The translations under genes and the position numbers were made by a program. Below are positions 1-64,000 of a stretch of DNA of 64,000 nt, piece by piece; the stretch's first letter is position 1, and every line of letters begins with the position of its first letter. The stretch comes from Sorangium aterium (GTDB lineage Bacteria > Myxococcota_A > Polyangia > Polyangiales > Polyangiaceae), in NCBI RefSeq assembly GCF_028368935.1, contig NZ_JAQNDK010000004.1, positions 1,054,001-1,118,000 of the forward strand, given 5' to 3'. The notes below the pieces were generated by a model. That model ran no database searches, was not told the DNA's origin, and saw nothing but the letters and a program-made list of their open reading frames with translations.

Positions 1-129
1 GAGATCGTGCTCGAGTCGTCGGTGTTCCACGTCGAGGGCAGCGACGGCCTCTCGATGTTCGTGTTCTCACCCGCGAACGAGGCAAGCGCGCGCGCCATCG
101 CGCAGCTGGTCCAACGGTCCGGAGCCTGA
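1..129 (+). CDS. C-terminal end of an unidentified protein
   Basis: The window opens inside a gene. The first frame is open from base 1 and gives 42 residues ending in QLVQRSGA before TGA. The composition (alternating hydrophobic residues, then an Ala-rich helix) fits the end of a folded cytoplasmic domain. Too little is present to name a family; the gene begins to the left of the window. Confidence 0.5.
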   Translation, partial: EIVLESSVFHVEGSDGLSMFVFSPANEASARAIAQLVQRSGA

Positions 130-291
130 TCGAGGAGCCACGCGAGCAGGTCGCTCAAGCGCTCGTGGCATAATTCGTCAATGGTGGTGCAACATCGGCA
201 CCCGTGACGATGTGGACTCGAGCCGTGCGGCTTCGCCAGCCCTCACCCCAGGGCATCGCCCGGGCCTATACTGGATGGCGGAGGTTCGGTC

Positions 292-1500
292 ATGCCGGTG
301 CGGAGCAGGCGGGTTTGGTATTGGGCGCCGATAACGGCGGCAGGGCTCGTCGCAGCAGGAGGCCCATTGGCTTGCGGGAGGGTGCTTGTTGACGATCCTG
401 GCGTCGCGGACGACAGGGAAGGGGGAACCTCCTCCGAGGTCGACGGTTCCGTGGGGGCCGGGAACGAGGCGACAGGAGGACGTGGCGCGGGCGGAACCAC
501 GGGCAACGGCTCCGGCACGGGTGGCCTGTTCGGGTCGACCGGGGCGAGCGACGGCGGCGCGGGAACGAACGCGGGCGGCATGGATGCGGGCAGCACGAGC
601 GGCGGGGCTCCGGATGGAACCGGCGGGAGCGCGGGGGCGCCCGCGGAGCTGGACTGCGCCACGGCGCGGCCGAGCTCGAGCTCGCTCGATTTGAAGTACC
701 AGGTCGATGTCGACGACTTGCCGCTCATCTCGGAAATCCACGGGGACCTCGTGCTCAGCGAAGGGGTGAATCGGCTGCACCGCCTTGGCTGCCTGCGGCA
801 CGTCACGGGCACGGTCACCATCCGGTACACGCGTAACCTCCCCACGCTCGAGGGGCTCGAGCGGCTCGAGTCCATCGCGGCGGCCTTGACGATCCAGAAC
901 AACGATACGCTCGCGAGCATGACGGGGCTTCAAGGCCTGAAGACCGTGGATGGCCCATTGAACATCAGCTCGAACCTCCGCCTCGCCGACCTGGGCGGGC
1001 TCGAGAGCCTGACGGCGGCGCGCTCTGGAATCCAGATCGAGAACAACCCCGTCCTGGCGAGCCTCGCCGGGCTGCGCAACCTGACCGGCACGGGCGCCGT
1101 AACGCTCAAGTCCAACCCGGCTCTCAGGAACTTGCAGGGCCTCGAAGGCGTGAATCAGCTCGCCAACCTGCTCGTCTTCGGCAACGCGAAGCTCGAGAGC
1201 TTCGAGGGGCTCTCGGCGCTCGAGACGATCCACCAAGATCTCACCATCGGGAGCAACGCCGTGCTCACGTCCATCGATGGACTTTCTGCGCTCCGGGCGA
1301 TCGATCAAAATCTCATGATCTCGAACAACCCGGAGCTCACCAGCATCGATGGACTTTCTTCGCTCGAGCGGATCCACTACGGTCTCGAGATCACGACGAA
1401 CCCGAAGCTCCCCACCTGTGAGGCGGAGGAACTCCGTGTGCGGACCGGCGTTCCAGAAGCGTTCGTGATGGACAACGACGACTCGGCGACGTGTCTTTGA
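292..1500 (+). CDS. Lipoprotein with leucine-rich receptor-L-domain-like repeats
   Basis: This is a 402-residue predicted lipoprotein. The N-terminus is a signal peptide with an Arg-rich start and a lipobox ending PLACG at about residue 28. A Gly/Ser/Thr-rich linker of about 90 residues follows. Roughly residues 125-402 hold repeated units of the form GL..L..I...L.I.NN..L.S, which is the pattern of receptor L-domain/leucine-rich proteins common on myxobacterial surfaces. The ATG is preceded by GGAGG at 7 bp spacing. It is probably an envelope-anchored binding protein; the ligand is unknown. It converges on the amidohydrolase gene with about 90 bp between the stops. Confidence 0.8.
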   Translation: MPVRSRRVWYWAPITAAGLVAAGGPLACGRVLVDDPGVADDREGGTSSEVDGSVGAGNEATGGRGAGGTTGNGSGTGGLFGSTGASDGGAGTNAGGMDAGSTSGGAPDGTGGSAGAPAELDCATARPSSSSLDLKYQVDVDDLPLISEIHGDLVLSEGVNRLHRLGCLRHVTGTVTIRYTRNLPTLEGLERLESIAAALTIQNNDTLASMTGLQGLKTVDGPLNISSNLRLADLGGLESLTAARSGIQIENNPVLASLAGLRNLTGTGAVTLKSNPALRNLQGLEGVNQLANLLVFGNAKLESFEGLSALETIHQDLTIGSNAVLTSIDGLSALRAIDQNLMISNNPELTSIDGLSSLERIHYGLEITTNPKLPTCEAEELRVRTGVPEAFVMDNDDSATCL

Positions 1501-1588
1501 CGACGGGGCTGTCCGCCCGCTTTCCAGGCGGCGGCGGGGCGGACGCCTCCCGGCAGATCACGGTCAGCGAAAGGCATGGCCGCCCCGC

Positions 1589-3217
1589 CTACCTGCGCAG
1601 GAGGCGCCCCTGCCGGGTCTTGCTGGTCAGCGCGCCGTCCTGCGCCACCACCTCGCCGGTGATCAGGACGGCGCGGATCCCCGACGGCGGCGCGTCGGCC
1701 CGCCGCGGCGTCGTGTTGTCCGCCACCGTGGCCGGATCGAACACGACGAGATCCGCCCAGTGCCCGGGCAAGATGCGCCCCACGTCGCGGAGGCCGATCC
1801 GCTCGGCGGGCAGCGACGTCATCCGGCGCACGGCCTCCTCGAGCCGGAACAGGCCGAGGTCGCGGCTGTAGTGACCTAACACCCGGGGAAACGTGCCGAA
1901 CGACGCCGGGTTGTGCCGGCCGCGCCGGGTGAGGATCGCGTCGGTCTCGAACGCGCAGAGCGGGTGCGAGAGCACGGCCCGGAGCGGCTCGTCGTGCGCA
2001 TCGACCCCCGAGTACGTGTTCAGGAGGACGCGCGCCCTGCCGTCGCTCACGCGGGCGACGTGCACATAGGCGTCGAACTCGCTCGCGCCGAGGCGCCCCG
2101 CGATCGCCTCGAAATCGAGCCCCTCGAGCTCCGCGAGCTCCGGCGCTCCGCCCCAGAGCAGCCGGATGTCGGCATAGGAGAGCCCGAGGAGCCGCCGGAA
2201 CATCGCGAACTCCCGCCGGAGCCGGCGGAGGATGGCGGGGTCGTCGATGCGGGCGCGGAAGTCGTCGAGCACCCAGGCGGGGAAGAGGGCGTTCACCGTG
2301 GTGTTGCCGACCGTGTAGGGGAACGCGTCGAAGGCGGCGTCGACCCCTCTGTCCACGGCCCGCTCGATCGCCCGGAGCACCCACGGCACCGTGGGCCACG
2401 TCCGCCGGCCGATGAAGATCTGGTGCGAGAGCTGGATCTTCGCGCCGCTCTCCTCGGCCAGGCCGAGCAGCTCGCGGACCGAGCGGAGGTTGTGCGGCGG
2501 GCCGAGGAGAAGCGGCCTGTAGAACGGCGATATCCACGTGTAGGCCCGGCCGTGGACCGTGAACACGCCCCCTTCGTCGGCCACCGTCCGGAGCAGCGTC
2601 AGGAGCTCGTGCCTTCGCGCGAAGACCCCGGGCGTGTAGGCCAGCCCGGCCGAGAGCCCGAACGCGCCCTCGCGGATCGACGCGCGCGCGAGCGCGCAGA
2701 GCGCGTCCATCTGCTCCGAGCTCGGGGGAGCGGCGCTGTTGCCCATGACCGCCTGGCGGAGCGTGCCGTGGCCGACGAGGAGCGCCGCATTGACGAGCAG
2801 CCCGCCGGCCTCGAGGGCGGTCAGCAGCTCGCCCATCGAGCGCCACCGGTAGGCGAGCGCGCCGTCCTTCAGGATCTCCGCGGAGTGCTCCACCAGCGGA
2901 ATCGACGCCTCGGTGACCGGGGCAGGGGAATGACCGCAATTGCCGGCCACCACGGTCGTGATGCCCTGGGCGACCATCGGCGCGAGGACGTCCTCGTGGT
3001 CGGGCAGCGCGAGGAGCCAGTCGATGTGCGAGTGAACGTCGATGAAGCCGGGCGCGACGGCGAGCCCGCTCGCGTCGAGCGTCCGCCCTCCCGCGAGCGC
3101 GCCTGGCCCGGCGATCGCGGCGACCCTGCCCTTCTGGATCCCCAGGTCCGCCATGTAGCGAGGCTGGCCGCTGCCATCGAGGATCGTTCCCCGCGAGATG
3201 ACGAGATCGAAGTCCAT
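1589..3217 (-). CDS. D-aminoacylase / N-acyl-D-amino-acid deacylase family amidohydrolase
   Basis: This 542-residue member of the amidohydrolase superfamily (family 3, D-aminoacylase type) is expected to hydrolyse N-acyl-D-amino acids or similar amides with a metal centre. The N-terminal part begins DFDLVISRGTILDGSG, the usual urease-like beta-sandwich. It is followed by the metal-binding GFIDVHSHID motif near residue 60 and a GNCGHSPAP motif near 90. The C-terminus has the family's SFGTFPRVLGHY and LPGHWADLVVFDP blocks. The frame stays open well upstream, but the start at 3217 has GAGGAG 8 bp ahead and matches family N-termini. The substrate is not determined by sequence; some relatives act on dipeptides. 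Confidence 0.85.
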   Translation of the reverse strand: MDFDLVISRGTILDGSGQPRYMADLGIQKGRVAAIAGPGALAGGRTLDASGLAVAPGFIDVHSHIDWLLALPDHEDVLAPMVAQGITTVVAGNCGHSPAPVTEASIPLVEHSAEILKDGALAYRWRSMGELLTALEAGGLLVNAALLVGHGTLRQAVMGNSAAPPSSEQMDALCALARASIREGAFGLSAGLAYTPGVFARRHELLTLLRTVADEGGVFTVHGRAYTWISPFYRPLLLGPPHNLRSVRELLGLAEESGAKIQLSHQIFIGRRTWPTVPWVLRAIERAVDRGVDAAFDAFPYTVGNTTVNALFPAWVLDDFRARIDDPAILRRLRREFAMFRRLLGLSYADIRLLWGGAPELAELEGLDFEAIAGRLGASEFDAYVHVARVSDGRARVLLNTYSGVDAHDEPLRAVLSHPLCAFETDAILTRRGRHNPASFGTFPRVLGHYSRDLGLFRLEEAVRRMTSLPAERIGLRDVGRILPGHWADLVVFDPATVADNTTPRRADAPPSGIRAVLITGEVVAQDGALTSKTRQGRLLRR

Positions 3218-3631
3218 CTGCACGCCTCCTCGAGAAGCTCTGTCACGGACCACGCGGAACCGTGGGAAGCCCACCGCATCGGGGCGTGGCCGTGCTGCGG
3301 AGCATGAGCTCCGCGCGGGCCGTGCGCTCCCCGATTCCTGGCTCGTTGGCCCTCGCGCCCCGGCGGACGCGCCGTTCGGCCGCTGCCCTGCCAGCACGAG
3401 GCCGAGCTCGTCTGTTCGCGTTGGCGTTCGCGTTCGCGTCGCGCGCCCCTCGCATGAGCCCGCCGGTGTGCAGCCCGAGCCCAGCGGCCTGCCCCGGCCG
3501 GGTCCAGGCCGCGTCGCGCAGTGCAGTTCGCTCCGGGCGACCCCGCGAGGTCGCCTGGCCCCGCGATTGTATCTGCTGCTGTCGCAGTCCTGCGTCGGGT
3601 CGACTCGACCCGCGAGAGACCGGGGGAGTCC
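3218..3631. other. Divergent intergenic region between amidohydrolase and glycosyltransferase
   Basis: These 414 bases lie between two divergent genes and should hold both promoters. No convincing -35/-10 pair stands out. A short run of GTTCGC-like hexamers occurs near 3414-3440. No small gene with a good ribosome site was found. Confidence 0.4.
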
Positions 3632-4708
3632 ATGGATCGAACAGCGAGCGCGCCTCGAGGCGGGCGTCTCTCTCTGCGCCCGCTCGCCGAGCGGCCGCGG
3701 TGCAGCATCGTCATTCCCTGTTACAACGAGGAGCGCTACATCGAGGACGTCCTCCGCTGCGCCCTCCAGCAGCGTTATCCTCCAGAGCTCCTCGAGATCT
3801 TCGTGGTCGACGGCGGCTCGACCGACAGGACACGGGAGCTCGCCGGCCGCGTCGCGGCCAAAGATCCACGGGTGACGCTCCTCCACAACCCCGACCGGAT
3901 CCAGGCCGCGGCGATGAACATCGGCATTCGCCGGGCGCGAGGTGAGGTGATCGTCCGGATGGACGCCCACGCCGACTACGCGGGCGACTACGTGGCTGCG
4001 TCGGTCGCGGCGCTCCGGAGGACCGGCGCCCTCAACGCGGGCGGCGCGGCGCGGCCGCGCCACCGGAACGGCTTTCAGCGAGCGCTCTGCGTCGCGCTCT
4101 CGAGCCCTCTCGGCGTGGGCGGCTCGGCGTACCGGGACCCGTCGCGCGAGGGGTTCGTCGAGTCCGTGTTCAACGGGGCTTTCCGGCGCGAGGCGTTCGA
4201 GATCGCCGGCCTCTACGACCCGGCCGCCGTCACCAACGAGGACGCCGAGCTGAACCAGCGCATCATCGAGGCCGGCGGCGCGGTCTATCTGTCCCGGGAG
4301 ATCGTCGCCTATTACTACCCGCGGTCGTCGTTCGCCGCGCTCGCCCGGCAGTATTTCGCGTATGGCAAGGGGCGCGCGCGCACGCTGCTGTGCCGCCGCA
4401 GGTTCCTGTCGCTCCGGCCGGCGCTGCCGTTCTGCATGGTGACGGCCTTCGCGCTGCTCGCGGTCGCGTCAGCGCTCCTGCCGGCGGTCCGCCCGGCGCT
4501 GGCGCTCGCCTCGCTCGCCTATGCCGCGCTCGTGATCGCGGAGTCGCTCCGGCTCGCGCGGCGCGCCTCGCCGCGCGATTTCCCCCTGCTCTGCGCCATC
4601 TTCCCCGCTGTGCACGCCGCGCACGGGCTCGGCTTCTGGGCCGGCCTGCTCCGCGGCGCGAGGGGCGGCGCCGGCCGGCGCGAGGCCGAGCGCCTTCCGG
4701 CGCCGTGA
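3632..4708 (+). CDS. Glycosyltransferase family 2, ExoA-like
   Basis: This 358-residue membrane-associated glycosyltransferase transfers a sugar from a nucleotide-sugar donor, probably during exopolysaccharide or glycolipid synthesis. The GT-A fold motifs are visible in order: SIVIPCYNEE near residue 25, VVDGGSTD near 55, RMDAHAD near 110 (metal-binding DxD equivalent) and NEDAELNQR near 200 (catalytic acidic pair). The last third contains three to four hydrophobic segments, as in the succinoglycan enzyme ExoA. The ATG at 3632 is chosen because it has GGGGGAG just upstream; the frame is open further 5' without family similarity. Acceptor and donor cannot be inferred because no other polysaccharide genes are adjacent. 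Confidence 0.85.
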   Translation: MDRTASAPRGGRLSLRPLAERPRCSIVIPCYNEERYIEDVLRCALQQRYPPELLEIFVVDGGSTDRTRELAGRVAAKDPRVTLLHNPDRIQAAAMNIGIRRARGEVIVRMDAHADYAGDYVAASVAALRRTGALNAGGAARPRHRNGFQRALCVALSSPLGVGGSAYRDPSREGFVESVFNGAFRREAFEIAGLYDPAAVTNEDAELNQRIIEAGGAVYLSREIVAYYYPRSSFAALARQYFAYGKGRARTLLCRRRFLSLRPALPFCMVTAFALLAVASALLPAVRPALALASLAYAALVIAESLRLARRASPRDFPLLCAIFPAVHAAHGLGFWAGLLRGARGGAGRREAERLPAP

Positions 4709-4796
4709 GCGCGAGCCGCGCAGCGTCCCGGGTTCAGCGGCTCGAACGGCGGCGCGGCGCGTTGATCACCCGCGTTCGCTTTGGTATGTTTGCGCC

Positions 4797-5435
4797 GTGA
4801 GCGTACGCGGGACGTCGTTTGCATCGTTCTCCTCGGTCGCGGCCGAGCTCATCGAGCTGTCCCGCTTTTGCCATGAGCGCGGCTGGACGCCGGCCACGAG
4901 TGGCAATTTCTCCGCGCGGCTCGGCGACGGCACCCTCGCGATCACGGCGTCCGGGCGGCCCAAGGGCACGCTCGGCGTGTCGGACATCGTGGTCGTCAAT
5001 GCGGACGGCCGCCTGACCGGGCCCTCGGCGGCCCGCCCGTCGGCCGAGACGGCGCTGCACTGCCAGCTTTACCGGCACGACAGCGAGATCGGCGCCGTCG
5101 CGCACACCCATTCGCGGGCGGCGACGGTGCTGTCGCGGCGGTGCGCGCAAGAGGGGTACGTGACCCTCTCGGGCTACGAGGTGGCGAAGGCGCTCTCCGG
5201 GATGACGACGCACACCGCCACGGTGCTCCTCCCCGTGTTCGTCAACACGCAGGACATCCGGAAGCTGGCCGAGGACGTCGATGCGTTCATGTCGGCGCAT
5301 CCGCCCGTGTACGGCTACCTCATCGCAGGTCACGGGCTGTACACGTGGGGATCGGACATCGCCAGCACCATCCGCCACATCGAGGCGATCGAGTTCATGC
5401 TGGACTGTGCGCTGCTGGAAGGAGGGTTATCATGA
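4797..5435 (+). CDS. mtnB: Methylthioribulose-1-phosphate dehydratase
   Basis: MtnB (212 residues, class II aldolase/adducin fold) dehydrates methylthioribulose-1-phosphate in the methionine salvage pathway. The early segment [19 protein letters not shown] is the family signature for phosphate binding. The zinc ligands are in [12 protein letters not shown] and in AGHGLYTWG. The start is a GTG; the stop overlaps the mtnD start by 4 bp (ATGA), so the two are translationally coupled. It is first in the mtnB-mtnD-mtnC unit. The isomerase mtnA that makes its substrate is on the other strand at 45-46 kb. Confidence 0.92.
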
Positions 5436-5974
5436 GCCGATTGCGGGTTTACCGGGAGAGCGACCCGACGAGGGCCGACGAATACACGACGCTCGAGGAC
5501 ATCGCCCGCGTCGCCGCCGGGGCGCAGATCCGCTTCGAGCGCTGGTCCGCCGAGCGCCCGCTGCCGCCGGGGACGGCGCAGGAGCAGGTGCTCGAGGCGT
5601 ACGCGGGGCCGGTGAAGCGGCTCTCCGAGGCGTGCGGGTTCGTGACGGCGGATGTCGTGTCGGTGTCGCCGAGCACCCCCAACCACGCCGACCTCAGGCG
5701 CAAGTTCCTGGACGAGCACATCCACACCGAGGACGAGGCGCGCTTCTTCGTCGAGGGACGAGGGCTGTTCTGCATCCATCACGGCGAGCGCGTGCTCGCG
5801 TTCCTCGTCGAGAAGGGCGATCTCATCAGCGTACCGGCCGGGACGCGGCACTGGTTCGACATGGGGCCGGAGCCCTCGTTCACCTGCATCCGGTGGTTCT
5901 CCGACCCGAGGGGGTGGGTCGCCGAGCACACCGGGTCGGACATCGCGTCGCGCTTCCCGCGGCTCGAGGCGTGA
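5432..5974 (+). CDS. mtnD: Acireductone dioxygenase
   Basis: MtnD (180 residues) is a cupin that oxidises the acireductone intermediate of methionine salvage. With Fe it gives formate and the ketoacid precursor of methionine; with Ni it gives CO and methylthiopropionate. The metal site is clear: HIHTEDE supplies the H-x-H-x4-E ligands (reading on through ARFFVEGRG), and the later TRHWFDMG supplies the last His. Length is typical. It overlaps mtnB by ATGA and mtnC by GTGA, so all three should be made from one message. Metal preference cannot be read from the sequence. Confidence 0.94.
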
Positions 5975-6675
5975 GCGTGGCGGCGCTCCCTGCGCGCGCG
6001 GTGCTCGTCGACATCGAGGGGACGACGACGGACGTGCGCTTCGTGCACGACACGCTGTTCTCCGTGGCGCGCCGGGACATGGCCGCGTACGTCTCGGCGC
6101 ACGCCGGGAGCCCGGAGGTCGAGGCAGCCCGGCGCGCGGTCGCGCGCGAGCGGGGCGAGAGCGAGCAGGCGGTGAGCGACGGCGAGCTCGCTGCGGCGCT
6201 GCTCGCGTGGATCGACCAGGATCGCAAGGAGACGACGCTGAAGGCGCTCCAGGGCAAGATCTGGCGCAGCGCCTACGAGTCGGGGGGGCTCCGGAGCCAC
6301 GTCTACGCAGACGTGGCGCCGGCGCTGCGGAGATGGCGAGACCTCGGGGTGACGCTCGCCGTGTTCAGCTCCGGGTCCGTCGAGGCGCAGGAGCTCCTCT
6401 TCCGGCACACGACGGCCGGCGATCTCACCGGCCTGTTCACGGCGTTCTTCGATACGACGACCGGGCCGAAGCGAGAGGCGGGCGCTTACCAGCGGATCGC
6501 GGAGGCGCTCGGGCTGCAGCCGGGAGAGGTGCTGTTCCTGTCCGACATCGTGGCTGAGCTCGACGCGGCGGCGGCGGCGGGGATGCGCACGGCGCAGCTG
6601 CTCCGGCCGGGGACGGCGCGGGACGCGGAGAGCCGCCACGCCGTCGCGGAGCGCTTCGACGACATCGCGCCGTAG
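5971..6675 (+). CDS. mtnC: Enolase-phosphatase E1
   Basis: MtnC (234 residues, HAD superfamily) both enolises and dephosphorylates 2,3-diketo-5-methylthiopentyl-1-phosphate, feeding MtnD. The HAD motif I is the MtnC-specific VDIEGTTT near residue 13, motif II is FSSGSVEAQ near 125, and motif III/IV are GPKREAGAY and [10 protein letters not shown]. The GTG at 5971 overlaps the mtnD stop by 4 bp; a second GTG six bases later is possible. The gene order mtnB-mtnD-mtnC runs opposite to the biochemical order of the last two steps. The next gene, a kinase, starts 28 bp after this stop. Confidence 0.93.
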
Positions 6676-6703
6676 CTCGCCGCTCGTTCCGCTTGGCGCG
6701 TGA

Positions 6704-10633
<3,930 letters not shown>

Positions 10634-10651
10634 GCTCAGCGGGCTGCAGCG

Positions 10652-10846
10652 GAGCCAGCGGTGGAGGGCGTGCTGCGCGGGGGGGCGGCGGGGCTGTCCC
10701 ACAAACTCGCGCCTTTTGGGGGGCTATTGCCTTGTACGCGGGAGGCGAGATCGGGGGGCGACCGGCTGCGCTGCGGGCCGGCGCTCGGGGTTTGTGGGGG
10801 CCTGCCCCGCCGCCCCCCCGCGCAGCACGCCCTCCACCGCTGGCTC
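10652..10846. repeat. Long inverted repeat (stem about 55 bp, loop about 80 bases)
   Basis: Bases 10652-10694 are a perfect reverse complement of 10804-10846. After a short mismatched step, CCCACAAAC at 10698-10706 pairs with GTTTGTGGG at 10790-10798. The element fills most of the space between the kinase stop and the methyltransferase start. It has no T-tract, so a simple terminator is not the obvious reading. It could be a structured RNA, a miniature element that retains its inverted ends, or a very long attenuator. No second copy was noticed in the window. Confidence 0.8.
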
Positions 10847-10917
10847 TTTCCAGGGGGGCCGCCAGATCGAGGTGCTGTAGAGTGACGCGCGACTGGCCGC
10901 GTGAAGAAGGATGGCTG

Positions 10918-11502
10918 ATGAAGGAGCTGGAGAATTTGAGACCGCCTGCGGTGCTCGAGGAGATCGAGCGGGCCACCGCGGAGATCGGGTTTACCATGGC
11001 CAGTGACAGGCAGACGGGCTCGATGCTGCGCACGCTCGCCGCCGCCAAGTCGGGCGCTTTCCTCGAGCTCGGGACGGGCACGGGCATTTCGACGTGCTGG
11101 ATCCTCGATGGCATGAACGCCATTTCTACGCTCGTCTCCGTGGAGGACGACGAGAAGGTCCAGGCCGTGGCGCGCCGGCACCTCGGAGGCGACCCCCGCC
11201 TCACGCTCAAGAACATGGATGGCGAAGCGTTCTTGCGCTCGGTCCGGGGGCAGCAATTCGAGCTCGTTTTTGCCGATACATGGCCGGGCAAGTACTACGC
11301 CCTCGACGAGGCGCTGAGCCTGATCAAGCCCGGCGGGCTCTATGTCATCGACGACATGCTCCCTCAGCCCAACTGGCCTGATGACCACGCTCCCAAGGTG
11401 GCAGAGCTGATCGCCGCTCTCGAGCGACGCCAGGATCTCGTGCTGACCAAGCTCTGCTGGTCGTCAGGGCTCATCATCGCGACCAGGATCGGCAGCGCCT
11501 AG
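10918..11502 (+). CDS. Class I SAM-dependent methyltransferase, O-methyltransferase-like
   Basis: This 194-residue protein has the Rossmann methyltransferase core: motif I AFLELGTGTGISTCW at about residue 45, a post-I acidic VSVEDDE at about 70, motif IV-like ELVFADTWPGKYY at about 110, and KPGGLYVIDDM at about 138. The arrangement is closest to catechol/caffeoyl-type O-methyltransferases and their bacterial relatives. The ATG at 10918 has AAGGA about 8 bp upstream. It is preceded directly by the long inverted repeat and followed by a convergent gene. The substrate is unknown. Confidence 0.8.
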   Translation: MKELENLRPPAVLEEIERATAEIGFTMASDRQTGSMLRTLAAAKSGAFLELGTGTGISTCWILDGMNAISTLVSVEDDEKVQAVARRHLGGDPRLTLKNMDGEAFLRSVRGQQFELVFADTWPGKYYALDEALSLIKPGGLYVIDDMLPQPNWPDDHAPKVAELIAALERRQDLVLTKLCWSSGLIIATRIGSA

Positions 11503-11604
11503 AGAACGGCCGCGCCCGCAAGGCGACGTGCCATGGGCGCCGACGACGAGCTCGGGCTCGCCGCCGCGCTCAACGAGAAGCTCAGGCGGCCGAAGGGCGG
11601 CTCG

Positions 11605-11669
11605 CGTTCAGCGTGGTGGCGGTCCCTCCGCTGAACGACGGGGCCCCCGCGAGGAGCTGCCGGCAGCTC
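11605..11669. terminator. Candidate bidirectional terminator hairpins
   Basis: Two hairpins lie between the convergent methyltransferase and Lgt-like genes. CGTTCAGCG at 11605-11613 pairs with CGCTGAACG at 11629-11637, and GAGCTGCCGGCAGCTC at 11654-11669 is a perfect 16-bp palindrome. Neither has a U-run. Upstream, at 11532, a 33-codon ATG frame beginning MGADDELGLAAALNEK could be a remnant of a gene; it is not supported further. Confidence 0.45.
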
Positions 11670-11681
11670 CGGCGACGTCTG

Positions 11682-13526
11682 TCACAGCAATCCTGCGCCG
11701 GCCCAGAGCCCGGGCTCGTACGCCACGAGCGCGTCCACGTCGTCCGAGGCGAGCACGAGGAAGCTCAGCGGAGAGAAGCCGAGGAGCAGGTGCGAGGTGA
11801 TCGGGAACTGGATCCCCCACCCGAAGCGAGCGCCGAAGGCGCCCACGCTCTCGAAATAGGGGGAGTCGAAGAAGATGCGGTGGTAGCCCGGCGTGATCCC
11901 GACCGACATCTCGACGTGCGACCCGACCCCCATCACGAGCCGGAGCGGCGCGCCCACCGCGAGCTGATTGACGTCGGTGGTCGAGACGGTCCGGAGCTCG
12001 ACGCCGACCTCGAAGCGGCGCGTCTCGCTCAGGCGGAGGCGCGCGAGGACGTCGAGATCCACGGACATCCCGTCCTTCACCGCGAAGCGCCCCGGCACGA
12101 AGTAGCCGGAGATCCCGAGCGAGAGCGCCATCCTCCGCGCGTTGGCCTCCACCTGGTGACCCGTCGCGGGCTCCTTCGCGGCGGGGCCTGGCGGCGTATC
12201 CGGGGTGCGCCGCTCCGGCTGCGTGGCAGCCGCGGGCGAGGGAGGGGGGGACGCGGGGTATCCGCCCGTCGGCGGCGGGTAGGGGTAGGGCGGGGGGTAG
12301 CCGCCTGCGGGCGGCGGGTAAGGGTAGGGCGCGGGGTAGCCGCCCGCGGGCGGCGGCGGGTAGGGGTAGGGCGCGGGGTAACCGCCTGAGGGCGGCGGGT
12401 AAGGGTAGGGCGCGGGGTAACCGCCTGAGGGCGGCGGGTAAGGGTAGGGCGCGGGGTAGCCGCCCGAGGGCGGCGGGTAGGGGTAGGGCGCGGGGGGCCC
12501 GCCAGGAGGCGGCGCGTACGGGTGGGGTGTCGGAGCCGGCGACGGCCTCTGAGCAGGCGCTGGGGCCGGTGCTGAGCTCGCCGCCGCGGGCTTCGCCGCC
12601 TCGGGCTTTGCTGGCGCGGGCGGCGCGGGGCGAGCCGGCTGGGCCTCGGCCTCGCCCGCGGCGAGGCTCAGGAAGGCGAGCGCCACCAGCGCGGGCGCCA
12701 CGGCGGCGGCGCGCCGCGCTCGCAGCGCGCGGCGCGCCAGCACGGCGGCCGCCGCGAGCCCCAGCAGGAGCGCCAGCGAGACGAGCTGGCCAGTGCTGAG
12801 CCCCCCGTACACGCCGCGCCCGGCGTCCCCTCGGAGGAGCTCGATGAAGAACCGGCCCGCCGCGTAGAGCGCGAGCCATGTCCCGAACGCGCGCCCGTCC
12901 CGGTGCCCCCGGACGAGCCAGAGGGCGGCGATCGCGCTCGCCATCGCCCCGAGCGCCGCCTCGTAGAGCTGCGTGGGGTGCACGGGCAGGCTCGGCGCGC
13001 CCAGGGGCACCCAGCCGGCCGCCGCGTGGTCCGCCGCCGCGGGGCTGCCGGCGGGGAACCGGACGCCCAGCGCGCCCCCGGTGACGCGGCCGTAGTCGCA
13101 CCCCGCGAGGAAGCACCCGGTGCGCACGCAGGCGTAGGTGATCCCGAGCCCGGGCACGAGCCGGTCGAGGAACGGGAGCACGGCCGCGCCGCTCCGGTAG
13201 AGGACCAGGCCGGCCACGGCGACGCCGGCGATGAGGCCCCCGTAGGCGGCGCGGCCGGCGTGGAGCATCGGACCCCACGAGCCCCCCGCGAGCGCCTCGG
13301 GCGCGGCGCGCAGCGCCTCGAAGACGTAGCCGCCCAGGAGCGCCGCGACGTAGCCCGAGAGGAGCGCGCGGCCCTCCACGGTCCCATCCCCCCGATCCCG
13401 GCGCACGAGCCAGAAGAACGCCGCCGCCCCGAGGAGCCCCGCGGCGGCGACCATCACCGCGTAGGTCGGCGCGAGCCACGGCGGCAGGCCGTGGCGCTCG
13501 AGCCAGAGCATCACCGCCCGGTTCAC
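11682..13526 (-). CDS. Divergent Lgt-like membrane protein fused to Pro-rich repeats and an outer-membrane barrel
   Basis: This is an uninterrupted 614-codon frame. Residues 1-270 are a polytopic membrane domain of the prolipoprotein diacylglyceryl transferase family: VRTGCFLAGCDYG (130s) aligns with the Lgt signature and keeps its Arg, HPTQLYEA (183-190) and GRFFIELLRG (224-233) are also conserved. The catalytic His of canonical Lgt appears to be Tyr95 (AAYGGLIAG), and the signature Asn is Cys138. A second signal-peptide-like stretch ends AAGEAEAQ near 296. Then come six to seven copies of PAPYPYPPPSGGY and a C-terminal region (about 435-614) with beta-barrel-like alternation. The GTG start overlaps the upstream lipoprotein stop (GTGA). 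It may be a specialised lipidation enzyme joined to an envelope protein, or two genes fused by loss of a stop. Confidence 0.75.
   Translation of the reverse strand: MNRAVMLWLERHGLPPWLAPTYAVMVAAAGLLGAAAFFWLVRRDRGDGTVEGRALLSGYVAALLGGYVFEALRAAPEALAGGSWGPMLHAGRAAYGGLIAGVAVAGLVLYRSGAAVLPFLDRLVPGLGITYACVRTGCFLAGCDYGRVTGGALGVRFPAGSPAAADHAAAGWVPLGAPSLPVHPTQLYEAALGAMASAIAALWLVRGHRDGRAFGTWLALYAAGRFFIELLRGDAGRGVYGGLSTGQLVSLALLLGLAAAAVLARRALRARRAAAVAPALVALAFLSLAAGEAEAQPARPAPPAPAKPEAAKPAAASSAPAPAPAQRPSPAPTPHPYAPPPGGPPAPYPYPPPSGGYPAPYPYPPPSGGYPAPYPYPPPSGGYPAPYPYPPPPAGGYPAPYPYPPPAGGYPPPYPYPPPTGGYPASPPPSPAAATQPERRTPDTPPGPAAKEPATGHQVEANARRMALSLGISGYFVPGRFAVKDGMSVDLDVLARLRLSETRRFEVGVELRTVSTTDVNQLAVGAPLRLVMGVGSHVEMSVGITPGYHRIFFDSPYFESVGAFGARFGWGIQFPITSHLLLGFSPLSFLVLASDDVDALVAYEPGLWAGAGLL
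12236..12515 (-). repeat. In-frame tandem repeat coding PAPYPYPPP-SGGY units
   Basis: The stretch consists of about six units of 39-45 bp, each a variant of GGCGGGTAAGGGTAGGGCG on the plus strand, read on the minus strand as Pro/Tyr/Gly-rich units. Because the unit is a multiple of three it stays in frame. It should give an extended, flexible periplasmic spacer between the membrane domain and the barrel-like region. Copy number is likely to vary between strains. Confidence 0.8.
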
Positions 13527-14923
13527 GGCCGCCTCCGGATGTGCAGCAGCATGTAACCCGCGGGCAGGAGCAGCCAGAACGCGGCGCCGAGCGGCACGGG
13601 CGCGCCCGGGTGGCCTCCTCCGGGATCGCGCCGGCCGGCGCTCAGCTTGCAGCTCGAGTTGCTGCCGGTGGATGGATCGCCGTCCTTGCAGTTCTGGTTG
13701 CAGTCGCGGCAGTTCTGGTTGCAGTCGTGGCAGTTCTGGTTGCAATCGCTGCAGTTCTGGTTGCAACCCGCGGCGTCCTCGTTGCAGCCGTCGCAGCCGC
13801 CACCGCAGCTGCCGCAGCCGTCGCCGCCCGACGTGCCGCTCGGCGCGCTCGGGGTGACGGCCGGGACCGTCGGGCTGCCGTACTGGAGGCAGCGGTCGAG
13901 CACGGCCATGCAGCCCGCGTCCCCGGCGAACGCCGTCGCGCCGTCGCGCCCCGCGATCGGCAGCGCGGCGCACGCGCCGCTGCCCGCGGAGAGGACGCAC
14001 TCCTTGACCCCGTCGATGCTCAGCAGCGCGAGGACGCAGAGCGCCTCGGCGTTCAGCGCCCCGGCGTTGACCCAGGAACACTCCGCCTGGGCGTCCGCGA
14101 ACGTCGGGTCGGTGCGGTCGTGCTCGCATTGCCCGGCCACGGCGCAGGTGCACAGGTCCCGCACCTCGGCGGCGCACTCCGCGACGGACGAGGGGAGGTG
14201 ATAGGGGTTGATGCGCACGGATCGCGGCTCGCTCCGGGGCCACGCGGGCATCGCGGCGCCACCCGAGGGGGCGGGGAGCGCGGGCGCGTCCCTGGGCGAG
14301 AGGGCGCTCAGCGCGACGAGCCACGCGGCGTTGACGTACACCGTGTGATCCTGGGCGATGACGCCCGCGGGCAGGCCGGTGACGCGGACGAGGGCCTGAG
14401 CGTCCGCGCGCCGCGCGAGCTCCGCCAGGATCTCGCCCGCCCGGCCGCCGAGCGCCGCGTCCTCCAGCGGAGCGGTCTCCGGCGACGCCGCCTGCCCCGC
14501 GAGGGCCGGCGCGGGTCGATCGAGCGGCCCCTCGGGCCCGCGCGCTGCCGCGACGGGCGTGACCGAGCGGAGCACGAACCCGTCCTCGGACGGCTCGAGC
14601 GCGCCGAGGACGACCGCGTCCTTCCCCAGCTCGTCCCGCGCCGCGTCCGCGCTGCGGACCAGCGCGGGGAGGCTCGCGATCTCCGCGCCGTCGATCGCCG
14701 TCTCGTCCCCCTGCTCGCCGTGCGCCTCCTCCAGCCGCACCGCCACGTCGTGCAGGACCTCTTCCGGCAAGGCGGCGAGGACCTCCGGCGCGGCGCTCAG
14801 CGCGTCGCGCAGCGGCAGGTCGTCGTACGGCGGTGTCTCCGCGCCGCACGCGCCGAGCGCCGGGAGCGCCAGCAGCGCGACAGCGCGGAGCATTGCTCTC
14901 TCGATGAAGGCCTTTGTTCGCAT
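13523..14923 (-). CDS. Cys-rich lipoprotein with a C-terminal transmembrane/Arg sorting tail
   Basis: This 466-residue protein begins with a signal peptide and lipobox (ALGACG, Cys26). The central region (30-340) is Ala-rich with scattered Cys and no family I recognise. From about residue 365 the sequence turns Cys/Gly/Asn-rich, with five CNQNC units separated by a few residues. After a last Cys in SSCKLSAG comes a Pro/Gly stretch, one hydrophobic helix (GAAFWLLLPAGYMLL) and the end HIRRRP. A Cys, a helix and an Arg cluster at the terminus are the layout of MYXO-CTERM sorting tails. The ATG has GGGAGGGG upstream. It is translationally coupled to the Lgt-like gene downstream. Confidence 0.75.
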   Translation of the reverse strand: MRTKAFIERAMLRAVALLALPALGACGAETPPYDDLPLRDALSAAPEVLAALPEEVLHDVAVRLEEAHGEQGDETAIDGAEIASLPALVRSADAARDELGKDAVVLGALEPSEDGFVLRSVTPVAAARGPEGPLDRPAPALAGQAASPETAPLEDAALGGRAGEILAELARRADAQALVRVTGLPAGVIAQDHTVYVNAAWLVALSALSPRDAPALPAPSGGAAMPAWPRSEPRSVRINPYHLPSSVAECAAEVRDLCTCAVAGQCEHDRTDPTFADAQAECSWVNAGALNAEALCVLALLSIDGVKECVLSAGSGACAALPIAGRDGATAFAGDAGCMAVLDRCLQYGSPTVPAVTPSAPSGTSGGDGCGSCGGGCDGCNEDAAGCNQNCSDCNQNCHDCNQNCRDCNQNCKDGDPSTGSNSSCKLSAGRRDPGGGHPGAPVPLGAAFWLLLPAGYMLLHIRRRP

Positions 14924-15405
14924 GCCCCTCCCTCGAACCCCATCAGGCGCGCGAAGCCCGACACGGTGCGCGCTGCTCGACCGAGCAAGCGCGCATCAGG
15001 CAGGCGAGGCGCCTGGGACGACAGTACCAAAAGATCCCCCCGCGAAGATCGCCGTGATCCAGGGGGGAGCGATGGATCCCTGTGTGCGAGCCGGCGCTCG
15101 GTGTAGCCGCCATGGCGTCCATCCCGCAGGAAGGGGGCTCTCCGCGCTCGACCCGCCGACGCGAACGGCCGCGCTCGGCCCGCCGGTCCCTTCACCGCGC
15201 GGGCGTAACGTCGCCTGGAACACGGTCGCGCGCTCGGTCACGTCATGGGCAAAGCACGCGTTCGGTCGAGACACTGGCATACGTCGCGTCAGCATTTCGA
15301 GAACGGATAGACCTCGCCTTGATTGGCGGCGTTCACCCATCCATACTCCCGCGCCTTCTCGATTTGCGCCTTGTTCGTGCAAATCCGGGTTCGACGGAGG
15401 TGTCT
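14924..15405. other. Divergent intergenic region with a possible gene remnant
   Basis: These 482 bases separate two divergent lipoprotein genes. Most shows nothing. On the minus strand, about 15289-15390 reads as ordinary protein sequence ending AREYGWVNAANQGEVYPF-SKC and a stop, with no matching 5' part. It looks like the severed C-terminus of a small secreted protein. Promoters for both flanking genes should lie here, but none can be pointed to. Confidence 0.35.
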
Positions 15406-16848
15406 ATGCGGACGAATCGATTCGCGGTGCCGGCGCTGTGCTCTGCGCTCGTCGCGGCCGCCTGCGGGACCGGTGTGGATCCGGAGGCCCTCGCCGTGGC
15501 ACAGCAGGATGCGCTGACGTACTCCTCCTTGGCGCGCGAAGCCGAGGAGTATGTCTTCACGGCGCTTGCGTTCCTCGATACCCCGACCCCGGGGGAAGGG
15601 ACGTTCGTCAACGATTTCGAGGTCGGCGGGCTCAACGACTTTGGTGACACCGCGTTCGGCGCCGACGTCAGCACCGGCGGCGAGGGGGTCTTCCTCAGGC
15701 ATCGCGGGCGCATCCTGGAGCTGGGGCGGACGGGAGGGGACGCGCCGGGCGGAGGGACGTTCAGTGTCCCCTTCTTCGGACCGGTCGACCTCAACGATCG
15801 AGCGGACATGGTCTTCAACTATCCGCTGGAGCCCTTCACCCTGCCGTACGGCGTCAACGCCGGCGCGTACCGGTACTCGCACGCGACCCGCAGCGTGACA
15901 GCGGTCGTGAGGCCCGGCGTGACGCCGGCGCCAGGCGGCGGGAAATTCCAGGGCGTCTTCTTTGCGCCGACCATCAACAACCGCGGTCAACATGTGTTCG
16001 CCGGCCTCGTGAAGACGGCGAAAGGCTTTCACGCAGAGGGCCAGCCCTACGGCGGCCTCGGCATCGGGGCGTATGTGGCCCGCCCCGACGGCGACATCGA
16101 CCCCGTGGTGGTTCCCGGCGACGCCGCGCCCGGCGGCGGGAGGTTCGACTACATCGTCGAGCCGTGGATCAACGATCGCGGCGACGTGTCCTTCATCGGC
16201 CACATCGCCGGCGAGCCCGGCCCGGTCCCGGGGTTTCCAGAGCAGTCGGTGCTGATCAACGCTCTGGGCAGCCTGTACGTCAAGCGGGCGTCTGGACGGG
16301 TGCGTTCCATCGTCCACGCGGGTGACCCCGCGCCGGGCGGAGGCGCGTTCCGGCAGGTCTTCCACGACGTGATGAACCGGTGGGGCGACATTGCCTTCAA
16401 CGGCGATCTCACGCCGTTCCCGGGGGCCAACGAGGACATCGGCGTGTTCGTCTACCTCGACGGCAGGGTCGAAGCCGTCGCTCGGCCTGGCGACCCGATG
16501 CCGGGCGGTGGGACCCTCATCAACGCCAGCCTCATCGGCGGCAACATTCACATCAACGATCGTCGAGAGGTGGTCTTCAGCGCTCATGTCCACGACGACG
16601 ATCTCCCCCTCGTCACCGGCCTGTACCGCTGGTCGCGCGGCCGGCTGAGCGTGGTTGCCCGGACGGGGACGGTCATCCCCGGGATCGGCACGGTGGATCA
16701 GCTCGACTCGCCGCAGATCGTCATCCCGCCTCCGCCGCACTTCTCGCCGGCGGCCGCAGCGGTCAACAACAACCTGGGGCAGGTCGCCTTTCAGGCGCTG
16801 CTCACCGACCGCCGTGGCGTCATGCTGCTCGCGTCGCCGTACCCCTGA
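15406..16848 (+). CDS. Lipoprotein with NxxGxxAF tandem repeats
   Basis: This 480-residue predicted lipoprotein has a lipobox VAAACG near residue 22. The rest is made of about eight degenerate repeats of 45-55 residues. Each carries an N-x-x-G-x-x-x-F core (LNDFGDTAFGA, INNRGQHVFAG, INDRGDVSFIG, MNRWGDIAFNG, VNNNLGQVAFQA) followed by a GDPAPGGGTF-type turn. This matches the choice-of-anchor NxxGxxAF repeat proteins, thought to be secreted beta-propeller-like proteins of unknown function. The ATG is preceded by ACGGAGG. The following small gene begins 10 bp after its stop. Confidence 0.8.
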   Translation: MRTNRFAVPALCSALVAAACGTGVDPEALAVAQQDALTYSSLAREAEEYVFTALAFLDTPTPGEGTFVNDFEVGGLNDFGDTAFGADVSTGGEGVFLRHRGRILELGRTGGDAPGGGTFSVPFFGPVDLNDRADMVFNYPLEPFTLPYGVNAGAYRYSHATRSVTAVVRPGVTPAPGGGKFQGVFFAPTINNRGQHVFAGLVKTAKGFHAEGQPYGGLGIGAYVARPDGDIDPVVVPGDAAPGGGRFDYIVEPWINDRGDVSFIGHIAGEPGPVPGFPEQSVLINALGSLYVKRASGRVRSIVHAGDPAPGGGAFRQVFHDVMNRWGDIAFNGDLTPFPGANEDIGVFVYLDGRVEAVARPGDPMPGGGTLINASLIGGNIHINDRREVVFSAHVHDDDLPLVTGLYRWSRGRLSVVARTGTVIPGIGTVDQLDSPQIVIPPPPHFSPAAAAVNNNLGQVAFQALLTDRRGVMLLASPYP

Positions 16849-16858
16849 CCCGCGTCCG

Positions 16859-17068
16859 GTGATCGAGCGCGCAGCTGCCCAACCAGGCAAACCGGTGGGC
16901 AGCATCACGCTTTACTCCGTGATCGTCGGGCTCGCGATCGCGGGGGTCGGGTACCTCGCTGGGGCGATTCGCCATCGACACCTCTCGCTGATGAGCGCCT
17001 TCATCACGATCATGGGTGCTGGAGCCGGCCTGTGCCTCGCGCGAGGTGCGCCCCGTGCCTCAGCGTGA
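16859..17068 (+). CDS. Small two-helix membrane protein, hypothetical
   Basis: A 69-codon frame from GTG follows the repeat lipoprotein by 10 bp. It codes for two hydrophobic segments, SITLYSVIVGLAIAGVGYLA and LMSAFITIMGAGAGLCLA, joined by a short basic loop (RHRH). This pattern is unlikely in a chance frame of such GC content. No ribosome site is obvious, and the last 9 bp overlap the convergent SDR gene. No family is recognised. Confidence 0.4.
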   Translation: MIERAAAQPGKPVGSITLYSVIVGLAIAGVGYLAGAIRHRHLSLMSAFITIMGAGAGLCLARGAPRASA

Positions 17069-17920
17069 CAGGCGCGCCGTCAGGTAGTGGCGCATGGACG
17101 TCGGCGCCCGGCCGAGCAGGCGCTCCAGGGTCGGATCCACCGCGGCGAACTCGCGCTCCCGGCTCGCTGCGAACATGCCCAGGAGCAGGTCAGCCCGTTG
17201 CTCGGGGACGCCGTGAGACACCATGTCTTCTCTGAACGCTCGATCGCTGACGGTCACCCGCGTGATCGGGCGCCCGAGGAGCTCCGAGGCGATCGCCGCG
17301 ATGTCGGCGAGGTCGAGGGCCGCGGAGGCGGTGAGCGGCGGTGTCAGCCCGTCGAGGCGCGCCTCGTCGGTCAGCGCGATCGCCGCCGCGTCGGCCAGGT
17401 CGCCGTGCTCTGTCCACGAGACCGGGCCGTCTTCTGGCGCGACGAGCTTGCCCGTCGTGAGCGCCCGCTCGAGGAGCATCTGCGCGGACGCCGCATAGAA
17501 CCCGTTGCGAAGCGAGGTGAACGCGACCCCCGACCTTTGCAGCAAGGCCTCGGTGGCCGCGTGATCGCGCATGGGCTCGAAGCGGGACGCCGGGCCCGAG
17601 CCCATGTGGCTCGTGTAGAGGACGCGGCGGGCGCCTGCGGCGCGCGCCGCTTCGATCGCGGCTTCATGGTGGCGCACCGCGGCCTCGCCCGCGCTGTTGA
17701 TGGAGACGATCAGGACGCGCGAGGCGCCCTCGAATGCGTGGCGCAGGCTCGCGCCGTCGTCGAAGGCCCCCCGGCGCACGCGGACGCCGCGCTCGGCGAG
17801 CGCGCTGGCCTGCTCCGGGTCGCGCACGCTGACGCCGAGCCGAGCGGCGGGCACGCGCTGAAGGAGCCGCTCCATGATGGCTCGGCCGAGGTGACCGTTG
17901 GCTCCAGTGACGATGATCAT
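17060..17920 (-). CDS. NmrA/YtfG-like NAD(P)H-binding oxidoreductase
   Basis: This 286-residue atypical SDR begins MIIVTGANGHLGRAIMERLL, a clear dinucleotide-binding GxxGxxG motif. It then has VSVRDPEQASALAERGV, as in the quinone oxidoreductase YtfG/QOR2 and NmrA families. YTSHMGSGPASRFEPM in the middle and YAASAQMLLERALTTG support this placement. Likely activity is NADPH-dependent quinone reduction or a redox-sensing role. The start has GGAGGAG immediately upstream. It is divergent from a LysR regulator with about 170 bp between, the usual arrangement for a regulator and its target. Confidence 0.85.
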   Translation of the reverse strand: MIIVTGANGHLGRAIMERLLQRVPAARLGVSVRDPEQASALAERGVRVRRGAFDDGASLRHAFEGASRVLIVSINSAGEAAVRHHEAAIEAARAAGARRVLYTSHMGSGPASRFEPMRDHAATEALLQRSGVAFTSLRNGFYAASAQMLLERALTTGKLVAPEDGPVSWTEHGDLADAAAIALTDEARLDGLTPPLTASAALDLADIAAIASELLGRPITRVTVSDRAFREDMVSHGVPEQRADLLLGMFAASREREFAAVDPTLERLLGRAPTSMRHYLTARLSR

Positions 17921-18093
17921 GACAATCTCCTCCTGCGTTCGGCGCAGCGACCCTGCGCGGTCATCCCGGGGATCACGCGGGCGCGGCGCTCCCTGCTCCG
18001 CGTGGCCCGGTGACGACGGGCTTCTTCACGTCGTCGAGCCTAGCGCCGGCCACCGGAGCGCATTAGTGTGCCTGGAGGGAAGGGACTGTTGCC

Positions 18094-19032
18094 GTGGACG
18101 CACGAATCGATCTGGACCTGAACGACGCCGCGCTCCTCGTGCGGGTCGTCCGGACGCGCAGCTTCTCGGCCGCCGCCCGCGAGCGCGGCGTGCCGGTCTC
18201 CACGGTGAGCCGGCGCATCGCGCGGCTCGAGTCCGCGCTCGGTGTCCGGCTCCTCGAGCGAACCACGCGGCGGCTGGAGCTGACCGAGGCCGGGCGCGCG
18301 TACTTCGGCCACGCCGAGCGGGCGATCGACGATCTCACGAGAGGCACGCATCACGTCCGCGAGCTCCAGAGTGAGCCGCGAGGCCGCGTGCGGATCGTGG
18401 CGCCGATCGCCCTCGGCGCCGCGGTGGCGCGCGTCGTCTGCACCTATCTCGCGAAGCACCCTCACGTGTCGGTCGACCTCGAGATCGATTCGCGGCGGGT
18501 CGACCTCCTCGCCGGGGGCTTCGATATCGCGATCGTCCCGGGCCACGTGGACGACACGACCGACTTCGTGGCGCGAGAGCTCTGGCGGGCGACGCGGAAG
18601 CTGCTGTATGCGAGCCCGCTTTACCTCGAGGCGCGGGGCGTTCCCCACCGGATCGAAGACCTCGCGCGTCACGATTGCATCGCGGTGCACGCGACCGACG
18701 GAATGGCCACGTGGACGCTCGGGCAGGGGCGCCGGAGGCGGCGTGTCACCTTCGAGCCCCGCTTCTATGTGAGCGAGTCCTCCGCCGCCTACCGCGCGAC
18801 GCTCGCGGGCGTCGGTATCGCGATGCTTCCGGAGGTGTTCTGCGCGGAGGACGTGGCCGCGAAGCGTCTCGTCCGCGTCCTCAAGGGCTACGAGGCCGAG
18901 GCCGGAGGTGTCAGTCTCCTCTATCGCGCGCACCGCGCCCTGACGGCCGCCGTCCGGACCTGCATCGACCACCTCCTCGGGGAGCTGCCGGCGACCGACC
19001 CGGCGCGCGCCGGCCGCAGCCGCCGCGAGTAG
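18094..19032 (+). CDS. LysR-family transcriptional regulator
   Basis: This 312-residue protein starts with the LysR winged helix-turn-helix: LNDAALLVRVVRTRSFSAAA, then the recognition helix VPVSTVSRRIARLESALG and LLERTTRRLELTEAG. Residues 90-300 are the periplasmic-binding-protein-like effector domain (RVRIVAPIALG at the start). It is most like the one-domain-per-branch CrgA/YhjC subgroup. The GTG start has GGAGGGAAGGG about 5 bp ahead. It probably controls the divergent NmrA-like reductase gene; the inducer is unknown. Confidence 0.9.
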   Translation: MDARIDLDLNDAALLVRVVRTRSFSAAARERGVPVSTVSRRIARLESALGVRLLERTTRRLELTEAGRAYFGHAERAIDDLTRGTHHVRELQSEPRGRVRIVAPIALGAAVARVVCTYLAKHPHVSVDLEIDSRRVDLLAGGFDIAIVPGHVDDTTDFVARELWRATRKLLYASPLYLEARGVPHRIEDLARHDCIAVHATDGMATWTLGQGRRRRRVTFEPRFYVSESSAAYRATLAGVGIAMLPEVFCAEDVAAKRLVRVLKGYEAEAGGVSLLYRAHRALTAAVRTCIDHLLGELPATDPARAGRSRRE

Positions 19033-19502
19033 GTAGTCTTAGCGCAGAAATGACGGCCCCGGCGAGATCCGTCGCGGTCGAAATCGACCCGGTGATTGCA
19101 CACCGCTCGAAGCGCGCCTGGCTCAGCGCGACCGAATCGATGATGAATTTGATGTGCCTGTAAGGAGCATGCGCCTCGGCTTGGCATTGGCCGCTCAAGA
19201 GACGATGGGGTTCCGGCGCCGGCTCCCTGGATTTCCGCTAGCTTCCGCGAACAAACCGTTGCGTGACAGGGCGGCGAACTTTCCGAGTCCCCGGGCAGTT
19301 CAGCCTTGACTTCAAAAAAAAGACGGCTTCACATGGTGTAGAACGCGCTATCGCGCGCTCCATTCAACACCCGTCGGTCACCGGCCCCAAGGGGGAGCGC
19401 ACGCCGGATGACCCATCACCATTCGAAGCAGTGAAGTGGGGTTTTGATACTATCTCACAGGCGGGCACCGGCCGTGCTCAGCCGATGAATGCCGGAGGCA
19501 AC
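19033..19502. other. Intergenic region before the DUF2278 gene
   Basis: The stretch holds no supported gene. It includes an unusual run of eight A at about 19313-19322 just after CCTTGACTT, which could be promoter-related. The frame of the downstream gene is open through part of the region, but the codons there show no family similarity. Confidence 0.4.
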
Positions 19503-20537
19503 ATGCCGCTGAAGAGCTATGGCGTATTGAAGGGTACAGTCATCGATCGGCGCCTCGCGTCGGGAGCGAACCCGCACTATCAGATCCACGTCGTGGACGA
19601 CACGATCGACTATCGCATCGCGGTGAACGTGCAGTCGCAGGACGGCTCTCAGGTCGAATACGTCGTCAAGTCACACTTCGCGCACCCGCTGCTTCAGGAG
19701 ATCCACGAGCTGACGCGGGGCTTCCATCGGCTGGAGAGCAAGCCGGGTGGGCTCGGGCTCGACTTCATCCGGGGCAACCTCGTGGATCGGACGGAGTTCG
19801 TCCCGCTGCCCTTCTCCGCCCCAGGCCCTGACAACGACCTCAACGAGAAGCTCGATCACTACGTGCAGCGGGCGATGGCCGACGAGACGGCGCTCCTGTA
19901 CGCCTTCGGGGAGCGCTGGGGCCCGGAGAGCGGGACCAAGGACAAGATCTTCGGCTTCCTGCCCGGAAACGGCATCCACGATATCCACATGAACCAGGGC
20001 AACGACGCCCGCTTCAAGAAGGACGATGGTGTCTGGCAGGACGGCGGCCTCCTCATCCACTTCCCGCGTGGGGACCAGTGGGTCGCGATCTTCATGAAAT
20101 TTCAGACGCAGGCGTGGCACACCGATGACCAGACAGGGCATACGCTCGACATCCCTGTATCCGGACCGCCGTCCGATGTGACCGGTGGAGGCGGTGGACT
20201 CCCCACGGTAGAGCAGCCCGACGGGATCGTGCGGATCGTCGCCGCCCTCGTGAACGACACGCGCACACCCGAACGGGAGACCGTTACACTGTTGAATACG
20301 TCGAACCGGCAGATCAACCTCGGTGGCTGGTCGCTGGCCGACAAGGCCAAATCGAAGATGGCGCTCACCGGAGAGCTTCAGCCCGGTGGGCTGACGACGG
20401 TCGTCGTCCAGGCTCCGGTGGTCCTCTCCAACAAGGGCGGGATCATCACGCTGCTCAACGCGGAAGGGCTGAAGGTCGACGGCGTGTCCTACACCAAGCA
20501 GCAAGTGAGCAATCCAGGCTGGACGATCGTGTTTTGA
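19503..20537 (+). CDS. DUF2278 family protein with C-terminal lamin-tail domain
   Basis: This 344-residue protein starts MPLKSYGVLKGTVIDRR, the typical opening of DUF2278 (YukJ-like). The domain continues to about residue 225, with conserved NGIHDIHMNQGND and GGLLIHFP...QWVAIFMKFQ blocks. After a Gly-rich linker, residues 240-344 form a lamin-tail domain (ETVTLLNTSNRQINLGGWSL, then LSNKGGIITLLN), an immunoglobulin-like fold found in secreted nucleases and surface proteins. No signal peptide is visible. The ATG is chosen for GGAGG at 6 bp. The biochemical role of DUF2278 is unknown; the lamin-tail suggests binding to protein or nucleic acid. Confidence 0.85.
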   Translation: MPLKSYGVLKGTVIDRRLASGANPHYQIHVVDDTIDYRIAVNVQSQDGSQVEYVVKSHFAHPLLQEIHELTRGFHRLESKPGGLGLDFIRGNLVDRTEFVPLPFSAPGPDNDLNEKLDHYVQRAMADETALLYAFGERWGPESGTKDKIFGFLPGNGIHDIHMNQGNDARFKKDDGVWQDGGLLIHFPRGDQWVAIFMKFQTQAWHTDDQTGHTLDIPVSGPPSDVTGGGGGLPTVEQPDGIVRIVAALVNDTRTPERETVTLLNTSNRQINLGGWSLADKAKSKMALTGELQPGGLTTVVVQAPVVLSNKGGIITLLNAEGLKVDGVSYTKQQVSNPGWTIVF

Positions 20538-20978
20538 GGCCAGTCCAGGGCGGGGGACAGCTGCCATGATGGCCCGCGTGGGCCCCCGCGGGAGCTCCCG
20601 GAGCACGGAGGAGGCGCTGCCCCCTCCGCGCCGGTGCGCCTGAGACACCGGGCCCCGATCGACGTCCCGCCGCCGTCCCGACCCTTCACTCCACAGGCTG
20701 CGGGAGCGCGTCCTTCCGTGCGGTCCTTCGCACGTGGCGAGCGTTAACGAGACTGTCACCCAGCGGTCATTGAATGGAAGCAGCGGCGCGCAGAGGGCGC
20801 ACCGTTCAAGCGTCCTTCCGCCGCCTCGCCTCTCCGGTGCCATTGACATTCCGAGCAGCTCATCGAAGCCCTTGCTCCGGGCGTGCATGGATGCGAAAAC
20901 TCGCTCGCCCCGATTCAACATGGCTGGTTGCGCGCGAAGAGGCATCGAGCCGAGGCGGCGCTCGGAAAGGTGTTCACG
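20538..20978. other. Intergenic region before the 5'-nucleotidase gene
   Basis: 441 bases with no supported gene. Several GC-rich imperfect hairpins occur near 20570-20620, which may end the DUF2278 transcript. The frame of the 5'-nucleotidase is open from 20883, but the signal peptide starts at 20979. Confidence 0.4.
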
Positions 20979-23348
20979 ATGACAGGTCGAGTCGGACGGA
21001 TAGCGTCGCTTTCCTCGGTGATTCTGGCCATGACCGCGCTGACCGCGTGCGGCGACGACCAGGGCGGCACGGGCTCATCGACCTCCAGCTCCTCAGGCTC
21101 GGGCGGCGCGGGTGGAGGGGAGCAGGGCGGCGGCGGCGCGGGTGGAAGCGAGCAGGGCGGCGGCGGCGCGGGTGGAGGCGGCGCGGGTGGAGGCGAGCAG
21201 GGCGGCGGCGGCGCGGGTGGAGGCGAGCAGGGCGGCGGCGGCGCGGGTGGAAGCGAGCAGGGCGGCGGCGGCGCGGGAGGAGCCCCGGCGACGCCGAGCG
21301 GAGCCACGGCGGACCTCGCGCTGCTCGAGACCACCGATCTCCACACCAACATCCTCGGCTTCGATTACTTCAAGCTGGTCACTGATCCATCGATTGGCCT
21401 CGAGCGCACCGCGACCCTCATCAACCAGGCGCGGGCCGAGTTCACGAACAACATCCTGATCGACAACGGCGACACGATCCAGGGCACCGTCCTCGCCGAC
21501 TATCAGGCGCTCGTCGAGCCGATCGCGTGCGGCGAGACGCTGGCCATGTACAAGGCGATGAACCACCTGGGGTTCGACGTCGGCGGGATCGGCAATCACG
21601 AGTTCAACTTCGGCCTCGCCTTCCTCTCGCAGGTGACCCACACCCCGTTCGACGTCGAGGGGCTCGATCTCGCTGGCTCGGCGGACTGCGAGGGCCCTCG
21701 GTTCCCGCTGGTGAACTCCAACGTCTTCAGCCTGAAGACGAACGAGACGCTCTTCCCGAGCACCGTCATCGTCGAGAAGACCATCAAGGCGGCGGCGCCG
21801 GGCGGCGGCGCCATCGAGAGCACGGTCAAGGTCGGCTTCATCGACGTGACGCCGCCGACGATCCTGAGCTGGGACAAGAAATGGCTCGACGGCAAGGTCT
21901 TCACGAAGGGGGTGAAGGAGGTCGCTGCCCCGCTGGTGGACGATCTCCGCGCCAGGGGGGCCGAGCTGGTCGTCGCCATCATCCACGGCGGCCTCGACGA
22001 CTCGCCGTACACGCCCACCCTCGAGAACCAGGCGTGGCACCTCGCCCAGGTGCCCGGCATCGACGCGATGCTCATGGGCCACTCGCACCAGATCTTCCCC
22101 AACCCGAGCAGCACCGTTGCGCAGTTCAGCCTGCCGAAGGTCGACAAGGTCGCGGGCACGGTCGACGGCGTCCCCGCCGTCATGGCGAATTTCTGGGGCC
22201 AGCACCTCGGCGTCATCAAGCTGGGGCTCACGCACGACGGCGAGGGCTGGAAGGTCGACAAGGCGAAGACGGTCGTCGAGGCCCGGCCGATCGCCACGAC
22301 CTGCAAGGGTGGGCTCCCCGAGGCGTGTGATGCAACGGAGCGCTGGCGCACGGGGGCGCCCTGCGCGTTCGCGGCGCTCTGCGACGCGCAGCCGGACAAG
22401 ACGAAGGTCCTCGTCGCGGCCGACGCTTCCTTCGCGCCGCTCCTCGACGCCGAGCACCAGGCGACGGTCGCCTACGTCAAGACGCCCATCGGCACGACCG
22501 ATTTCGCGATGTCGTCGATGTTCGCCGACGTGGGGGACGCCAGCGCGATCCAGATCGTCAATCAGGCCCAGGCCGACTACGTCGCCCGCTACGTCCAGGA
22601 GAACCTGCCGCAGTACGCGTCGCTGCCCGTGCTCTCGGTGAGCGCGCCGTTCAAGTCCGGCTTTCAGGGCGGCAACGACTACACCGACGTGCCGGCGGGG
22701 AGCATCGCGATCAACAACGCGGCCGATCTCTACCTGTACGCGAACACGGTCCAGGCGGTGAAGGTCACCGGCGCGGACCTCCTCGACTGGCTGGAGAGGG
22801 CCGCGACGCGCTTCAACCAGATCGATCCGAGCAAGACGGAGCCGCAGCCGCTCATCAACACCGCGATGCCCGGATACAACTTCGACATGTTCACGGACAG
22901 CAGGATCACGTACGAGATCGACGTGACCCAGCCGCTCCCGCCGGCGGGGATGAAGGCCAGCGGCCGGATCAAGAACCTCCAGTGGAACGGGGAGCCCATG
23001 GATCTGGCCGCGGAGTTCATCGTGGCCACGAACAACTACCGCGCGAGCGGCGGCGGCAGCTTCCCTGGCCTCGACGGCTCGAAGACGATCTACGCCGCGC
23101 CGGACACGAACCGCGACGTGCTCATCACGTACATCAAGAAGATAGAGAACCTCACGCGGGCCCAGAACGGCGCTGCCCGCAGCTGGCGCTTCGCCCGGGT
23201 CACGACGGCGGGCCCCGTGACCTTCACCTCGGCGCAGAACGCGCTCCCGAAGGCGCAGGCCGCCGGGCTGACCAACCTCTCGCTCGTCGCGCAGGATGAC
23301 GGCAGCGCCAAGATGCTCTCGGTGTACTCCATCGACCTGGGCCGGTGA
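20979..23348 (+). CDS. Lipoprotein 5'-nucleotidase / cyclic nucleotide phosphodiesterase family
   Basis: This 789-residue lipoprotein (lipobox LTACG near residue 24) has a linker of GGGGAGG-E/S-Q units. The N-terminal calcineurin-like metallophosphatase domain (about 110-430) has the full metal set: ETTDLHTN, IDNGDTIQG, GGIGNHEFNFG, AIIHGG and LMGHSHQIFP. The C-terminal 5'-nucleotidase domain (about 530-740) carries the substrate-binding part, including NNYRASGGGSFPG. It should remove phosphates from extracellular nucleotides or 2',3'-cyclic nucleotides for scavenging. A Cys-containing insertion occurs between the domains. Its stop overlaps the following Sel1 gene by GTGA. Confidence 0.88.
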   Translation: MTGRVGRIASLSSVILAMTALTACGDDQGGTGSSTSSSSGSGGAGGGEQGGGGAGGSEQGGGGAGGGGAGGGEQGGGGAGGGEQGGGGAGGSEQGGGGAGGAPATPSGATADLALLETTDLHTNILGFDYFKLVTDPSIGLERTATLINQARAEFTNNILIDNGDTIQGTVLADYQALVEPIACGETLAMYKAMNHLGFDVGGIGNHEFNFGLAFLSQVTHTPFDVEGLDLAGSADCEGPRFPLVNSNVFSLKTNETLFPSTVIVEKTIKAAAPGGGAIESTVKVGFIDVTPPTILSWDKKWLDGKVFTKGVKEVAAPLVDDLRARGAELVVAIIHGGLDDSPYTPTLENQAWHLAQVPGIDAMLMGHSHQIFPNPSSTVAQFSLPKVDKVAGTVDGVPAVMANFWGQHLGVIKLGLTHDGEGWKVDKAKTVVEARPIATTCKGGLPEACDATERWRTGAPCAFAALCDAQPDKTKVLVAADASFAPLLDAEHQATVAYVKTPIGTTDFAMSSMFADVGDASAIQIVNQAQADYVARYVQENLPQYASLPVLSVSAPFKSGFQGGNDYTDVPAGSIAINNAADLYLYANTVQAVKVTGADLLDWLERAATRFNQIDPSKTEPQPLINTAMPGYNFDMFTDSRITYEIDVTQPLPPAGMKASGRIKNLQWNGEPMDLAAEFIVATNNYRASGGGSFPGLDGSKTIYAAPDTNRDVLITYIKKIENLTRAQNGAARSWRFARVTTAGPVTFTSAQNALPKAQAAGLTNLSLVAQDDGSAKMLSVYSIDLGR

Positions 23349-24082
23349 GCGTCCCGCCTCGCGTGCGGCTCGCTGTGCTGGCCGGAGGCGCCCTCGTGCT
23401 CGGCGGCGCCGCCGCCCTTTGCCTTGGGCTGCGCGAGGGCGCTCATTCCGAGGCGGACCGCCCCACCGCCGCCGCGGCGTCGTCGCCGCCGTCGCGCCCT
23501 GGGGCGCCGCCCCCGAGCGGCATGGAGGCGCGGGCGCTCGGCTTTCGCCTGCTCACGCTCGCGGATCCCGGGGAGGTCCTCGCCGGGATGGATTCACTCG
23601 CGCGGGCGGCCGAGCAGGGAGACGTCGAGTCGCAGGTCTCGCTCGGAAGGATCTACCTGAAGGGGCTGCCGTCGGTCCCCAGGGACGCGGCGCGCGCCCG
23701 CGCCTGGCTGCTGCGAGCCGCCGCCTCGCAGCACCCGAGCGCCGCGTATTTCCTCGGCGTGATCAGCCAGAACGGCGATGGCGTGGCGGCGGACCCCGCG
23801 GAGGCTGCGCGCTGGTTCGAGATCGCGGCGCGCGGAGGGTCGCCGGACGCGATGTTCCTGCTCGCCAATGCGTATCGCGCAGGCGCCGGCGTGCCAAAGA
23901 ATGACAGAAGAGCCGTGGAGCTCTACGAGAGCGCCGGCGAGCGGGAGCACCCCGCGGCGCTCCAGGCGCTGGCGATGGCCTATCGCTATGGTGAGCTGGG
24001 GCTCGAGCCCGACGAGGCCGAGAGCCGCCGGTACACGATGGAGGCCGAGCACGCCATCCAGCACCGGCAGGCTCCTCCGTAG
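23345..24082 (+). CDS. Sel1-repeat protein with N-terminal membrane anchor
   Basis: This 245-residue protein begins with a hydrophobic helix (VRLAVLAGGALVLGGAAALC), then a Pro/Ala stretch and four Sel1-like repeats from about residue 75. The repeats have the form A-x-x-G-x-x-x-A-x-x-x-L-G-x-x-Y (for example AEQGDVESQVSLGRIYLKGL and ASQHPSAAYFLGVISQNGDG). Sel1 solenoids are protein-interaction scaffolds. The GTG overlaps the 5'-nucleotidase stop. The final 211 bp, including the stop and 28 bases beyond, recur as a displaced copy at 30096-30312. Confidence 0.85.
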   Translation: MSVPPRVRLAVLAGGALVLGGAAALCLGLREGAHSEADRPTAAAASSPPSRPGAPPPSGMEARALGFRLLTLADPGEVLAGMDSLARAAEQGDVESQVSLGRIYLKGLPSVPRDAARARAWLLRAAASQHPSAAYFLGVISQNGDGVAADPAEAARWFEIAARGGSPDAMFLLANAYRAGAGVPKNDRRAVELYESAGEREHPAALQALAMAYRYGELGLEPDEAESRRYTMEAEHAIQHRQAPP

Positions 24083-24197
24083 GCGGCAGGTCCCCGACGA
24101 GGCGTCACCATTGCAGTGCTGGGCGGAGACGCCCCGCGCGGCCGCCAGGCACCCCCGGGCCGTGGTCCAGCGGCCAGCGCTGCCGCTCGTGCCCCCG

Positions 24198-25610
24198 CTA
24201 CCGCGCCGGGGTGATGGTCACCTTCAGCATCTGGTTCGATGCAGGATACAGATAGCCGTCATCGACGCTGCGCACCTGGTCCTTGGGATCGTCGGCGCCC
24301 ATCTGCGGCCCGGCCTGGCGCGGCGCCTGGTCGGGGCCCACGCCGGGCCACTGGTTGGCCTCGGTGCCCGCGTCCCAGATCGTGACCTGGTCGGAGACAT
24401 CGCCGCTCACCGGCTCGCCGCTCGCGTCGAACAGCGCGATCCCCGCGTCGCTCGGCCCGAAGAACAGATCGTTCGATTGCCCCAGCATCGACGCGAAGCT
24501 CAGCCGCTCGCCGGGCCGCGCGGTCACCGTGAAGCTGAACTTCGCGCCGGGCAGCAGCGGCCCCGGCGTCGAGGCGTCCACGGGCGTGTTGTAGACAAGC
24601 ACCGACGAGATCCCGCTCTCGCCCCCGACCTCGGCCTCCAGCGACGCCGCGAGCGCGGTCGGATTCCCGTCCTCGGCCAGCATTTCGAGGCCCTTGCCCC
24701 GGTCCGCCTCGCCCGTCCTGAACAGGGGCGCTCCGGACCCGTGCACCACCGCGACGCCCGGCGCCACCGGCGAGGTCAGCCCGGCGCGGGGAATGGCCCC
24801 CTCGTGCAGCATCATCGGGTTCCCGTCCTCGGCCTGCGCCTCCAGCCCGTTGTCGGGGTACGCCTGCCCGACCGTGAACAGCGGGTTGTCCATCGTGTGC
24901 ACCACGAAGAGCCCCGGCGACAGCGGCACGGCGGCCGGCTCCCCGCCCTCGGGCATCAGCGTCCCCACCTCCGACATGTTGGTGATCCGGATCGTGAACT
25001 CATTGCCCGGCTCCGGCGTCACCGTCACCTGGATGACCTCCTCGACCGCCGGGTAGGTATAGTCATCCTGGACCAGCCGCACTGTGTTGTCCGGGTCCGG
25101 AGCGCCCGTGTTCGCGCCGCTCTGCCGGGGCGCCTGGTTCGGCCCCGCGCCCGGCTCCTCGTTGGCCTCGCTGCCCGCGTCCCACAGCAGGACCTGGTCG
25201 GTCACGTCCCCGCTCACCGGCTTGCCCGACTCGTCGTAGAGTGCGATCCCGGCGCCATCGGGCGCATAGAACAGATCGTTCGACTGCCCGAACATCGTCG
25301 TGAACGAGAGCCTGTCGCCCGGCAGGGCGCCGACGCGGAATTCGAAGCTCTTCTCGGGGAAGAGCGGCCCGGGCATGCTCTCGCCCACGGGCGTGTTGAA
25401 CACGCCGGCCACCCGGTAATCCCGCCCGGGCGTCACGTTCTCGAGGGTCACGTCGAAGCTCGTGGCCGCGTCCCCGCCGCCGGGCCCGCTCGCGCCTCCC
25501 CCGCCCATGCCGCCGGCGCCGGTGGTATCGCCGCCTTCGCCGTCGCCGCAAGCGGCGGCGAGGGTGAGGACGAGGGGCAGAGCCGACAGCGCGCGATTCC
25601 GAATCTTCAT
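24198..25610 (-). CDS. Lipoprotein with two spondin-type domains
   Basis: This 470-residue lipoprotein has a lipobox AAACG near residue 20 and a Gly-rich linker. Two homologous spondin_N-like domains follow (about 48-240 and 275-470). Each contains G-D-R/E-LSF-x-x-MFGQSNDLF(Y/F), then GIALYDESGKPVSGDV and an acidic LWDAG-E-N-x-PG-GP-QAPRQ motif. The duplicated metal-binding-like Asp/Glu/Asn residues suggest Ca-dependent binding. The start at 25610 is 6 bp after GGAGG. A second ATG at 25616 would sit directly on the ribosome site and is less likely. Function is unknown; probably surface adhesion or matrix binding. Confidence 0.85.
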   Translation of the reverse strand: MKIRNRALSALPLVLTLAAACGDGEGGDTTGAGGMGGGGASGPGGGDAATSFDVTLENVTPGRDYRVAGVFNTPVGESMPGPLFPEKSFEFRVGALPGDRLSFTTMFGQSNDLFYAPDGAGIALYDESGKPVSGDVTDQVLLWDAGSEANEEPGAGPNQAPRQSGANTGAPDPDNTVRLVQDDYTYPAVEEVIQVTVTPEPGNEFTIRITNMSEVGTLMPEGGEPAAVPLSPGLFVVHTMDNPLFTVGQAYPDNGLEAQAEDGNPMMLHEGAIPRAGLTSPVAPGVAVVHGSGAPLFRTGEADRGKGLEMLAEDGNPTALAASLEAEVGGESGISSVLVYNTPVDASTPGPLLPGAKFSFTVTARPGERLSFASMLGQSNDLFFGPSDAGIALFDASGEPVSGDVSDQVTIWDAGTEANQWPGVGPDQAPRQAGPQMGADDPKDQVRSVDDGYLYPASNQMLKVTITPAR

Positions 25611-26014
25611 GACCATCCTCCAGAAGCGATGCTTGAGATGACGCGACCTGGATCGCCTCCGCCGCGGCGAGCCGCGTGGCGGCGATCGGTCCTCCGACAC
25701 ACCCCTGAGGCCGGAGCGGCCGCGGGCGCCCGCATGGCGCCCGCCTCCACCCGCGATGGCTCGGGGCGCGTCGTTCGATGGTGCTACGCGATGGAGGGCA
25801 GGTCGGTTTCGCGGCTTTCGCGCGCGCCCGTTCGATCTTGCTATGGAGGAATTTTTCAGCGCTGCCGGCGGCCGCCGGCGCGCTCGCCTCGGATTCCGGA
25901 GGTCAGGCGTGGCTGGACAGCCTGCGGCGCGTCCGCCTCGGGGAAGAGCGCGAGATCGAGGCCGGCGCCCACGTACAGGTGAACGCGAAGCGCGTCTTGC
26001 TCGCCGCCGACCTC
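25611..26014. other. Start of a 1-kb repeat-bearing intergenic region
   Basis: The region from 25611 to 26677 separates divergent genes. This first part shows no supported gene, although short protein-like remnants occur on the minus strand around 25860-26010. The dispersed repeats that follow it are listed separately. 26261-26677 holds only the upstream region of the TIGR03118 gene. Confidence 0.35.
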
Positions 26015-26099
26015 GACGAGAGATCGCCCCTTCGAGTCCGCTCTCGACCGTTCCCGCCCGCGCAGGCAGCGCCCGCTGTAGCCGTGCTGGCAAGCACGC
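26015..26099. repeat. Dispersed 85-bp repeat, copy 1
   Basis: This 85-bp segment, starting GACGAGAGATCGCCCC and ending GCAAGCACGC, recurs at 30427-30511 with five single-base differences and in the same orientation. Sequence on either side is unrelated, so the unit itself has moved or been duplicated. No coding role is visible. Confidence 0.8.
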
Positions 26100-26105
26100 G
26101 CTGGC

Positions 26106-26260
26106 AACCGGGGACGGTTGTGGCCGGGAGGCCGACCATGGTTCTGGCAACCGGAACCGGTTATGGGCAGGCAGCCGAAAGCGAGCATGATGATCCCTGC
26201 CGGAACGTCCGGTGTGTTCCGGGCGTTCACATCCTATCCAGCGCGGGGGTAGGGGGGATA
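26106..26260. repeat. Palindrome-repeat element, short form (two sites plus tail)
   Basis: The element holds AACCGGGGACGGTT at 26106-26119 and AACCGGAACCGGTT at 26149-26162, 43 bp apart. A tail at 26176-26260 contains the inverted repeat GCCGGAACGTCCGG and a G-rich TAGGGGGG end. The same components in the same order occur at 34666-35240, where the palindrome part is expanded to seven sites. Both copies lie between divergent genes, here the spondin lipoprotein and the TIGR03118 protein. Confidence 0.75.
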
Positions 26261-26677
26261 GCGGTGCCGAGCCGTCGAGATCTGGCATTTTTGCCGGGAT
26301 TTCGGAGGAGCGTCACGAGACGACGGATCGCACCTCCTCGGAAACATGGATCCAACCCGGGCCCAGCCGCCGACGCCCGAGCCTGGAGAGCGCGCCGTGC
26401 TGAAGCGCCCCCGGCGAAGGCTCACCGCTCCGTCGAAACGGATCGTCCGCCTTGCTGCTCCGCGGTGGGTCACCCGCGGTCGCGCATCGCGTGGTCGAAC
26501 CGGCTATCGCTCCTGGCATACGGATGTCGTAAGCGACATTCGCGCGCAGGAGTATCGGTGATTCCCGCTTGACGGGGAAGTCTCATCAGGTCTTAGTAGA
26601 GCGCTCCTGGAGCTTTTGTGCGGTGGGGCGATTATCCGTTCGCTCTGCCGTTGGCCTCTCGGAGCGGGGGGACACAC

Positions 26678-27808
26678 ATGAAAGCGAGCGCTTTGGTGGG
26701 CGGATGCGCCCTTGCGGCATCGGCCTTGTTCGCGGAATACGCCGGCGCGACGGGGAGCGAGCTCTGTTTCGTGCGGCGGAACCTCGTCGCGAACCGGCCT
26801 GGTTTCGACGCGCAGTTCGTCGATCCCAACCTCAAGAACTCTTGGGGGATCCGGGCGTCGGCGGGGGATGTGCTCTGGGTGGCAGACAACGGGACGGGCA
26901 AGGTCACGGCTTACCAGAGCAACGGGCAGCCCCTCCTGTTCGGCAGCGAGCAGGTCATCATCGATATCCCGGCCGGGGTCGCGAGCCCTGGTTCGGCGCC
27001 GACGGGCCTCGTCCTGAACAAGACATCGAGCTTCCCGGTACCCGGCAACTTCGACTTGCCGGCGCTCTTTCTCACGGCGAGCGAGGACGGGGCCAGCGCC
27101 GCGTGGAACCCGTTCGTCGATCCGGACGAGGCCCGGATCGTGATCGACAACTCCAACAAATCGGCCGTCTACAAGGGCATCACCATCGGGCACAGCGCCC
27201 AGACAGGGCGCGACTTCCTCTATCTGGCGAACTTCGTCAGCGGGAAGGTCGAGCGGTACAGCGGGCGGTACAAATTTCTCGATACGTTCACCGACGATTG
27301 CATCGCCTCGCTGACGGAGCCTTGCACGCCCGGCGTGCCGGCAACGGAGAACAGCCGGTTCGCGCCGTTCAACGTCGAGGTCATCAAAGGTCATGTGTTC
27401 GTGGCCTTCGCGCTGCGGGAGGAAGGAGGCATCGACAACGAGCCCGACAACGGCTTCATCGACGAGTTCTCGCTGACCGGAAGGTTCATCCGGCGCTTCG
27501 CCTCGGAGGGGCCGCTCAACGCTCCATGGGCGATGGTGAGGGCGCCGCGCAGGCTGGGCCGTTTCAGCGAGAGCCTCCTCGTCGGGAACTTCGGCGACGG
27601 CCACATCAGCGCCTTTGACCTCGACTCGGGCGAGCTCATCGATCAGCTCCGGTTCTGCGACGACGGCAGCGGCGAGCCTGTCGTCATCGACGGTCTCTGG
27701 GGGCTCACCTTCCTGCCCGTCCCCGGCCGCACACCCAAGCTCTTCTTCGCCTCGGGGCCGAACGAGGAGGAAGACGGCGTCGTTGGCAGTCTCCGGCCGG
27801 TATTCTGA
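26678..27808 (+). CDS. TIGR03118 family secreted beta-propeller-like protein
   Basis: This 376-residue protein has a signal peptide (about 1-24, ending YAGATG). It matches the TIGR03118 family from end to end: RRNLVANRPGFDAQFVDPNL near the start, KNSWGIRASAGDVLWVADNG, then GPLNAPWAMVRAP, GRFSESLLVGNFGDGHI and IDGLWGLTF. The repeated W-G-I/L-x-F and N-x-G-x-G units resemble NHL-type propeller blades. The enzymatic role is unknown. The ATG has GGGGGGA at 7 bp. Four Cys at the mature protein suggest disulfides. Confidence 0.85.
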   Translation: MKASALVGGCALAASALFAEYAGATGSELCFVRRNLVANRPGFDAQFVDPNLKNSWGIRASAGDVLWVADNGTGKVTAYQSNGQPLLFGSEQVIIDIPAGVASPGSAPTGLVLNKTSSFPVPGNFDLPALFLTASEDGASAAWNPFVDPDEARIVIDNSNKSAVYKGITIGHSAQTGRDFLYLANFVSGKVERYSGRYKFLDTFTDDCIASLTEPCTPGVPATENSRFAPFNVEVIKGHVFVAFALREEGGIDNEPDNGFIDEFSLTGRFIRRFASEGPLNAPWAMVRAPRRLGRFSESLLVGNFGDGHISAFDLDSGELIDQLRFCDDGSGEPVVIDGLWGLTFLPVPGRTPKLFFASGPNEEEDGVVGSLRPVF

Positions 27809-27852
27809 GCGCCGGGGCCGAGGCGACAGCGACGATCGGACAGCTCGGTTGC
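27809..27852. other. Spacer after the TIGR03118 gene
   Basis: The interval between the TIGR03118 stop and the GH15 start (27809-28180) holds the 67-bp repeat listed next. After it, 27920-28180 is a very GC-rich, Ala/Arg/Pro-coding stretch in every frame, with no supported gene. Confidence 0.3.
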
Positions 27853-27919
27853 CAGAGGTCACGCGGGTGAGCTCATGCCTGGCAGCAGAAGGTCGACGGC
27901 TCGGCCGGCAGCAGCTCGC
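27853..27919 (-). repeat. Displaced copy of the 3' end of the 30686-31846 lipoprotein gene
   Basis: These 67 bases match 30666-30732 with three differences. On the minus strand they code for the same final residues, ELLPAEPSTFCCQA and stop, and include about 20 bases past the stop. The upstream part of the gene is absent here. It is a broken fragment and shows duplication within the 27-31 kb area. Confidence 0.75.
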
Positions 27920-28180
27920 GTGGTGCCGCGGGACACGGCGGCGCCGGCTGCGTCCGGCGCTGCACCGCTCGGCGCGGCGGCGTCCGGCGCGGCGCCGAGC
28001 GGCACGCCCACCGCTTGACGCCCGAGCCCCACGGTCGTGCCCGGCGGCGCCCGCTGTGCACGGCGTGGCCATCGCCCTCCTGGGCCACGGCCTGAACCCG
28101 CGGCGGGGCGCGTGGCACCCTCCGTGCTCTCGCCGCCGCCGAGGCGCCGGCGCTCGTCGCCGCGCCGGTCAGGAGCTCGC

Positions 28181-29977
28181 ATGCCGCTGCGGATCGAGGA
28201 CTATGCGTTGCTAGGGGACACACAGACAGCGGCGCTGGTCGGGCGCGATGGATCCATCGACTGGCTGTGCCTGCCGCGCTTCGATTCGGCCGCCTGCTTC
28301 GCCGCCCTGCTCGGCACGCCGGAGCACGGCCGCTTCCGGATCGGGCCGAAGGACCCGGCGCCCCGCGTCGCGCGCCGCTACCGCGAGGGAACGCTCGTGC
28401 TCGAGACCGAGTTCACGACGGCCGAGGGCGCGGTGCGGCTCGTGGACTGCATGCCGCTGCGCGGGAGGGCGCCGGACGTCGTGCGCGTCCTCGAGGGCGT
28501 GCGCGGCCGGGTCCCGGTCTCCCTGGAGCTCATCGTTCGCTTCGACTACGGCTCGATCGTGCCCTGGGTGCGGTCGAGCGGCGGCGCGCTGCGCGCGGTG
28601 GCCGGGCCCGACGCGCTGATCCTGCGCGCGGGGGTGCCGGTCCACGGCGCAGGGCTCACCACGGTCGCCGAGTTCGACGTCCACGAGGGCCAGCGCATCC
28701 CCTTCGTGCTCACGTGGCACCCGTCGAACGAGCCGCCGCCCGAGGCGATCGACGCCGAGCGCGCGGTGGAGCACACCGAGGCGTGGTGGCGCGCCTGGTC
28801 GAGCCGCTGCGCCCACGCCGGGCCCTGGAAGGAGGCGGTCGTCACGTCGCTCGTCGCGCTCAAGGCGCTCACCCACGCGCCCACGGGCGGGCTCGTCGCG
28901 GCGCCGACGACCTCGCTCCCCGAGTGGATCGGCGGCGTGCGCAACTGGGACTACCGCTACTGCTGGCTGCGCGACGCGACCCTGACGCTCTACGCGCTGC
29001 TGCTCGGCGGCTACAGCGAGGAGGCCGCGGCCTGGCGCGACTGGCTCCTGCGCGCCATCGCGGGCGACCCCTCGAAGCTCCAGATCCTGTACGGCATCGC
29101 GGGCGAGCGGCGGCTCCGCGAGATCGAGCTCCCCTGGCTGCCTGGCTACGAGGGCTCGCGGCCGGTGCGCGCCGGCAACGCCGCGGTCGAGCAGCTCCAG
29201 CTCGATGTCTACGGCGAGGTGATGGACACGATGTACCAGGCGCGCCGAGCCGGCCTCGCCCCGGAGCCTGAGGCCTGGCGCCTCCAGCGCAAGCTGATGG
29301 ACTTCCTCGAATCGAACTGGCGCCGGCCCGACGAGGGCATCTGGGAGGTGCGGGGCGGGCCGCGCCCCTTCACCTACTCGCGGGTGATGGCCTGGGTCGC
29401 GTTCGATCGCGCCGTGAAGACCGTGGAGCAGCTCGGGCTGGACGGCCCTGTCGATCGCTGGCGCGCGCTGCGCGACGCGGTGCACGCGGAGGTGTGCGAG
29501 AAGGGGTTCGACCCGGGCCGCGGCACGTTCACGCAGTCGTACGGCAGCCAGGAGCTCGACGCGAGCACGCTGCTCATCCCGCTCGTGGGCTTCTTGCCGC
29601 CCGGCGACCCGCGCATCGCGGGCACGGTGCGCGCCATCGAGCGCGAGCTCGTGCGCGGGGGCTTCGTGCTCCGCTACTCGACCGCCCCTGGGAGGACGCC
29701 CGACGGCCTGCCCGGCGCCGAGGGGGTGTTCCTCGCGTGCAGCTTCTGGCTCGCGGACTGCTATGCCCTCATGGGCCGCGCCGGCGAGGCGCGGGCGCTG
29801 TTCGAGCGGCTGCTCGCGCTGCGCAACGACGTCGGCCTGCTCTCGGAGGAGTACGACCCAGGGAGCGGGCGGCTGCTCGGGAACTTCCCCCAGGCGTTCA
29901 GCCACCTTGCGCTCGTCGGCTCCGCGTTCAACCTGACCCCGGACCGCTCCGGTCCTGCGGATCAACGATCCCGTTGA
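28181..29977 (+). CDS. Glycoside hydrolase family 15 (glucoamylase/trehalase-like)
   Basis: This 598-residue protein is a GH15 enzyme releasing glucose from alpha-glucosides; bacterial relatives include glucoamylase, glucodextranase and trehalase. The N-terminal beta-sandwich starts RIEDYALLGDTQTAALVG then GSIDWLCLPRFDS. The (alpha/alpha)6 barrel contains GGVRNWDYRYCWLRDA (substrate-binding WDYR, near 265), PGYEGSRPVRAGNAA and YGEVMDT. The C-terminal LLSEEYDP...LLGNFPQAFSH carries the second catalytic Glu. No signal peptide, so it acts in the cytoplasm, fitting a trehalase or glycogen-related role. The ATG has AGGAG 6 bp ahead. A truncated dehydrogenase start follows 23 bp later. Confidence 0.9.
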   Translation: MPLRIEDYALLGDTQTAALVGRDGSIDWLCLPRFDSAACFAALLGTPEHGRFRIGPKDPAPRVARRYREGTLVLETEFTTAEGAVRLVDCMPLRGRAPDVVRVLEGVRGRVPVSLELIVRFDYGSIVPWVRSSGGALRAVAGPDALILRAGVPVHGAGLTTVAEFDVHEGQRIPFVLTWHPSNEPPPEAIDAERAVEHTEAWWRAWSSRCAHAGPWKEAVVTSLVALKALTHAPTGGLVAAPTTSLPEWIGGVRNWDYRYCWLRDATLTLYALLLGGYSEEAAAWRDWLLRAIAGDPSKLQILYGIAGERRLREIELPWLPGYEGSRPVRAGNAAVEQLQLDVYGEVMDTMYQARRAGLAPEPEAWRLQRKLMDFLESNWRRPDEGIWEVRGGPRPFTYSRVMAWVAFDRAVKTVEQLGLDGPVDRWRALRDAVHAEVCEKGFDPGRGTFTQSYGSQELDASTLLIPLVGFLPPGDPRIAGTVRAIERELVRGGFVLRYSTAPGRTPDGLPGAEGVFLACSFWLADCYALMGRAGEARALFERLLALRNDVGLLSEEYDPGSGRLLGNFPQAFSHLALVGSAFNLTPDRSGPADQRSR

Positions 29978-30000
29978 CGCTCCGAGGAAAGGAGAGCTGG

Positions 30001-30095
30001 ATGCGCGCCATCACGGTCCGTCGCGGCGGTGTCCGGCGCAGCGCTCGGCGGCGCGCCGCCTCTCATTGCCTGGCGCTGCGGTCGAGCTCAGCCAC
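30001..30095 (+). pseudogene. Truncated start of a dehydrogenase-like gene after GH15
   Basis: An ATG with a strong AAAGGAGAG ribosome site lies 23 bp after the GH15 stop. It opens MRAITVRRGGV-RRSAR, which resembles the first residues of zinc-dependent glucose/alcohol dehydrogenases. Similarity ends within about 20 codons, and from 30096 the sequence is the displaced Sel1-gene copy. The natural reading is a second operon gene cut off by that insertion or by a deletion. The family call rests on very few residues. Confidence 0.35.
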
Positions 30096-30312
30096 AATGA
30101 CAGAAGAGCCGTGGAGCTCTACGAGAGCGCTGGCGAGCGGGAGCACCCCGCAGCGCTCCAGGCGCTGGCGATGGCCTATCGCTATGGTGAGGTGGGAGCT
30201 GGGGCTCGAACCCGACGAGACCGAGAGCCGCCGGTACACGATGGAGGCCGAGCACGCCATTCAACACCGGCAGGCTCCTCCGTAGGCGGCAGGTCCCCGA
30301 GGAGGCGTCACC
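30096..30312 (+). pseudogene. Displaced 3' fragment of the Sel1-repeat gene
   Basis: These 217 bp match 23900-24110, the last 61 codons of the Sel1 gene plus 28 bp downstream. Differences are a 6-bp insertion (GTGGGA) and about ten substitutions. The fragment keeps the reading frame and stop but has no Sel1 start of its own. Matching bases begin and end abruptly, which points to a segmental duplication over about 6 kb. Confidence 0.85.
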
Positions 30313-30685
30313 CTGGGTGAGGCACGCGCCCACGGCGCTGCCCACCAGCACGGTCGTTGCGCCGAAACGCCTCGCCTCATATCCGCTCCTCCAGTCCTCC
30401 ATCACACCACGTCCACAGGGTCCGCAGACGAGAGATCGCCCCTTCGCGTCCGCTCTCGACCGTTCCCGCCCGTGCAGGCAGCACCCGCTGTTGCCGTGCT
30501 GGTAAGCACGCTGCGCCTGGGAGAGGGGCAACGGAGAGTCAAGTAGCGTGAGCCCATCCTGATGGTTGACTATGCGTCTGCACGGGGCGGCCAATTGGGC
30601 GGGATCAGGGCTCTGAGGCCGGGGCAACCTGACCCAGGTTGGGGTAGCAGCGGCCCTGTACATAACAGAGGCGACGCGGGTGAGC
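30313..30685. other. Debris region with a second 85-bp repeat
   Basis: This stretch contains the second 85-bp repeat (30427-30511). On the minus strand, about 30320-30420, it has a piece of ordinary-looking protein sequence (EDWRSGYEARRFGATTVLVG) without start or stop in a sensible place. I take it as broken coding sequence. Confidence 0.35.
30427..30511. repeat. Dispersed 85-bp repeat, copy 2
   Basis: Second copy of the segment at 26015-26099, same orientation, five substitutions in 85 positions. No flanking similarity. Confidence 0.8.
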
Positions 30686-31846
30686 TCATGCCTGGCAGCA
30701 GAACGTCGACGGCTCGGCCGGCAGCAGCTCGCCGAGGGGCTCGCCGCCGCTCGGGGCGCAGCCGCCGGGATCGACGTCGACGACCTCCGCCGACTTGCTG
30801 CCGAGGCCGATGCCGGGCGGCGTGACCCCGCAGAACGGCGCCCTGGAGCTGACGAGGGTCGACGCGACCTGCTCCGCGCACGTCCCGTCGCTGTAGACGG
30901 AGGCCATGATGGTGCAGGACGCGCCCTCCGGCTCGCCACAGGCGCACTCGGAGCAACCGCGCGTGTCGTCGGCGCCGCCGTAGAAGACGTGCCTATCCAG
31001 GTACGGCGCCTCGCACGTGACGTCGCCCTCGTGGAAGATGCACGTCAAAAAGCCGCCGGGCGGCGGGACGCCGGGCTGCTCCGGCGAGGGCATGCAGGTG
31101 CTCCGGTCGCCCGGGCACTCTGTGTAGGCGCCGGGCACGCAGGCGAGCGCCCGGGTCTGCCAGGGATCGAGGCGAGCCGGCGGCGGCGGCTCGTCCACCC
31201 TGGGCGTGCATGCGGCGGCGGCGGTGACCAGCACGACCGGCGCGTCGATCGAGATCGACTGCACGCACGGTCGCCCGCCGCAGTCCTGGCCCGCGGGGAT
31301 CGCGGTCGAGGCGGTGCAGGCGCCGTCCCAGCCGTCAGGGGCCGCGAAGGGGGTCGCGACGCTGTCGGGGTCGCCAGCACACGTCGTCCCTGTCGCCGTG
31401 TGCGCCGACCAGCCCAGCGGGAGCTGGCACGAGGCTGCGGCCGCGTCAGGCGGGTCGCACAGGCAGGCCGCGCAGGCGAGCGGCGCGGGCGCCAGGTCGG
31501 CAAACCCCTCGTAGCCGATGTTCGGCGCGGCTGCGGGGCAGTCCGGCGCCTGGTCCCGCGGGCCGTACCAGAGGAGCGCCGGGCCGAACCAGCCGAGCGG
31601 GGCGGGTGGGATGCAGTCGCCGGCGCAGGCGCTCTCCTCGCCGCCGCCGGTCCCGCCGGCTCCGCCGGTCCCGCCGCCGTCGCCCGCATCCCCGCCGTCG
31701 CCCGCATCGCCGGTGCCCGCCTCGGGATAGGGGCAGGCCGGGTTGCCCCACTCGCTCGGCTGACAGGGACCGTAGATCGTCGGATGTGTGTCGCCACAGG
31801 CCGGCAGCAACAAGAGCCCTAACGTCACCAGAGACCAGGTACGCAT
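30686..31846 (-). CDS. Cys-rich lipoprotein of unknown function
   Basis: This 386-residue lipoprotein has a short signal peptide with lipobox LLPACG near residue 18, followed by a Gly/Asp linker with GDAGDGGDAGDGGG. The rest contains about 28 Cys, many paired closely (CAACLCDPPD, CSECACGEP, CSECAC, FCCQA at the end), so a disulfide-stabilised extracellular fold is likely. No known domain was recognised. The start is chosen as the ATG directly before the signal peptide; no clear ribosome site is present. Its last 47 bases and about 20 bases beyond are repeated at 27853-27919. Confidence 0.7.
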   Translation of the reverse strand: MRTWSLVTLGLLLLPACGDTHPTIYGPCQPSEWGNPACPYPEAGTGDAGDGGDAGDGGGTGGAGGTGGGEESACAGDCIPPAPLGWFGPALLWYGPRDQAPDCPAAAPNIGYEGFADLAPAPLACAACLCDPPDAAAASCQLPLGWSAHTATGTTCAGDPDSVATPFAAPDGWDGACTASTAIPAGQDCGGRPCVQSISIDAPVVLVTAAAACTPRVDEPPPPARLDPWQTRALACVPGAYTECPGDRSTCMPSPEQPGVPPPGGFLTCIFHEGDVTCEAPYLDRHVFYGGADDTRGCSECACGEPEGASCTIMASVYSDGTCAEQVASTLVSSRAPFCGVTPPGIGLGSKSAEVVDVDPGGCAPSGGEPLGELLPAEPSTFCCQA

Positions 31847-31985
31847 GCCGAGCAAGCTACCCGTCACGGCTCCGTGCGTGCAATGGGCATGTCCGTTCGT
31901 GCTACCAACTGCGCTCGCCATTCCCATGTCCTTCCCAGATTTCTCGCCAGATGAGCGCGACAAAGTGTTCGTCTTCAAATGACAT

Positions 31986-33122
31986 TCAGTAGGTGGCCGT
32001 AACGCCTAGCCCGACAGCTGTGCCGAGCGGCGAGGAGGACCAGAAGAGTGGCGCTGGCGTCGCAGTGTCGTACGACATGCGCATGAGCGCCGCGTCCTCC
32101 ACGATCCACGTCGCCTCGGCGTAGCCACGCGCGGACCACGTGCGGGAGAGCGGCCACTCGGCACCGAGCCGCGCCCCGAAGCCGAAGATGGCGTCGCTGC
32201 GCCGGCGCATGGTCCACGGGGCGTGAGGGGTGAATCGGACAGTGCCGATCGTGGCCAGTCCGCAGCCGAACAGGAGGAGGTGGTGGTAGCAGGCCACGGT
32301 AGCCGTCGTGAACGACGTGGTATCGACCATCGTGCCTTCCACCTCCTGCACCAGGGAGATGAGCCCGCGCCCCTCCACCGCGATCGACCATGCGGGCCGG
32401 CGAACGCCAAACGCCAGCGTCATCCCGGTCGCAGGCCCCGGGGTGGTCCCGAGGCCCAGGGTCGCCCCGAGCCCCGCTTCGAGCCGCAGCGGCTCCGGCG
32501 GGGACGGGGCCGCCTCCGGCGGTGTTGGCACCTTCGGATGTTCGGCCCGGCGCACTGGCTCCGGCGCCGCCCGGCGCGCCCGCGAAAGCGGCGGTGAAGG
32601 CGGCGCTGAGGGCTCGGGCTCCGGCGAGGCCTCGGAGGGCGGTGGCGCCCGCTCCGGCATGTTCAGGATCTGCGCCACGATCGCGAGGGCCGCGCCGGAG
32701 AGCAGCGCCTCGCAGCCGTTCCGGGTGCCGAACCCCTCGGCCCAGATGGTATCGCCCGCGCTCTCGCTCCCGCGCAGGGCCATCGAGGCCGTGAGCTCCG
32801 GCCCTGCCTGCGCAATGGTGACCGTGAGCACCCGCGGCGCGTCGTCCTGGAAGGGGTCGGCGCCGAGCCCGCGCGCCACCTCTGCGCGCAGGAACGCCTC
32901 GTCGCCGCAGGCTTGGGCGCCAGGGCCCCGCACGACCTCGAGCCGCATCGCAGCCGGTCGCAGCTCCGGCGCGGCGCGGGCTGCCGCGACGCAGAGCAGG
33001 ACCGTGGTGGCCATGGCCGCCGCCACGGCGGCGCGCGCCGGGCGCCCGGCGCCCCGGGTCGATCCGGCAGCGCACCGGGCGTGGCGCGCGCCGAGCCCGT
33101 GTCTGGGCCTGGTGCAGCTCAT
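31986..33122 (-). CDS. Putative outer-membrane protein coupled to the sigma-factor gene
   Basis: This 378-residue protein has an N-terminal region with a likely signal segment (MATTVLLCVAAARAAP near residue 37). A domain of about 110 residues follows (RLEVVRGPGAQACGDEAFLRAEVARGLG), with two Cys. A Pro/Glu/Ala linker (about 160-205) leads to a C-terminal half with beta-barrel-like strands ending LGTAVGLGVTATY, an outer-membrane-type aromatic terminus. The arrangement is frequent in myxobacterial genes placed directly after an ECF-type sigma factor. The ATG overlaps the sigma stop by ATGA. It may be the product the sigma system senses or exports; that is inference. Confidence 0.65.
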   Translation of the reverse strand: MSCTRPRHGLGARHARCAAGSTRGAGRPARAAVAAAMATTVLLCVAAARAAPELRPAAMRLEVVRGPGAQACGDEAFLRAEVARGLGADPFQDDAPRVLTVTIAQAGPELTASMALRGSESAGDTIWAEGFGTRNGCEALLSGAALAIVAQILNMPERAPPPSEASPEPEPSAPPSPPLSRARRAAPEPVRRAEHPKVPTPPEAAPSPPEPLRLEAGLGATLGLGTTPGPATGMTLAFGVRRPAWSIAVEGRGLISLVQEVEGTMVDTTSFTTATVACYHHLLLFGCGLATIGTVRFTPHAPWTMRRRSDAIFGFGARLGAEWPLSRTWSARGYAEATWIVEDAALMRMSYDTATPAPLFWSSSPLGTAVGLGVTATY

Positions 33123-34486
33123 CGCGACGGCGCTCCTCCCGGCGCCCTCTGCTCGGGAGGAGCGAGGCGTGCTCGGCCGACGGTGCGGAGCCGCTCCCGC
33201 ACGCCCGTCAGCCGGCCTGCGGGGAATCGCGCCTCGTGTGCGGCGAGCAGCCGGAGCGCCCCGGCGGGATCACCGGCCGAGAGGCGTTCTCGCGCTGCGG
33301 AGAGCAGCCGGAGCTCCTCCGCGAAGGTGTCCTCCCGCTCGCCGGCCGGTGCTGCCGCCCGCGGCGCGGCAGGGCACGGGCGCGGGAGCGCCTCGGCTGC
33401 GGGAGCCACGGGCGCTGGCTCCGGTGTCTGCTGCTGGGGCGTCGGTGCAAGGCAGGCGCTGCTCGCGGGCGGCGGCTCGGGCAGCAGCGCCTCGAAGCGC
33501 CGAGCCCAGTGGGCCGGCGGTGACGCGAGGGCGAGCTGCACGGCGATCGTACCGGCGACGCCTGCCGCGACCGTTCCGAGGTAACGGCCGACCCGAGCGA
33601 GCGTCCGCCGGAGGCTCGATGTCGCCGGCGTCTGCGGCAAGGGCGCCGTAGGCACGGGCCGAGCAGAGGCAGGGGGCACCGGCGGAGCTGGCGGCGGTGT
33701 GGGCGGAGCAGGTGCCGGCGCTGTCGGCGGAGCAGGGGGAGACGGCGCCGGCGGGGCGGCCGGCGGCACCGAGGCGCCCGCGCCGTCGTCGCGCACCAGG
33801 GAGTCGGACGCCAGCGGGAACAGGAGCCAGCAGGCGCGCAGCGCCTGTCGCTGCTCCGGGCGCAACCGCGCGACGGCGGCGCGGTAGTCCTCGCGGGCGA
33901 GGCGCAGCCGGTTGCAGGCGGTGTTGTAGTTGATGCCGAGCATGCGCGCGATCTCCACGACCGGCACGTCGAACGCCTCGTGCAGGACGAGGAGGATCCG
34001 CCGCTCGGGCGCGATCGTGCCGAGCACCGCGATCGCGAGCTCCAGCCGCTCTCGGCCCGCGACGCGCTGCTCGCTGCTCGGCGCGGGATCGACGGCCTGC
34101 TCGTGCGGCGCGGGGTGCAAGCCCGTCGGCACCTCGCGGCGGCGGTAAGCGCGGTCCAGGTAGCGGCTGACCTTCCGCCAGGCGATCCCGAACACCCACC
34201 GGGCTTCCGCGCTGCCTTGCTGGCGCCTGCCCTCCCGCGGCGGCGGATCGCCGGCGGAGTCGGCCTCCTCCAGCGGCGCCGAGGTGGAGGCGGGGAAGGC
34301 GGGATCGAACCGATCCAGGCTCTCGTACGCCGCGAGCAAGATCTCCTGGAACAGGTCGTCGATATCGGGTTCGGAGACCCCCAGGAGCCGGAGCACGCTG
34401 GGGAGGATGTCCACTGCGGCAGCGTGAACGGAATTCCATGTCGCGTTGCGGGAGGTGTCGTGGGCGGGCGAAAGGAGGGTGCTCAT
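33119..34486 (-). CDS. ECF-like sigma factor fused to a membrane segment and C-terminal TPR-like tail
   Basis: This 455-residue protein combines an RNA polymerase sigma factor with an anchor. Region 2 lies at about 12-60 (SEPDIDDLFQEILLAAYESLDRFDP). An acidic/variable spacer follows, then region 4 at about 145-210, with the helix-turn-helix VVEIARMLGINYNTACNRLRLAREDY. Next is a Pro/Ala linker of about 60 residues, a hydrophobic helix (YLGTVAAGVAGTIAVQLAL) and a tail with EELRLLSAARERLSAGDPAG, a TPR-like unit common in myxobacterial anti-sigma proteins. So sigma and anti-sigma-like parts appear joined in one chain. The start at 34486 follows AAAGGAGGG on the opposite strand poorly; the frame is open further 5'. 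It is preceded by the palindrome array. Confidence 0.8.
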   Translation of the reverse strand: MSTLLSPAHDTSRNATWNSVHAAAVDILPSVLRLLGVSEPDIDDLFQEILLAAYESLDRFDPAFPASTSAPLEEADSAGDPPPREGRRQQGSAEARWVFGIAWRKVSRYLDRAYRRREVPTGLHPAPHEQAVDPAPSSEQRVAGRERLELAIAVLGTIAPERRILLVLHEAFDVPVVEIARMLGINYNTACNRLRLAREDYRAAVARLRPEQRQALRACWLLFPLASDSLVRDDGAGASVPPAAPPAPSPPAPPTAPAPAPPTPPPAPPVPPASARPVPTAPLPQTPATSSLRRTLARVGRYLGTVAAGVAGTIAVQLALASPPAHWARRFEALLPEPPPASSACLAPTPQQQTPEPAPVAPAAEALPRPCPAAPRAAAPAGEREDTFAEELRLLSAARERLSAGDPAGALRLLAAHEARFPAGRLTGVRERLRTVGRARLAPPEQRAPGGAPSR

Positions 34487-34665
34487 ATCCAGAATTGCGG
34501 CGGGATTTCCGGTTCCGTTTGAGAAAATGCACGGCCCGGTGCGTGGCGTGGGGCGCCGGCGCGCCCGGCCGTCGCGCTTGCGGCCGAATGCGGCCGGAGG
34601 CGACCCGCTGAGCGTCCTCCGGGACACGGGAAGCAGCGTGGCCGGGCAGCTGCGCATGCCCCGGC

Positions 34666-34935
34666 AACCGGGGATGGTTGCGGCCGGAAAGCCGACCAGG
34701 CTTCCGGCAACCGGATCCGGTTACGGGCAGGCAGCTGGGCAGCCTCGGGAAACCGGATCCGGTTACGGGCAGGCAGCTGAGCAGCCCTCGGGAAACCGGA
34801 TCCGGTTACGGGCAGGCAGCTGGGCAGCCCTCGGGAAACCGGATCCGGTTACGGGCAGGCAGCTGGGCAGCCCTGGGAAACCGGAGCCGGTTACAGGCGG
34901 GCAGCTGAGCAGCCCTCGGGGAACCGGATCCGGTT
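34666..34935. promoter_or_regulatory. Array of seven palindromes at 42-43 bp spacing
   Basis: Sites start at 34666, 34709, 34751, 34794, 34837, 34879 and 34922. Five read AACCGGATCCGGTT, a perfect 14-bp palindrome; the first is AACCGGGGATGGTT and the sixth AACCGGAGCCGGTT. All fit AACCG-N4-(C/T)GGTT. Between them each unit repeats ACGGGCAGGCAGCTGGGCAG. A degenerate eighth begins at 34965. Spacing of 42-43 bp is about four helical turns, so all sites face one side of the DNA. The array is 180-450 bp upstream of the sigma-factor start. It could be an operator array or an expanded intergenic repeat. Confidence 0.75.
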
Positions 34936-35152
34936 ATGGGCAGGCAGCCGAGCAGCCCTCGCACAACCGGACTGCCCGAGCCTGTAACTTTCCACCATTC
35001 AGGTCCCGTACACCGCCCGTCCCGCGGGACGCCAGGCGCGCGAGACGACGATAGGGCAGCCCCCCTTCGACTCGCAGGCATGGATGCCCTTGAGCAAGAT
35101 TACGACGTTGAGGGGCACGCGCTCTGAAAATCATCCGGCTGATGAATTGACA

Positions 35153-35240
35153 CGAAAGCGAGCATGATTACCCCTGCCGGAACGTCCGGCGTGTGCTGGG
35201 CGTTCACATCACATCCAGCGTGGGGGGTAGGGGGCATGGC
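35153..35240. repeat. Tail of the palindrome-repeat element, long form
   Basis: This segment matches 26176-26260 closely (CGAAAGCGAGCATGAT, GCCGGAACGTCCGGC, then a G-rich end). In the short form it follows the last palindrome directly; here about 190 bases intervene. It ends 53 bp before the start of the gene at 35294. The 190 intervening bases show no supported gene. Confidence 0.7.
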
Positions 35241-35293
35241 ATATCCATTCTTTCGCCGCTCCGCGACGGACATCAACGAGAGGTAATCCCCTC

Positions 35294-36238
35294 ATGGCCA
35301 GACCGTTCTCGAACAAGAAAAAGGCAGCTCCCAAGAAGCCCGCGACCCCGCTCCAGGCGGCGAAGGCGTTCGACAACGCCCTCCGCGAGATCGAGGCGCT
35401 GAGCGCGGATCGGCTCATCACCATCAACCTCGATATCCCGCGCGTCGTCTCTCAGGTGCTTGGCGTGCTGCCCGGCCTCCTCGCGCTGCGACCCGCCGTC
35501 GCCGAGCACCTCCATAAGCATGATGTCGCGCTGCTCGACAGGCTCGAGACCTACGCGCTCGCCGCGTGGTACGCGCACCTCCTGTGGCTGTCCAGCGAAG
35601 GCGCGGAGAACGCGCTGAAGCCGCTCCTCGAAGAGGCCGTCCCGCTCCGCGAGAACCTGCTGAGCGACGCCGAGGCGCTGGCCCGCCGTGGCCTGCTCGA
35701 CGCGGAGACGGTCGCGGAGATCCGCGCAGGGCAGGGGCACATCGATACGGCCAACGATCTCGTGGCGCTCTCGGCGCTGTTCAGCGGGAGCTGGCCGGAG
35801 ATCGCCGGAAAGACGGCGGCGACCGAGGAGGAGGTGCGCCGCGCCGGAGAGATCGGGCCGCAGCTCCTCGCCTCCCTCGGCGTGAGGGAGCACGGCAAAG
35901 GGCCTGGGCCCACCGAGGCGGCGGACAAGCGAGCGCGCGCGTTTTCGCTGCTCGTTCACGCCTACGATCAGACACGCAGGGCCGTCGCCTACCTCCGCTG
36001 GAACGAGGGTGACGCCGACGCGATCGCGCCGTCGCTGTACAAGGGCCGCGGCGGTCGCTCCGCGTCGTCGAGCGATACCGCCGCAGCCCCGGAGGACGCC
36101 GCCACGGCTGGTCCGACGGCGCCGGCATCGCCGGGCGCCGCGCCTCCGGTGGTGCCGCGAAGCCCGGCTGCACCGGCGGCGCCCGGCGCGGCGGCGTCCG
36201 GCCCAGCACCCAACGGCGCGCCGCCCCTCCTCGCCTAG
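35294..36238 (+). CDS. Conserved helical protein of unknown function
   Basis: This 314-residue protein has a basic N-terminus (NKKKAAPKKPATPLQAAKAF), then an almost entirely alpha-helical body to about residue 250 with Leu/Ala heptads. An Ala/Pro-rich disordered tail of about 60 residues closes it. No enzymatic motif, signal peptide or transmembrane helix is seen. Similar basic-start, helical, Ala/Pro-tail proteins are frequent in large myxobacterial genomes, but I know no function. The upstream repeat-element tail ends close to its start. Confidence 0.65.
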   Translation: MARPFSNKKKAAPKKPATPLQAAKAFDNALREIEALSADRLITINLDIPRVVSQVLGVLPGLLALRPAVAEHLHKHDVALLDRLETYALAAWYAHLLWLSSEGAENALKPLLEEAVPLRENLLSDAEALARRGLLDAETVAEIRAGQGHIDTANDLVALSALFSGSWPEIAGKTAATEEEVRRAGEIGPQLLASLGVREHGKGPGPTEAADKRARAFSLLVHAYDQTRRAVAYLRWNEGDADAIAPSLYKGRGGRSASSSDTAAAPEDAATAGPTAPASPGAAPPVVPRSPAAPAAPGAAASGPAPNGAPPLLA

Positions 36239-36589
36239 CTCTGCGGTCGAGCCCAGCCAGAGCGCCGCGAACCCGCGCCGATATGCGCACGGGCGCAGGA
36301 GCCGCGCTGTGGTCCGCAGCCATGGCCCGCAGGTGAACGAAGCCGCTGTGGCCCGCGTGATAGCAGGCCACAGCGGCGAGCGCGAGCGTCACCGCGCGGT
36401 CGCCAGGTCCGGCAGTCGGGGCTTGACGGTTCCGAAGCGTTTGGATTTTCTCCCACGGCACCGCCGCCCTCATGTACAGCTCCGGAGCAGCGAAGGAGGC
36501 CGCCGTCGCGGCGGGCGGCAAAAAGCTGGAGCGCGGATGAGCACGCCGGGGCCAACGAAGACGAACCATTCAAACGAACGGAGAGATCC
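36239..36589. other. Intergenic region with a faint minus-strand relic
   Basis: 351 bases without a supported gene. On the minus strand around 36330-36420, VTLALAAVACYHAG resembles the FTTATVACYHHLLL segment of the outer-membrane protein at 31986-33122, so a decayed relative is possible. The rest shows nothing. Confidence 0.3.
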
Positions 36590-36961
36590 ATGATCGGCTA
36601 TGTCACGCTGGGCACGAACCATCTGGAGCGTGCCGCCCGTTTCTACGACGCCTTGCTGGGCGAGCTGGGCGCGACGCGGCTCATGCAATCCGAGCGGATG
36701 ATCATCTGGGCGGTGAAGCCGAACGCGCCCGCGCTCGGCGTCACCCTGCCCTTTGACGGCCAGCCGGCCACGGTCGGCAACGGCGTGATGGTCGCGCTCG
36801 CCGTCGATAGCCCAGCCAAGGTGGACGCGCTCCACAAGAAGGCCGTGGAGCTGGGCGGCAAGGACGAGGGCGCGCCGGGGCCGCGCGGACAGGGCTTCTA
36901 CGGAGGGTATTTCCGCGACCTGGACGGCAACAAGCTCAACTTCTTCACCATGGTGCGCTGA
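36590..36961 (+). CDS. VOC family (glyoxalase/bleomycin-resistance-like) protein
   Basis: This 123-residue single vicinal-oxygen-chelate domain starts MIGYVTLGTNHLERAARFYD and ends YGGYFRDLDGNKLNFF, the usual paired beta-alpha-beta-beta-beta modules. His13-equivalent (NHLE) and the Glu/Asp near the C-terminus are the usual metal-ligand positions, although the terminal ligand is Asn-Phe-Phe rather than Glu. Dimeric proteins of this type act as dioxygenases, isomerases or resistance proteins; the specific role is open. The ATG has GGAGAG 6 bp ahead. Its 3' end overlaps a convergent small frame by 17 bp. Confidence 0.85.
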   Translation: MIGYVTLGTNHLERAARFYDALLGELGATRLMQSERMIIWAVKPNAPALGVTLPFDGQPATVGNGVMVALAVDSPAKVDALHKKAVELGGKDEGAPGPRGQGFYGGYFRDLDGNKLNFFTMVR

Positions 36962-37118
36962 GCTCCGAGGCGCCGCGCCAGTTGACGACCCCGAACCGGA
37001 AGGTGAGGGCTTGCCCAACCTCAGTTAAGCCGAGCTCGCAAGAGGCGAGGCACTCGTCCTCCTTGAGAAGTTGTTCGATGCGCCGTTGCAACGGGTTGTT
37101 AGCCACGTCGCGCGCCAT
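36945..37118 (-). CDS. Small protein or frameshifted C-terminus of the gene at 37099-37581
   Basis: A 57-codon frame from ATG reads MARDVANNPLQRRIEQLLKE and goes on with normal protein composition to FRFGVVNWRGASELSAPW. It starts inside the last 20 bp of the preceding gene. It could be a separate small protein, or that gene's true C-terminus reached by a frameshift near 37110: the joined sequence would read smoothly. No domain recognised. Confidence 0.4.
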   Translation of the reverse strand: MARDVANNPLQRRIEQLLKEDECLASCELGLTEVGQALTFRFGVVNWRGASELSAPW

Positions 37119-37581
37119 GGTCGAGGCCCTTGAGCCAGTAACGCACTGTAGTAGTTTGCACGCGATCGACCATGTCGCAACGATCGATTTCGTCGAGGCT
37201 CTCGACGATCGCCTTCGAACCGAAGACGTCGGCAAGGTACCAGGGGAGCTGCTCTACTGACCGGTTCCACTTGGGCAAAACACTGCGCAGCAGGTCTGTG
37301 AGCGGACCGGAGCACGGTGGGCGGAGCCGCTCGAGCAACTCTCCCGCGTACTGCTGCGCGAGGTACGCATTGGCAGGCGGCGCAACGAACGCTCGGAGTA
37401 GCACGTGCGAGCGGTCATCGGGAGGAAGGCGAGCGACCAGCCGCTCGAGATGCTGGAGCTCCTGCGGGTTCACTCTCGGCCATCGATCGGCTGCGCGGTA
37501 CAACCGAGCAAGCACCTCGGCCATCTTGTCCGCCGCGCCCGTCGGCTCCTGCTCGGTTCGTTCATCCTCCCGACGGCCCAC
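37099..37581 (-). CDS. Hypothetical protein next to a SIR2-like fragment
   Basis: This 160-residue helical protein begins at GTG with GGGAGG about 8 bp upstream. It has DRSHVLLRAFVAPPANAYLA, VLPKWNRSVEQLPWYLADVF and IDRCDMVDRVQTTTVRYWLK. The lower GC at third positions and Trp/Tyr content fit a real gene. Placed 30 bp behind a SIR2 N-terminal fragment, it may be the C-terminal part of the same ancestral protein after an internal deletion. I do not recognise it otherwise. Confidence 0.55.
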   Translation of the reverse strand: MGRREDERTEQEPTGAADKMAEVLARLYRAADRWPRVNPQELQHLERLVARLPPDDRSHVLLRAFVAPPANAYLAQQYAGELLERLRPPCSGPLTDLLRSVLPKWNRSVEQLPWYLADVFGSKAIVESLDEIDRCDMVDRVQTTTVRYWLKGLDHGARRG

Positions 37582-37611
37582 AGCTCACCCCTCCCGCGAC
37601 GTTCGAAAACC

Positions 37612-37932
37612 TCAGTCGATGCGATTGCCCGGCGGATCCAGCACCTGGCGGAGGTAGCGGTACCAGCCCGGTCCCATGCCCTCGCGCGCGTGCCGGGCCG
37701 CCTCGAAGTAGTCGGGCGCCCGCTTCTCCAGCAGCCCTTCCACGACGTTGGTCTCGGGCCGCTTGCCGTCCTCGCGGAGGCGCGCGGCTGCCCCGAGGAG
37801 CAGGTCTCCCCAGCTGGGGAACATCCGCTTCCCGTTCCGGTCCAGCGCGGCCATGGACACGCCGGCGCCGACGAAGGGCACGACGAACCGGTCGCGCAAC
37901 GCGTCCTCGAGGGTCTTGGGAATCGCGATCAC
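37612..37932 (-). pseudogene. N-terminal fragment of a SIR2-like domain protein
   Basis: The frame reads IAIPKTLEDALRDRF then VVPFVGAGVSMAALDRNGKR and FPSWGDLLLGAAARL, the characteristic opening of SIR2-like domains found in NAD-consuming defence proteins and related effectors. It stops after about 106 residues (DPPGNRID), before the TTNYD-type motif and the catalytic region normally present. GTG 37932 is used because it gives the usual short lead to the motif; the frame is open further to 38019 and beyond. It is probably a broken gene, together with the two frames downstream. Confidence 0.6.
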
Positions 37933-38100
37933 GGCGCGCGATGTTGCCGGTTCCGGCCCCGCGCGACAAGGGATCCTTCCGTCCGCCCACGTCTTCGACG
38001 TGCCCCAGGGCATCTCCATGCGAACGCCTGGCTGCCGCGCCGAGCCGGCTTGCGTTCGGTCGGCCGGGGCGCATATCCTCTTCGGCAGAGAAACGGCGTG

Positions 38101-38943
38101 ATGCAAGCTCAAGACGCATGGCGAGAATCGAGCGGGCAAGCGTGGGTGAAGTTGCAGGCGCAAACTGACGCGCAGCTGGAGCCCCTCGGGCGCCCGGCGC
38201 TGGAACGCTTGCAGCTCCAAGCGGGTGAGCGGGTGCTCGACGTGGGTTGTGGCGCGGGCCAGAGCTGCATCGAGCTCGCGGTCCGCGTGGGAGCGACGGG
38301 AGCGGTCGTCGGGGTCGACATATCGGAGCCGATGGTGACGGCTGCGCGCGGGCGCGTCGCGCAAGCGGGCCTCGGCAACGTCGAGATCATCCTGGGAGAC
38401 GCTGCACGTCAGACCTTCGAGGTGCCGTTCGATGCCATCTACTCACGCTTCGGCGTGATGTTCTTTCCAGATGCCGTCGCGGCCTTCCGCGAGATGCGTG
38501 AGAGCCTGCGACCGAGCGGGCGCCTGGCTTTCGTGTGCTGGCAAGAGCTGGAGCGCAATGACTGGGCTCACGTGCCGCTCATGGCGGCGCGCAGCGTCTC
38601 GCCCGATCATCCGATGCCCGCGCTGCTGCAGCCCGGCCAGCCTGGGCCGTTTTACTTTTCCGCTCCCGCGTTCGTCCAGCAGGTGCTCGGCGCTGCGGGT
38701 TTCAAGCGCGTGAACATCGAACCCCGCGAGACGATGATTCAACTGGGAGCGGCGCGAGACATCGCCGAGGCAGTGGAGTACTCGATGCAAATTGGGCCAT
38801 CGGCCCGCTTCATGGCGGACACGGACCCATCGCTCAAGCCCGCGTTCGAGCGGGCGCTGAGCGAAGCCCTTCGCCCCTTTGCAAGCAGCACGGGCGTCTG
38901 GATGGCGGCGCGCAGCTTGGTGGTCACCGCGTCTTCGTCTTGA
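38101..38943 (+). CDS. Class I SAM-dependent methyltransferase
   Basis: This 280-residue methyltransferase has motif I VLDVGCGAGQSCIELA at about residue 43, the acidic VVGVDISEPMV at about 68, EIILGDAARQTFE at about 98, YSRFGVMFFPD at about 115 and LRPSGRLAFVCW at about 140. This order matches the UbiE/small-molecule methyltransferase group. The C-terminal 130 residues form an extra helical cap. It is divergent from the SIR2 fragment. The substrate is unknown. Confidence 0.85.
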   Translation: MQAQDAWRESSGQAWVKLQAQTDAQLEPLGRPALERLQLQAGERVLDVGCGAGQSCIELAVRVGATGAVVGVDISEPMVTAARGRVAQAGLGNVEIILGDAARQTFEVPFDAIYSRFGVMFFPDAVAAFREMRESLRPSGRLAFVCWQELERNDWAHVPLMAARSVSPDHPMPALLQPGQPGPFYFSAPAFVQQVLGAAGFKRVNIEPRETMIQLGAARDIAEAVEYSMQIGPSARFMADTDPSLKPAFERALSEALRPFASSTGVWMAARSLVVTASSS

Positions 38944-39100
38944 GCCGAGCTCGCTCGGTATGATGGGCGTGCTCCGGGAGATCCCGGTAGGGCACCCGGA
39001 CGGTAGAGAGGCCAGCGCGCGATGCCAGGCAGCTCGGCACGACCTCACGCGCGACCAGGGACGAGCCTGAGCGGCACCAGCCCGGCAGCCGGGCTTCTGC

Positions 39101-40573
39101 TCAGCTCATCTCCAAAAACAGCCGATCCGGATCCTCCAGGTACCCGATGATCTCGTAGGCGAACGCCGCCCCCACGTGGCCATCGATGATCCGGTGGTCG
39201 AACGACAGCGACACCAGCATCACCTCGCCGATGACGATCTGCCCGTCGCGCACCACCGGCTTCTGCTTCATCTGGTGGATCCCCAGGATCGCGACCTCGG
39301 GGAAGTTCAGTATCGGCGTCGCGAACAGCCCCCCTTGCTGGCCGAGCGACGTGATCGTGAACGTCGAGCCGCCGAGATCCTCCGGCTTCACCCGCCCCGA
39401 CTTCGTGTCCTCGCCGAGCCGCGCGATCTCCTGCGCGATCTCCAGCACGCTCCGCCGATCCGCGTCGCGCACGACAGGCACGATGAGCCCGGCCTCGGTC
39501 GCGGACGCGATGCCGATATGATAGCTCTTCTTGACGACGATCTCCTGCGTCGCCTCGTCGAACGCGCTGTTCAACGTCGGGTGCTTCTTGAGCGCCGCGA
39601 CAACGGCCTTCACGAAGAAGGGCAGGAACGTCAGCTTGACGCCCGCCTTCTCGGCCAGCGGGCGCAGGCGCGCGCGGCGCTCCTTCAGCGCGGAGACGTC
39701 GCACTCCTCGACGAAGGTGAAGTGCGCCGCCGTGTGCTTCGACCGCGACATCGCCTCGAAGATCCGCTTGCGCACGCCCCGCAGCGGGATGCGCTCGTCG
39801 CCCGGCGCCGTCGGCAACCCCCGGCCGCGCTCTCCCTCGGGTCGGGCCGCTCCCGGCTCCTCGTCCAGCTGGCCGGGCCTCGGCGCCGCCTCGGGCAGCG
39901 CCGGGGCCGCCGCGCCCGCTCCCCGCCTCGGGGCCGCCTCCGGCAGCGCCGGGGCCGCCTCCTCGGGCGCCTCGAGCGCCCGCACGTCGTCCTTCGTCAC
40001 GCGGCCCGCCGGGCCGGTCGGCGGCACGCGCCGCAGGTCGACCCCGAGGTCGCGCGCCAGCTTGCGCGTCGCAGGCGTCGCGAGCGGCTTCTCGTTGAAG
40101 TAGGCCGCCCCGCGCGTGCCCGCGCCGATGCTGCCGTTCGCCCACGCGGACCGCGCCGGCGCCACCAGGTTCATCCCCGGGAGGTCCTCCCGGATGTCGC
40201 CGACCGCCGTCGCCGCGGGCTCCGCAGCCCCGGACTTCGCGGCCGCCGCCGCGGGCGGCTCCGCAGCCCCGGACTTCGCGCCACCCTGGCGCACCCCCGC
40301 CCCCGACGCGGGCGGCGCCGCCGCAGGCCGGTCGTCGAGGTCGAACACGACGAGCACCGAGTGGACGGGGACGACCCCGCCCACCTTGCCCCGCGTCTCC
40401 ACGATGCGGCCCGTGCGCGGCGACGTGATCGTCACCGTCGCCTTGTCGGTCATCACCTCGACCATCGGCTGGTCCTCGGCGACCATGTCGCCCGGCGACA
40501 CCAGCCAGGTCACGATCTCGCCCTCGGTGACGCCCTCACCGATGTCCGGAAGCCTGAACTCGTACTTGCCCAT
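39101..40573 (-). CDS. 2-oxoacid dehydrogenase E2 (dihydrolipoamide acyltransferase)
   Basis: This 490-residue E2 core protein transfers the acyl group from lipoate to CoA. One lipoyl domain (1-80) carries the lipoylated Lys44 in MTDKATVTI. A long Ala/Pro/Gly linker follows. The E1/E3-binding domain at about 145-185 reads ATPATRKLARDLGVDLRRVP...GRVTKDDV. The catalytic domain (about 260-490) ends with the CAT-like active site SFDHRIIDGHVGAAF. It starts 3 bp after the E1-beta stop. E3 (dihydrolipoamide dehydrogenase) is not in the window. Branched-chain ketoacid or pyruvate specificity is unsettled. Confidence 0.93.
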   Translation of the reverse strand: MGKYEFRLPDIGEGVTEGEIVTWLVSPGDMVAEDQPMVEVMTDKATVTITSPRTGRIVETRGKVGGVVPVHSVLVVFDLDDRPAAAPPASGAGVRQGGAKSGAAEPPAAAAAKSGAAEPAATAVGDIREDLPGMNLVAPARSAWANGSIGAGTRGAAYFNEKPLATPATRKLARDLGVDLRRVPPTGPAGRVTKDDVRALEAPEEAAPALPEAAPRRGAGAAAPALPEAAPRPGQLDEEPGAARPEGERGRGLPTAPGDERIPLRGVRKRIFEAMSRSKHTAAHFTFVEECDVSALKERRARLRPLAEKAGVKLTFLPFFVKAVVAALKKHPTLNSAFDEATQEIVVKKSYHIGIASATEAGLIVPVVRDADRRSVLEIAQEIARLGEDTKSGRVKPEDLGGSTFTITSLGQQGGLFATPILNFPEVAILGIHQMKQKPVVRDGQIVIGEVMLVSLSFDHRIIDGHVGAAFAYEIIGYLEDPDRLFLEMS

Positions 40574-40576
40574 GCG

Positions 40577-41551
40577 TCAGTACCTCGCCGTCTCGAGGAT
40601 CGCCGGAAGGATACGATGGGACAGGGGGAGATACTCGTTCTCGAGGGTGTACGGGAACGGGGTGTCGAAGCCCGTGACCCGGAGCGGCGGCGCCTCCAGG
40701 TGGAGGAACGCCTTCTCGTTGACCAGCGAGACGAGCTCCGCCCCGAGGCCGCAGCTCTTCGGCGCCTCGTGCACCACGATGAACCGGCCCGTCCGTTTCA
40801 CCGACTCGATCACCGTGTCGATGTCGAGCGGCCACAGCGTGCGCAGATCGATCACCTCGCACTCGACGCCCTGCGCGGCCGCCTGGTTCGCCGCGTCGAG
40901 CGCCTCGTAGAGCATTGCGCCCCAGACCACGAGCGTCACGTGCCAGCCCGGCCGGACCACCTTCGCCTGGCCGAGCGGGACCGTGTACTCGCCCTCGGGG
41001 ACGTCGCCCTTCGCGGCGCGGTAGATGCGCTTCGGCTCGAAGAACAGCACCGGATCCGGGTCCCGGATCGACGAGAGCAGGAGCCCCTTCGCGTCGGCCG
41101 GGTTCGACGGGCACACGACCTTCAGGCCCGCCACGTGGACGAACTGCGCCTCGGGCGACTGCGAGTGGTAGTGCCCGCCGCGGATGCCGCCGCCGAACGG
41201 CGTCCGGATGACCAGCTTGGACGGGTACTCGCCCCCCGAGCGGTAGCGGTACTTCGCCAGCTCGGACACGATCTGGTCGTACGCGGGATAGATGAAGTCG
41301 GCGAACTGGATCTCCGGGATCGGCACGAGCCCGTAGAGCGCCATCCCGATGGCCGTCCCCACGATCCCGTTCTCCGAGAGCGGCGTGTCGATCACCCGGT
41401 CGTCCCCGAACTCGTCGAACAGGCCCTGCGTCACGCGGAACACGCCGCCGACCTTGCCGACATCCTCGCCGAGCACGACGACCCGCGAGTCCCGCCGCAT
41501 CTCGTGGCGTAGCGCGTCGTTGATCGCCTGGACCATGTTCATCTGAGGCAT
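40577..41551 (-). CDS. 2-oxoacid dehydrogenase E1 component, beta subunit
   Basis: This 324-residue E1-beta subunit pairs with E1-alpha to decarboxylate a 2-oxoacid with thiamine diphosphate. Recognisable blocks are MNMVQAINDALRHEMRRD, VVLGEDVGKVGGVFRVTQGL, DTPLSENGIVGTAIGMAL, FADFIYPAYDQI, then VRTPFGGGIRGGHYHSQSPE and IDLRTLWPLDIDTV. This is the transketolase central and C-terminal domain set of the BkdAB/PdhB family. Length is typical. It lies between E1-alpha (153 bp gap) and E2 (3 bp gap). The myxobacterial Bkd enzyme supplies isovaleryl-CoA for iso-fatty acids, a plausible role here. Confidence 0.93.
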   Translation of the reverse strand: MPQMNMVQAINDALRHEMRRDSRVVVLGEDVGKVGGVFRVTQGLFDEFGDDRVIDTPLSENGIVGTAIGMALYGLVPIPEIQFADFIYPAYDQIVSELAKYRYRSGGEYPSKLVIRTPFGGGIRGGHYHSQSPEAQFVHVAGLKVVCPSNPADAKGLLLSSIRDPDPVLFFEPKRIYRAAKGDVPEGEYTVPLGQAKVVRPGWHVTLVVWGAMLYEALDAANQAAAQGVECEVIDLRTLWPLDIDTVIESVKRTGRFIVVHEAPKSCGLGAELVSLVNEKAFLHLEAPPLRVTGFDTPFPYTLENEYLPLSHRILPAILETARY

Positions 41552-41704
41552 GCTCTTCGTCTCCGTCTCTCGGCCAACAGGTGGGGGTACAACCTCACCG
41601 GCGCCCCGGCCCCCCGGGGGTCCTCGCCGATCGCGGGCAGCGGCGCCACCCCCGCCGCGCCGCCGTCCGGCGAGCCGCCATGCCGACGCCGCCGTCCGCG
41701 CTGC

Positions 41705-42895
41705 CTAGTGGCCGCCGTGGCCCTTGGGCCTCGGGCCCGCCTTGAGCTGCTCCCGCTGCTCCACGAGGTGCCAGGGCGGCTCCGCATAGACGTCCTCGAA
41801 CATCGAGTCGAGCGACGGCGGCGGGACCTTCTCCGAGACAGCGATGCAGGCCTTGACCTCCGCGTCGACCGCCGCCTCGATCTCGCGATCCTGCGCGTCC
41901 GTCCAGCCCTGGGTGCGCTCGACGTGCCGCCGGAGCCGCGCGATCGGATCGAGCCGGCGCCACGGGTCGAGCCATGCTTCGGGGCGGTACGCCTTGGGAT
42001 CATCGCTCGTCGAATGGCCCGACAGGCGGTACGTCATCGCCTCGATGAGCGTCGCGCCCTCGCCGCGCGAGGCGCGCGCGATCGCGTCGCGCGTCACCTT
42101 CACGACGGCGAACACGTCGTTGCCGTCGACCCGCACCCCGGGGACGCCGTACGCGACGCCCTTGCTCGCAAACGTGTTGCTCGACGTCTGGCGCTCGGTC
42201 GGCACGCTGATCGCCCAGCCGTTGTTCCGGCAGAGGAAGATGATCGGCACCTTGAACACGCCAGCGAAGTTCAGGGCGCTGTGGAAATCCGACGAGCTCG
42301 TCGCGCCGTCGCCGAAGTAGGCCAGCGTGACGAGCTCGTCGCGCTTCAGCTTCGCGGCCCACGCGAAGCCGACGGCCTGGGTGATCTGCGTGCCGATGGG
42401 CGAGCTCACCGAGCCGAAGTGGCCCTCGCGGTAGGTGTAGTGGTCCGGCATCTGCCGCCCCTTCACCGTGTCGTTCGCGTTGCCGAACATGTTGTCGATG
42501 TACCGCTGGAGCGGCAGCCCTCGCCAGAGCGCCGCCCCGAACTCGCGGTAGCAGGGGAACACCCAGTCCTGGGGCCGCGTCGCGGACACGCTGCCGAGGA
42601 CGGTGGCCTCCTCGCCGAGCGAGCCGATGTGGAACCCGATGCGCCCCTGGCGCTGCAGCGCCACGAGCCGCTCGTCGAGCAGGCGCGTGCGCACCATGGC
42701 CTTGTAGAGGGCGATGACCTCCGATGGCTCGAGCTTCGGATCGTGCGCGGGGTCGAGCGAGCCGTCGTCGCGCAGGACCTTGATCACGTCGTCGGCACAC
42801 GTATCGAGCGGGTGCCGCGCGACGGCAGCCTGCGGCTCGAGGCTTGCCCCTGAGACGTTCGGCGGGCGGTCGGTGGAGTACGTCGCGGTGCTCAT
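41705..42895 (-). CDS. 2-oxoacid dehydrogenase E1 component, alpha subunit
   Basis: This 396-residue E1-alpha subunit binds thiamine diphosphate through the motif YFGDGATSSSDFHSALNFAG ending in CRNN, the GDG...NN signature, near residue 210. RTRLLDERLVALQRQGRIGF and HIGSLGEEA at about 65-95 are typical of E1-alpha of branched-chain type. The phosphorylation-loop-like YRLSGHSTSDDPKAYR follows near 300. The start at 42895 gives MSTATYST; a GTG five codons upstream is possible, and neither has a good ribosome site. A perfect 30-bp palindrome lies 120-150 bp upstream of the start. Confidence 0.92.
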   Translation of the reverse strand: MSTATYSTDRPPNVSGASLEPQAAVARHPLDTCADDVIKVLRDDGSLDPAHDPKLEPSEVIALYKAMVRTRLLDERLVALQRQGRIGFHIGSLGEEATVLGSVSATRPQDWVFPCYREFGAALWRGLPLQRYIDNMFGNANDTVKGRQMPDHYTYREGHFGSVSSPIGTQITQAVGFAWAAKLKRDELVTLAYFGDGATSSSDFHSALNFAGVFKVPIIFLCRNNGWAISVPTERQTSSNTFASKGVAYGVPGVRVDGNDVFAVVKVTRDAIARASRGEGATLIEAMTYRLSGHSTSDDPKAYRPEAWLDPWRRLDPIARLRRHVERTQGWTDAQDREIEAAVDAEVKACIAVSEKVPPPSLDSMFEDVYAEPPWHLVEQREQLKAGPRPKGHGGH

Positions 42896-43014
42896 CGGTT
42901 CGCGGGACACTAACCAAAGGCGCTGCCCGAGACCAGTGCCCAGACGCGGCGCACGCTCATTCGCTTTACGCGTGACGTTGATGTGACGTTGACTCGTCGC
43001 AGCGATCTCGCCCG

Positions 43015-43044
43015 GGGTTTGACTCGCCGCGGCGAGTCAAACCC
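43015..43044. promoter_or_regulatory. Perfect 30-bp palindrome upstream of the E1-alpha gene
   Basis: Fifteen bases, GGGTTTGACTCGCCG, are followed directly by their exact reverse complement. A related half-site, GTTGACTCGTCGC, occurs about 25 bp closer to the gene at 42989-43001. With no loop and no T-tract it reads better as an operator for a dimeric regulator of the dehydrogenase operon than as a terminator. A role in ending the terB-like transcript cannot be excluded. Confidence 0.6.
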
Positions 43045-43097
43045 GCGCGCGCCCTGATGCGCGTCTCCCGCCGTACGCGGCGGCGCTGATGTCCACG

Positions 43098-43667
43098 CTA
43101 GACGTTCACGGGCTCGGCTGCCTGCGCGAGGGCCTCGTCGACGGCGGCCGCGTCGAGCTTGAACCCGCGCGCGAGCTGCTCGAGCACGCCGTGCTCCTGC
43201 GCGCTCACGCCGCCGGAGGCGTGCGCCATGGAGGCCGCCACGCGGAGCACCTCGCGCTGGTGCTCGGTCCGCGCGATCGTGCGGGCGACCATGCTGATGC
43301 GCTTCTCCAGCCCGTCCTCGGCCAGCATCTCGCCGAGATCGGCGAGGAGCGCCTCGAGCTGCTTCTCGTGGACGAGGTTCTGGCACGCGCCGGCGACGAT
43401 CGCCTGGAAGCGCCCGCGCTCGTCGTCGTCGAAGTGGCCGTCGGCGTTCGCGACGAGGAACGCGGCCTCGATGATCGTCTCGAAGAGCGCCACCGCGGCG
43501 GGATCGAAGCCGGTGGGCATCGTGATGTCTTCGATCGGAGGGCGCGCGCTGTAGGCCCTCGCTGCCTGGGCCAGGATCGACGCCACGCGCACGCGGGGCG
43601 CCTCCGAGCCGAGGCGCGAGGCGCCGGGAGCGATGCCGCTGAGGCGCCTGTTGATGGGAGCGGACAT
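43098..43667 (-). CDS. TerB-like (tellurite-resistance family) protein
   Basis: This 189-residue protein has a disordered first 55 residues, then a TerB-like helical domain. AAFLVANADGHFDDDERGRF carries the acidic DxDxxxxxxE cluster that binds metal in TerB. A second half mirrors it (AASMAHASGGVSAQEHGVLE), as in the duplicated TerB fold. The rest of a tellurite cluster is absent, so the role is probably a membrane- or stress-related scaffold rather than tellurite resistance itself. It lies between lipA (95 bp) and the dehydrogenase operon on the same strand. Confidence 0.8.
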   Translation of the reverse strand: MSAPINRRLSGIAPGASRLGSEAPRVRVASILAQAARAYSARPPIEDITMPTGFDPAAVALFETIIEAAFLVANADGHFDDDERGRFQAIVAGACQNLVHEKQLEALLADLGEMLAEDGLEKRISMVARTIARTEHQREVLRVAASMAHASGGVSAQEHGVLEQLARGFKLDAAAVDEALAQAAEPVNV

Positions 43668-43762
43668 CGTGGTGTTGGACCCTCCTGCCGAGCAATACGC
43701 TCGGCCAAACGCCGGTAAGCGTCAAGGCGCTTGGCGCGAGCGCCGCTCGGGTGAGCGCCGCT

Positions 43763-44911
43763 CTAGCGGCGGACTAGGGAGGCTGCCGGGACGAGGCGCG
43801 CGGGGGTCGCCGACGCCGTCGCTGGGCCGCCGGGCGGATGGGGCTCGTCGGGGTCGAGCTCTGCGGTGAGGCGGGCGGCCTCGCGGCGCGCCACGGCGAG
43901 GCGCTCCTCGAGGAGCGCCTCGACGCCCGCGGGATGCTCGCCGGCTGGGGCGCCCGAGGCGGCGGCGGGGAGCGCTGCGCCGCCTCGGTCCATCAGGCTG
44001 CGGACGAAGACCTCGGCCGCCTTGTAGCTCGAGCGAACGAGCGGCGCGCTGGCGGCGTAGAGGAAGCCCATCTCGAGCGCCGCGCGCTCGAACGCGGCGA
44101 AGGTCTCGGGCTCGACGAAGCGCTGCACGGGCGCGTGCTTCGAGGAGGGACGGAGGTACTGGCCGATCGTCACGATGTCGACCCCGGCCGCACGCAGGTC
44201 GCGGAGCGCCTCCAGCACCTCGTCGTCGGTCTCGCCGATGCCGACCATGACCGAGCTCTTGGTGAGCCGCCGCGGCGCGGGGGCGCTGCCCCCCGCGGCC
44301 TCGGCCGCGTCGGCGGCGAGGCGCCGCTGGCGCTCCTTCGCGCGCCGGAGCACGGCGAGCGACTGGTCGTAGCTCGACCGGACGTCGCGGATGACGCGCG
44401 TGATGCGGCGGACGACCTCCACGTTGTGGGCGAAGACGTCGGGCCCGGCGTCGACCACCATGTCGACGGCGCTCATGTGGCCCTGGAAGTCGCCGACCAG
44501 CGTCTCGATGAGCAGGTCGGGCCGGAGCGCGTGCAGGCGGCTCACCGTGCGGGCGACGTGCTCGGCGCCGCCGTCGAGCAGGTCGTCGCGGTTGACCATC
44601 GTCATCACGACGTACTGGAGCGAGAGCCGGGCGATGGCGCGGGCCACGTGCTCCGGCTCCCGCACGTCGACCGCGCCGCGCGGATCGCCCGTCGTGACAG
44701 CGCAGAAGCGGCAGCCGCGCGTGCACACGTCGCCGAGGAGCATCACCGTCGCGGTCCCCTCGCGCCAGCACTCGCCGACGTTCGGGCAGCGCGCCTCCTC
44801 GCAGACCGTGTGGAGATCGAGCTTGCGGAACGTCTCCTTGAGGTGGTGGTAGGTGTCCCCCCCGGGAGCGCGGACCTTGAGCCATTCAGGTTTGGGCGAG
44901 AACTGCGCCAT
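43763..44911 (-). CDS. lipA: Lipoyl synthase
   Basis: LipA (382 residues) is a radical SAM enzyme that inserts two sulfurs into octanoyl-protein to make lipoyl groups. The auxiliary cluster ligands Cys37, Cys42 and Cys48 lie in CEEARCPNVGEC, and the radical SAM cluster ligands Cys63, Cys67 and Cys70 in CTRGCRFC. LTKSSVMVGIGETDDEV and GQYLRPS are family blocks, and RSSYKAAE holds the Ser that ligates the auxiliary cluster. The C-terminus extends about 60 residues beyond the usual end, Ala/Pro-rich. An unusual insertion (AAGGSAPAPRR) sits in the middle. Its product is needed by the E2 encoded 3 kb downstream. Confidence 0.95.
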   Translation of the reverse strand: MAQFSPKPEWLKVRAPGGDTYHHLKETFRKLDLHTVCEEARCPNVGECWREGTATVMLLGDVCTRGCRFCAVTTGDPRGAVDVREPEHVARAIARLSLQYVVMTMVNRDDLLDGGAEHVARTVSRLHALRPDLLIETLVGDFQGHMSAVDMVVDAGPDVFAHNVEVVRRITRVIRDVRSSYDQSLAVLRRAKERQRRLAADAAEAAGGSAPAPRRLTKSSVMVGIGETDDEVLEALRDLRAAGVDIVTIGQYLRPSSKHAPVQRFVEPETFAAFERAALEMGFLYAASAPLVRSSYKAAEVFVRSLMDRGGAALPAAASGAPAGEHPAGVEALLEERLAVARREAARLTAELDPDEPHPPGGPATASATPARLVPAASLVRR

Positions 44912-45006
44912 CAGGGGTGTCCTTAGCCCATGCGGCGGGGGAGCGCGAGGGGGAGGGCGCGCGCCGGCTCCGCGGCCCTCTGGCGCGCGGTGCTAGCCGG
45001 GCGGTG

Positions 45007-46152
45007 CTAGCCGGTTGGCGGCGCCGGCGGCACGGAGCGGCTGATCTCGCGCGTCGTCAGCTTGCCGCGCTCGGTGAAGACGGCCGTGACGAGCTCCGCG
45101 GGGGTGACGTCGAAGGCCGGGTGCCGGACGGGCACGCCGGGCGGGACGACGCGGCGACCGCCGACGACGGCGAGCTCGTCGCGGCTCCGCTCCTCGATGG
45201 GAATCGACACGCCGCTCTCGGTGGCGAGGTCGATCGTGCTCCACGGGGCGGCCACGTAGAACGGGATGCCGTGGTGGCGCGCGAGGCAGGCGAGGCCGTA
45301 GGTCCCGATCTTGTTCGCGACGTCGCCGTTCCGCGCGATGCGGTCGGCCCCGACGACGACGGCTCCGACCTCGCCCTTCTGCATGAACCACGCGGCCATC
45401 GAGTCGGAGATCACCTCGACCGGGATGCCGTCCCGCTGGAGTTCCCAGGCGGTGAGGCGGGCGCCCTGGAGGTACGGGCGGGTCTCGCACGCGAGCACGC
45501 GGAGCGCCTTGCCCTCCTCGATGGCGGCGCGGATCACGCCGAGCGCCGTGCCGTAGCCGCCGGTCGCGAGCGCGCCCGCGTTGCAGTGGGTGAGGACCGT
45601 GCCCGACTCCGGCAGGCGCGCCGCGCCGGCGCGGCCCATCTGGTGGCAGGCGGCGACGTCTTCCCGGTGGATCTCGCGGGCGAGCTCGGCGAGCTCCCGC
45701 GCGCGCTCCTCGCCGCGGCGCCCGGCGTTCTGCAGGGCCGCGGCGATCGCGCGCCGCACCGCCCACCCGAGGTTCACGGCGGTGGGCCGGGCGGAGGCGA
45801 GGTGCTCCCCGGCCGCCCGCATGGCGGCGACGTAGCTGGAGGCGCCCTCGTCGCGGGCGGCGCGCGCGGCGAGCGCCATTCCGTACGCCGCGGCGATGCC
45901 GATGGCCGGGGCGCCGCGGACCGCCATGGTCCGGATCGCCTCGGCGACGCCGGCGGAGTCGGTCACGGTGAGGTAGCGCTCGCGCTCGGGCAGCTCGCGC
46001 TGCTCGAGGAGGAACACGCGGTCGTCGCCCTGCGCGAGCTCGACGGCCGAGTAGTCGGCGCCGGAGAGGGCCGCGGCCGGCTCCCAGGGCGGCGCCGGCC
46101 GCGCGCCATCGCCTGGCCTCGGTGTCTGCTCTGCTTCGAAGCTCGTGCCCAT
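45007..46152 (-). CDS. mtnA: Methylthioribose-1-phosphate isomerase
   Basis: MtnA (381 residues) converts methylthioribose-1-phosphate to methylthioribulose-1-phosphate, the substrate of MtnB. It belongs to the eIF2B-alpha/MtnA fold. [20 protein letters not shown] is the phosphate-binding signature. The catalytic Cys is in [20 protein letters not shown] and the catalytic Asp in [19 protein letters not shown]. About 35 extra N-terminal residues precede the core. The ATG abuts the previous gene's stop (TGAATG). It is on the opposite strand and about 39 kb from mtnBDC, but together they give a nearly full pathway; the kinase or phosphorylase step was not seen. Confidence 0.95.
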
Positions 46153-46485
46153 TCAGCCCCTCCCGTTCGAGCGCGACGGCTCCCCTGGCGATCCGTCGTC
46201 CGGCCCCTGCGCCTCGGCGCTCGCGGCGAGCCGGCCGCGGATCTCCTCCGCGACGGTCGAGAAGTCCTCCGCCGCGTCGGCCTTGCGGCCCGCAAGGTAG
46301 GCGCGGAGCGCGTCGGCGGCGAGCAGCGCGAGGCTCGCGTTGATCCCGCGCGCCGTGAGCGCCTCGATCACGTCGCCGTTCTTGAGCAGCGTCTCCAGGT
46401 CGTCGAAGACCGCGGCGAGCTCTGGCCCGGGATCGATGCCGCCGCCGGCGGCGGGGCGCGTCTTCTTGTCGTCCTCGCGGGTCAC
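46153..46485 (-). CDS. Small hypothetical protein upstream of mtnA
   Basis: This 110-residue acidic helical protein (DDLETLLKNGDVIEALTARG, NASLALLAADALRAYLAGRK) has no recognised domain. It starts with GTG 10 bp after the SDR stop, and its TGA is followed at once by the mtnA ATG, so it is translationally linked to mtnA. The gene position suggests a role with the neighbours, but nothing in the sequence defines it. Confidence 0.65.
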   Translation of the reverse strand: MTREDDKKTRPAAGGGIDPGPELAAVFDDLETLLKNGDVIEALTARGINASLALLAADALRAYLAGRKADAAEDFSTVAEEIRGRLAASAEAQGPDDGSPGEPSRSNGRG

Positions 46486-46495
46486 GGATCGCGCC

Positions 46496-47335
46496 TCATG
46501 ATTTGGTGGCCGTCGCCTTGGGGATCGCGGTGAAGGGGAAGTGCGGCGGCTCCACGCCGGGCACGCACTGGTACTTCGAGAAGTCGGTGACGCCCTCCTC
46601 GCGGAGCAGCGCCTCGTCGATCCACGCCTTGCCGCGCCGGGCCGACGGCTCGCGCGAGAGCAGCGCGAGCGTCGCGTCGGCGAGGATATCCGCCTTGCGC
46701 CAGAGCTCCGGGCCGCCGAGGCCGAAGTTGATCGTGGCGAAGCTCTCGATCGCGGTCGCGGGCCAGAGGGCGTGGGCCGTGATGTTGTGCTCCGCGTACT
46801 CGCCGGCGATGGCGTCGGCGATCATCGTCATGCCGAATTTGGAGACCGCATAGGCCCCGTGGTGGGCGCAGGCCTCCGCGTCGACGGGGGGCGACATCAT
46901 GATGATGTGGCCGTATTTCTGCGCGATCATCTGGGGGAGGACGGCCTGCGAGAGGGCGAACGACGCGCGCACGTTGATGCCCATGATGAGGTCGAACTTC
47001 TTCATGGGTGTGTCCACGACATCGGCCCACCAGAGCGCACCCGCGTTGTTGATGAGCGCGTCGATGCGCCCGAGGCGCTCGACGGCGGTGGCGACGGCGC
47101 TCCTGCAGGCCTCGTCGTCGCGGACATCGAGCTTGACGGGAAGCGCGCGGCGGCCGAGCTGCTCGACCTCGCGGGCGACGTCGTGGATCGTGCCCGGGAG
47201 GCGCGGGTTCTCGGCGACCTCCGTCTTCGCGGCGACGACGATATCGGCGCCTTCTCGCGCGCAGGCGAGGGCGACGGCCCGGCCGATCCCGCGGGAAGCT
47301 CCTGTGATGAAGACAACGCGGTCCTTGAGGCGCAT
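46496..47335 (-). CDS. SDR family oxidoreductase, HSDL2-like
   Basis: This 279-residue classical short-chain dehydrogenase has the cofactor motif VFITGASRGIGRAVALA at the N-terminus, an insert VAAKTEVAENPRLPGTIHDV typical of the HSDL2 group, INNAGALWW, and YAVSKFGM at the catalytic Tyr-x-x-x-Lys. The Ser position of the triad reads MMSPPVDAEA. The insertion indicates NADP-type binding. Substrates of HSDL2-like enzymes are poorly known, with fatty-acid metabolism suggested. It leads the minus-strand run that continues with the small protein, mtnA and lipA. Confidence 0.88.
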   Translation of the reverse strand: MRLKDRVVFITGASRGIGRAVALACAREGADIVVAAKTEVAENPRLPGTIHDVAREVEQLGRRALPVKLDVRDDEACRSAVATAVERLGRIDALINNAGALWWADVVDTPMKKFDLIMGINVRASFALSQAVLPQMIAQKYGHIIMMSPPVDAEACAHHGAYAVSKFGMTMIADAIAGEYAEHNITAHALWPATAIESFATINFGLGGPELWRKADILADATLALLSREPSARRGKAWIDEALLREEGVTDFSKYQCVPGVEPPHFPFTAIPKATATKS

Positions 47336-48170
47336 GGTTTGCGGTCATAGCACAGGAGCCGCCGCGGGTGCTGCCTCGCGGTTCGCTGTCGAGCGGCCGT
47401 GCTGCGAGGTCGCCGCGCCGTCGTTGTAAGGGCGTCAGGCCGTCGGGGCGCCTTTCCACGCGCGCGACGGCCGCCGCGCCGCGCGGGTGAGGCGGCGCGC
47501 GCGTACGGCGGGAGGCCACATCCACCACCCCGCGTGTGACGCAGGGGCGAGCTCTGCCGCGACCGTCAGCGGGCGAGGGCCCTCAGGCGAGCTGCGCGGC
47601 GTGGCGGTGTGGCGAGGAGCGGGGGAGTCGCGCGGAATGTCATGGGCGTTCGATTGACATGCTGCTGGCATGCGGCCGCCGCTCCCCGGGGAGCACATCG
47701 ATGCACGAGCCCGGCCGTTCGAGGCTCGCATGACGCTGTCGCTCAGCCGCGCTGTTGATCGCGGTCCGCCGTCGGAGCACGGACACCCACCCTTCGGACC
47801 AAGGTAGATGGTGTGTTCTGCTGGGGCCATGTCTCACACCACCTTTGCTTGAAGAAATCCTGTGTCGCCGAGCGTCGCGGAGATCGTTTTCACGGGCCTT
47901 GAAAAGATCCAGTGATTCAGCGGCAAATCATGCGCGCCGGCGTGTTTCGTATCTGGACATGCCAGCGGCCAGGTGACACCGTGGTGTGAGCGAATCGAAG
48001 GGAGGCGCTGCGCTGCGTGGGATCGCGCTGTGCGCTACTCCGCCCCCTGAACAACGCTGTACTGGGGTGGCCCACCTAGGTGTCGTGTGCCCCGGCGTAC
48101 ATGCCGGCGCGCGCCGCGACGCAGGGATGGGTCGAGCTCAGACGGGCTTAGAGAATCAAGGAGCATGCAC
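47336..48170. other. 835-bp divergent intergenic region
   Basis: This region lies between the SDR and CAP-domain genes. No gene is supported. 47800-47960 is noticeably less GC-rich than the surroundings and contains GGTGTG...CACACC pairing around 47808-47840, which may be regulatory. No RNA gene recognised. Confidence 0.4.
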
Positions 48171-49307
48171 ATGAGCGCTTTGCACAGGACGCTTGTCCTC
48201 GCCTTCATCGCTGGCTGTTCTGCCGTCGGCTGCCTCGCCTCGTCCGAGGTCGGCGAGGAGCCGCCGGCGGAGCTGTCGGAGGACCAGTCCTCGCCGCTCG
48301 CGGGGGCGGTCTGCGATACCGCGTCGGAGGGCGCGGACGTCGAGCTCTCCTGTCCAGCTGGCGAGATCATCACGGCGATCCAGTTCGCGAGTTATGGCAG
48401 GCCGCGCGGGGTCTGCGGCGGCTACGCGGCCACCGCGTGCAACGCGCCGACGTCGAAGGCCGTCGTGGAGCGCGCGTGTCTCGGAAAGGCGAGCTGTACC
48501 GTGCGGGCGAGCAACGCGACCTTCTCTGGCGATCCGTGCAGGAGGACCGCGAAGCGGCTTTACGTGCAGGCGGCGTGCGGCCCCTCGACGCCGGGCAGCG
48601 GCGCGGGCGGCTCGACGAGCGGCACGGGAGGCGCGGGCGGCACCGGCGGTACGGGAGGCTCGACGACCGGTACGGGAGGCGCGGGCGGGGCGGGAGGCTC
48701 GACGAGTGGCACGGGAGGCGCGGGCGGCACGGGAGGCTCGACGAGCGGCACGGGAGGCGCGGGCGGCTCGACGAGCGGTGAGGTCTGCGGCAATGGGGTT
48801 TGCGGCGCGGGCGAGGACTGCTCGAGCTGCTCGAGCGACTGCGGCGCCTGCCAGATGTGCAGCGGCGCCGGGCCCAGCACGACTCCGCTCGACACCGAGG
48901 AGCAGGCGTTCCTCACGATCATCAACGAGTATCGCGCGCAGAACGGCCTTGGCGCGCTCTCGGCCTGCACCTCGATGAGCCGCGCTGCTCAGGGGCACAG
49001 CGAGGACATGCGCGATCAGAACTATTTCTCGCACACGAGCCTCGACGGCCGGACGCCCTGGACCCGCATGTGCAACGCCTGCTACGAGCTCGGCTGCGGG
49101 GGCACCGCCATGGCCGAGAACATCGCCGCTGGCAACTCGGCGGCGCAGGCGACGTTCACTCAGTGGAAGAACTCGGACGGCCACAACAAGAACATGCTCG
49201 GCTCCGCTTACAAGGTCATCGGCATCGGGCGGGCGACCGGGGGCGGAACCTACGGGTCCTACTGGACCACGGTGTTCGGCGGCGCCTCCGAGGCGAGCTG
49301 CAATTAG
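48171..49307 (+). CDS. Lipoprotein with SUEL-type lectin domain and CAP/SCP domain
   Basis: This 378-residue protein has a signal peptide with VGCLAS as lipobox. Residues about 45-140 form a SUEL galactose/rhamnose-binding lectin domain: VELSCPAGEIITAIQFASYG, CGGYAATACNAP, CLGKASCTV, then NATFSGDPC. A linker follows with repeated GGSTSGTGGAGG. A short Cys knot (CGNGVCGAGEDCSSC) leads to a C-terminal CAP/SCP domain (about 245-378) with HSEDMRDQNYFSHTS, MAENIAAGNS and WKNSDGHNKNML. CAP domains bind lipids or act as peptidases. The ATG is 7 bp after AAGGAG; an earlier ATG six bases upstream lacks spacing. Confidence 0.87.
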   Translation: MSALHRTLVLAFIAGCSAVGCLASSEVGEEPPAELSEDQSSPLAGAVCDTASEGADVELSCPAGEIITAIQFASYGRPRGVCGGYAATACNAPTSKAVVERACLGKASCTVRASNATFSGDPCRRTAKRLYVQAACGPSTPGSGAGGSTSGTGGAGGTGGTGGSTTGTGGAGGAGGSTSGTGGAGGTGGSTSGTGGAGGSTSGEVCGNGVCGAGEDCSSCSSDCGACQMCSGAGPSTTPLDTEEQAFLTIINEYRAQNGLGALSACTSMSRAAQGHSEDMRDQNYFSHTSLDGRTPWTRMCNACYELGCGGTAMAENIAAGNSAAQATFTQWKNSDGHNKNMLGSAYKVIGIGRATGGGTYGSYWTTVFGGASEASCN

Positions 49308-49478
49308 GCCGGGCACCCGCGGCGGCGCCCGCCTGCTCGCAGCAGCGTGTCACGCGTGAGGCGTTCTGCCATGGCGGCGCGGCGCGACCCGGGAGCCGAG
49401 ATGGCCTGGGCCGCGCCGCGCGCCGCAGCGGAGAGCAGTCGCCGAGTGGCGGCCTGGTGATTGCTTCACACCGGGACG

Positions 49479-50309
49479 GTGGAACAGCAGACCTCCGCGA
49501 AAACACATGTCATCTATCTCCTCGGTCCGTACCGGATTCCCGGCTTCCACGGGGAGCGCAACGTGCGTGTCTACATGCCCGACGAGGGGGCGCGTGACGG
49601 GCGGCCATCGCCTGTGCTCTTCCTGTTCGATGGGCAGAACGTCTTTCACGACGACCCCTCCTACAGCGGAGGGTGGCACCTTCACGAGGCCGTCCATGAT
49701 CTTGCAAATCGAGGTCTCGAAGCGCCGGTCCTGGTGGGGATCGATCACGGCGGGCCAGAGCGGTTGACGGAGCTGTCGCCGTTCCCGGGCGACGGCAGCG
49801 AAGGGAAGCTCGACGATTTTCTGGGCTGGCTCACCTCCGAGATCGTGCCGGCCGTACAGGAGCGCTTCGCGGTGAGGCGCGACCCGGCCAGCACGGCCAT
49901 TGGCGGCTCATCCATGGGGGGCCTCGCGGCGCTCTATGCCCATTGGCGTTGCCCCGACGTGTTCGGGGCCGCGCTCTGCATGTCGCCATCGCTCTGGTTC
50001 GCCGAGCGGAAGATCTTCGACGTCCTCGCGTCGTTGGCTGTCCCGGCAAGCTCGCGGCTGTACATCGACGCCGGCGCTCAGGAGGACGGCGGCTCGGTGC
50101 TGCGCGACGCCGCGCGGCTGGTCGAGCAACTTCGCCAGCAGGGCTACAGGGAGGACAACCTGCTGTTCTGCCTGGATGAGGATGGGACCCACTCCGAGGA
50201 CGCGTGGCGCCGGCGCGCGCCGGGGGCGCTGCAGTTCCTGTTCACCGAGGCCGCCCGGGAGCAGCAGGGCGGCGTCGGAGCGCTGGAGGGGTCGCAGGAG
50301 GCCGCCTGA
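49479..50309 (+). CDS. Putative esterase, alpha/beta hydrolase
   Basis: This 276-residue alpha/beta-hydrolase belongs to the putative esterase (enterochelin-esterase/Fes-like) group. It has RNVRVYMPDEG and PVLFLFDGQNVFHD at the start, the nucleophile elbow GGSSMGGLAALYA near residue 145, an acid in IDAGAQEDGG and the catalytic His in EDGTHSEDAWRRR. No signal peptide is seen. It might cleave carboxylic or siderophore esters. The start is uncertain: GTG 49479 is used, but TTG 49461 is possible. Confidence 0.8.
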   Translation: MEQQTSAKTHVIYLLGPYRIPGFHGERNVRVYMPDEGARDGRPSPVLFLFDGQNVFHDDPSYSGGWHLHEAVHDLANRGLEAPVLVGIDHGGPERLTELSPFPGDGSEGKLDDFLGWLTSEIVPAVQERFAVRRDPASTAIGGSSMGGLAALYAHWRCPDVFGAALCMSPSLWFAERKIFDVLASLAVPASSRLYIDAGAQEDGGSVLRDAARLVEQLRQQGYREDNLLFCLDEDGTHSEDAWRRRAPGALQFLFTEAAREQQGGVGALEGSQEAA

Positions 50310-50360
50310 TCTGCTGCGTTTCGGCGCTCTTCGCACCGGCGGCACAGGCCCTGTCGTCTC

Positions 50361-51335
50361 CTACCGCCGCCCCTTGCTCCGCTTGCGCGTCCCCTGGACG
50401 ATGCGCGCCGCGTAGCGCGGCGTCGGGGCGGTCGCGCCGAGCGCCGCCGACAGGCGGTCGACCTCCGCATCCGAGAAGGACGTCTTCCGGAGCGCCGCGA
50501 TCGCGTCCGCCACGACGTCGCGCGACTCCGGGCGCTCCGCCCGCGTCTTCTCCTCGAGCCAGCGCACGACCTCGGGGAAGCGGCCCGCGAGGGCCGCGAT
50601 CTGCGCGGGCATCCCCTGCCGGAGCAGGCGCAGGCCCTGCAGCCGCTCGTCCGCGCGCGGGGAGCGATCCGAGAGCACGAACGCCTCCTCGAGGCGCTCG
50701 ACCACCTCCGCGCCCGCCGAGAGCCGGGCGAGCAGCGTGCGCTCGGCGAGCGCCTCGAGCGCGACGTACGCCTGCAGGTAGCCGTCGGTCCAGGACGAGA
50801 GCTCGGCGACCACCGCGTCGCCGCGCGCCGCGATGACGGCGCGGAGCGCCGCCACCACCCCGTCGCGCACGACGCGCCGCGGGTCCTCGGCCAGCTCCTC
50901 GAGCGCCTCGAGCGGATCCAGCCCGCCCTTCCCGCGGCGCCCGCCGCCTGCGCGCGGCGCCTGCCCCGCTCCGCCCGCCCGCGCCGCGAGCGACGCGAGC
51001 GCCTGCGCCGCTACGATGAGCGCGTACTCCTCGGCGGTCGAGCAGAGCGCCCGCACGAGCCGCTCGGCCGGCGCGCCGCGGTCCGCGATCGCCGCGCCGA
51101 CCGCCCGCGCGAGGTCCAGGTTCACGCGCGGCAAGGGGGCGTTCGGCCCGAGGTCGGGGCCGGGCGCGCGCACCCCGCCGCGCCGGGCGGGCAGCCCGGA
51201 GCTGCGGTCGAGCAGCGCGAGCAGCTCGGCCGGATCGCCGAGCTGCACGGCGCGCTCGATCGCCGCATCGATCTTCGGGTTGCGCAGCGCGCCAGGGGGA
51301 GTCGCCCCCCGGCGCAGATCCGACGTGTCAGCCAT
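50361..51335 (-). CDS. Helical repeat (HEAT-like) protein, hypothetical
   Basis: This 324-residue, Ala/Leu/Arg-rich, all-helical protein has paired helices resembling HEAT repeats (EALEELAEDPRRVVRDGVVA, AVIAARGDAVVAELSSW). It has no signal peptide. Its ATG abuts the stop of the upstream outer-membrane protein gene (TGAATG), so it is made from the same message. The basic end RIVQGTRKRSKGRR could bind nucleic acid or a membrane. Function is unknown. Confidence 0.7.
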   Translation of the reverse strand: MADTSDLRRGATPPGALRNPKIDAAIERAVQLGDPAELLALLDRSSGLPARRGGVRAPGPDLGPNAPLPRVNLDLARAVGAAIADRGAPAERLVRALCSTAEEYALIVAAQALASLAARAGGAGQAPRAGGGRRGKGGLDPLEALEELAEDPRRVVRDGVVAALRAVIAARGDAVVAELSSWTDGYLQAYVALEALAERTLLARLSAGAEVVERLEEAFVLSDRSPRADERLQGLRLLRQGMPAQIAALAGRFPEVVRWLEEKTRAERPESRDVVADAIAALRKTSFSDAEVDRLSAALGATAPTPRYAARIVQGTRKRSKGRR

Positions 51336-53030
51336 TCAGAACCCCAGGGAAAGACCGACCTCCGGGGAGAGGACGGTGGTCACGGCAGGAAAGGTGAGGC
51401 TCGCGCGGAGCGCGAGGTTCAGCGAGAGGGCCTCGATCGGCGCATAGGCAACGCCCGCGCCGACCGACGCGAACCCCTGGCCCGCTTGCCGGGTCGCGAG
51501 CAGCGTCTGTCGCCGGGCCTCGACCCTCCCGCTCGGCCCCGGCCTCGTGCAGGGGCTCGTCCTGTCGGAGGGGTCGGCCCCGCAAGCGGTCGCGTCCTCG
51601 AGGACCTCCACGTCGACCTCGGTGTCGACCTGCGCGACCCCGGCCGCGGCGAGCACGAACGGGCGCGCGCCGAGCTGCTCGAAGGGCCGCGCGCCGAGGA
51701 AGTACTGCGCGCGCGCCTCGAGGTGGAGCGGCAGGAACGAGGCGCCGCCCCCCGTCGTGCCGCCGGCCGCGAAGCCGACGCGGCCGCCGACCGTGAGGTT
51801 GTCGAGGACCAGCCGATCGTAGGCGATCGTCACCCGCGACGTCGCGAGCGCGAAGCCGAGGTTCACGTCGTTCGCGACGTCCGGCGTCGGCGTGCCGTCG
51901 TACCGGGTCCCGTCGCCGCGCAGGCACACGAAATGGTCGCTCCGCTGCGACGCGACGGTGCACACGTCCCGGCCGGAGAGCAGCGCGACGTCGGGCGAGA
52001 AGGTGAGGGCGACCCAGCTCCTCCGGACGTTCGGCGCAGCCTCCGCTGCGGGTCGCGCGACGCACGCGCCGCCGGCACAGGCGAGTCCGGGGCTGCACTG
52101 CCGGTCGTCGAGGCATTGCCGCGGGCGCTCCTGCTCCGGAGCCGCGCACTCCGCCGGCGGAGCGTGACCGGGCCAGCGGGGCGGCGTCGAGGCGATGCTC
52201 TCCCGGATCTGCGTGACCAGCGGGGCGTCGCGCGCGCCCGCGCTCGCGAGGATCGCGCCGTCCTCGTCGACGGCCGCGACGTGGTAGCGGAGCGTCCCCT
52301 TCTTTCCCACCGCGGCGCAGGGCACGTTGATGCCGAACCCCTGGCCCCGCAGCTTCTTCATGACGAGGGAGCGGACCTCGCGCTCGCCGGGCGCCAGGTA
52401 CCAGACGGTCACCTGCTTCACGCTGGGCAGCAGCTCGGCGGGGACCTCGACATAGAGCGGAACGGGCGTGCGGACGCGCTGCTCGGGCAGCGGCGCGATC
52501 TGGATCTGCCCCTCCGCCGCCTCGCCCTCCGCGGGCGACCCGGCCGCTCCAGGCGCCGCGGGCGACCCGGCCGTTCCAGGCGCCGCGGGCGACCCGGCCG
52601 CCCCGGCGCCGGTGGCCGCGCGCGCCTGCTCGAACGCGGACGAGGCCTCCGGGTTCGCCAGATCCGGGTCCAGCTTCGCCGACGGATCGACGCGGAGGGC
52701 GTCGGCGAAGGCGCCGCGCGCGTCCTCCAGCCCCTTCCTGCCCTGAGCGAGCACGGTGCCCAGCGCGACCAGCAGCCTCGCCTTGACCGCAGGCGAGCAG
52801 CCTGACTCGCCGCAGGCGTCGAGCGCGGCCCGGAGCTTGCGCTCCGCCTGGGCGAACCGCGTCTCGAGGTAGTCGGTCCCCATCGCCTCCTTCAGGGCCG
52901 CCTCCGCCTGCGCATTCCGCGGCGGAGCCTGCGCGGCCGCGGCGCCCGCGGCGAGCCACCCGGCGACGCCCCCCGCGATCGCGAGGAGCGCGCGCGGCGC
53001 GCGGGAAACAGGGCCGTTGCGTGCGGACAT
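51336..53030 (-). CDS. Envelope protein: TPR-like start, GSPAAP linker, Cys-rich motif, barrel-like end
   Basis: This 564-residue exported protein has a signal peptide ending AAAAAQA near residue 34. Residues 40-130 form TPR-like helices with a Cys pair. A linker of GSPAAPGAA units follows. The middle (about 175-290) is a beta-rich domain starting VRTPVPLYVEVPAELLPSV, resembling a periplasmic Ig-like module. A CLDDRQCSPGLACAGGAC knot follows. The last 220 residues look like an outer-membrane beta-barrel with a terminal Phe (GLSLGF). This is a layout seen in several myxobacterial envelope proteins; the function is unknown. Confidence 0.72.
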   Translation of the reverse strand: MSARNGPVSRAPRALLAIAGGVAGWLAAGAAAAQAPPRNAQAEAALKEAMGTDYLETRFAQAERKLRAALDACGESGCSPAVKARLLVALGTVLAQGRKGLEDARGAFADALRVDPSAKLDPDLANPEASSAFEQARAATGAGAAGSPAAPGTAGSPAAPGAAGSPAEGEAAEGQIQIAPLPEQRVRTPVPLYVEVPAELLPSVKQVTVWYLAPGEREVRSLVMKKLRGQGFGINVPCAAVGKKGTLRYHVAAVDEDGAILASAGARDAPLVTQIRESIASTPPRWPGHAPPAECAAPEQERPRQCLDDRQCSPGLACAGGACVARPAAEAAPNVRRSWVALTFSPDVALLSGRDVCTVASQRSDHFVCLRGDGTRYDGTPTPDVANDVNLGFALATSRVTIAYDRLVLDNLTVGGRVGFAAGGTTGGGASFLPLHLEARAQYFLGARPFEQLGARPFVLAAAGVAQVDTEVDVEVLEDATACGADPSDRTSPCTRPGPSGRVEARRQTLLATRQAGQGFASVGAGVAYAPIEALSLNLALRASLTFPAVTTVLSPEVGLSLGF

Positions 53031-53598
53031 CGGCCCGCAACGTAGCCCACCGGTGCGTCCGCGAGCGGTAGAAAAGCTCGGGCGCTGGAGCCCCGCTCAC
53101 CCGATCCTGGAACACGCCACGCGCAGGAGGGACAAATAATCCACAGGTTGTTCCCAGGTTGTGGAAACCCCGTGGGACCCTGACACCTCCGCGGAGCTGC
53201 CGGATCCTGCGCCGATCGCGGGGCGGCAACCCCTCCAAGCGCCGGCGCCAGCCGAAGCCAGCCCGGGCATGGACGCGCCGCCCACACCGATGCAATTGAT
53301 TTTTCTGCGATTTCTGGCGCTCCGTTGCCCGGCGCGCCGCCCGACTTCCGGGCGCTAAACTCCCTCCTTCGGAACCAATCTGCAACCCAAAAATCACGTT
53401 CCCGAGCCCGGTTTGACAGTCCACATGCTTGTCCACAGATTGGCCACCTGATGGCCCCAGACGACGCGCAGGTTTCGTGTCGGACAGGGGGCGCCGGGCG
53501 AGTTCTCGCTTGTCTTTCGGGTGGCGATCGACATGCGATTGACAAGCTCGGCGTCGCTGGGCCGCGCGGCGCCGCGCGCGGCGTGCTAGCGGGTGCGC
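53031..53598. other. Intergenic region with DnaA-box-like sites
   Basis: 568 bases without a gene. Three sites match the DnaA-box consensus TTWTNCACA at eight of nine positions: TAATCCACA at 53137-53145, GTTTCCACA (minus strand, 53160-53168) and TTGTCCACA at 53429-53437. Between them are short A/T-rich patches (for example AATTGATTTTT near 53293 and CCCAAAAATCA near 53386). dnaA, dnaN or other origin-associated genes are not adjacent, so this may only be a DnaA-binding or regulatory region. Confidence 0.4.
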
Positions 53599-54801
53599 AT
53601 GCGCGTTCCGGAGATCCCCGAAGAGATGGCGTCGCCCCCGCGCGCCGGCGACCCGCCGGCGCAGGTCGCGGGGCGCCCGCTGATCCGGAGGAGCGCGCGC
53701 GTCCCACGTTGGCGCGCGCAGCTCGCCGACCACGACGCGGCCTCGCTCGCGGAGCTGCTCTGCCGGGCCGGCGGCACGGCGTCGGCGGCGCGCTCGGTCG
53801 CCGGCAAGGTGGTGCGCCACGCCTTCGGCGCCGAGCCGGGCGCGCAGGTGCCTGCGCCGGCCTGGGACGCTCGCGCGCTCGCCGCCCTGGGCGTCGGGGC
53901 CTGGGCGCACGAGGCGTTGCTCGAGCTCGATCCGGCGCCGTCGCTCGAGATCGCCGAGCGGGCGCCGGCGCAGGACGACACGCTCCGGCTCGTCCTCCGC
54001 ACGCGCGACGGCGCGCTCATCGAGTCGGTGCTCATCCCGGGGCCTGCCCGCACCACGCTCTGCGTCTCGAGCCAGGTCGGCTGCGCCCGGGCCTGCTCGT
54101 TCTGCGAGACGGGGCGGCTCGGGCTCGAGCGCCAGCTCGCCGCCGGCGAGATCGTCGATCAGGTCCGGATCGCGCGGGCGCTCGCGGCCGAGCGCGGCGG
54201 CGCGCCCCTCAGGAACCTCGTCTTCATGGGGATGGGGGAGCCGTTCGATAACCTCGGCGAGGTGCTGAAGGCCATCCGGCTGCTCACCGATCCGCGGGCC
54301 TTCCGGTTCGCGCCGTCGCACGTCACCGTGAGCACCGTCGGGGTGGCGGACAAGATCGAGCCGTTCTTCCGCGAGGCGCGGGCGGAGCTCGCCGTCAGCC
54401 TCAACGCCCCGGACGACGCCCGCAGGCAGGCGATCATGCCCGTGAACGCGCGCTTCTCGATGGCGGCGCTGAAGGAGGCGATCGCGCGGGCGCTGCCGCA
54501 GGGGCGGCGCGTGCTCTTCGAGTACGTGCTCTTCGATCACTTCAACGACGCCCCGGAGGACGCGGATCTGCTCGCGGCCTACGTCGCCGGGCTCCGGTGC
54601 AGGGTGAACGTCATCCCCTGCAACCCCGGCCCGGATCCGGCGCTGCGCCCGCCGTCCGCCGCGCGGCTCGACGCCTTCGTGGCGCGGCTGTCCGGCCTTG
54701 GCGTGACGACGCTCGTGCGGCGGCCGCGGGGGCGCGACGTGGGCGGCGCCTGCGGTCAGCTCGCGGGGATGGCCCGCGTCAGGCAGCCAGGGCCAGCGTG
54801 A
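53599..54801 (+). CDS. RlmN/Cfr-like radical SAM methyltransferase
   Basis: This 400-residue protein has the RlmN/Cfr architecture: an N-terminal helical domain, the radical SAM cluster motif QVGCARACSFCETG near residue 160, FMGMGEPFDN, SLNAPDDARRQAIMPVN near 275, and the C-terminal GRDVGGACGQLAG with the methyl-transferring Cys. Canonical RlmN methylates A2503 of 23S rRNA and some tRNA. The SSQVGC motif is typical, but ARACSFCETG differs from the common MGCTFCATG, so this may be a second paralogue. ATG 53599 is used; GTG 53593 is possible. It overlaps the convergent DUF5995 gene by 23 bp. Confidence 0.85.
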   Translation: MRVPEIPEEMASPPRAGDPPAQVAGRPLIRRSARVPRWRAQLADHDAASLAELLCRAGGTASAARSVAGKVVRHAFGAEPGAQVPAPAWDARALAALGVGAWAHEALLELDPAPSLEIAERAPAQDDTLRLVLRTRDGALIESVLIPGPARTTLCVSSQVGCARACSFCETGRLGLERQLAAGEIVDQVRIARALAAERGGAPLRNLVFMGMGEPFDNLGEVLKAIRLLTDPRAFRFAPSHVTVSTVGVADKIEPFFREARAELAVSLNAPDDARRQAIMPVNARFSMAALKEAIARALPQGRRVLFEYVLFDHFNDAPEDADLLAAYVAGLRCRVNVIPCNPGPDPALRPPSAARLDAFVARLSGLGVTTLVRRPRGRDVGGACGQLAGMARVRQPGPA

Positions 54802-55684
54802 GGGCGGCGCCGCTGGCGAGCGGCGCCCCGACGCGGAGCGCTCCGTGGCCCACCGCGAACGTGCGGGCGATCTTCCCCGAACGCTGGTTCATCCGGGCGA
54901 GCACCGCGCGCTTGCCCGCCTCGCCCGTGTGCCCGAGCGTCGCGAGCAAGGAGAGCAGGTCGGTCCAGACCCGGTCGCGCCAGCACTTGAGCAGGTACAT
55001 CACGACGCTCGAGACGGCGCGCTCCACGTCCCGGCTGAAGGTCGCGACCCGGGCGAGCGGGCAACCATAACGAACGCGCAGGATCGCGAAGATCTCCGGC
55101 ATCGCCGCCGCGAGAATTTCATTCACAAGGTCGTGGTCGTGACGGTAGCGCCCGAGAAGCCGGGCGTCCTGCGCCGCGCCGTGCTGGACGATGTTCCGGT
55201 AGAGCCCGAGGGCCAGGTCGTAGTTGATGTGCGCGTTGATGCCGAGCAGCCCGTGCACCGCCGCCGCCGCCCCGCCCGCGCTGGCGCACCGGAACGCGAC
55301 GTCCCACGCCTCGACGCCCGTCGACCGCCCTTCCAGCGACGCCGCGAGGGCCGTCAGGTAGTACTCGCAGAAGATCCCCGCCAGGCGCGAGATCCACGCC
55401 GGCTCGAGGAACCGGCCGTCCGAGCCGGCGCCGACCGCCTCTTTCACGCGGCGCGTGATCACGGCGTAGACGTCGGGGAACACCGCCCGCGGGTCGTTCC
55501 TCTCGCGCAGCCGCGCGGCGACCGTCTCGAGCGCGACCAGCGCCTCGGAGACGTTCGCCGGCGCCATCGTCACGCCCTGCAGGACGGGATGACGCGCGGC
55601 GGACACCGCGGGATGGGACGCAGCCAATGACCGCGTCTGCTTGCTCCTCATCGCCAGGGGTTGATCCGAAGTAAGGGTCTTCAT
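54779..55684 (-). CDS. DUF5995 family protein
   Basis: This 301-residue helical protein is assigned to DUF5995 from the conserved HGLLGINAHINYDLALGL near residue 140, a Phe-x-Glu-Pro-Trp-like FLEPAWISRLAG, and YRHDHDLVNEIL. The His and Asp residues could form a metal or cofactor site. No signal peptide is evident, although the C-terminus ends in a hydrophobic Ala/Leu stretch. Function is unknown. The last 23 bp overlap the convergent radical SAM gene. Confidence 0.75.
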   Translation of the reverse strand: MKTLTSDQPLAMRSKQTRSLAASHPAVSAARHPVLQGVTMAPANVSEALVALETVAARLRERNDPRAVFPDVYAVITRRVKEAVGAGSDGRFLEPAWISRLAGIFCEYYLTALAASLEGRSTGVEAWDVAFRCASAGGAAAAVHGLLGINAHINYDLALGLYRNIVQHGAAQDARLLGRYRHDHDLVNEILAAAMPEIFAILRVRYGCPLARVATFSRDVERAVSSVVMYLLKCWRDRVWTDLLSLLATLGHTGEAGKRAVLARMNQRSGKIARTFAVGHGALRVGAPLASGAALTLALAA

Positions 55685-56263
55685 GGCTGCGCTGAGCGAG
55701 CGAATTCAAGGATCGTGCCCGTATGTCCGGTCCGCAGTCGTACACAGCCACAGGATGTACGAGCGCGCGCAGAACGGCGCTCGAGCGCACGCGACCGGCG
55801 CTTGCACGCTCGTTCGCCTGGTCTCCTTTCATGTCGGATTTCCCGCGAATGCAGCGGAGTACGCTCGCCCGTCGGCCCGGACGAACGGGCGAGGTCTTGG
55901 TCACGCCCCGCGGCTGCCAGCGGCGGGACCGTCGAGCGGTGACGCGTCAGCGTCGCGCCCAGACGCGGTGACAGCGCAGGCCGGCGCACCAAAGTGCCCC
56001 ATGGGGCAGATTGTGACGCGCGGACGGATCTCCTCGACGCAAAACAGGGGATCGCCTTACGCCGCGCGCACCCTGGCGGCCTGGGTGCGGCGGTGTGTGC
56101 CGGATCGCGCGGGCGTTTTCGGGTTTCGGCCGGCCGGGGGATGCGCCGTATCCTGGGGCGGAGCGCTCCGCGCCTGCGCGCAGCCATCAGCCATCGATCG
56201 TCGATGCCGCCCGGCGGCCGCGAGGGCGGTTGCGCTCCTCCGCGGCTGCCCCTGCCGAGCACC
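55685..56263. other. Intergenic region upstream of the NOS gene
   Basis: 579 bases between divergent DUF5995 and NOS genes. No gene is supported, although the NOS frame is open from 55994. A ribosome site for NOS is not obvious: the bases just before its ATG are CCGAGCACC. No clear operator was seen. Confidence 0.4.
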
Positions 56264-59200
56264 ATGAGCTTCCTCAAGATCGTCTGTTCCGAGCCCAGAA
56301 ACGACCTCGCCTCCTTCCTCCAGTCGCTGCCGATCGAGCCCGCGGAGCGGGCCATCGCGCTCGTGATGAGCACCGCGGATCTCGCCTATCCGCTCGTGGC
56401 CGCGCGGACCTTCGTCGCGTCGGCGAGGGAGGTGGGCGCGTCGCACCTCCTCTGGGTGGCTCCGTACTTCCCTCCCTCGAGCCGGGTGGGGCAGCAGATC
56501 CGCGACGCTGAGGCGTCCGTGCGCGCCTCCGGCCAGCCGGTGACGACGGTGTGGCACGGACCGCTGCTGAGCGCGCTCAGCCTCTGGCGCGAGGACATCC
56601 GGCTCCGTCGCGCGCTGCCGCTGCCGCTCGGCGGCGGCGCGTTGCCCTGGGTGGCGCCCGCGGACGTGGCCCGCCGGGCGATCCGCGCGCTCGAGCAGCC
56701 CGGCGCGCCGGCGGCCGTCGTCTGCGGCCCCGCCGCGTGCTCGGGCGCCGAGGTGGCGGCCGCGCTCTCCCGCGGCCTCCGCGCCGGCCTGACGAGCGAG
56801 CGCTTCGCGTGGCGCCGGTTCGAGGAGATCGATCGCGACCACAACCGCAAGCTCAGCGAGGACGAGCTCCTACCGTACCTCACCGGCCTCGGGATGCACG
56901 CCGACGAGGCGAAGGCGCTGCTCCTGGCCGCGGACACGACCGGGGACGGGACCGTCGACTTCGAGGAGTTCACCGCCGGGCTGCGGGGGCGGCTCGACAA
57001 CCTGGTCCAGCAGCTGCTGCGCGAAGACTCGTTCGAGCTCCGGTACGTGGACACGCCTGCCGATCAAGCCGTGGCGGCGCTGGTCCAGGCGGGCCTGCGG
57101 AAGGCGGCGGCCGAGGCGCTGATCGAGGGCTGGGCGAGCCTGGCCAGGGAGGGGATCCCCGCGGACGTCCGCGGGTCCGACGAGGCCTGGCTCGAGCTGC
57201 CGCCCGCGAGCGTCGACGCCTGGGCCGAGCGGCACGCGCTCGATTTCGTCAACGTCCACCTCCTGCCCGGGCAGGGGCTGCTCTCGCGGCGCGAGGGGGT
57301 CGTCGAGAGCAGCGCCGCGATGGGCGCCCTGGCGGGCAAGGAGGCAGCGATCTCGAAGATCGTGGACGGCGGCGGCCGCATCCTGTCGCTCTCCCGCGCG
57401 CTCGACGGGAGCGGCGTCTCGGCGCGGTGGCTCGACGCCCCCATGGAGAGCCTCCGGTGGGTGCCGTGCGGGGATCGCGACAAGCGCCGGGCGCTGCTCG
57501 TGTCGAGCGGGCAGCTCACGGGGCTGCACGTCGAGGGCGAATGGCAGGGCCTCCCCTCGGCGATGCGGCTGCTCATGGCGCGCGGCCCGCTGCCCGGCTG
57601 GCAGCTCACGACGTTCCGGGAGCTCGGCGAGCTGAAGATCGATCAGCCCGCGGCGCTGTTCGAGCCGAACGAGGTCGTGTGCAACTGCGCCGGGGTCAAG
57701 CGCGGGCAGATCACGAGCCTCATCGAGGCCGGGTGCGCGACGCCCGCCGAGCTGTCGGAGCGGACGCGGGCGGGCCAGATCTGCGGCGGCTGCGCCCCGG
57801 CGGTCGCCGAGATGTTCGGCGGATCGAGCCTCCAGCAGGCCGAGGTGAAGGCCGCGCGGGAGCTCTCCCCCGGGATCTTCCAGATCACGCTCGCGCCGGT
57901 CGGCGGCGCGCCTGCGGCGTCGGTGCCCGGGCAGCACGTGCTCGTGCAGGGCTACCTCGATCGGCGCTGGGTGGCGCGCGCGTACACGCTCTCGGCGCCG
58001 GCGCGCGCCGGCGGCGACTACGAGATCACGGTGAAGCGCGAGGAGCTCGGGGTGTTCTCGCGGTGGCTGTGCGAGCGCGCCGCGGCCTCGCTGCTCCGCG
58101 CGTCGGCCCCGAAGGGCAGCTTCGTCCTTCCGGCGCCGCCCGTGGAGCGGGTGGTGTTCCTCGCGGGCGGGATCGGCGTCACGCCGGCGATGGCGATGCT
58201 GCGGGCGCTCGACGGGAGGGCCGGCCGCCCCAACGCGCGGGCCTTCCTCCTCGATTGGTCGGCGTCGCGCGCCGCGGATTTCGCCTATTTCGAGGAGGAT
58301 CTGCGCGCGATCGCCGGCCGGACGCCCGGCGTCGCGTTCCGCTTGCGGGCGACGAAGGCGGAGGGGCGGCTGTCCAGGGAGCAGGTGGCCGAGCTGTATC
58401 CTTACCGGCCGGGATCGCGGGCGCTCGTGTGCGGGCCCGATGCCTTCATGCGCGACGCGCAGGAGCACCTGCGCGCGGTGGGCTGGCCGCCGGACGCCAT
58501 CGAGCAGGAGCTGTTCAGCTCGAACGTCGACACCGCCGGCGAGGTCCGCCCGACGCCGCTCCGGCGCGTCGGCGCGGCGCGGGCGGCTGGCGGCGTGTGT
58601 CCGGTCGAGCACGGGTCGTTCCACGTGACCCCCACCGCGCCCGAGGCGGTGCCGACCGAGGCCGAGGCGTTCCTGCGCCAGTGCTACGCGGAGCTCGGGG
58701 TGCCCTCGGCGGTGGAAGAGCGCTGGCAGGAGGTGCGGGCGAGCCTGGAGAAGCACGGGACGTACACGCACCTGCCCGACGAGCTCGCCTATGGCGCCCG
58801 GCTCGCGTGGCGCAACAGCTCGCGCTGCATCGGGCGCTTCTTCTGGTCGACGCTCCACGTGCGCGATCTGCGCCACCTGAAGACGGAGGAGGAGATCTTC
58901 CAGGCGCTGGTGGAGCACCTCGATCTGGCGACCAACGGGGGCGACATCCGGGCGACCATGACGGTGTTCAGGCCGGGTGAGCCGCGGATCCGCATCTGGA
59001 ACGGTCAGCTGGTCCGCTATGCGGGCTACCGGCTCCCGGAGGGCGGCATCCTCGGCGATCCTGGGAACGTGGAGCTGACGGACCAGGCGCTCGCGCTGGG
59101 CTGGCCGGGCGGGGAGCGGACGCGCTTCGATCTGCTGCCGCTGATCATCCAGATCGGCGATGGCCGGCCGAAGTGGTTCGAGCTGCCGCGGGAGAAGGTG

Positions 59201-59728
59201 CTCGAGGTGCCGATCGAGCACCCGCGGTATGGATGGTTCGCCGAGCTCGGGCTGAAGTGGCACGCGCTGCCGGCGGTCTCCAACCTGGCCCTCGATCTCG
59301 GGGGGATCCAGTACTCGGCGGCGCCGTTCAACGGCTTTTACATGGGCACCGAGATCGGCGCGCGCAACCTGAGCGACGTGACGCGGTACGATCAGCTGCC
59401 GCTCATCGCGGATCGCCTGGGGCTGGACCGGACGCGCAGCGACACGCTGTGGCAGGACGCGGCGCTGGTCGAGCTGAACGTCGCGGTGCTGCACTCGTTC
59501 CGGCAGGCCAAGGTGCGGATGATGGACCACCACACGCTGTCGGAGTACTTCAAGAAGTTCGAGCAGCAGGAGCGGCAGTGCGAGCGCCCGGTCTATGCGG
59601 ACTGGACGTGGATCGTCCCGCCGATGTCGGCGTCGACCATGGCGGTGTTCCACACGAACATGGAGAACAAGATCCTGAAGCCGAACTATCTGTATCAGGA
59701 CGATCCGTGGAAGGAGCGGAAGGGGTAG
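56264..59728 (+). CDS. nos: Self-sufficient nitric oxide synthase with NmrA-like, EF-hand, Fe-S and reductase modules
   Basis: This 1154-residue fusion oxidises arginine to citrulline and NO. Residues 1-320 are an NmrA-like region without its Rossmann nucleotide loop, interrupted by two EF-hands (loops DRDHNRKLSEDE at 190 and DTTGDGTVDFEE at 224). A BFD-like [2Fe-2S] site has Cys473, Cys475, Cys507 and Cys510. An FNR-type FAD/NAD reductase (about 520-765) shows RAYTLSAP and FLAGGIGVTPAMAML. The C-terminal NOS oxygenase (about 795-1154) has the heme Cys855 in WRNSSRCIGRFFW and the arginine-binding FNGFYMGTEIGARN. Sorangium NOS of this type, with an N-terminal Fe-S reductase, is known to work without a partner. 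The start used is ATG 56264; 90 further codons are open upstream. Confidence 0.93.
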   Translation: MSFLKIVCSEPRNDLASFLQSLPIEPAERAIALVMSTADLAYPLVAARTFVASAREVGASHLLWVAPYFPPSSRVGQQIRDAEASVRASGQPVTTVWHGPLLSALSLWREDIRLRRALPLPLGGGALPWVAPADVARRAIRALEQPGAPAAVVCGPAACSGAEVAAALSRGLRAGLTSERFAWRRFEEIDRDHNRKLSEDELLPYLTGLGMHADEAKALLLAADTTGDGTVDFEEFTAGLRGRLDNLVQQLLREDSFELRYVDTPADQAVAALVQAGLRKAAAEALIEGWASLAREGIPADVRGSDEAWLELPPASVDAWAERHALDFVNVHLLPGQGLLSRREGVVESSAAMGALAGKEAAISKIVDGGGRILSLSRALDGSGVSARWLDAPMESLRWVPCGDRDKRRALLVSSGQLTGLHVEGEWQGLPSAMRLLMARGPLPGWQLTTFRELGELKIDQPAALFEPNEVVCNCAGVKRGQITSLIEAGCATPAELSERTRAGQICGGCAPAVAEMFGGSSLQQAEVKAARELSPGIFQITLAPVGGAPAASVPGQHVLVQGYLDRRWVARAYTLSAPARAGGDYEITVKREELGVFSRWLCERAAASLLRASAPKGSFVLPAPPVERVVFLAGGIGVTPAMAMLRALDGRAGRPNARAFLLDWSASRAADFAYFEEDLRAIAGRTPGVAFRLRATKAEGRLSREQVAELYPYRPGSRALVCGPDAFMRDAQEHLRAVGWPPDAIEQELFSSNVDTAGEVRPTPLRRVGAARAAGGVCPVEHGSFHVTPTAPEAVPTEAEAFLRQCYAELGVPSAVEERWQEVRASLEKHGTYTHLPDELAYGARLAWRNSSRCIGRFFWSTLHVRDLRHLKTEEEIFQALVEHLDLATNGGDIRATMTVFRPGEPRIRIWNGQLVRYAGYRLPEGGILGDPGNVELTDQALALGWPGGERTRFDLLPLIIQIGDGRPKWFELPREKVLEVPIEHPRYGWFAELGLKWHALPAVSNLALDLGGIQYSAAPFNGFYMGTEIGARNLSDVTRYDQLPLIADRLGLDRTRSDTLWQDAALVELNVAVLHSFRQAKVRMMDHHTLSEYFKKFEQQERQCERPVYADWTWIVPPMSASTMAVFHTNMENKILKPNYLYQDDPWKERKG

Positions 59729-59794
59729 CGGCGGAGGCGCATCCACGAGCGGACGCCGGAAGCTGGTAACGCGTCACCTGAGTTCGTCACTGGC

Positions 59795-60075
59795 TGTGAG
59801 AGAGGTGTTGCCGAGACGCCTGGCCCCCGGAGGGGGTGCTCGTCGCGCGGGCGCGGGGTGGGGCCCCGCCGAACTCGGTCCCTGGATGTGAGCGAGGTGT
59901 TGCCGAGACGCCCGGCCCCCGGAGGGGGTGCTCGTCGCGCGGGCGCGGGGTGGGGCCCCGCCGAACTCGCCTGAGCCCTCTCTCCTCCGGCAGAGCCGGA
60001 GGCGAGAGGGCTCAGGCTCAGACATCGGCCCATCCCCACCCCGCGCCCGCGCGACGAGCACCCCCTCCGGGGGCC
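59795..60075. repeat. 92-bp-spaced direct repeats with an inverted third copy
   Basis: 59795-59877 and 59887-59969 are near-identical direct repeats (GTGTTGCCGAGACGCC, then GGCCCCCGGAGGGGGTGCTC and so on). The inner 42 bp recur inverted at 60034-60075. The inverted pair flanks the strong hairpin at 59969-60017, so the transcript could fold as a large nested stem. It follows the NOS gene. Confidence 0.8.
59969..60017. terminator. Long hairpin downstream of NOS
   Basis: A 23-bp stem with one mismatch: CTGAGCCCTCTCTCCTCCGG at 59971-59990 pairs with its complement ending at 60015, with loop AGA. It lies about 240 bp after the NOS stop and inside the larger inverted repeat. There is no T-tract, so it may be an intrinsic-like or a processing/stabilising structure. 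Confidence 0.6.
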
Positions 60076-60125
60076 TACCGCGGACGCAGAACCAGGAGGA
60101 ACTCAGGCGCTCATGCGGGCCGCCG

Positions 60126-60445
60126 ACACGGGCGGACATGCGCGAGGGGGGGCGGAGGGGGTACGCGACGGATCGAGTGAGCCGCGAGGGGGTGGCGGAG
60201 GGGGGGCGCAACGGATCGAGTGAGCCGCGAGGGGGTGGCGGAGGGGGGGCGCAACGGATCGAGTGAGCCGCGAGGGGGTGGCGGAGGGGGGGCGCAACGG
60301 ATCGAGTGAACCGCGAGGGGGTGGCGGAGGGGGTACGCAACGGATCGAGTGAACCGCGAGGGGGTGGCGGAGGGGGGTGCACAACGGATCGAGTGCGCCG
60401 CGAGGGGGTGGCGGAGGGGGGTGCGCAACGGATCGAGTGCGCCGC
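60126..60445. repeat. 43/44-bp tandem array, about seven units
   Basis: CGGATCGAGTG starts at 60169, 60212, 60255, 60298, 60341, 60385 and 60429; each unit is 43-44 bp and includes CCGCGAGGGGGTGGCGGAGG. Because 43 is not a multiple of three, it is not a coding repeat. The first units are nearly identical and later ones drift (TGAGCC, TGAACC, TGCGCC), indicating slippage growth. It ends at the broken kinase gene. Confidence 0.85.
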
Positions 60446-60449
60446 GACA

Positions 60450-60852
60450 GCGTGGCGCTCGGTACGAGCGAGTACATGGCGCCCGAGCAGGCGACGGGAT
60501 GGTTCGCGAGATCGACGGCCGGACCGATGTCTTCGGCCTCGGCGCCACGATGTTTCGGGTGCTCTCCGGTCGCGCGATCCACGGCGACGTGGCCGATGCG
60601 CGCCTGCTCATCGCCGCGGCGACGGAGCGGGCGTCGTCGCTCGCGCTGTGGGCGCCGGACGTGCCCTCGGAGGTGTGCGACGTGCGCGACGTCGTGGATC
60701 GCGCCCTCGCGTTCCACAAGGTCGAGCGTTACCCCGACGCGGCGACGATGCGCGCCGACGTCCGCGCGGTGCGTGCGGGCCGCCTGCCGCCGTACGTCGT
60801 GGCCGTCGAGGAAGGGCGGATCCCGGCGGGGGACCCGCTTCCTCGTCGCTGA
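60450..60852 (+). pseudogene. Frameshifted C-terminal fragment of a Ser/Thr kinase
   Basis: The first part reads VALGTSEYMAPEQATG, a kinase activation-loop end with APE motif. The sequence then shifts frame and goes on EIDGRTDVFGLGATMFRVLSG, RLLIAAATERASSLAL and VDRALAFHKVERYPDAATM, the usual C-lobe helices of bacterial Hanks kinases. The N-lobe and catalytic loop are absent; the tandem array takes their place. A frameshift near 60495 is required to join the halves. A complete homologue of this part is in the kinase at 6704-10633. Confidence 0.75.
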
Positions 60853-60897
60853 GGGAGCCCACCTCGCGAAGGGCGCCCTGCGCGGCCGCGGCGCGCG

Positions 60898-61173
60898 TCA
60901 GCGGCCGCGGGCGCAGCGGAGCCGGCCGTTGTCGTTCGCGATATCTCCTCTGCACCTCCTGAAGTCGTCCAGACGTGTCCTGTTGAAGCGTCCCCGCCGG
61001 TCCTCGCACTTGGCGAACAGCGTGCCTCGCTCCGTCCGGATGTCCCTGCACGTCCTGCTATAGGAGCCGCGTGGTGGCCGATCGCGCTCCTGAGCTTGCG
61101 CCACATCGCTGCTGGACAGCACGGCGGACAGCGAGAGCGCGCCGAGGATCAGCGCGCCGAGCAACTTCTTCAT
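60898..61173 (-). CDS. Secreted cyanovirin-like (CVNH) small protein
   Basis: This 91-residue protein has a signal peptide (MKKLLGALILGALSLSAVLS, cleavage about VAQAQE). The mature part, GSYSRTCRDIRTERGTLFAK...CEDRRGRFNRTRLDDFRRC...NDNGRLRC, has the CVNH pattern of S-C-x-(N/D)-I, a C in the middle, and (N/D)-G-x-L-x-C. The length fits a single CVNH half-repeat with two disulfides. CVNH proteins bind mannose-type sugars or are structural. The ATG follows GGGGGGA at 4 bp. Confidence 0.75.
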   Translation of the reverse strand: MKKLLGALILGALSLSAVLSSSDVAQAQERDRPPRGSYSRTCRDIRTERGTLFAKCEDRRGRFNRTRLDDFRRCRGDIANDNGRLRCARGR

Positions 61174-62072
61174 GGTTCCCCCCTTTGGCGCACCGCCCTG
61201 CGGAGCGGTGCTGTTGACGATCTCCTGGGGCGGGCGCTCCGGATGCGCAATCCTGCTGGAACCGGGGCCCTGGTCCGAGCGTGGACCATCGAGCCGCAGA
61301 GACGCGGCAGGCGCGGAGAGGCGTGGAGGCCGGAGCGCTGGTCTTCTGCGCTCTGAAGCCGTGATTCTCCGTGCCTCCGTGGAACGAGCTCTCTGCATCG
61401 TCCAGAGCGCGTCGGCCTGTTCGTGCTCTGATACGTGGGCGGCGCGTCCATCGTGCCGGGATGTGATACGTGGAGATGGCTAGAGCATCGAACACGTTGA
61501 AGTCCCGAAGAAATCAACGGAAGGGAAGACAAACCGCAAGGGGCGCAAGGGGAAGACGAAGACTATCTCGTCCCTGATCACTTGCGCCCCTCCGCCCTTG
61601 CGGTTTGTCTCTTTCTCGCATTCCTGGCCCTTGGCGCTGGACGGGAGGCCGACGGACGTGGGCTGCATCCACGCGGTCTGCTCGCACCCTGCCGGCGCAC
61701 CGCCGGCAGGGACATTTCGCGTCCGCCACGCGGCGGCGCTCGCGCTTTGTGACGAGCGGTATCCAGCGGCGCTGCGCTGCACGGCGCAGCCGGAGATCTA
61801 CGAGCCGGTCGGCTCTCGGGCCGTCGACGAGCACAAGGTCGTCGATGGTGCCGCGCCGCGGCTCGACCGGCGGCCCGTGCGGCGCGTCGAGCTCTTCGCC
61901 TGCCCGGACGCGCTCGGCATGGCGGCGACGGCGGAGCCGCACGTCTTCGTGGACGGCGACGATGCCATCGGCGGCGCGGGCGCTGTGCGGCTCATGGTGC
62001 GAGGGCCCTTTCCGGGAGGGCCGCTCATGCTGCCGCGGCCGTTCCGGTGCCGAGGTGCGCCGGCGGCGGCGC
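61174..62072. other. Intergenic stretch with a large inverted repeat
   Basis: No gene is firmly supported. GACAAACCGCAAGG... at 61528-61549 is repeated in inverted form at 61581-61609 with a 6-base bulge, forming a stem of about 22 bp. A plus-strand frame from about 61650 to 62090 has protein-like composition (GCIHAVCSHPAGAPPAGTF and CDERYPAALRC), but no start, family or ribosome site is convincing, so it is not called. Confidence 0.4.
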
Positions 62073-62447
62073 TCAGCGCAGGGCCTGCTCTGCGCTGGAC
62101 GCCGCAAGCGCCTGACCGAGCCACCGCTCCAGCGTCGCGAGGTCGGTGCACGTCTCGATGCGCGCCGCATCCTCCGGGGCGAGCCCGAGCTGCCGGTGTG
62201 CAAGCACGCGGCGCAGGGCCGCGCGCGCCTCGTCGAGGCGACCCTCGAGGCGGCCTTCGTCGACCAGACGCTGCTTCATCTTGGGATTGGCCGTGAGCAG
62301 GACCTCCAGGATGCGGTCCTGACGCGCGTCGATCTCGGGATCGCCGGTCCTGGCGAACCGCCACAGGAGCTCCTCACGGGCCATCATCGACATGGGCAGG
62401 TACTGTAGCATGGACAGCACCCATTCAAGCGGCCGGCGCGGCGCCAC
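62073..62447 (-). pseudogene. C-terminal part of an Rpn/PD-(D/E)XK-type transposase-like protein
   Basis: The last 124 codons of this frame end EEARAALRRVLAHRQLGL-like: RLEGRLDEARAALRRVL, then LAPEDAARIETCTDLATLER and WLGQALAASSAEQAL, the C-terminal tail of Rpn (recombination-promoting nuclease)-family proteins. The N-terminal nuclease domain is missing. In-frame sequence continues upstream as PLDEFARWVAPRRPLEWVLS without a good start and soon loses similarity. It is probably a truncated gene. Confidence 0.6.
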
Positions 62448-62594
62448 CCAGCGGGCGAACTCGTCGAGCGGCTGCCCATTCGAAGCATGATGAAAGGTGC
62501 AATTCTCGAACTGAAACGGAGCTGTCCCCGTAAAGCACCTGGCAGGTACGTTGCAGCCGGTATCTCGCCGTCAATGGCCTCGCGGACCCGCTGA

Positions 62595-63686
<1,092 letters not shown>

Positions 63687-63774
63687 CGGCGCCCGCGCAC
63701 GGACGCATGACGGAACGCGCGAGCGACCGGTTCCTGGGGGAGCGCCGGGGTGGCTAGGGTATGCTCGGCGGCGG

Positions 63775-64000
63775 ATGCCCAGCTTGTCGCCGAATTCCTC
63801 CGGAGCCCCGCTCGGGCAGGGCGCCAGCCTCGGCCCCTTCCGGCTCGTCCGGCAGCTGGGCAGCGGCGGGTTCGCGCCGGTCTGGCTGGCCGAGGAGGTC
63901 TACGAAGGCAGGAAGCTCCGCGACGTCGCCATCAAGCTCTTCTTCGTACCAGAGCAGCTCGCGGGCTCCTCCGACGCGACGGCGGCGTGGCGAGACACGA
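63775..64000 (+). CDS. Start of a Ser/Thr protein kinase (runs off the window)
   Basis: The ATG begins MPSLSPNSSGAPLGQGASLG and the kinase domain opens PFRLVRQLGSGGFAPVWLAE (Gly-rich loop), then DVAIKLFFVPEQLA (ATP-binding Lys). The remainder is beyond base 64000. It is a Hanks-type kinase, but downstream domains are unknown. Confidence 0.85.
   Translation, partial: MPSLSPNSSGAPLGQGASLGPFRLVRQLGSGGFAPVWLAEEVYEGRKLRDVAIKLFFVPEQLAGSSDATAAWRDT

What the first reader, a model, noticed from the sequence alone, without database searches (positions are those of the whole stretch)
34666..34968. Helically phased palindrome array ahead of a membrane-linked sigma factor
Seven copies of AACCG-N4-(C/T)GGTT (mostly the perfect palindrome AACCGGATCCGGTT) recur every 42-43 bp, i.e. 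about four helical turns, in the divergent promoter region between the sigma factor (33119-34486) and the gene at 35294. The between-site sequence is also conserved, so this is a tandem duplication of a 43-bp unit, but the phasing would place every palindrome on one face of the DNA. That is what an oligomerising dimeric regulator would need. It could equally be an expanded intergenic repeat.
Basis: partly seen in the sequence, partly recalled or inferred. Interest (0 to 1): 0.75.

Follow-up and report, generated by a model that had tools for sequence, protein, structure and literature searches.

The report
Four-turn palindrome arrays beside sigma genes
A short stretch of DNA in a soil bacterium (Sorangium) repeats a pair of mirror-image sites every 42-43 letters, about four turns of the helix, and the same kind of array recurs beside two gene families in related genomes, which suggests an undescribed docking platform for a regulatory protein.

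Summary
In detail: seven AACCG-N4-YGGTT palindromes at 34666-34935, spaced 42-43 bp. Each unit also holds a second palindrome, GGCAGC-N2/3-GCTGCC, centred 21-21.5 bp from the first, so dyads fall every two helical turns. The array is one of a dispersed Sorangium family: five multi-unit arrays found in this genome, matches in 6 of 6 genus genomes. It lies upstream of 13 of 13 near-full-length close relatives of gene 35294-36238 and of 6 of 9 close relatives of the sigma gene, once as a single unit. Two other clades of the 35294 protein family carry arrays of different unit sequence but the same 43-bp period, while two clades lack them. Palindrome arms mutate less than linkers within arrays (A arms in 28 of 30). 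Best reading: a phased multi-dyad binding platform (sopC-like in geometry) for a sigma-factor/helical-protein module; the binder is unknown. Against it: 19 of 35 arrays have neither close partner gene, some lie between convergent genes, and shared descent explains part of the linkage.

The parts
34666..34978 (.). Array of seven 42-43 bp units plus a half site; palindrome A (ACCG-N4-CGGT) and palindrome B (GGCAGC-N3-GC(A/T)GCC, imperfect here) alternate with centres about 21.5 bp apart
33119..34486 (-). Sigma-70 family factor (regions 2 and 4) with a Pro-rich linker and a hydrophobic stretch that looks like a membrane helix (by eye); the array begins 180 bp upstream of its ATG
   Evidence: Pfam PF08281 5.1e-8 and PF04542 4.1e-5; relatives and their arrays
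35294..36238 (+). Gene of the associated all-helical protein family (subfamily I), Lys/Pro-rich N-terminus, no Pfam, NCBIfam or PHROGs match
35147..35174 (+). Conserved TTGACA-N16-TACCCC box between array and gene 35294 (promoter-like, read by eye from the alignment)
   Evidence: alignment of 13 upstream regions; the simple sigma-70 scan did not report it
35177..35204 (+). Conserved CCGGAACGTCCGG palindrome, also readable as an ECF-type promoter GGAAC-N17-CGTT (promoter type recalled)
   Evidence: GGAAC-N17-CG[TC]T in 9 of 13 upstream regions
34487..34560 (-). Conserved leader of the sigma gene between its ATG and the array
   Evidence: alignment of 6 sigma loci
26105..26163 (+). Degraded two-copy array of the same family
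26181..26268 (+). Remnant of the gene-35294 promoter region behind the degraded array, without a detectable 35294-type gene
   Evidence: nhmmer E 1.3e-13, BLASTN; no protein match there

Best explanation
The array is a phased multi-dyad DNA-binding platform. Palindromes A and B alternate every 21-21.5 bp (two helical turns), so the dyads of an array face nearly the same way, and a dimeric DNA-binding protein can load side by side and form a large complex. In the window it lies upstream of both divergent genes, the sigma factor and the helical-protein gene, and is inferred to control both (silencing or autoregulation; the direction is not known). Shown: anatomy, fixed period, constraint on the arms, dispersal, recurrent position upstream of these two gene families. 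Inferred: that a protein binds it, that binding is cooperative, that it controls transcription. Not known: the binder. The helical protein is the candidate I favour, because array type changes with protein clade while the period stays.
For: Fixed period: 205 of 227 spacings in 37 arrays are 42/43. Constraint: mismatch to array consensus 0.028 in A arms and 0.037 in B arms against 0.089 in linkers; A arms lower in 28 of 30 arrays (p 6e-8), B arms in 26 of 30 (p 1.6e-5); the A centre is not clearly constrained (22 of 30, p 0.07). A arms keep their letters, not only their pairing: 3 of the 4 A pairs have no two-sided change in 62 units, as expected of protein recognition. Lone strict sites number 4 against 4 in the control, so the array itself matters. 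Array upstream of 13 of 13 near-full-length subfamily I genes in six genomes and of 6 of the 9 sigma loci with E 1e-90 or better, one as a single unit. Sigma and helical-protein genes are also neighbours elsewhere (L141; L183 and L184; sigma remnant in L063). Other clades: 4 of 4 subfamily III and 5 of 5 subfamily Vb loci, each a supported clade (1.0 and 0.988), have 43-bp arrays of different unit sequence. 23 of 34 family loci hold an array of period 40-45; a random 6.6-kb stretch of contig C4 holds a 42/43 array with probability 0.037. 33 of 35 arrays do not overlap a predicted gene at all.
Against: No binding or expression data. Subfamily IV has no array (0 of 6), nor has subfamily II (0 of 1); in Va (L179-L182) only L180 has one, of 2.0 copies and downstream. 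Three of nine close sigma loci, one of them in this genome, lack a type I array. 19 of 35 arrays have neither a near-full-length 35294 relative nor a close sigma relative beside them (16 if distant sigma-like genes and one gene fragment count), and 5 of the 23 non-family arrays lie between convergent genes. Gene, promoter and array may have been copied together, so the 13 of 13 are not 13 independent events. The predicted protein has no recognisable DNA-binding fold. The tandem-repeat finder sees only regular arrays, which favours a fixed period.
Confidence: 0.48

Rival explanations
1. A self-maintaining intergenic repeat (satellite or BIME/REP-like element) without a role at these genes. It expands and homogenises by unequal recombination and travels with duplicated genes.
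For: Units are near-identical within an array and diverged between arrays. Arrays without a partner gene occur in all gene orientations. Paralogues share promoter region and array, as copying together would give. The So ceGT47 loci L061 and L063 look like a split of the window arrangement with both junctions at an array, as recombination between arrays would give. Non-coding tandem repeats of C4 peak at 42/43 in general (10 of 38 with period 30 or more), including a second dispersed 43-bp family.
Against: Arms mutate about 2.4-3.2 times less than linkers within arrays. Period is kept through strong sequence divergence. Only five multi-unit arrays found in 13.5 Mb. Clade-specific array types.
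Confidence: 0.27
2. A centromere-like or chromosome-organising site, working like sopC of plasmid F: tandem 43-bp repeats with an inverted repeat, loaded by a ParB-like protein.
For: Geometry: parS of F is twelve 43-bp tandem repeats with ten 16-bp inverted repeats bound by ParB (passage of PMC6238139). Arrays are intergenic, spread over the chromosome, also in convergent gaps.
Against: No ParA/ParB gene showed up as a constant neighbour among the 25 neighbouring or window proteins scanned; one array (L059) lies beside an ArsA-like ATPase. Several sites per genome, tied to particular gene families.
Confidence: 0.13
3. RNA-level element: the array is transcribed and its hairpins act as attenuator, terminator or sRNA.
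For: A units can form 4-5 bp stems with GNRA-like loops in many arrays (by eye). In one search the covariation score was reached by 1 of 500 shuffles and the number of cells with two-sided changes by 0 of 500 (but the number of pairs with such a change by 186 of 500).
Against: The array lies upstream of the conserved promoter-like region of gene 35294. The strand of the GNRA form flips between loci (by eye). Mismatches do not favour G-T over A-C in B arms (20 against 23 in family arrays on the gene strand; 37 against 58 elsewhere, strand arbitrary); A arms lean to G-T (13 against 5; 21 against 13). An RNA does not need a fixed 42-43 nt period.
Confidence: 0.06

Closest known systems
sopC / parS of plasmid F (SopB/ParB centromere)
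   Same: Tandem direct repeats of 43 bp, each with an inverted repeat; twelve in F (passage of PMC6238139), two to thirteen A sites here
   Different: Chromosomal, several per genome, two palindromes per unit, no constant parA/parB neighbour seen, tied to a sigma/helical-protein gene pair
REP / BIME elements
   Same: Extragenic palindromes, palindromes alternating in tandem (abstract of PMC2817692 as listed; arm/linker contrast recalled)
   Different: REPs are usually over 100 copies per genome (same abstract); here five multi-unit arrays; a RAYT neighbour was not looked for
Operators built of serial palindromes, such as RptR
   Same: A small helical protein encoded next to a series of palindromic direct repeats in its own promoter (passages of PMC12255303)
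   Different: RptR sites are three 9-bp repeats over the -10 box; here seven 42-43 bp units lie upstream of the promoter-like region
Plasmid iterons (recalled, no call)
   Same: Helically phased tandem sites for a replication protein
   Different: Period about twice that of typical iterons; no replication gene seen at the window array

Membership tests
sopC/parS-type centromere | 43-bp tandem repeats each with an inverted repeat | tested here: met
   reference geometry
sopC/parS-type centromere | Bound by a ParB-type protein encoded with a ParA in cis | tested here: inconclusive
   Pfam scan of 5 window proteins and of 20 neighbours of other arrays showed no ParB; one ArsA/ParA-like ATPase at L059; not every neighbour was scanned
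sopC/parS-type centromere | Confers stable partition | not testable with these tools
   needs experiment
REP/BIME | Extragenic palindromes in tandem or alternating arrangement | tested here: met
REP/BIME | High copy number (over 100 per genome) | tested here: not met
   five multi-unit arrays and three lone or short matches at E up to 0.01 (150 of 31,055 candidates scored)
REP/BIME | RAYT transposase | not tested
   not searched
CRISPR array | Identical repeats with unique spacers | tested here: not met
   between-site sequence repeats too
ECF-type sigma factor (gene 33119-34486) | Sigma-70 regions 2 and 4 only | tested here: inconclusive
   PF08281 above its cut-off (32.9 against 25.7), PF04542 just below (23.7 against 24); TIGR02937 35.1 bits, below its cut-off 42.9

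The most novel reading that the evidence does not exclude
A family of myxobacterial helical proteins, several of them partnered with membrane-linked sigma factors, carries its own DNA arrays: the sequence of the unit changes from one protein clade to the next while the period stays at 42-43 bp, four helical turns. That would be a set of orthogonal protein/array pairs in which geometry, not sequence, is the conserved signal.
Probability: 0.28. Interest if true: 0.82.

Novelty: new variant of a known kind. Interest (0 to 1): 0.62.

Why it matters
Arrays with a fixed four-turn period, recurring with three different unit sequences beside clades of one gene family, would be a natural test of how helical phasing is selected. 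They also give a handle on a protein family without known function that has matches in 25 of 60 sampled genomes of its taxonomic family, up to 13 per genome, and on a linked group of sigma factors in natural-product-rich bacteria. I saw no description in the listings of eight searches of the open library (each shows only its best 6-20 papers, some out of hundreds or thousands); subscription papers were not covered.

Tried and rejected
Array as an operator of the sigma gene alone: rejected, because the 35294 gene family has the array in 13 of 13 near-full-length loci, and in 9 of these 13 no sigma-like frame lies beside it (only window, L063, L065 and L141 have one). Array inside the mRNA leader of gene 35294: not favoured, since the conserved promoter-like boxes lie between array and gene. 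CRISPR: rejected, the spacers repeat. Mobile origin on plasmids: tblastn of the 35294 protein against 72,556 plasmid records gave no match. Function of the helical protein by fold: AlphaFold model pLDDT 76.5, pTM 0.66; no Foldseek PDB match at E 0.001 or better, VIA-align best Z 7.3 (metavinculin tail; vinculin and talin bundles follow), which is not informative for a helical bundle; no PDB sequence match at E up to 1. Sigma-70 promoter scan of 34400-35400: none found. So0157-2 genome paper (PMC3696898, passages only): the passages mention CRISPR repeats; 'tandem' does not occur in its main text. The 42-bp repeats near family genes in three loci outside Sorangium (L175, L178, L187) have reading frames open through them, so they may be coding and are not counted as support.

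Weak points of my own counts. Arrays were found by BLASTN with the window array, by a covariance model built from 62 units of these arrays, or by TRF beside family genes, so the set leans to regular arrays. The promoter model was built from the 13 regions that it then finds; only the remnant at 26181 is an independent hit. In one search, 30 of 37 arrays had a usable 42/43-bp consensus; 7 were dropped. In one search units were picked by their A sites, which favours conserved A arms; one search does not pick that way. In one search arrays at contig ends and single units were left out. Clades III, IV, Va and Vb were named after I had seen which loci carry arrays; the tree then gave III (support 1.0), IV (1.0), Va (0.996) and Vb (0.988) as separate clades, while subfamily I as a whole had only 0.497 (0.979 with the array-free L176). 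The two non-I array types are called different, not unrelated: the type I model gives weak matches to type III units (L080, L151, E about 0.05). Gene calls in scripts come from a simple codon-usage caller of mine, not from an annotation. The genome screens scored at most 150 candidates per genome or 92. The 42/43 peak of non-coding repeats was seen in C4 of this genome; in 400 kb of So0157-2 the one long array near that period had 44. The comparison with another genus could not be made.

Full report
What is there. The window carries seven AACCG-N4-YGGTT palindromes at 34666-34935, spaced 42 or 43 bp, with a half site at 34965. The unit is longer than the palindrome: a second inverted repeat, GGCAGC-N2/3-GCTGCC (imperfect in the window), lies half a period away. 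By eye, units of 43 bp mostly have N3 and units of 42 bp mostly N2 in that second site, with centres 21.5 and 21 bp apart. The array sits between a sigma factor gene (33119-34486, minus) and a gene of unknown function (35294-36238, plus).

Where else. The genome (13.47 Mb, 7 contigs) belongs to Sorangium: three genus mates have the exact contig lengths of So ce26, So ceGT47 and So0157-2. A covariance model of the unit finds five multi-unit arrays in this genome and three lone or short matches at E up to 0.01, and matches in 6 of 6 genomes of the genus. By BLASTN the array was found in 3 of 5 other genus genomes and in none of 53 outside the genus. With the model, of 60 genomes of the taxonomic family all 3 Sorangium genomes matched and, of the other 57, one had a single borderline match at 8.3e-5. 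The spacing is fixed: 205 of 227 spacings between recognised A sites in 37 arrays are 42 or 43 bp. Singles of the strict palindrome are at chance level.

What it lies beside. The 35294 protein belongs to a multi-copy family with no Pfam, NCBIfam or PHROGs match (one member, L088, had a sub-threshold Pfam match at E 0.03). In six Sorangium genomes, 13 of 13 near-full-length members with at least 71% identity have an array upstream, and one truncated member (L084) has one about 1 kb away. Fragments at G005:C330, G000:C2:702k and G000:C4:797k are not in this count; L090, the second of these, has none. Between array and gene is a conserved region with TTGAC-N16-TAnnCC and CCGGAACGTCCGG, the latter readable as GGAAC-N17-CG(T/C)T in 9 of 13. 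The sigma factor is a second such family. Nine loci match it at E 1e-90 or better (next best 7e-58, a second piece of one of them). Six have the array upstream: window, L263, L264, L269, L270 and, as a single unit, L271. L268 in this same genome, L265 and L266 do not. Nineteen more distant sigma loci gave one weak match, L289 at E 0.007. Three further arrays lie beside distant sigma-like frames (L065, L142, L146) and one beside a sigma remnant (L063). At L265 and L266 the sigma gene stands directly behind a member of the helical-protein family (coordinates), and that pair has its own 43-bp repeats upstream (L184, L183). In L141 the order is array, subfamily I gene, one unit, sigma gene.

Other clades of the protein family. 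Subfamily III (about 50% identity): 4 of 4 loci have 43-bp arrays of a different unit (GGGCGGTC-CG-ACCGCCC), one upstream and three downstream of the gene. Subfamily Vb (36-38%): 5 of 5 have 43-bp arrays with TGACACTACGTGTGCCC upstream, 2.3-3.7 copies. Subfamily Va: 0 of 4 upstream, one (L180) with 2.0 copies of 42 bp downstream; an own-genome relative, L094, has 2.1 copies of 42 bp upstream. Subfamily IV: 0 of 6. Subfamily II: 0 of 1. Minicystis rosea: 0 of 1. A tree of the 34 loci and the window protein separates III, IV, Va and Vb with support 0.988-1.0, so arrays mark three clades with array-free clades between them. In three of five further loci outside Sorangium (L175, L178, L187) a 42-bp repeat lies 0.05-2 kb from the gene, but frames are open through all three, so they may be coding. 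In all, 23 of 34 family loci hold an array of period 40-45, these three included. A random 6.6-kb stretch of C4 holds a 42/43 array with probability 0.037. The 34 loci include the same clades repeated across strains, so they are not independent.

Constraint. With units aligned to each array's own consensus, mismatches are 0.028 in A arms, 0.037 in B arms, 0.068 in the A centre, 0.058 in the B loop and 0.089 in linkers. A arms are below linkers in 28 of 30 arrays and B arms in 26 of 30. A repeat without any function would not be expected to show this. The A arms keep their letters, which fits protein recognition better than a hairpin. Mismatch types do not favour an RNA clearly: G-T against A-C is 20 to 23 in B arms and 13 to 5 in A arms of the family arrays, 37 to 58 and 21 to 13 elsewhere.

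Against a simple operator. Of 35 arrays with genes called on both sides, 12 belong to subfamily I genes. The other 23 lie between co-directional (12), divergent (6) and convergent (5) genes; one of the convergent ones, L154, lies at the truncated family gene. Background gaps of 300 bp or more are 164, 122 and 31. Four of the 23 lie beside a close sigma relative (L061, L138, L144, L147), leaving 19 with neither close partner. Neighbours of such arrays are varied: an M28 peptidase cluster, a sigma-54 activator, a cytochrome c, a kinase, a GTPase (20 neighbours scanned). Arrays at the peptidase cluster are at the same place in three strains. So the array is more than the operator of one gene, or it is partly a spreading repeat.

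How it may work. I take it as a platform of phased dyads for a dimeric binder. The favoured candidate is the helical protein, because array type follows protein clade, but this is inference: its fold gives no hint and a Lys-rich tail is all that speaks for DNA contact. The nearest known thing by geometry is sopC of plasmid F, twelve 43-bp repeats with inverted repeats (passage of PMC6238139). I do not file it there, since no ParB partner was found among the proteins scanned. The nearest by genome habit are BIMEs, which differ in copy number.

Verdict. Observation confirmed; interpretation partly supported and widened. The chance of a real binding platform is about one half; the main rival is an expanding repeat. 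The most novel reading, protein clades each with its own array sequence but one common period, is open and testable.

Noticed in passing
60141-60447: A second 43-bp tandem array with a different unit (7.1 copies, CGCGAGGGGGTGGCGGAGGGGGTGCGCAACGGATCGAGTGAGC). It is also a dispersed family: matches in 6 of 6 Sorangium genomes, periods mostly 42-44, with a recurrent site next to the same 275-aa and/or 263-aa genes in L252, L254, L257 (= L261), L258 and L260.
   Followed up: partly
G000 contig C4 (L096-L135, L190-L229 and the window): Non-coding tandem repeats of period 30 or more peak at 42/43 bp: 10 of 38 in 1.66 Mb, several with different units (for example C4:335550, 484158, 1439372).
   Followed up: partly
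26105-26268: Degraded two-unit array fused to a remnant of the gene-35294 promoter region: a lost copy of the module, 8.6 kb from the main array.
   Followed up: partly
L061 (5894-7722) and L063 (3925-7572): In So ceGT47 the window's arrangement appears split: array plus sigma gene at 8.27 Mb, array plus helical-protein gene (with a sigma remnant) at 0.32 Mb. Arrays may be rearrangement points.
   Followed up: partly
L141, L142, L146, window: Pairs of arrays (some partners a single or short array) lie about 5-9 kb apart at four places although arrays are few per genome.
   Followed up: no
12252-12527: 39-bp tandem repeat of seven copies, period a multiple of three and probably coding.
   Followed up: no
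59786-59969: 92-bp direct duplication (two copies, 95% matches) just before the second 43-bp array.
   Followed up: no
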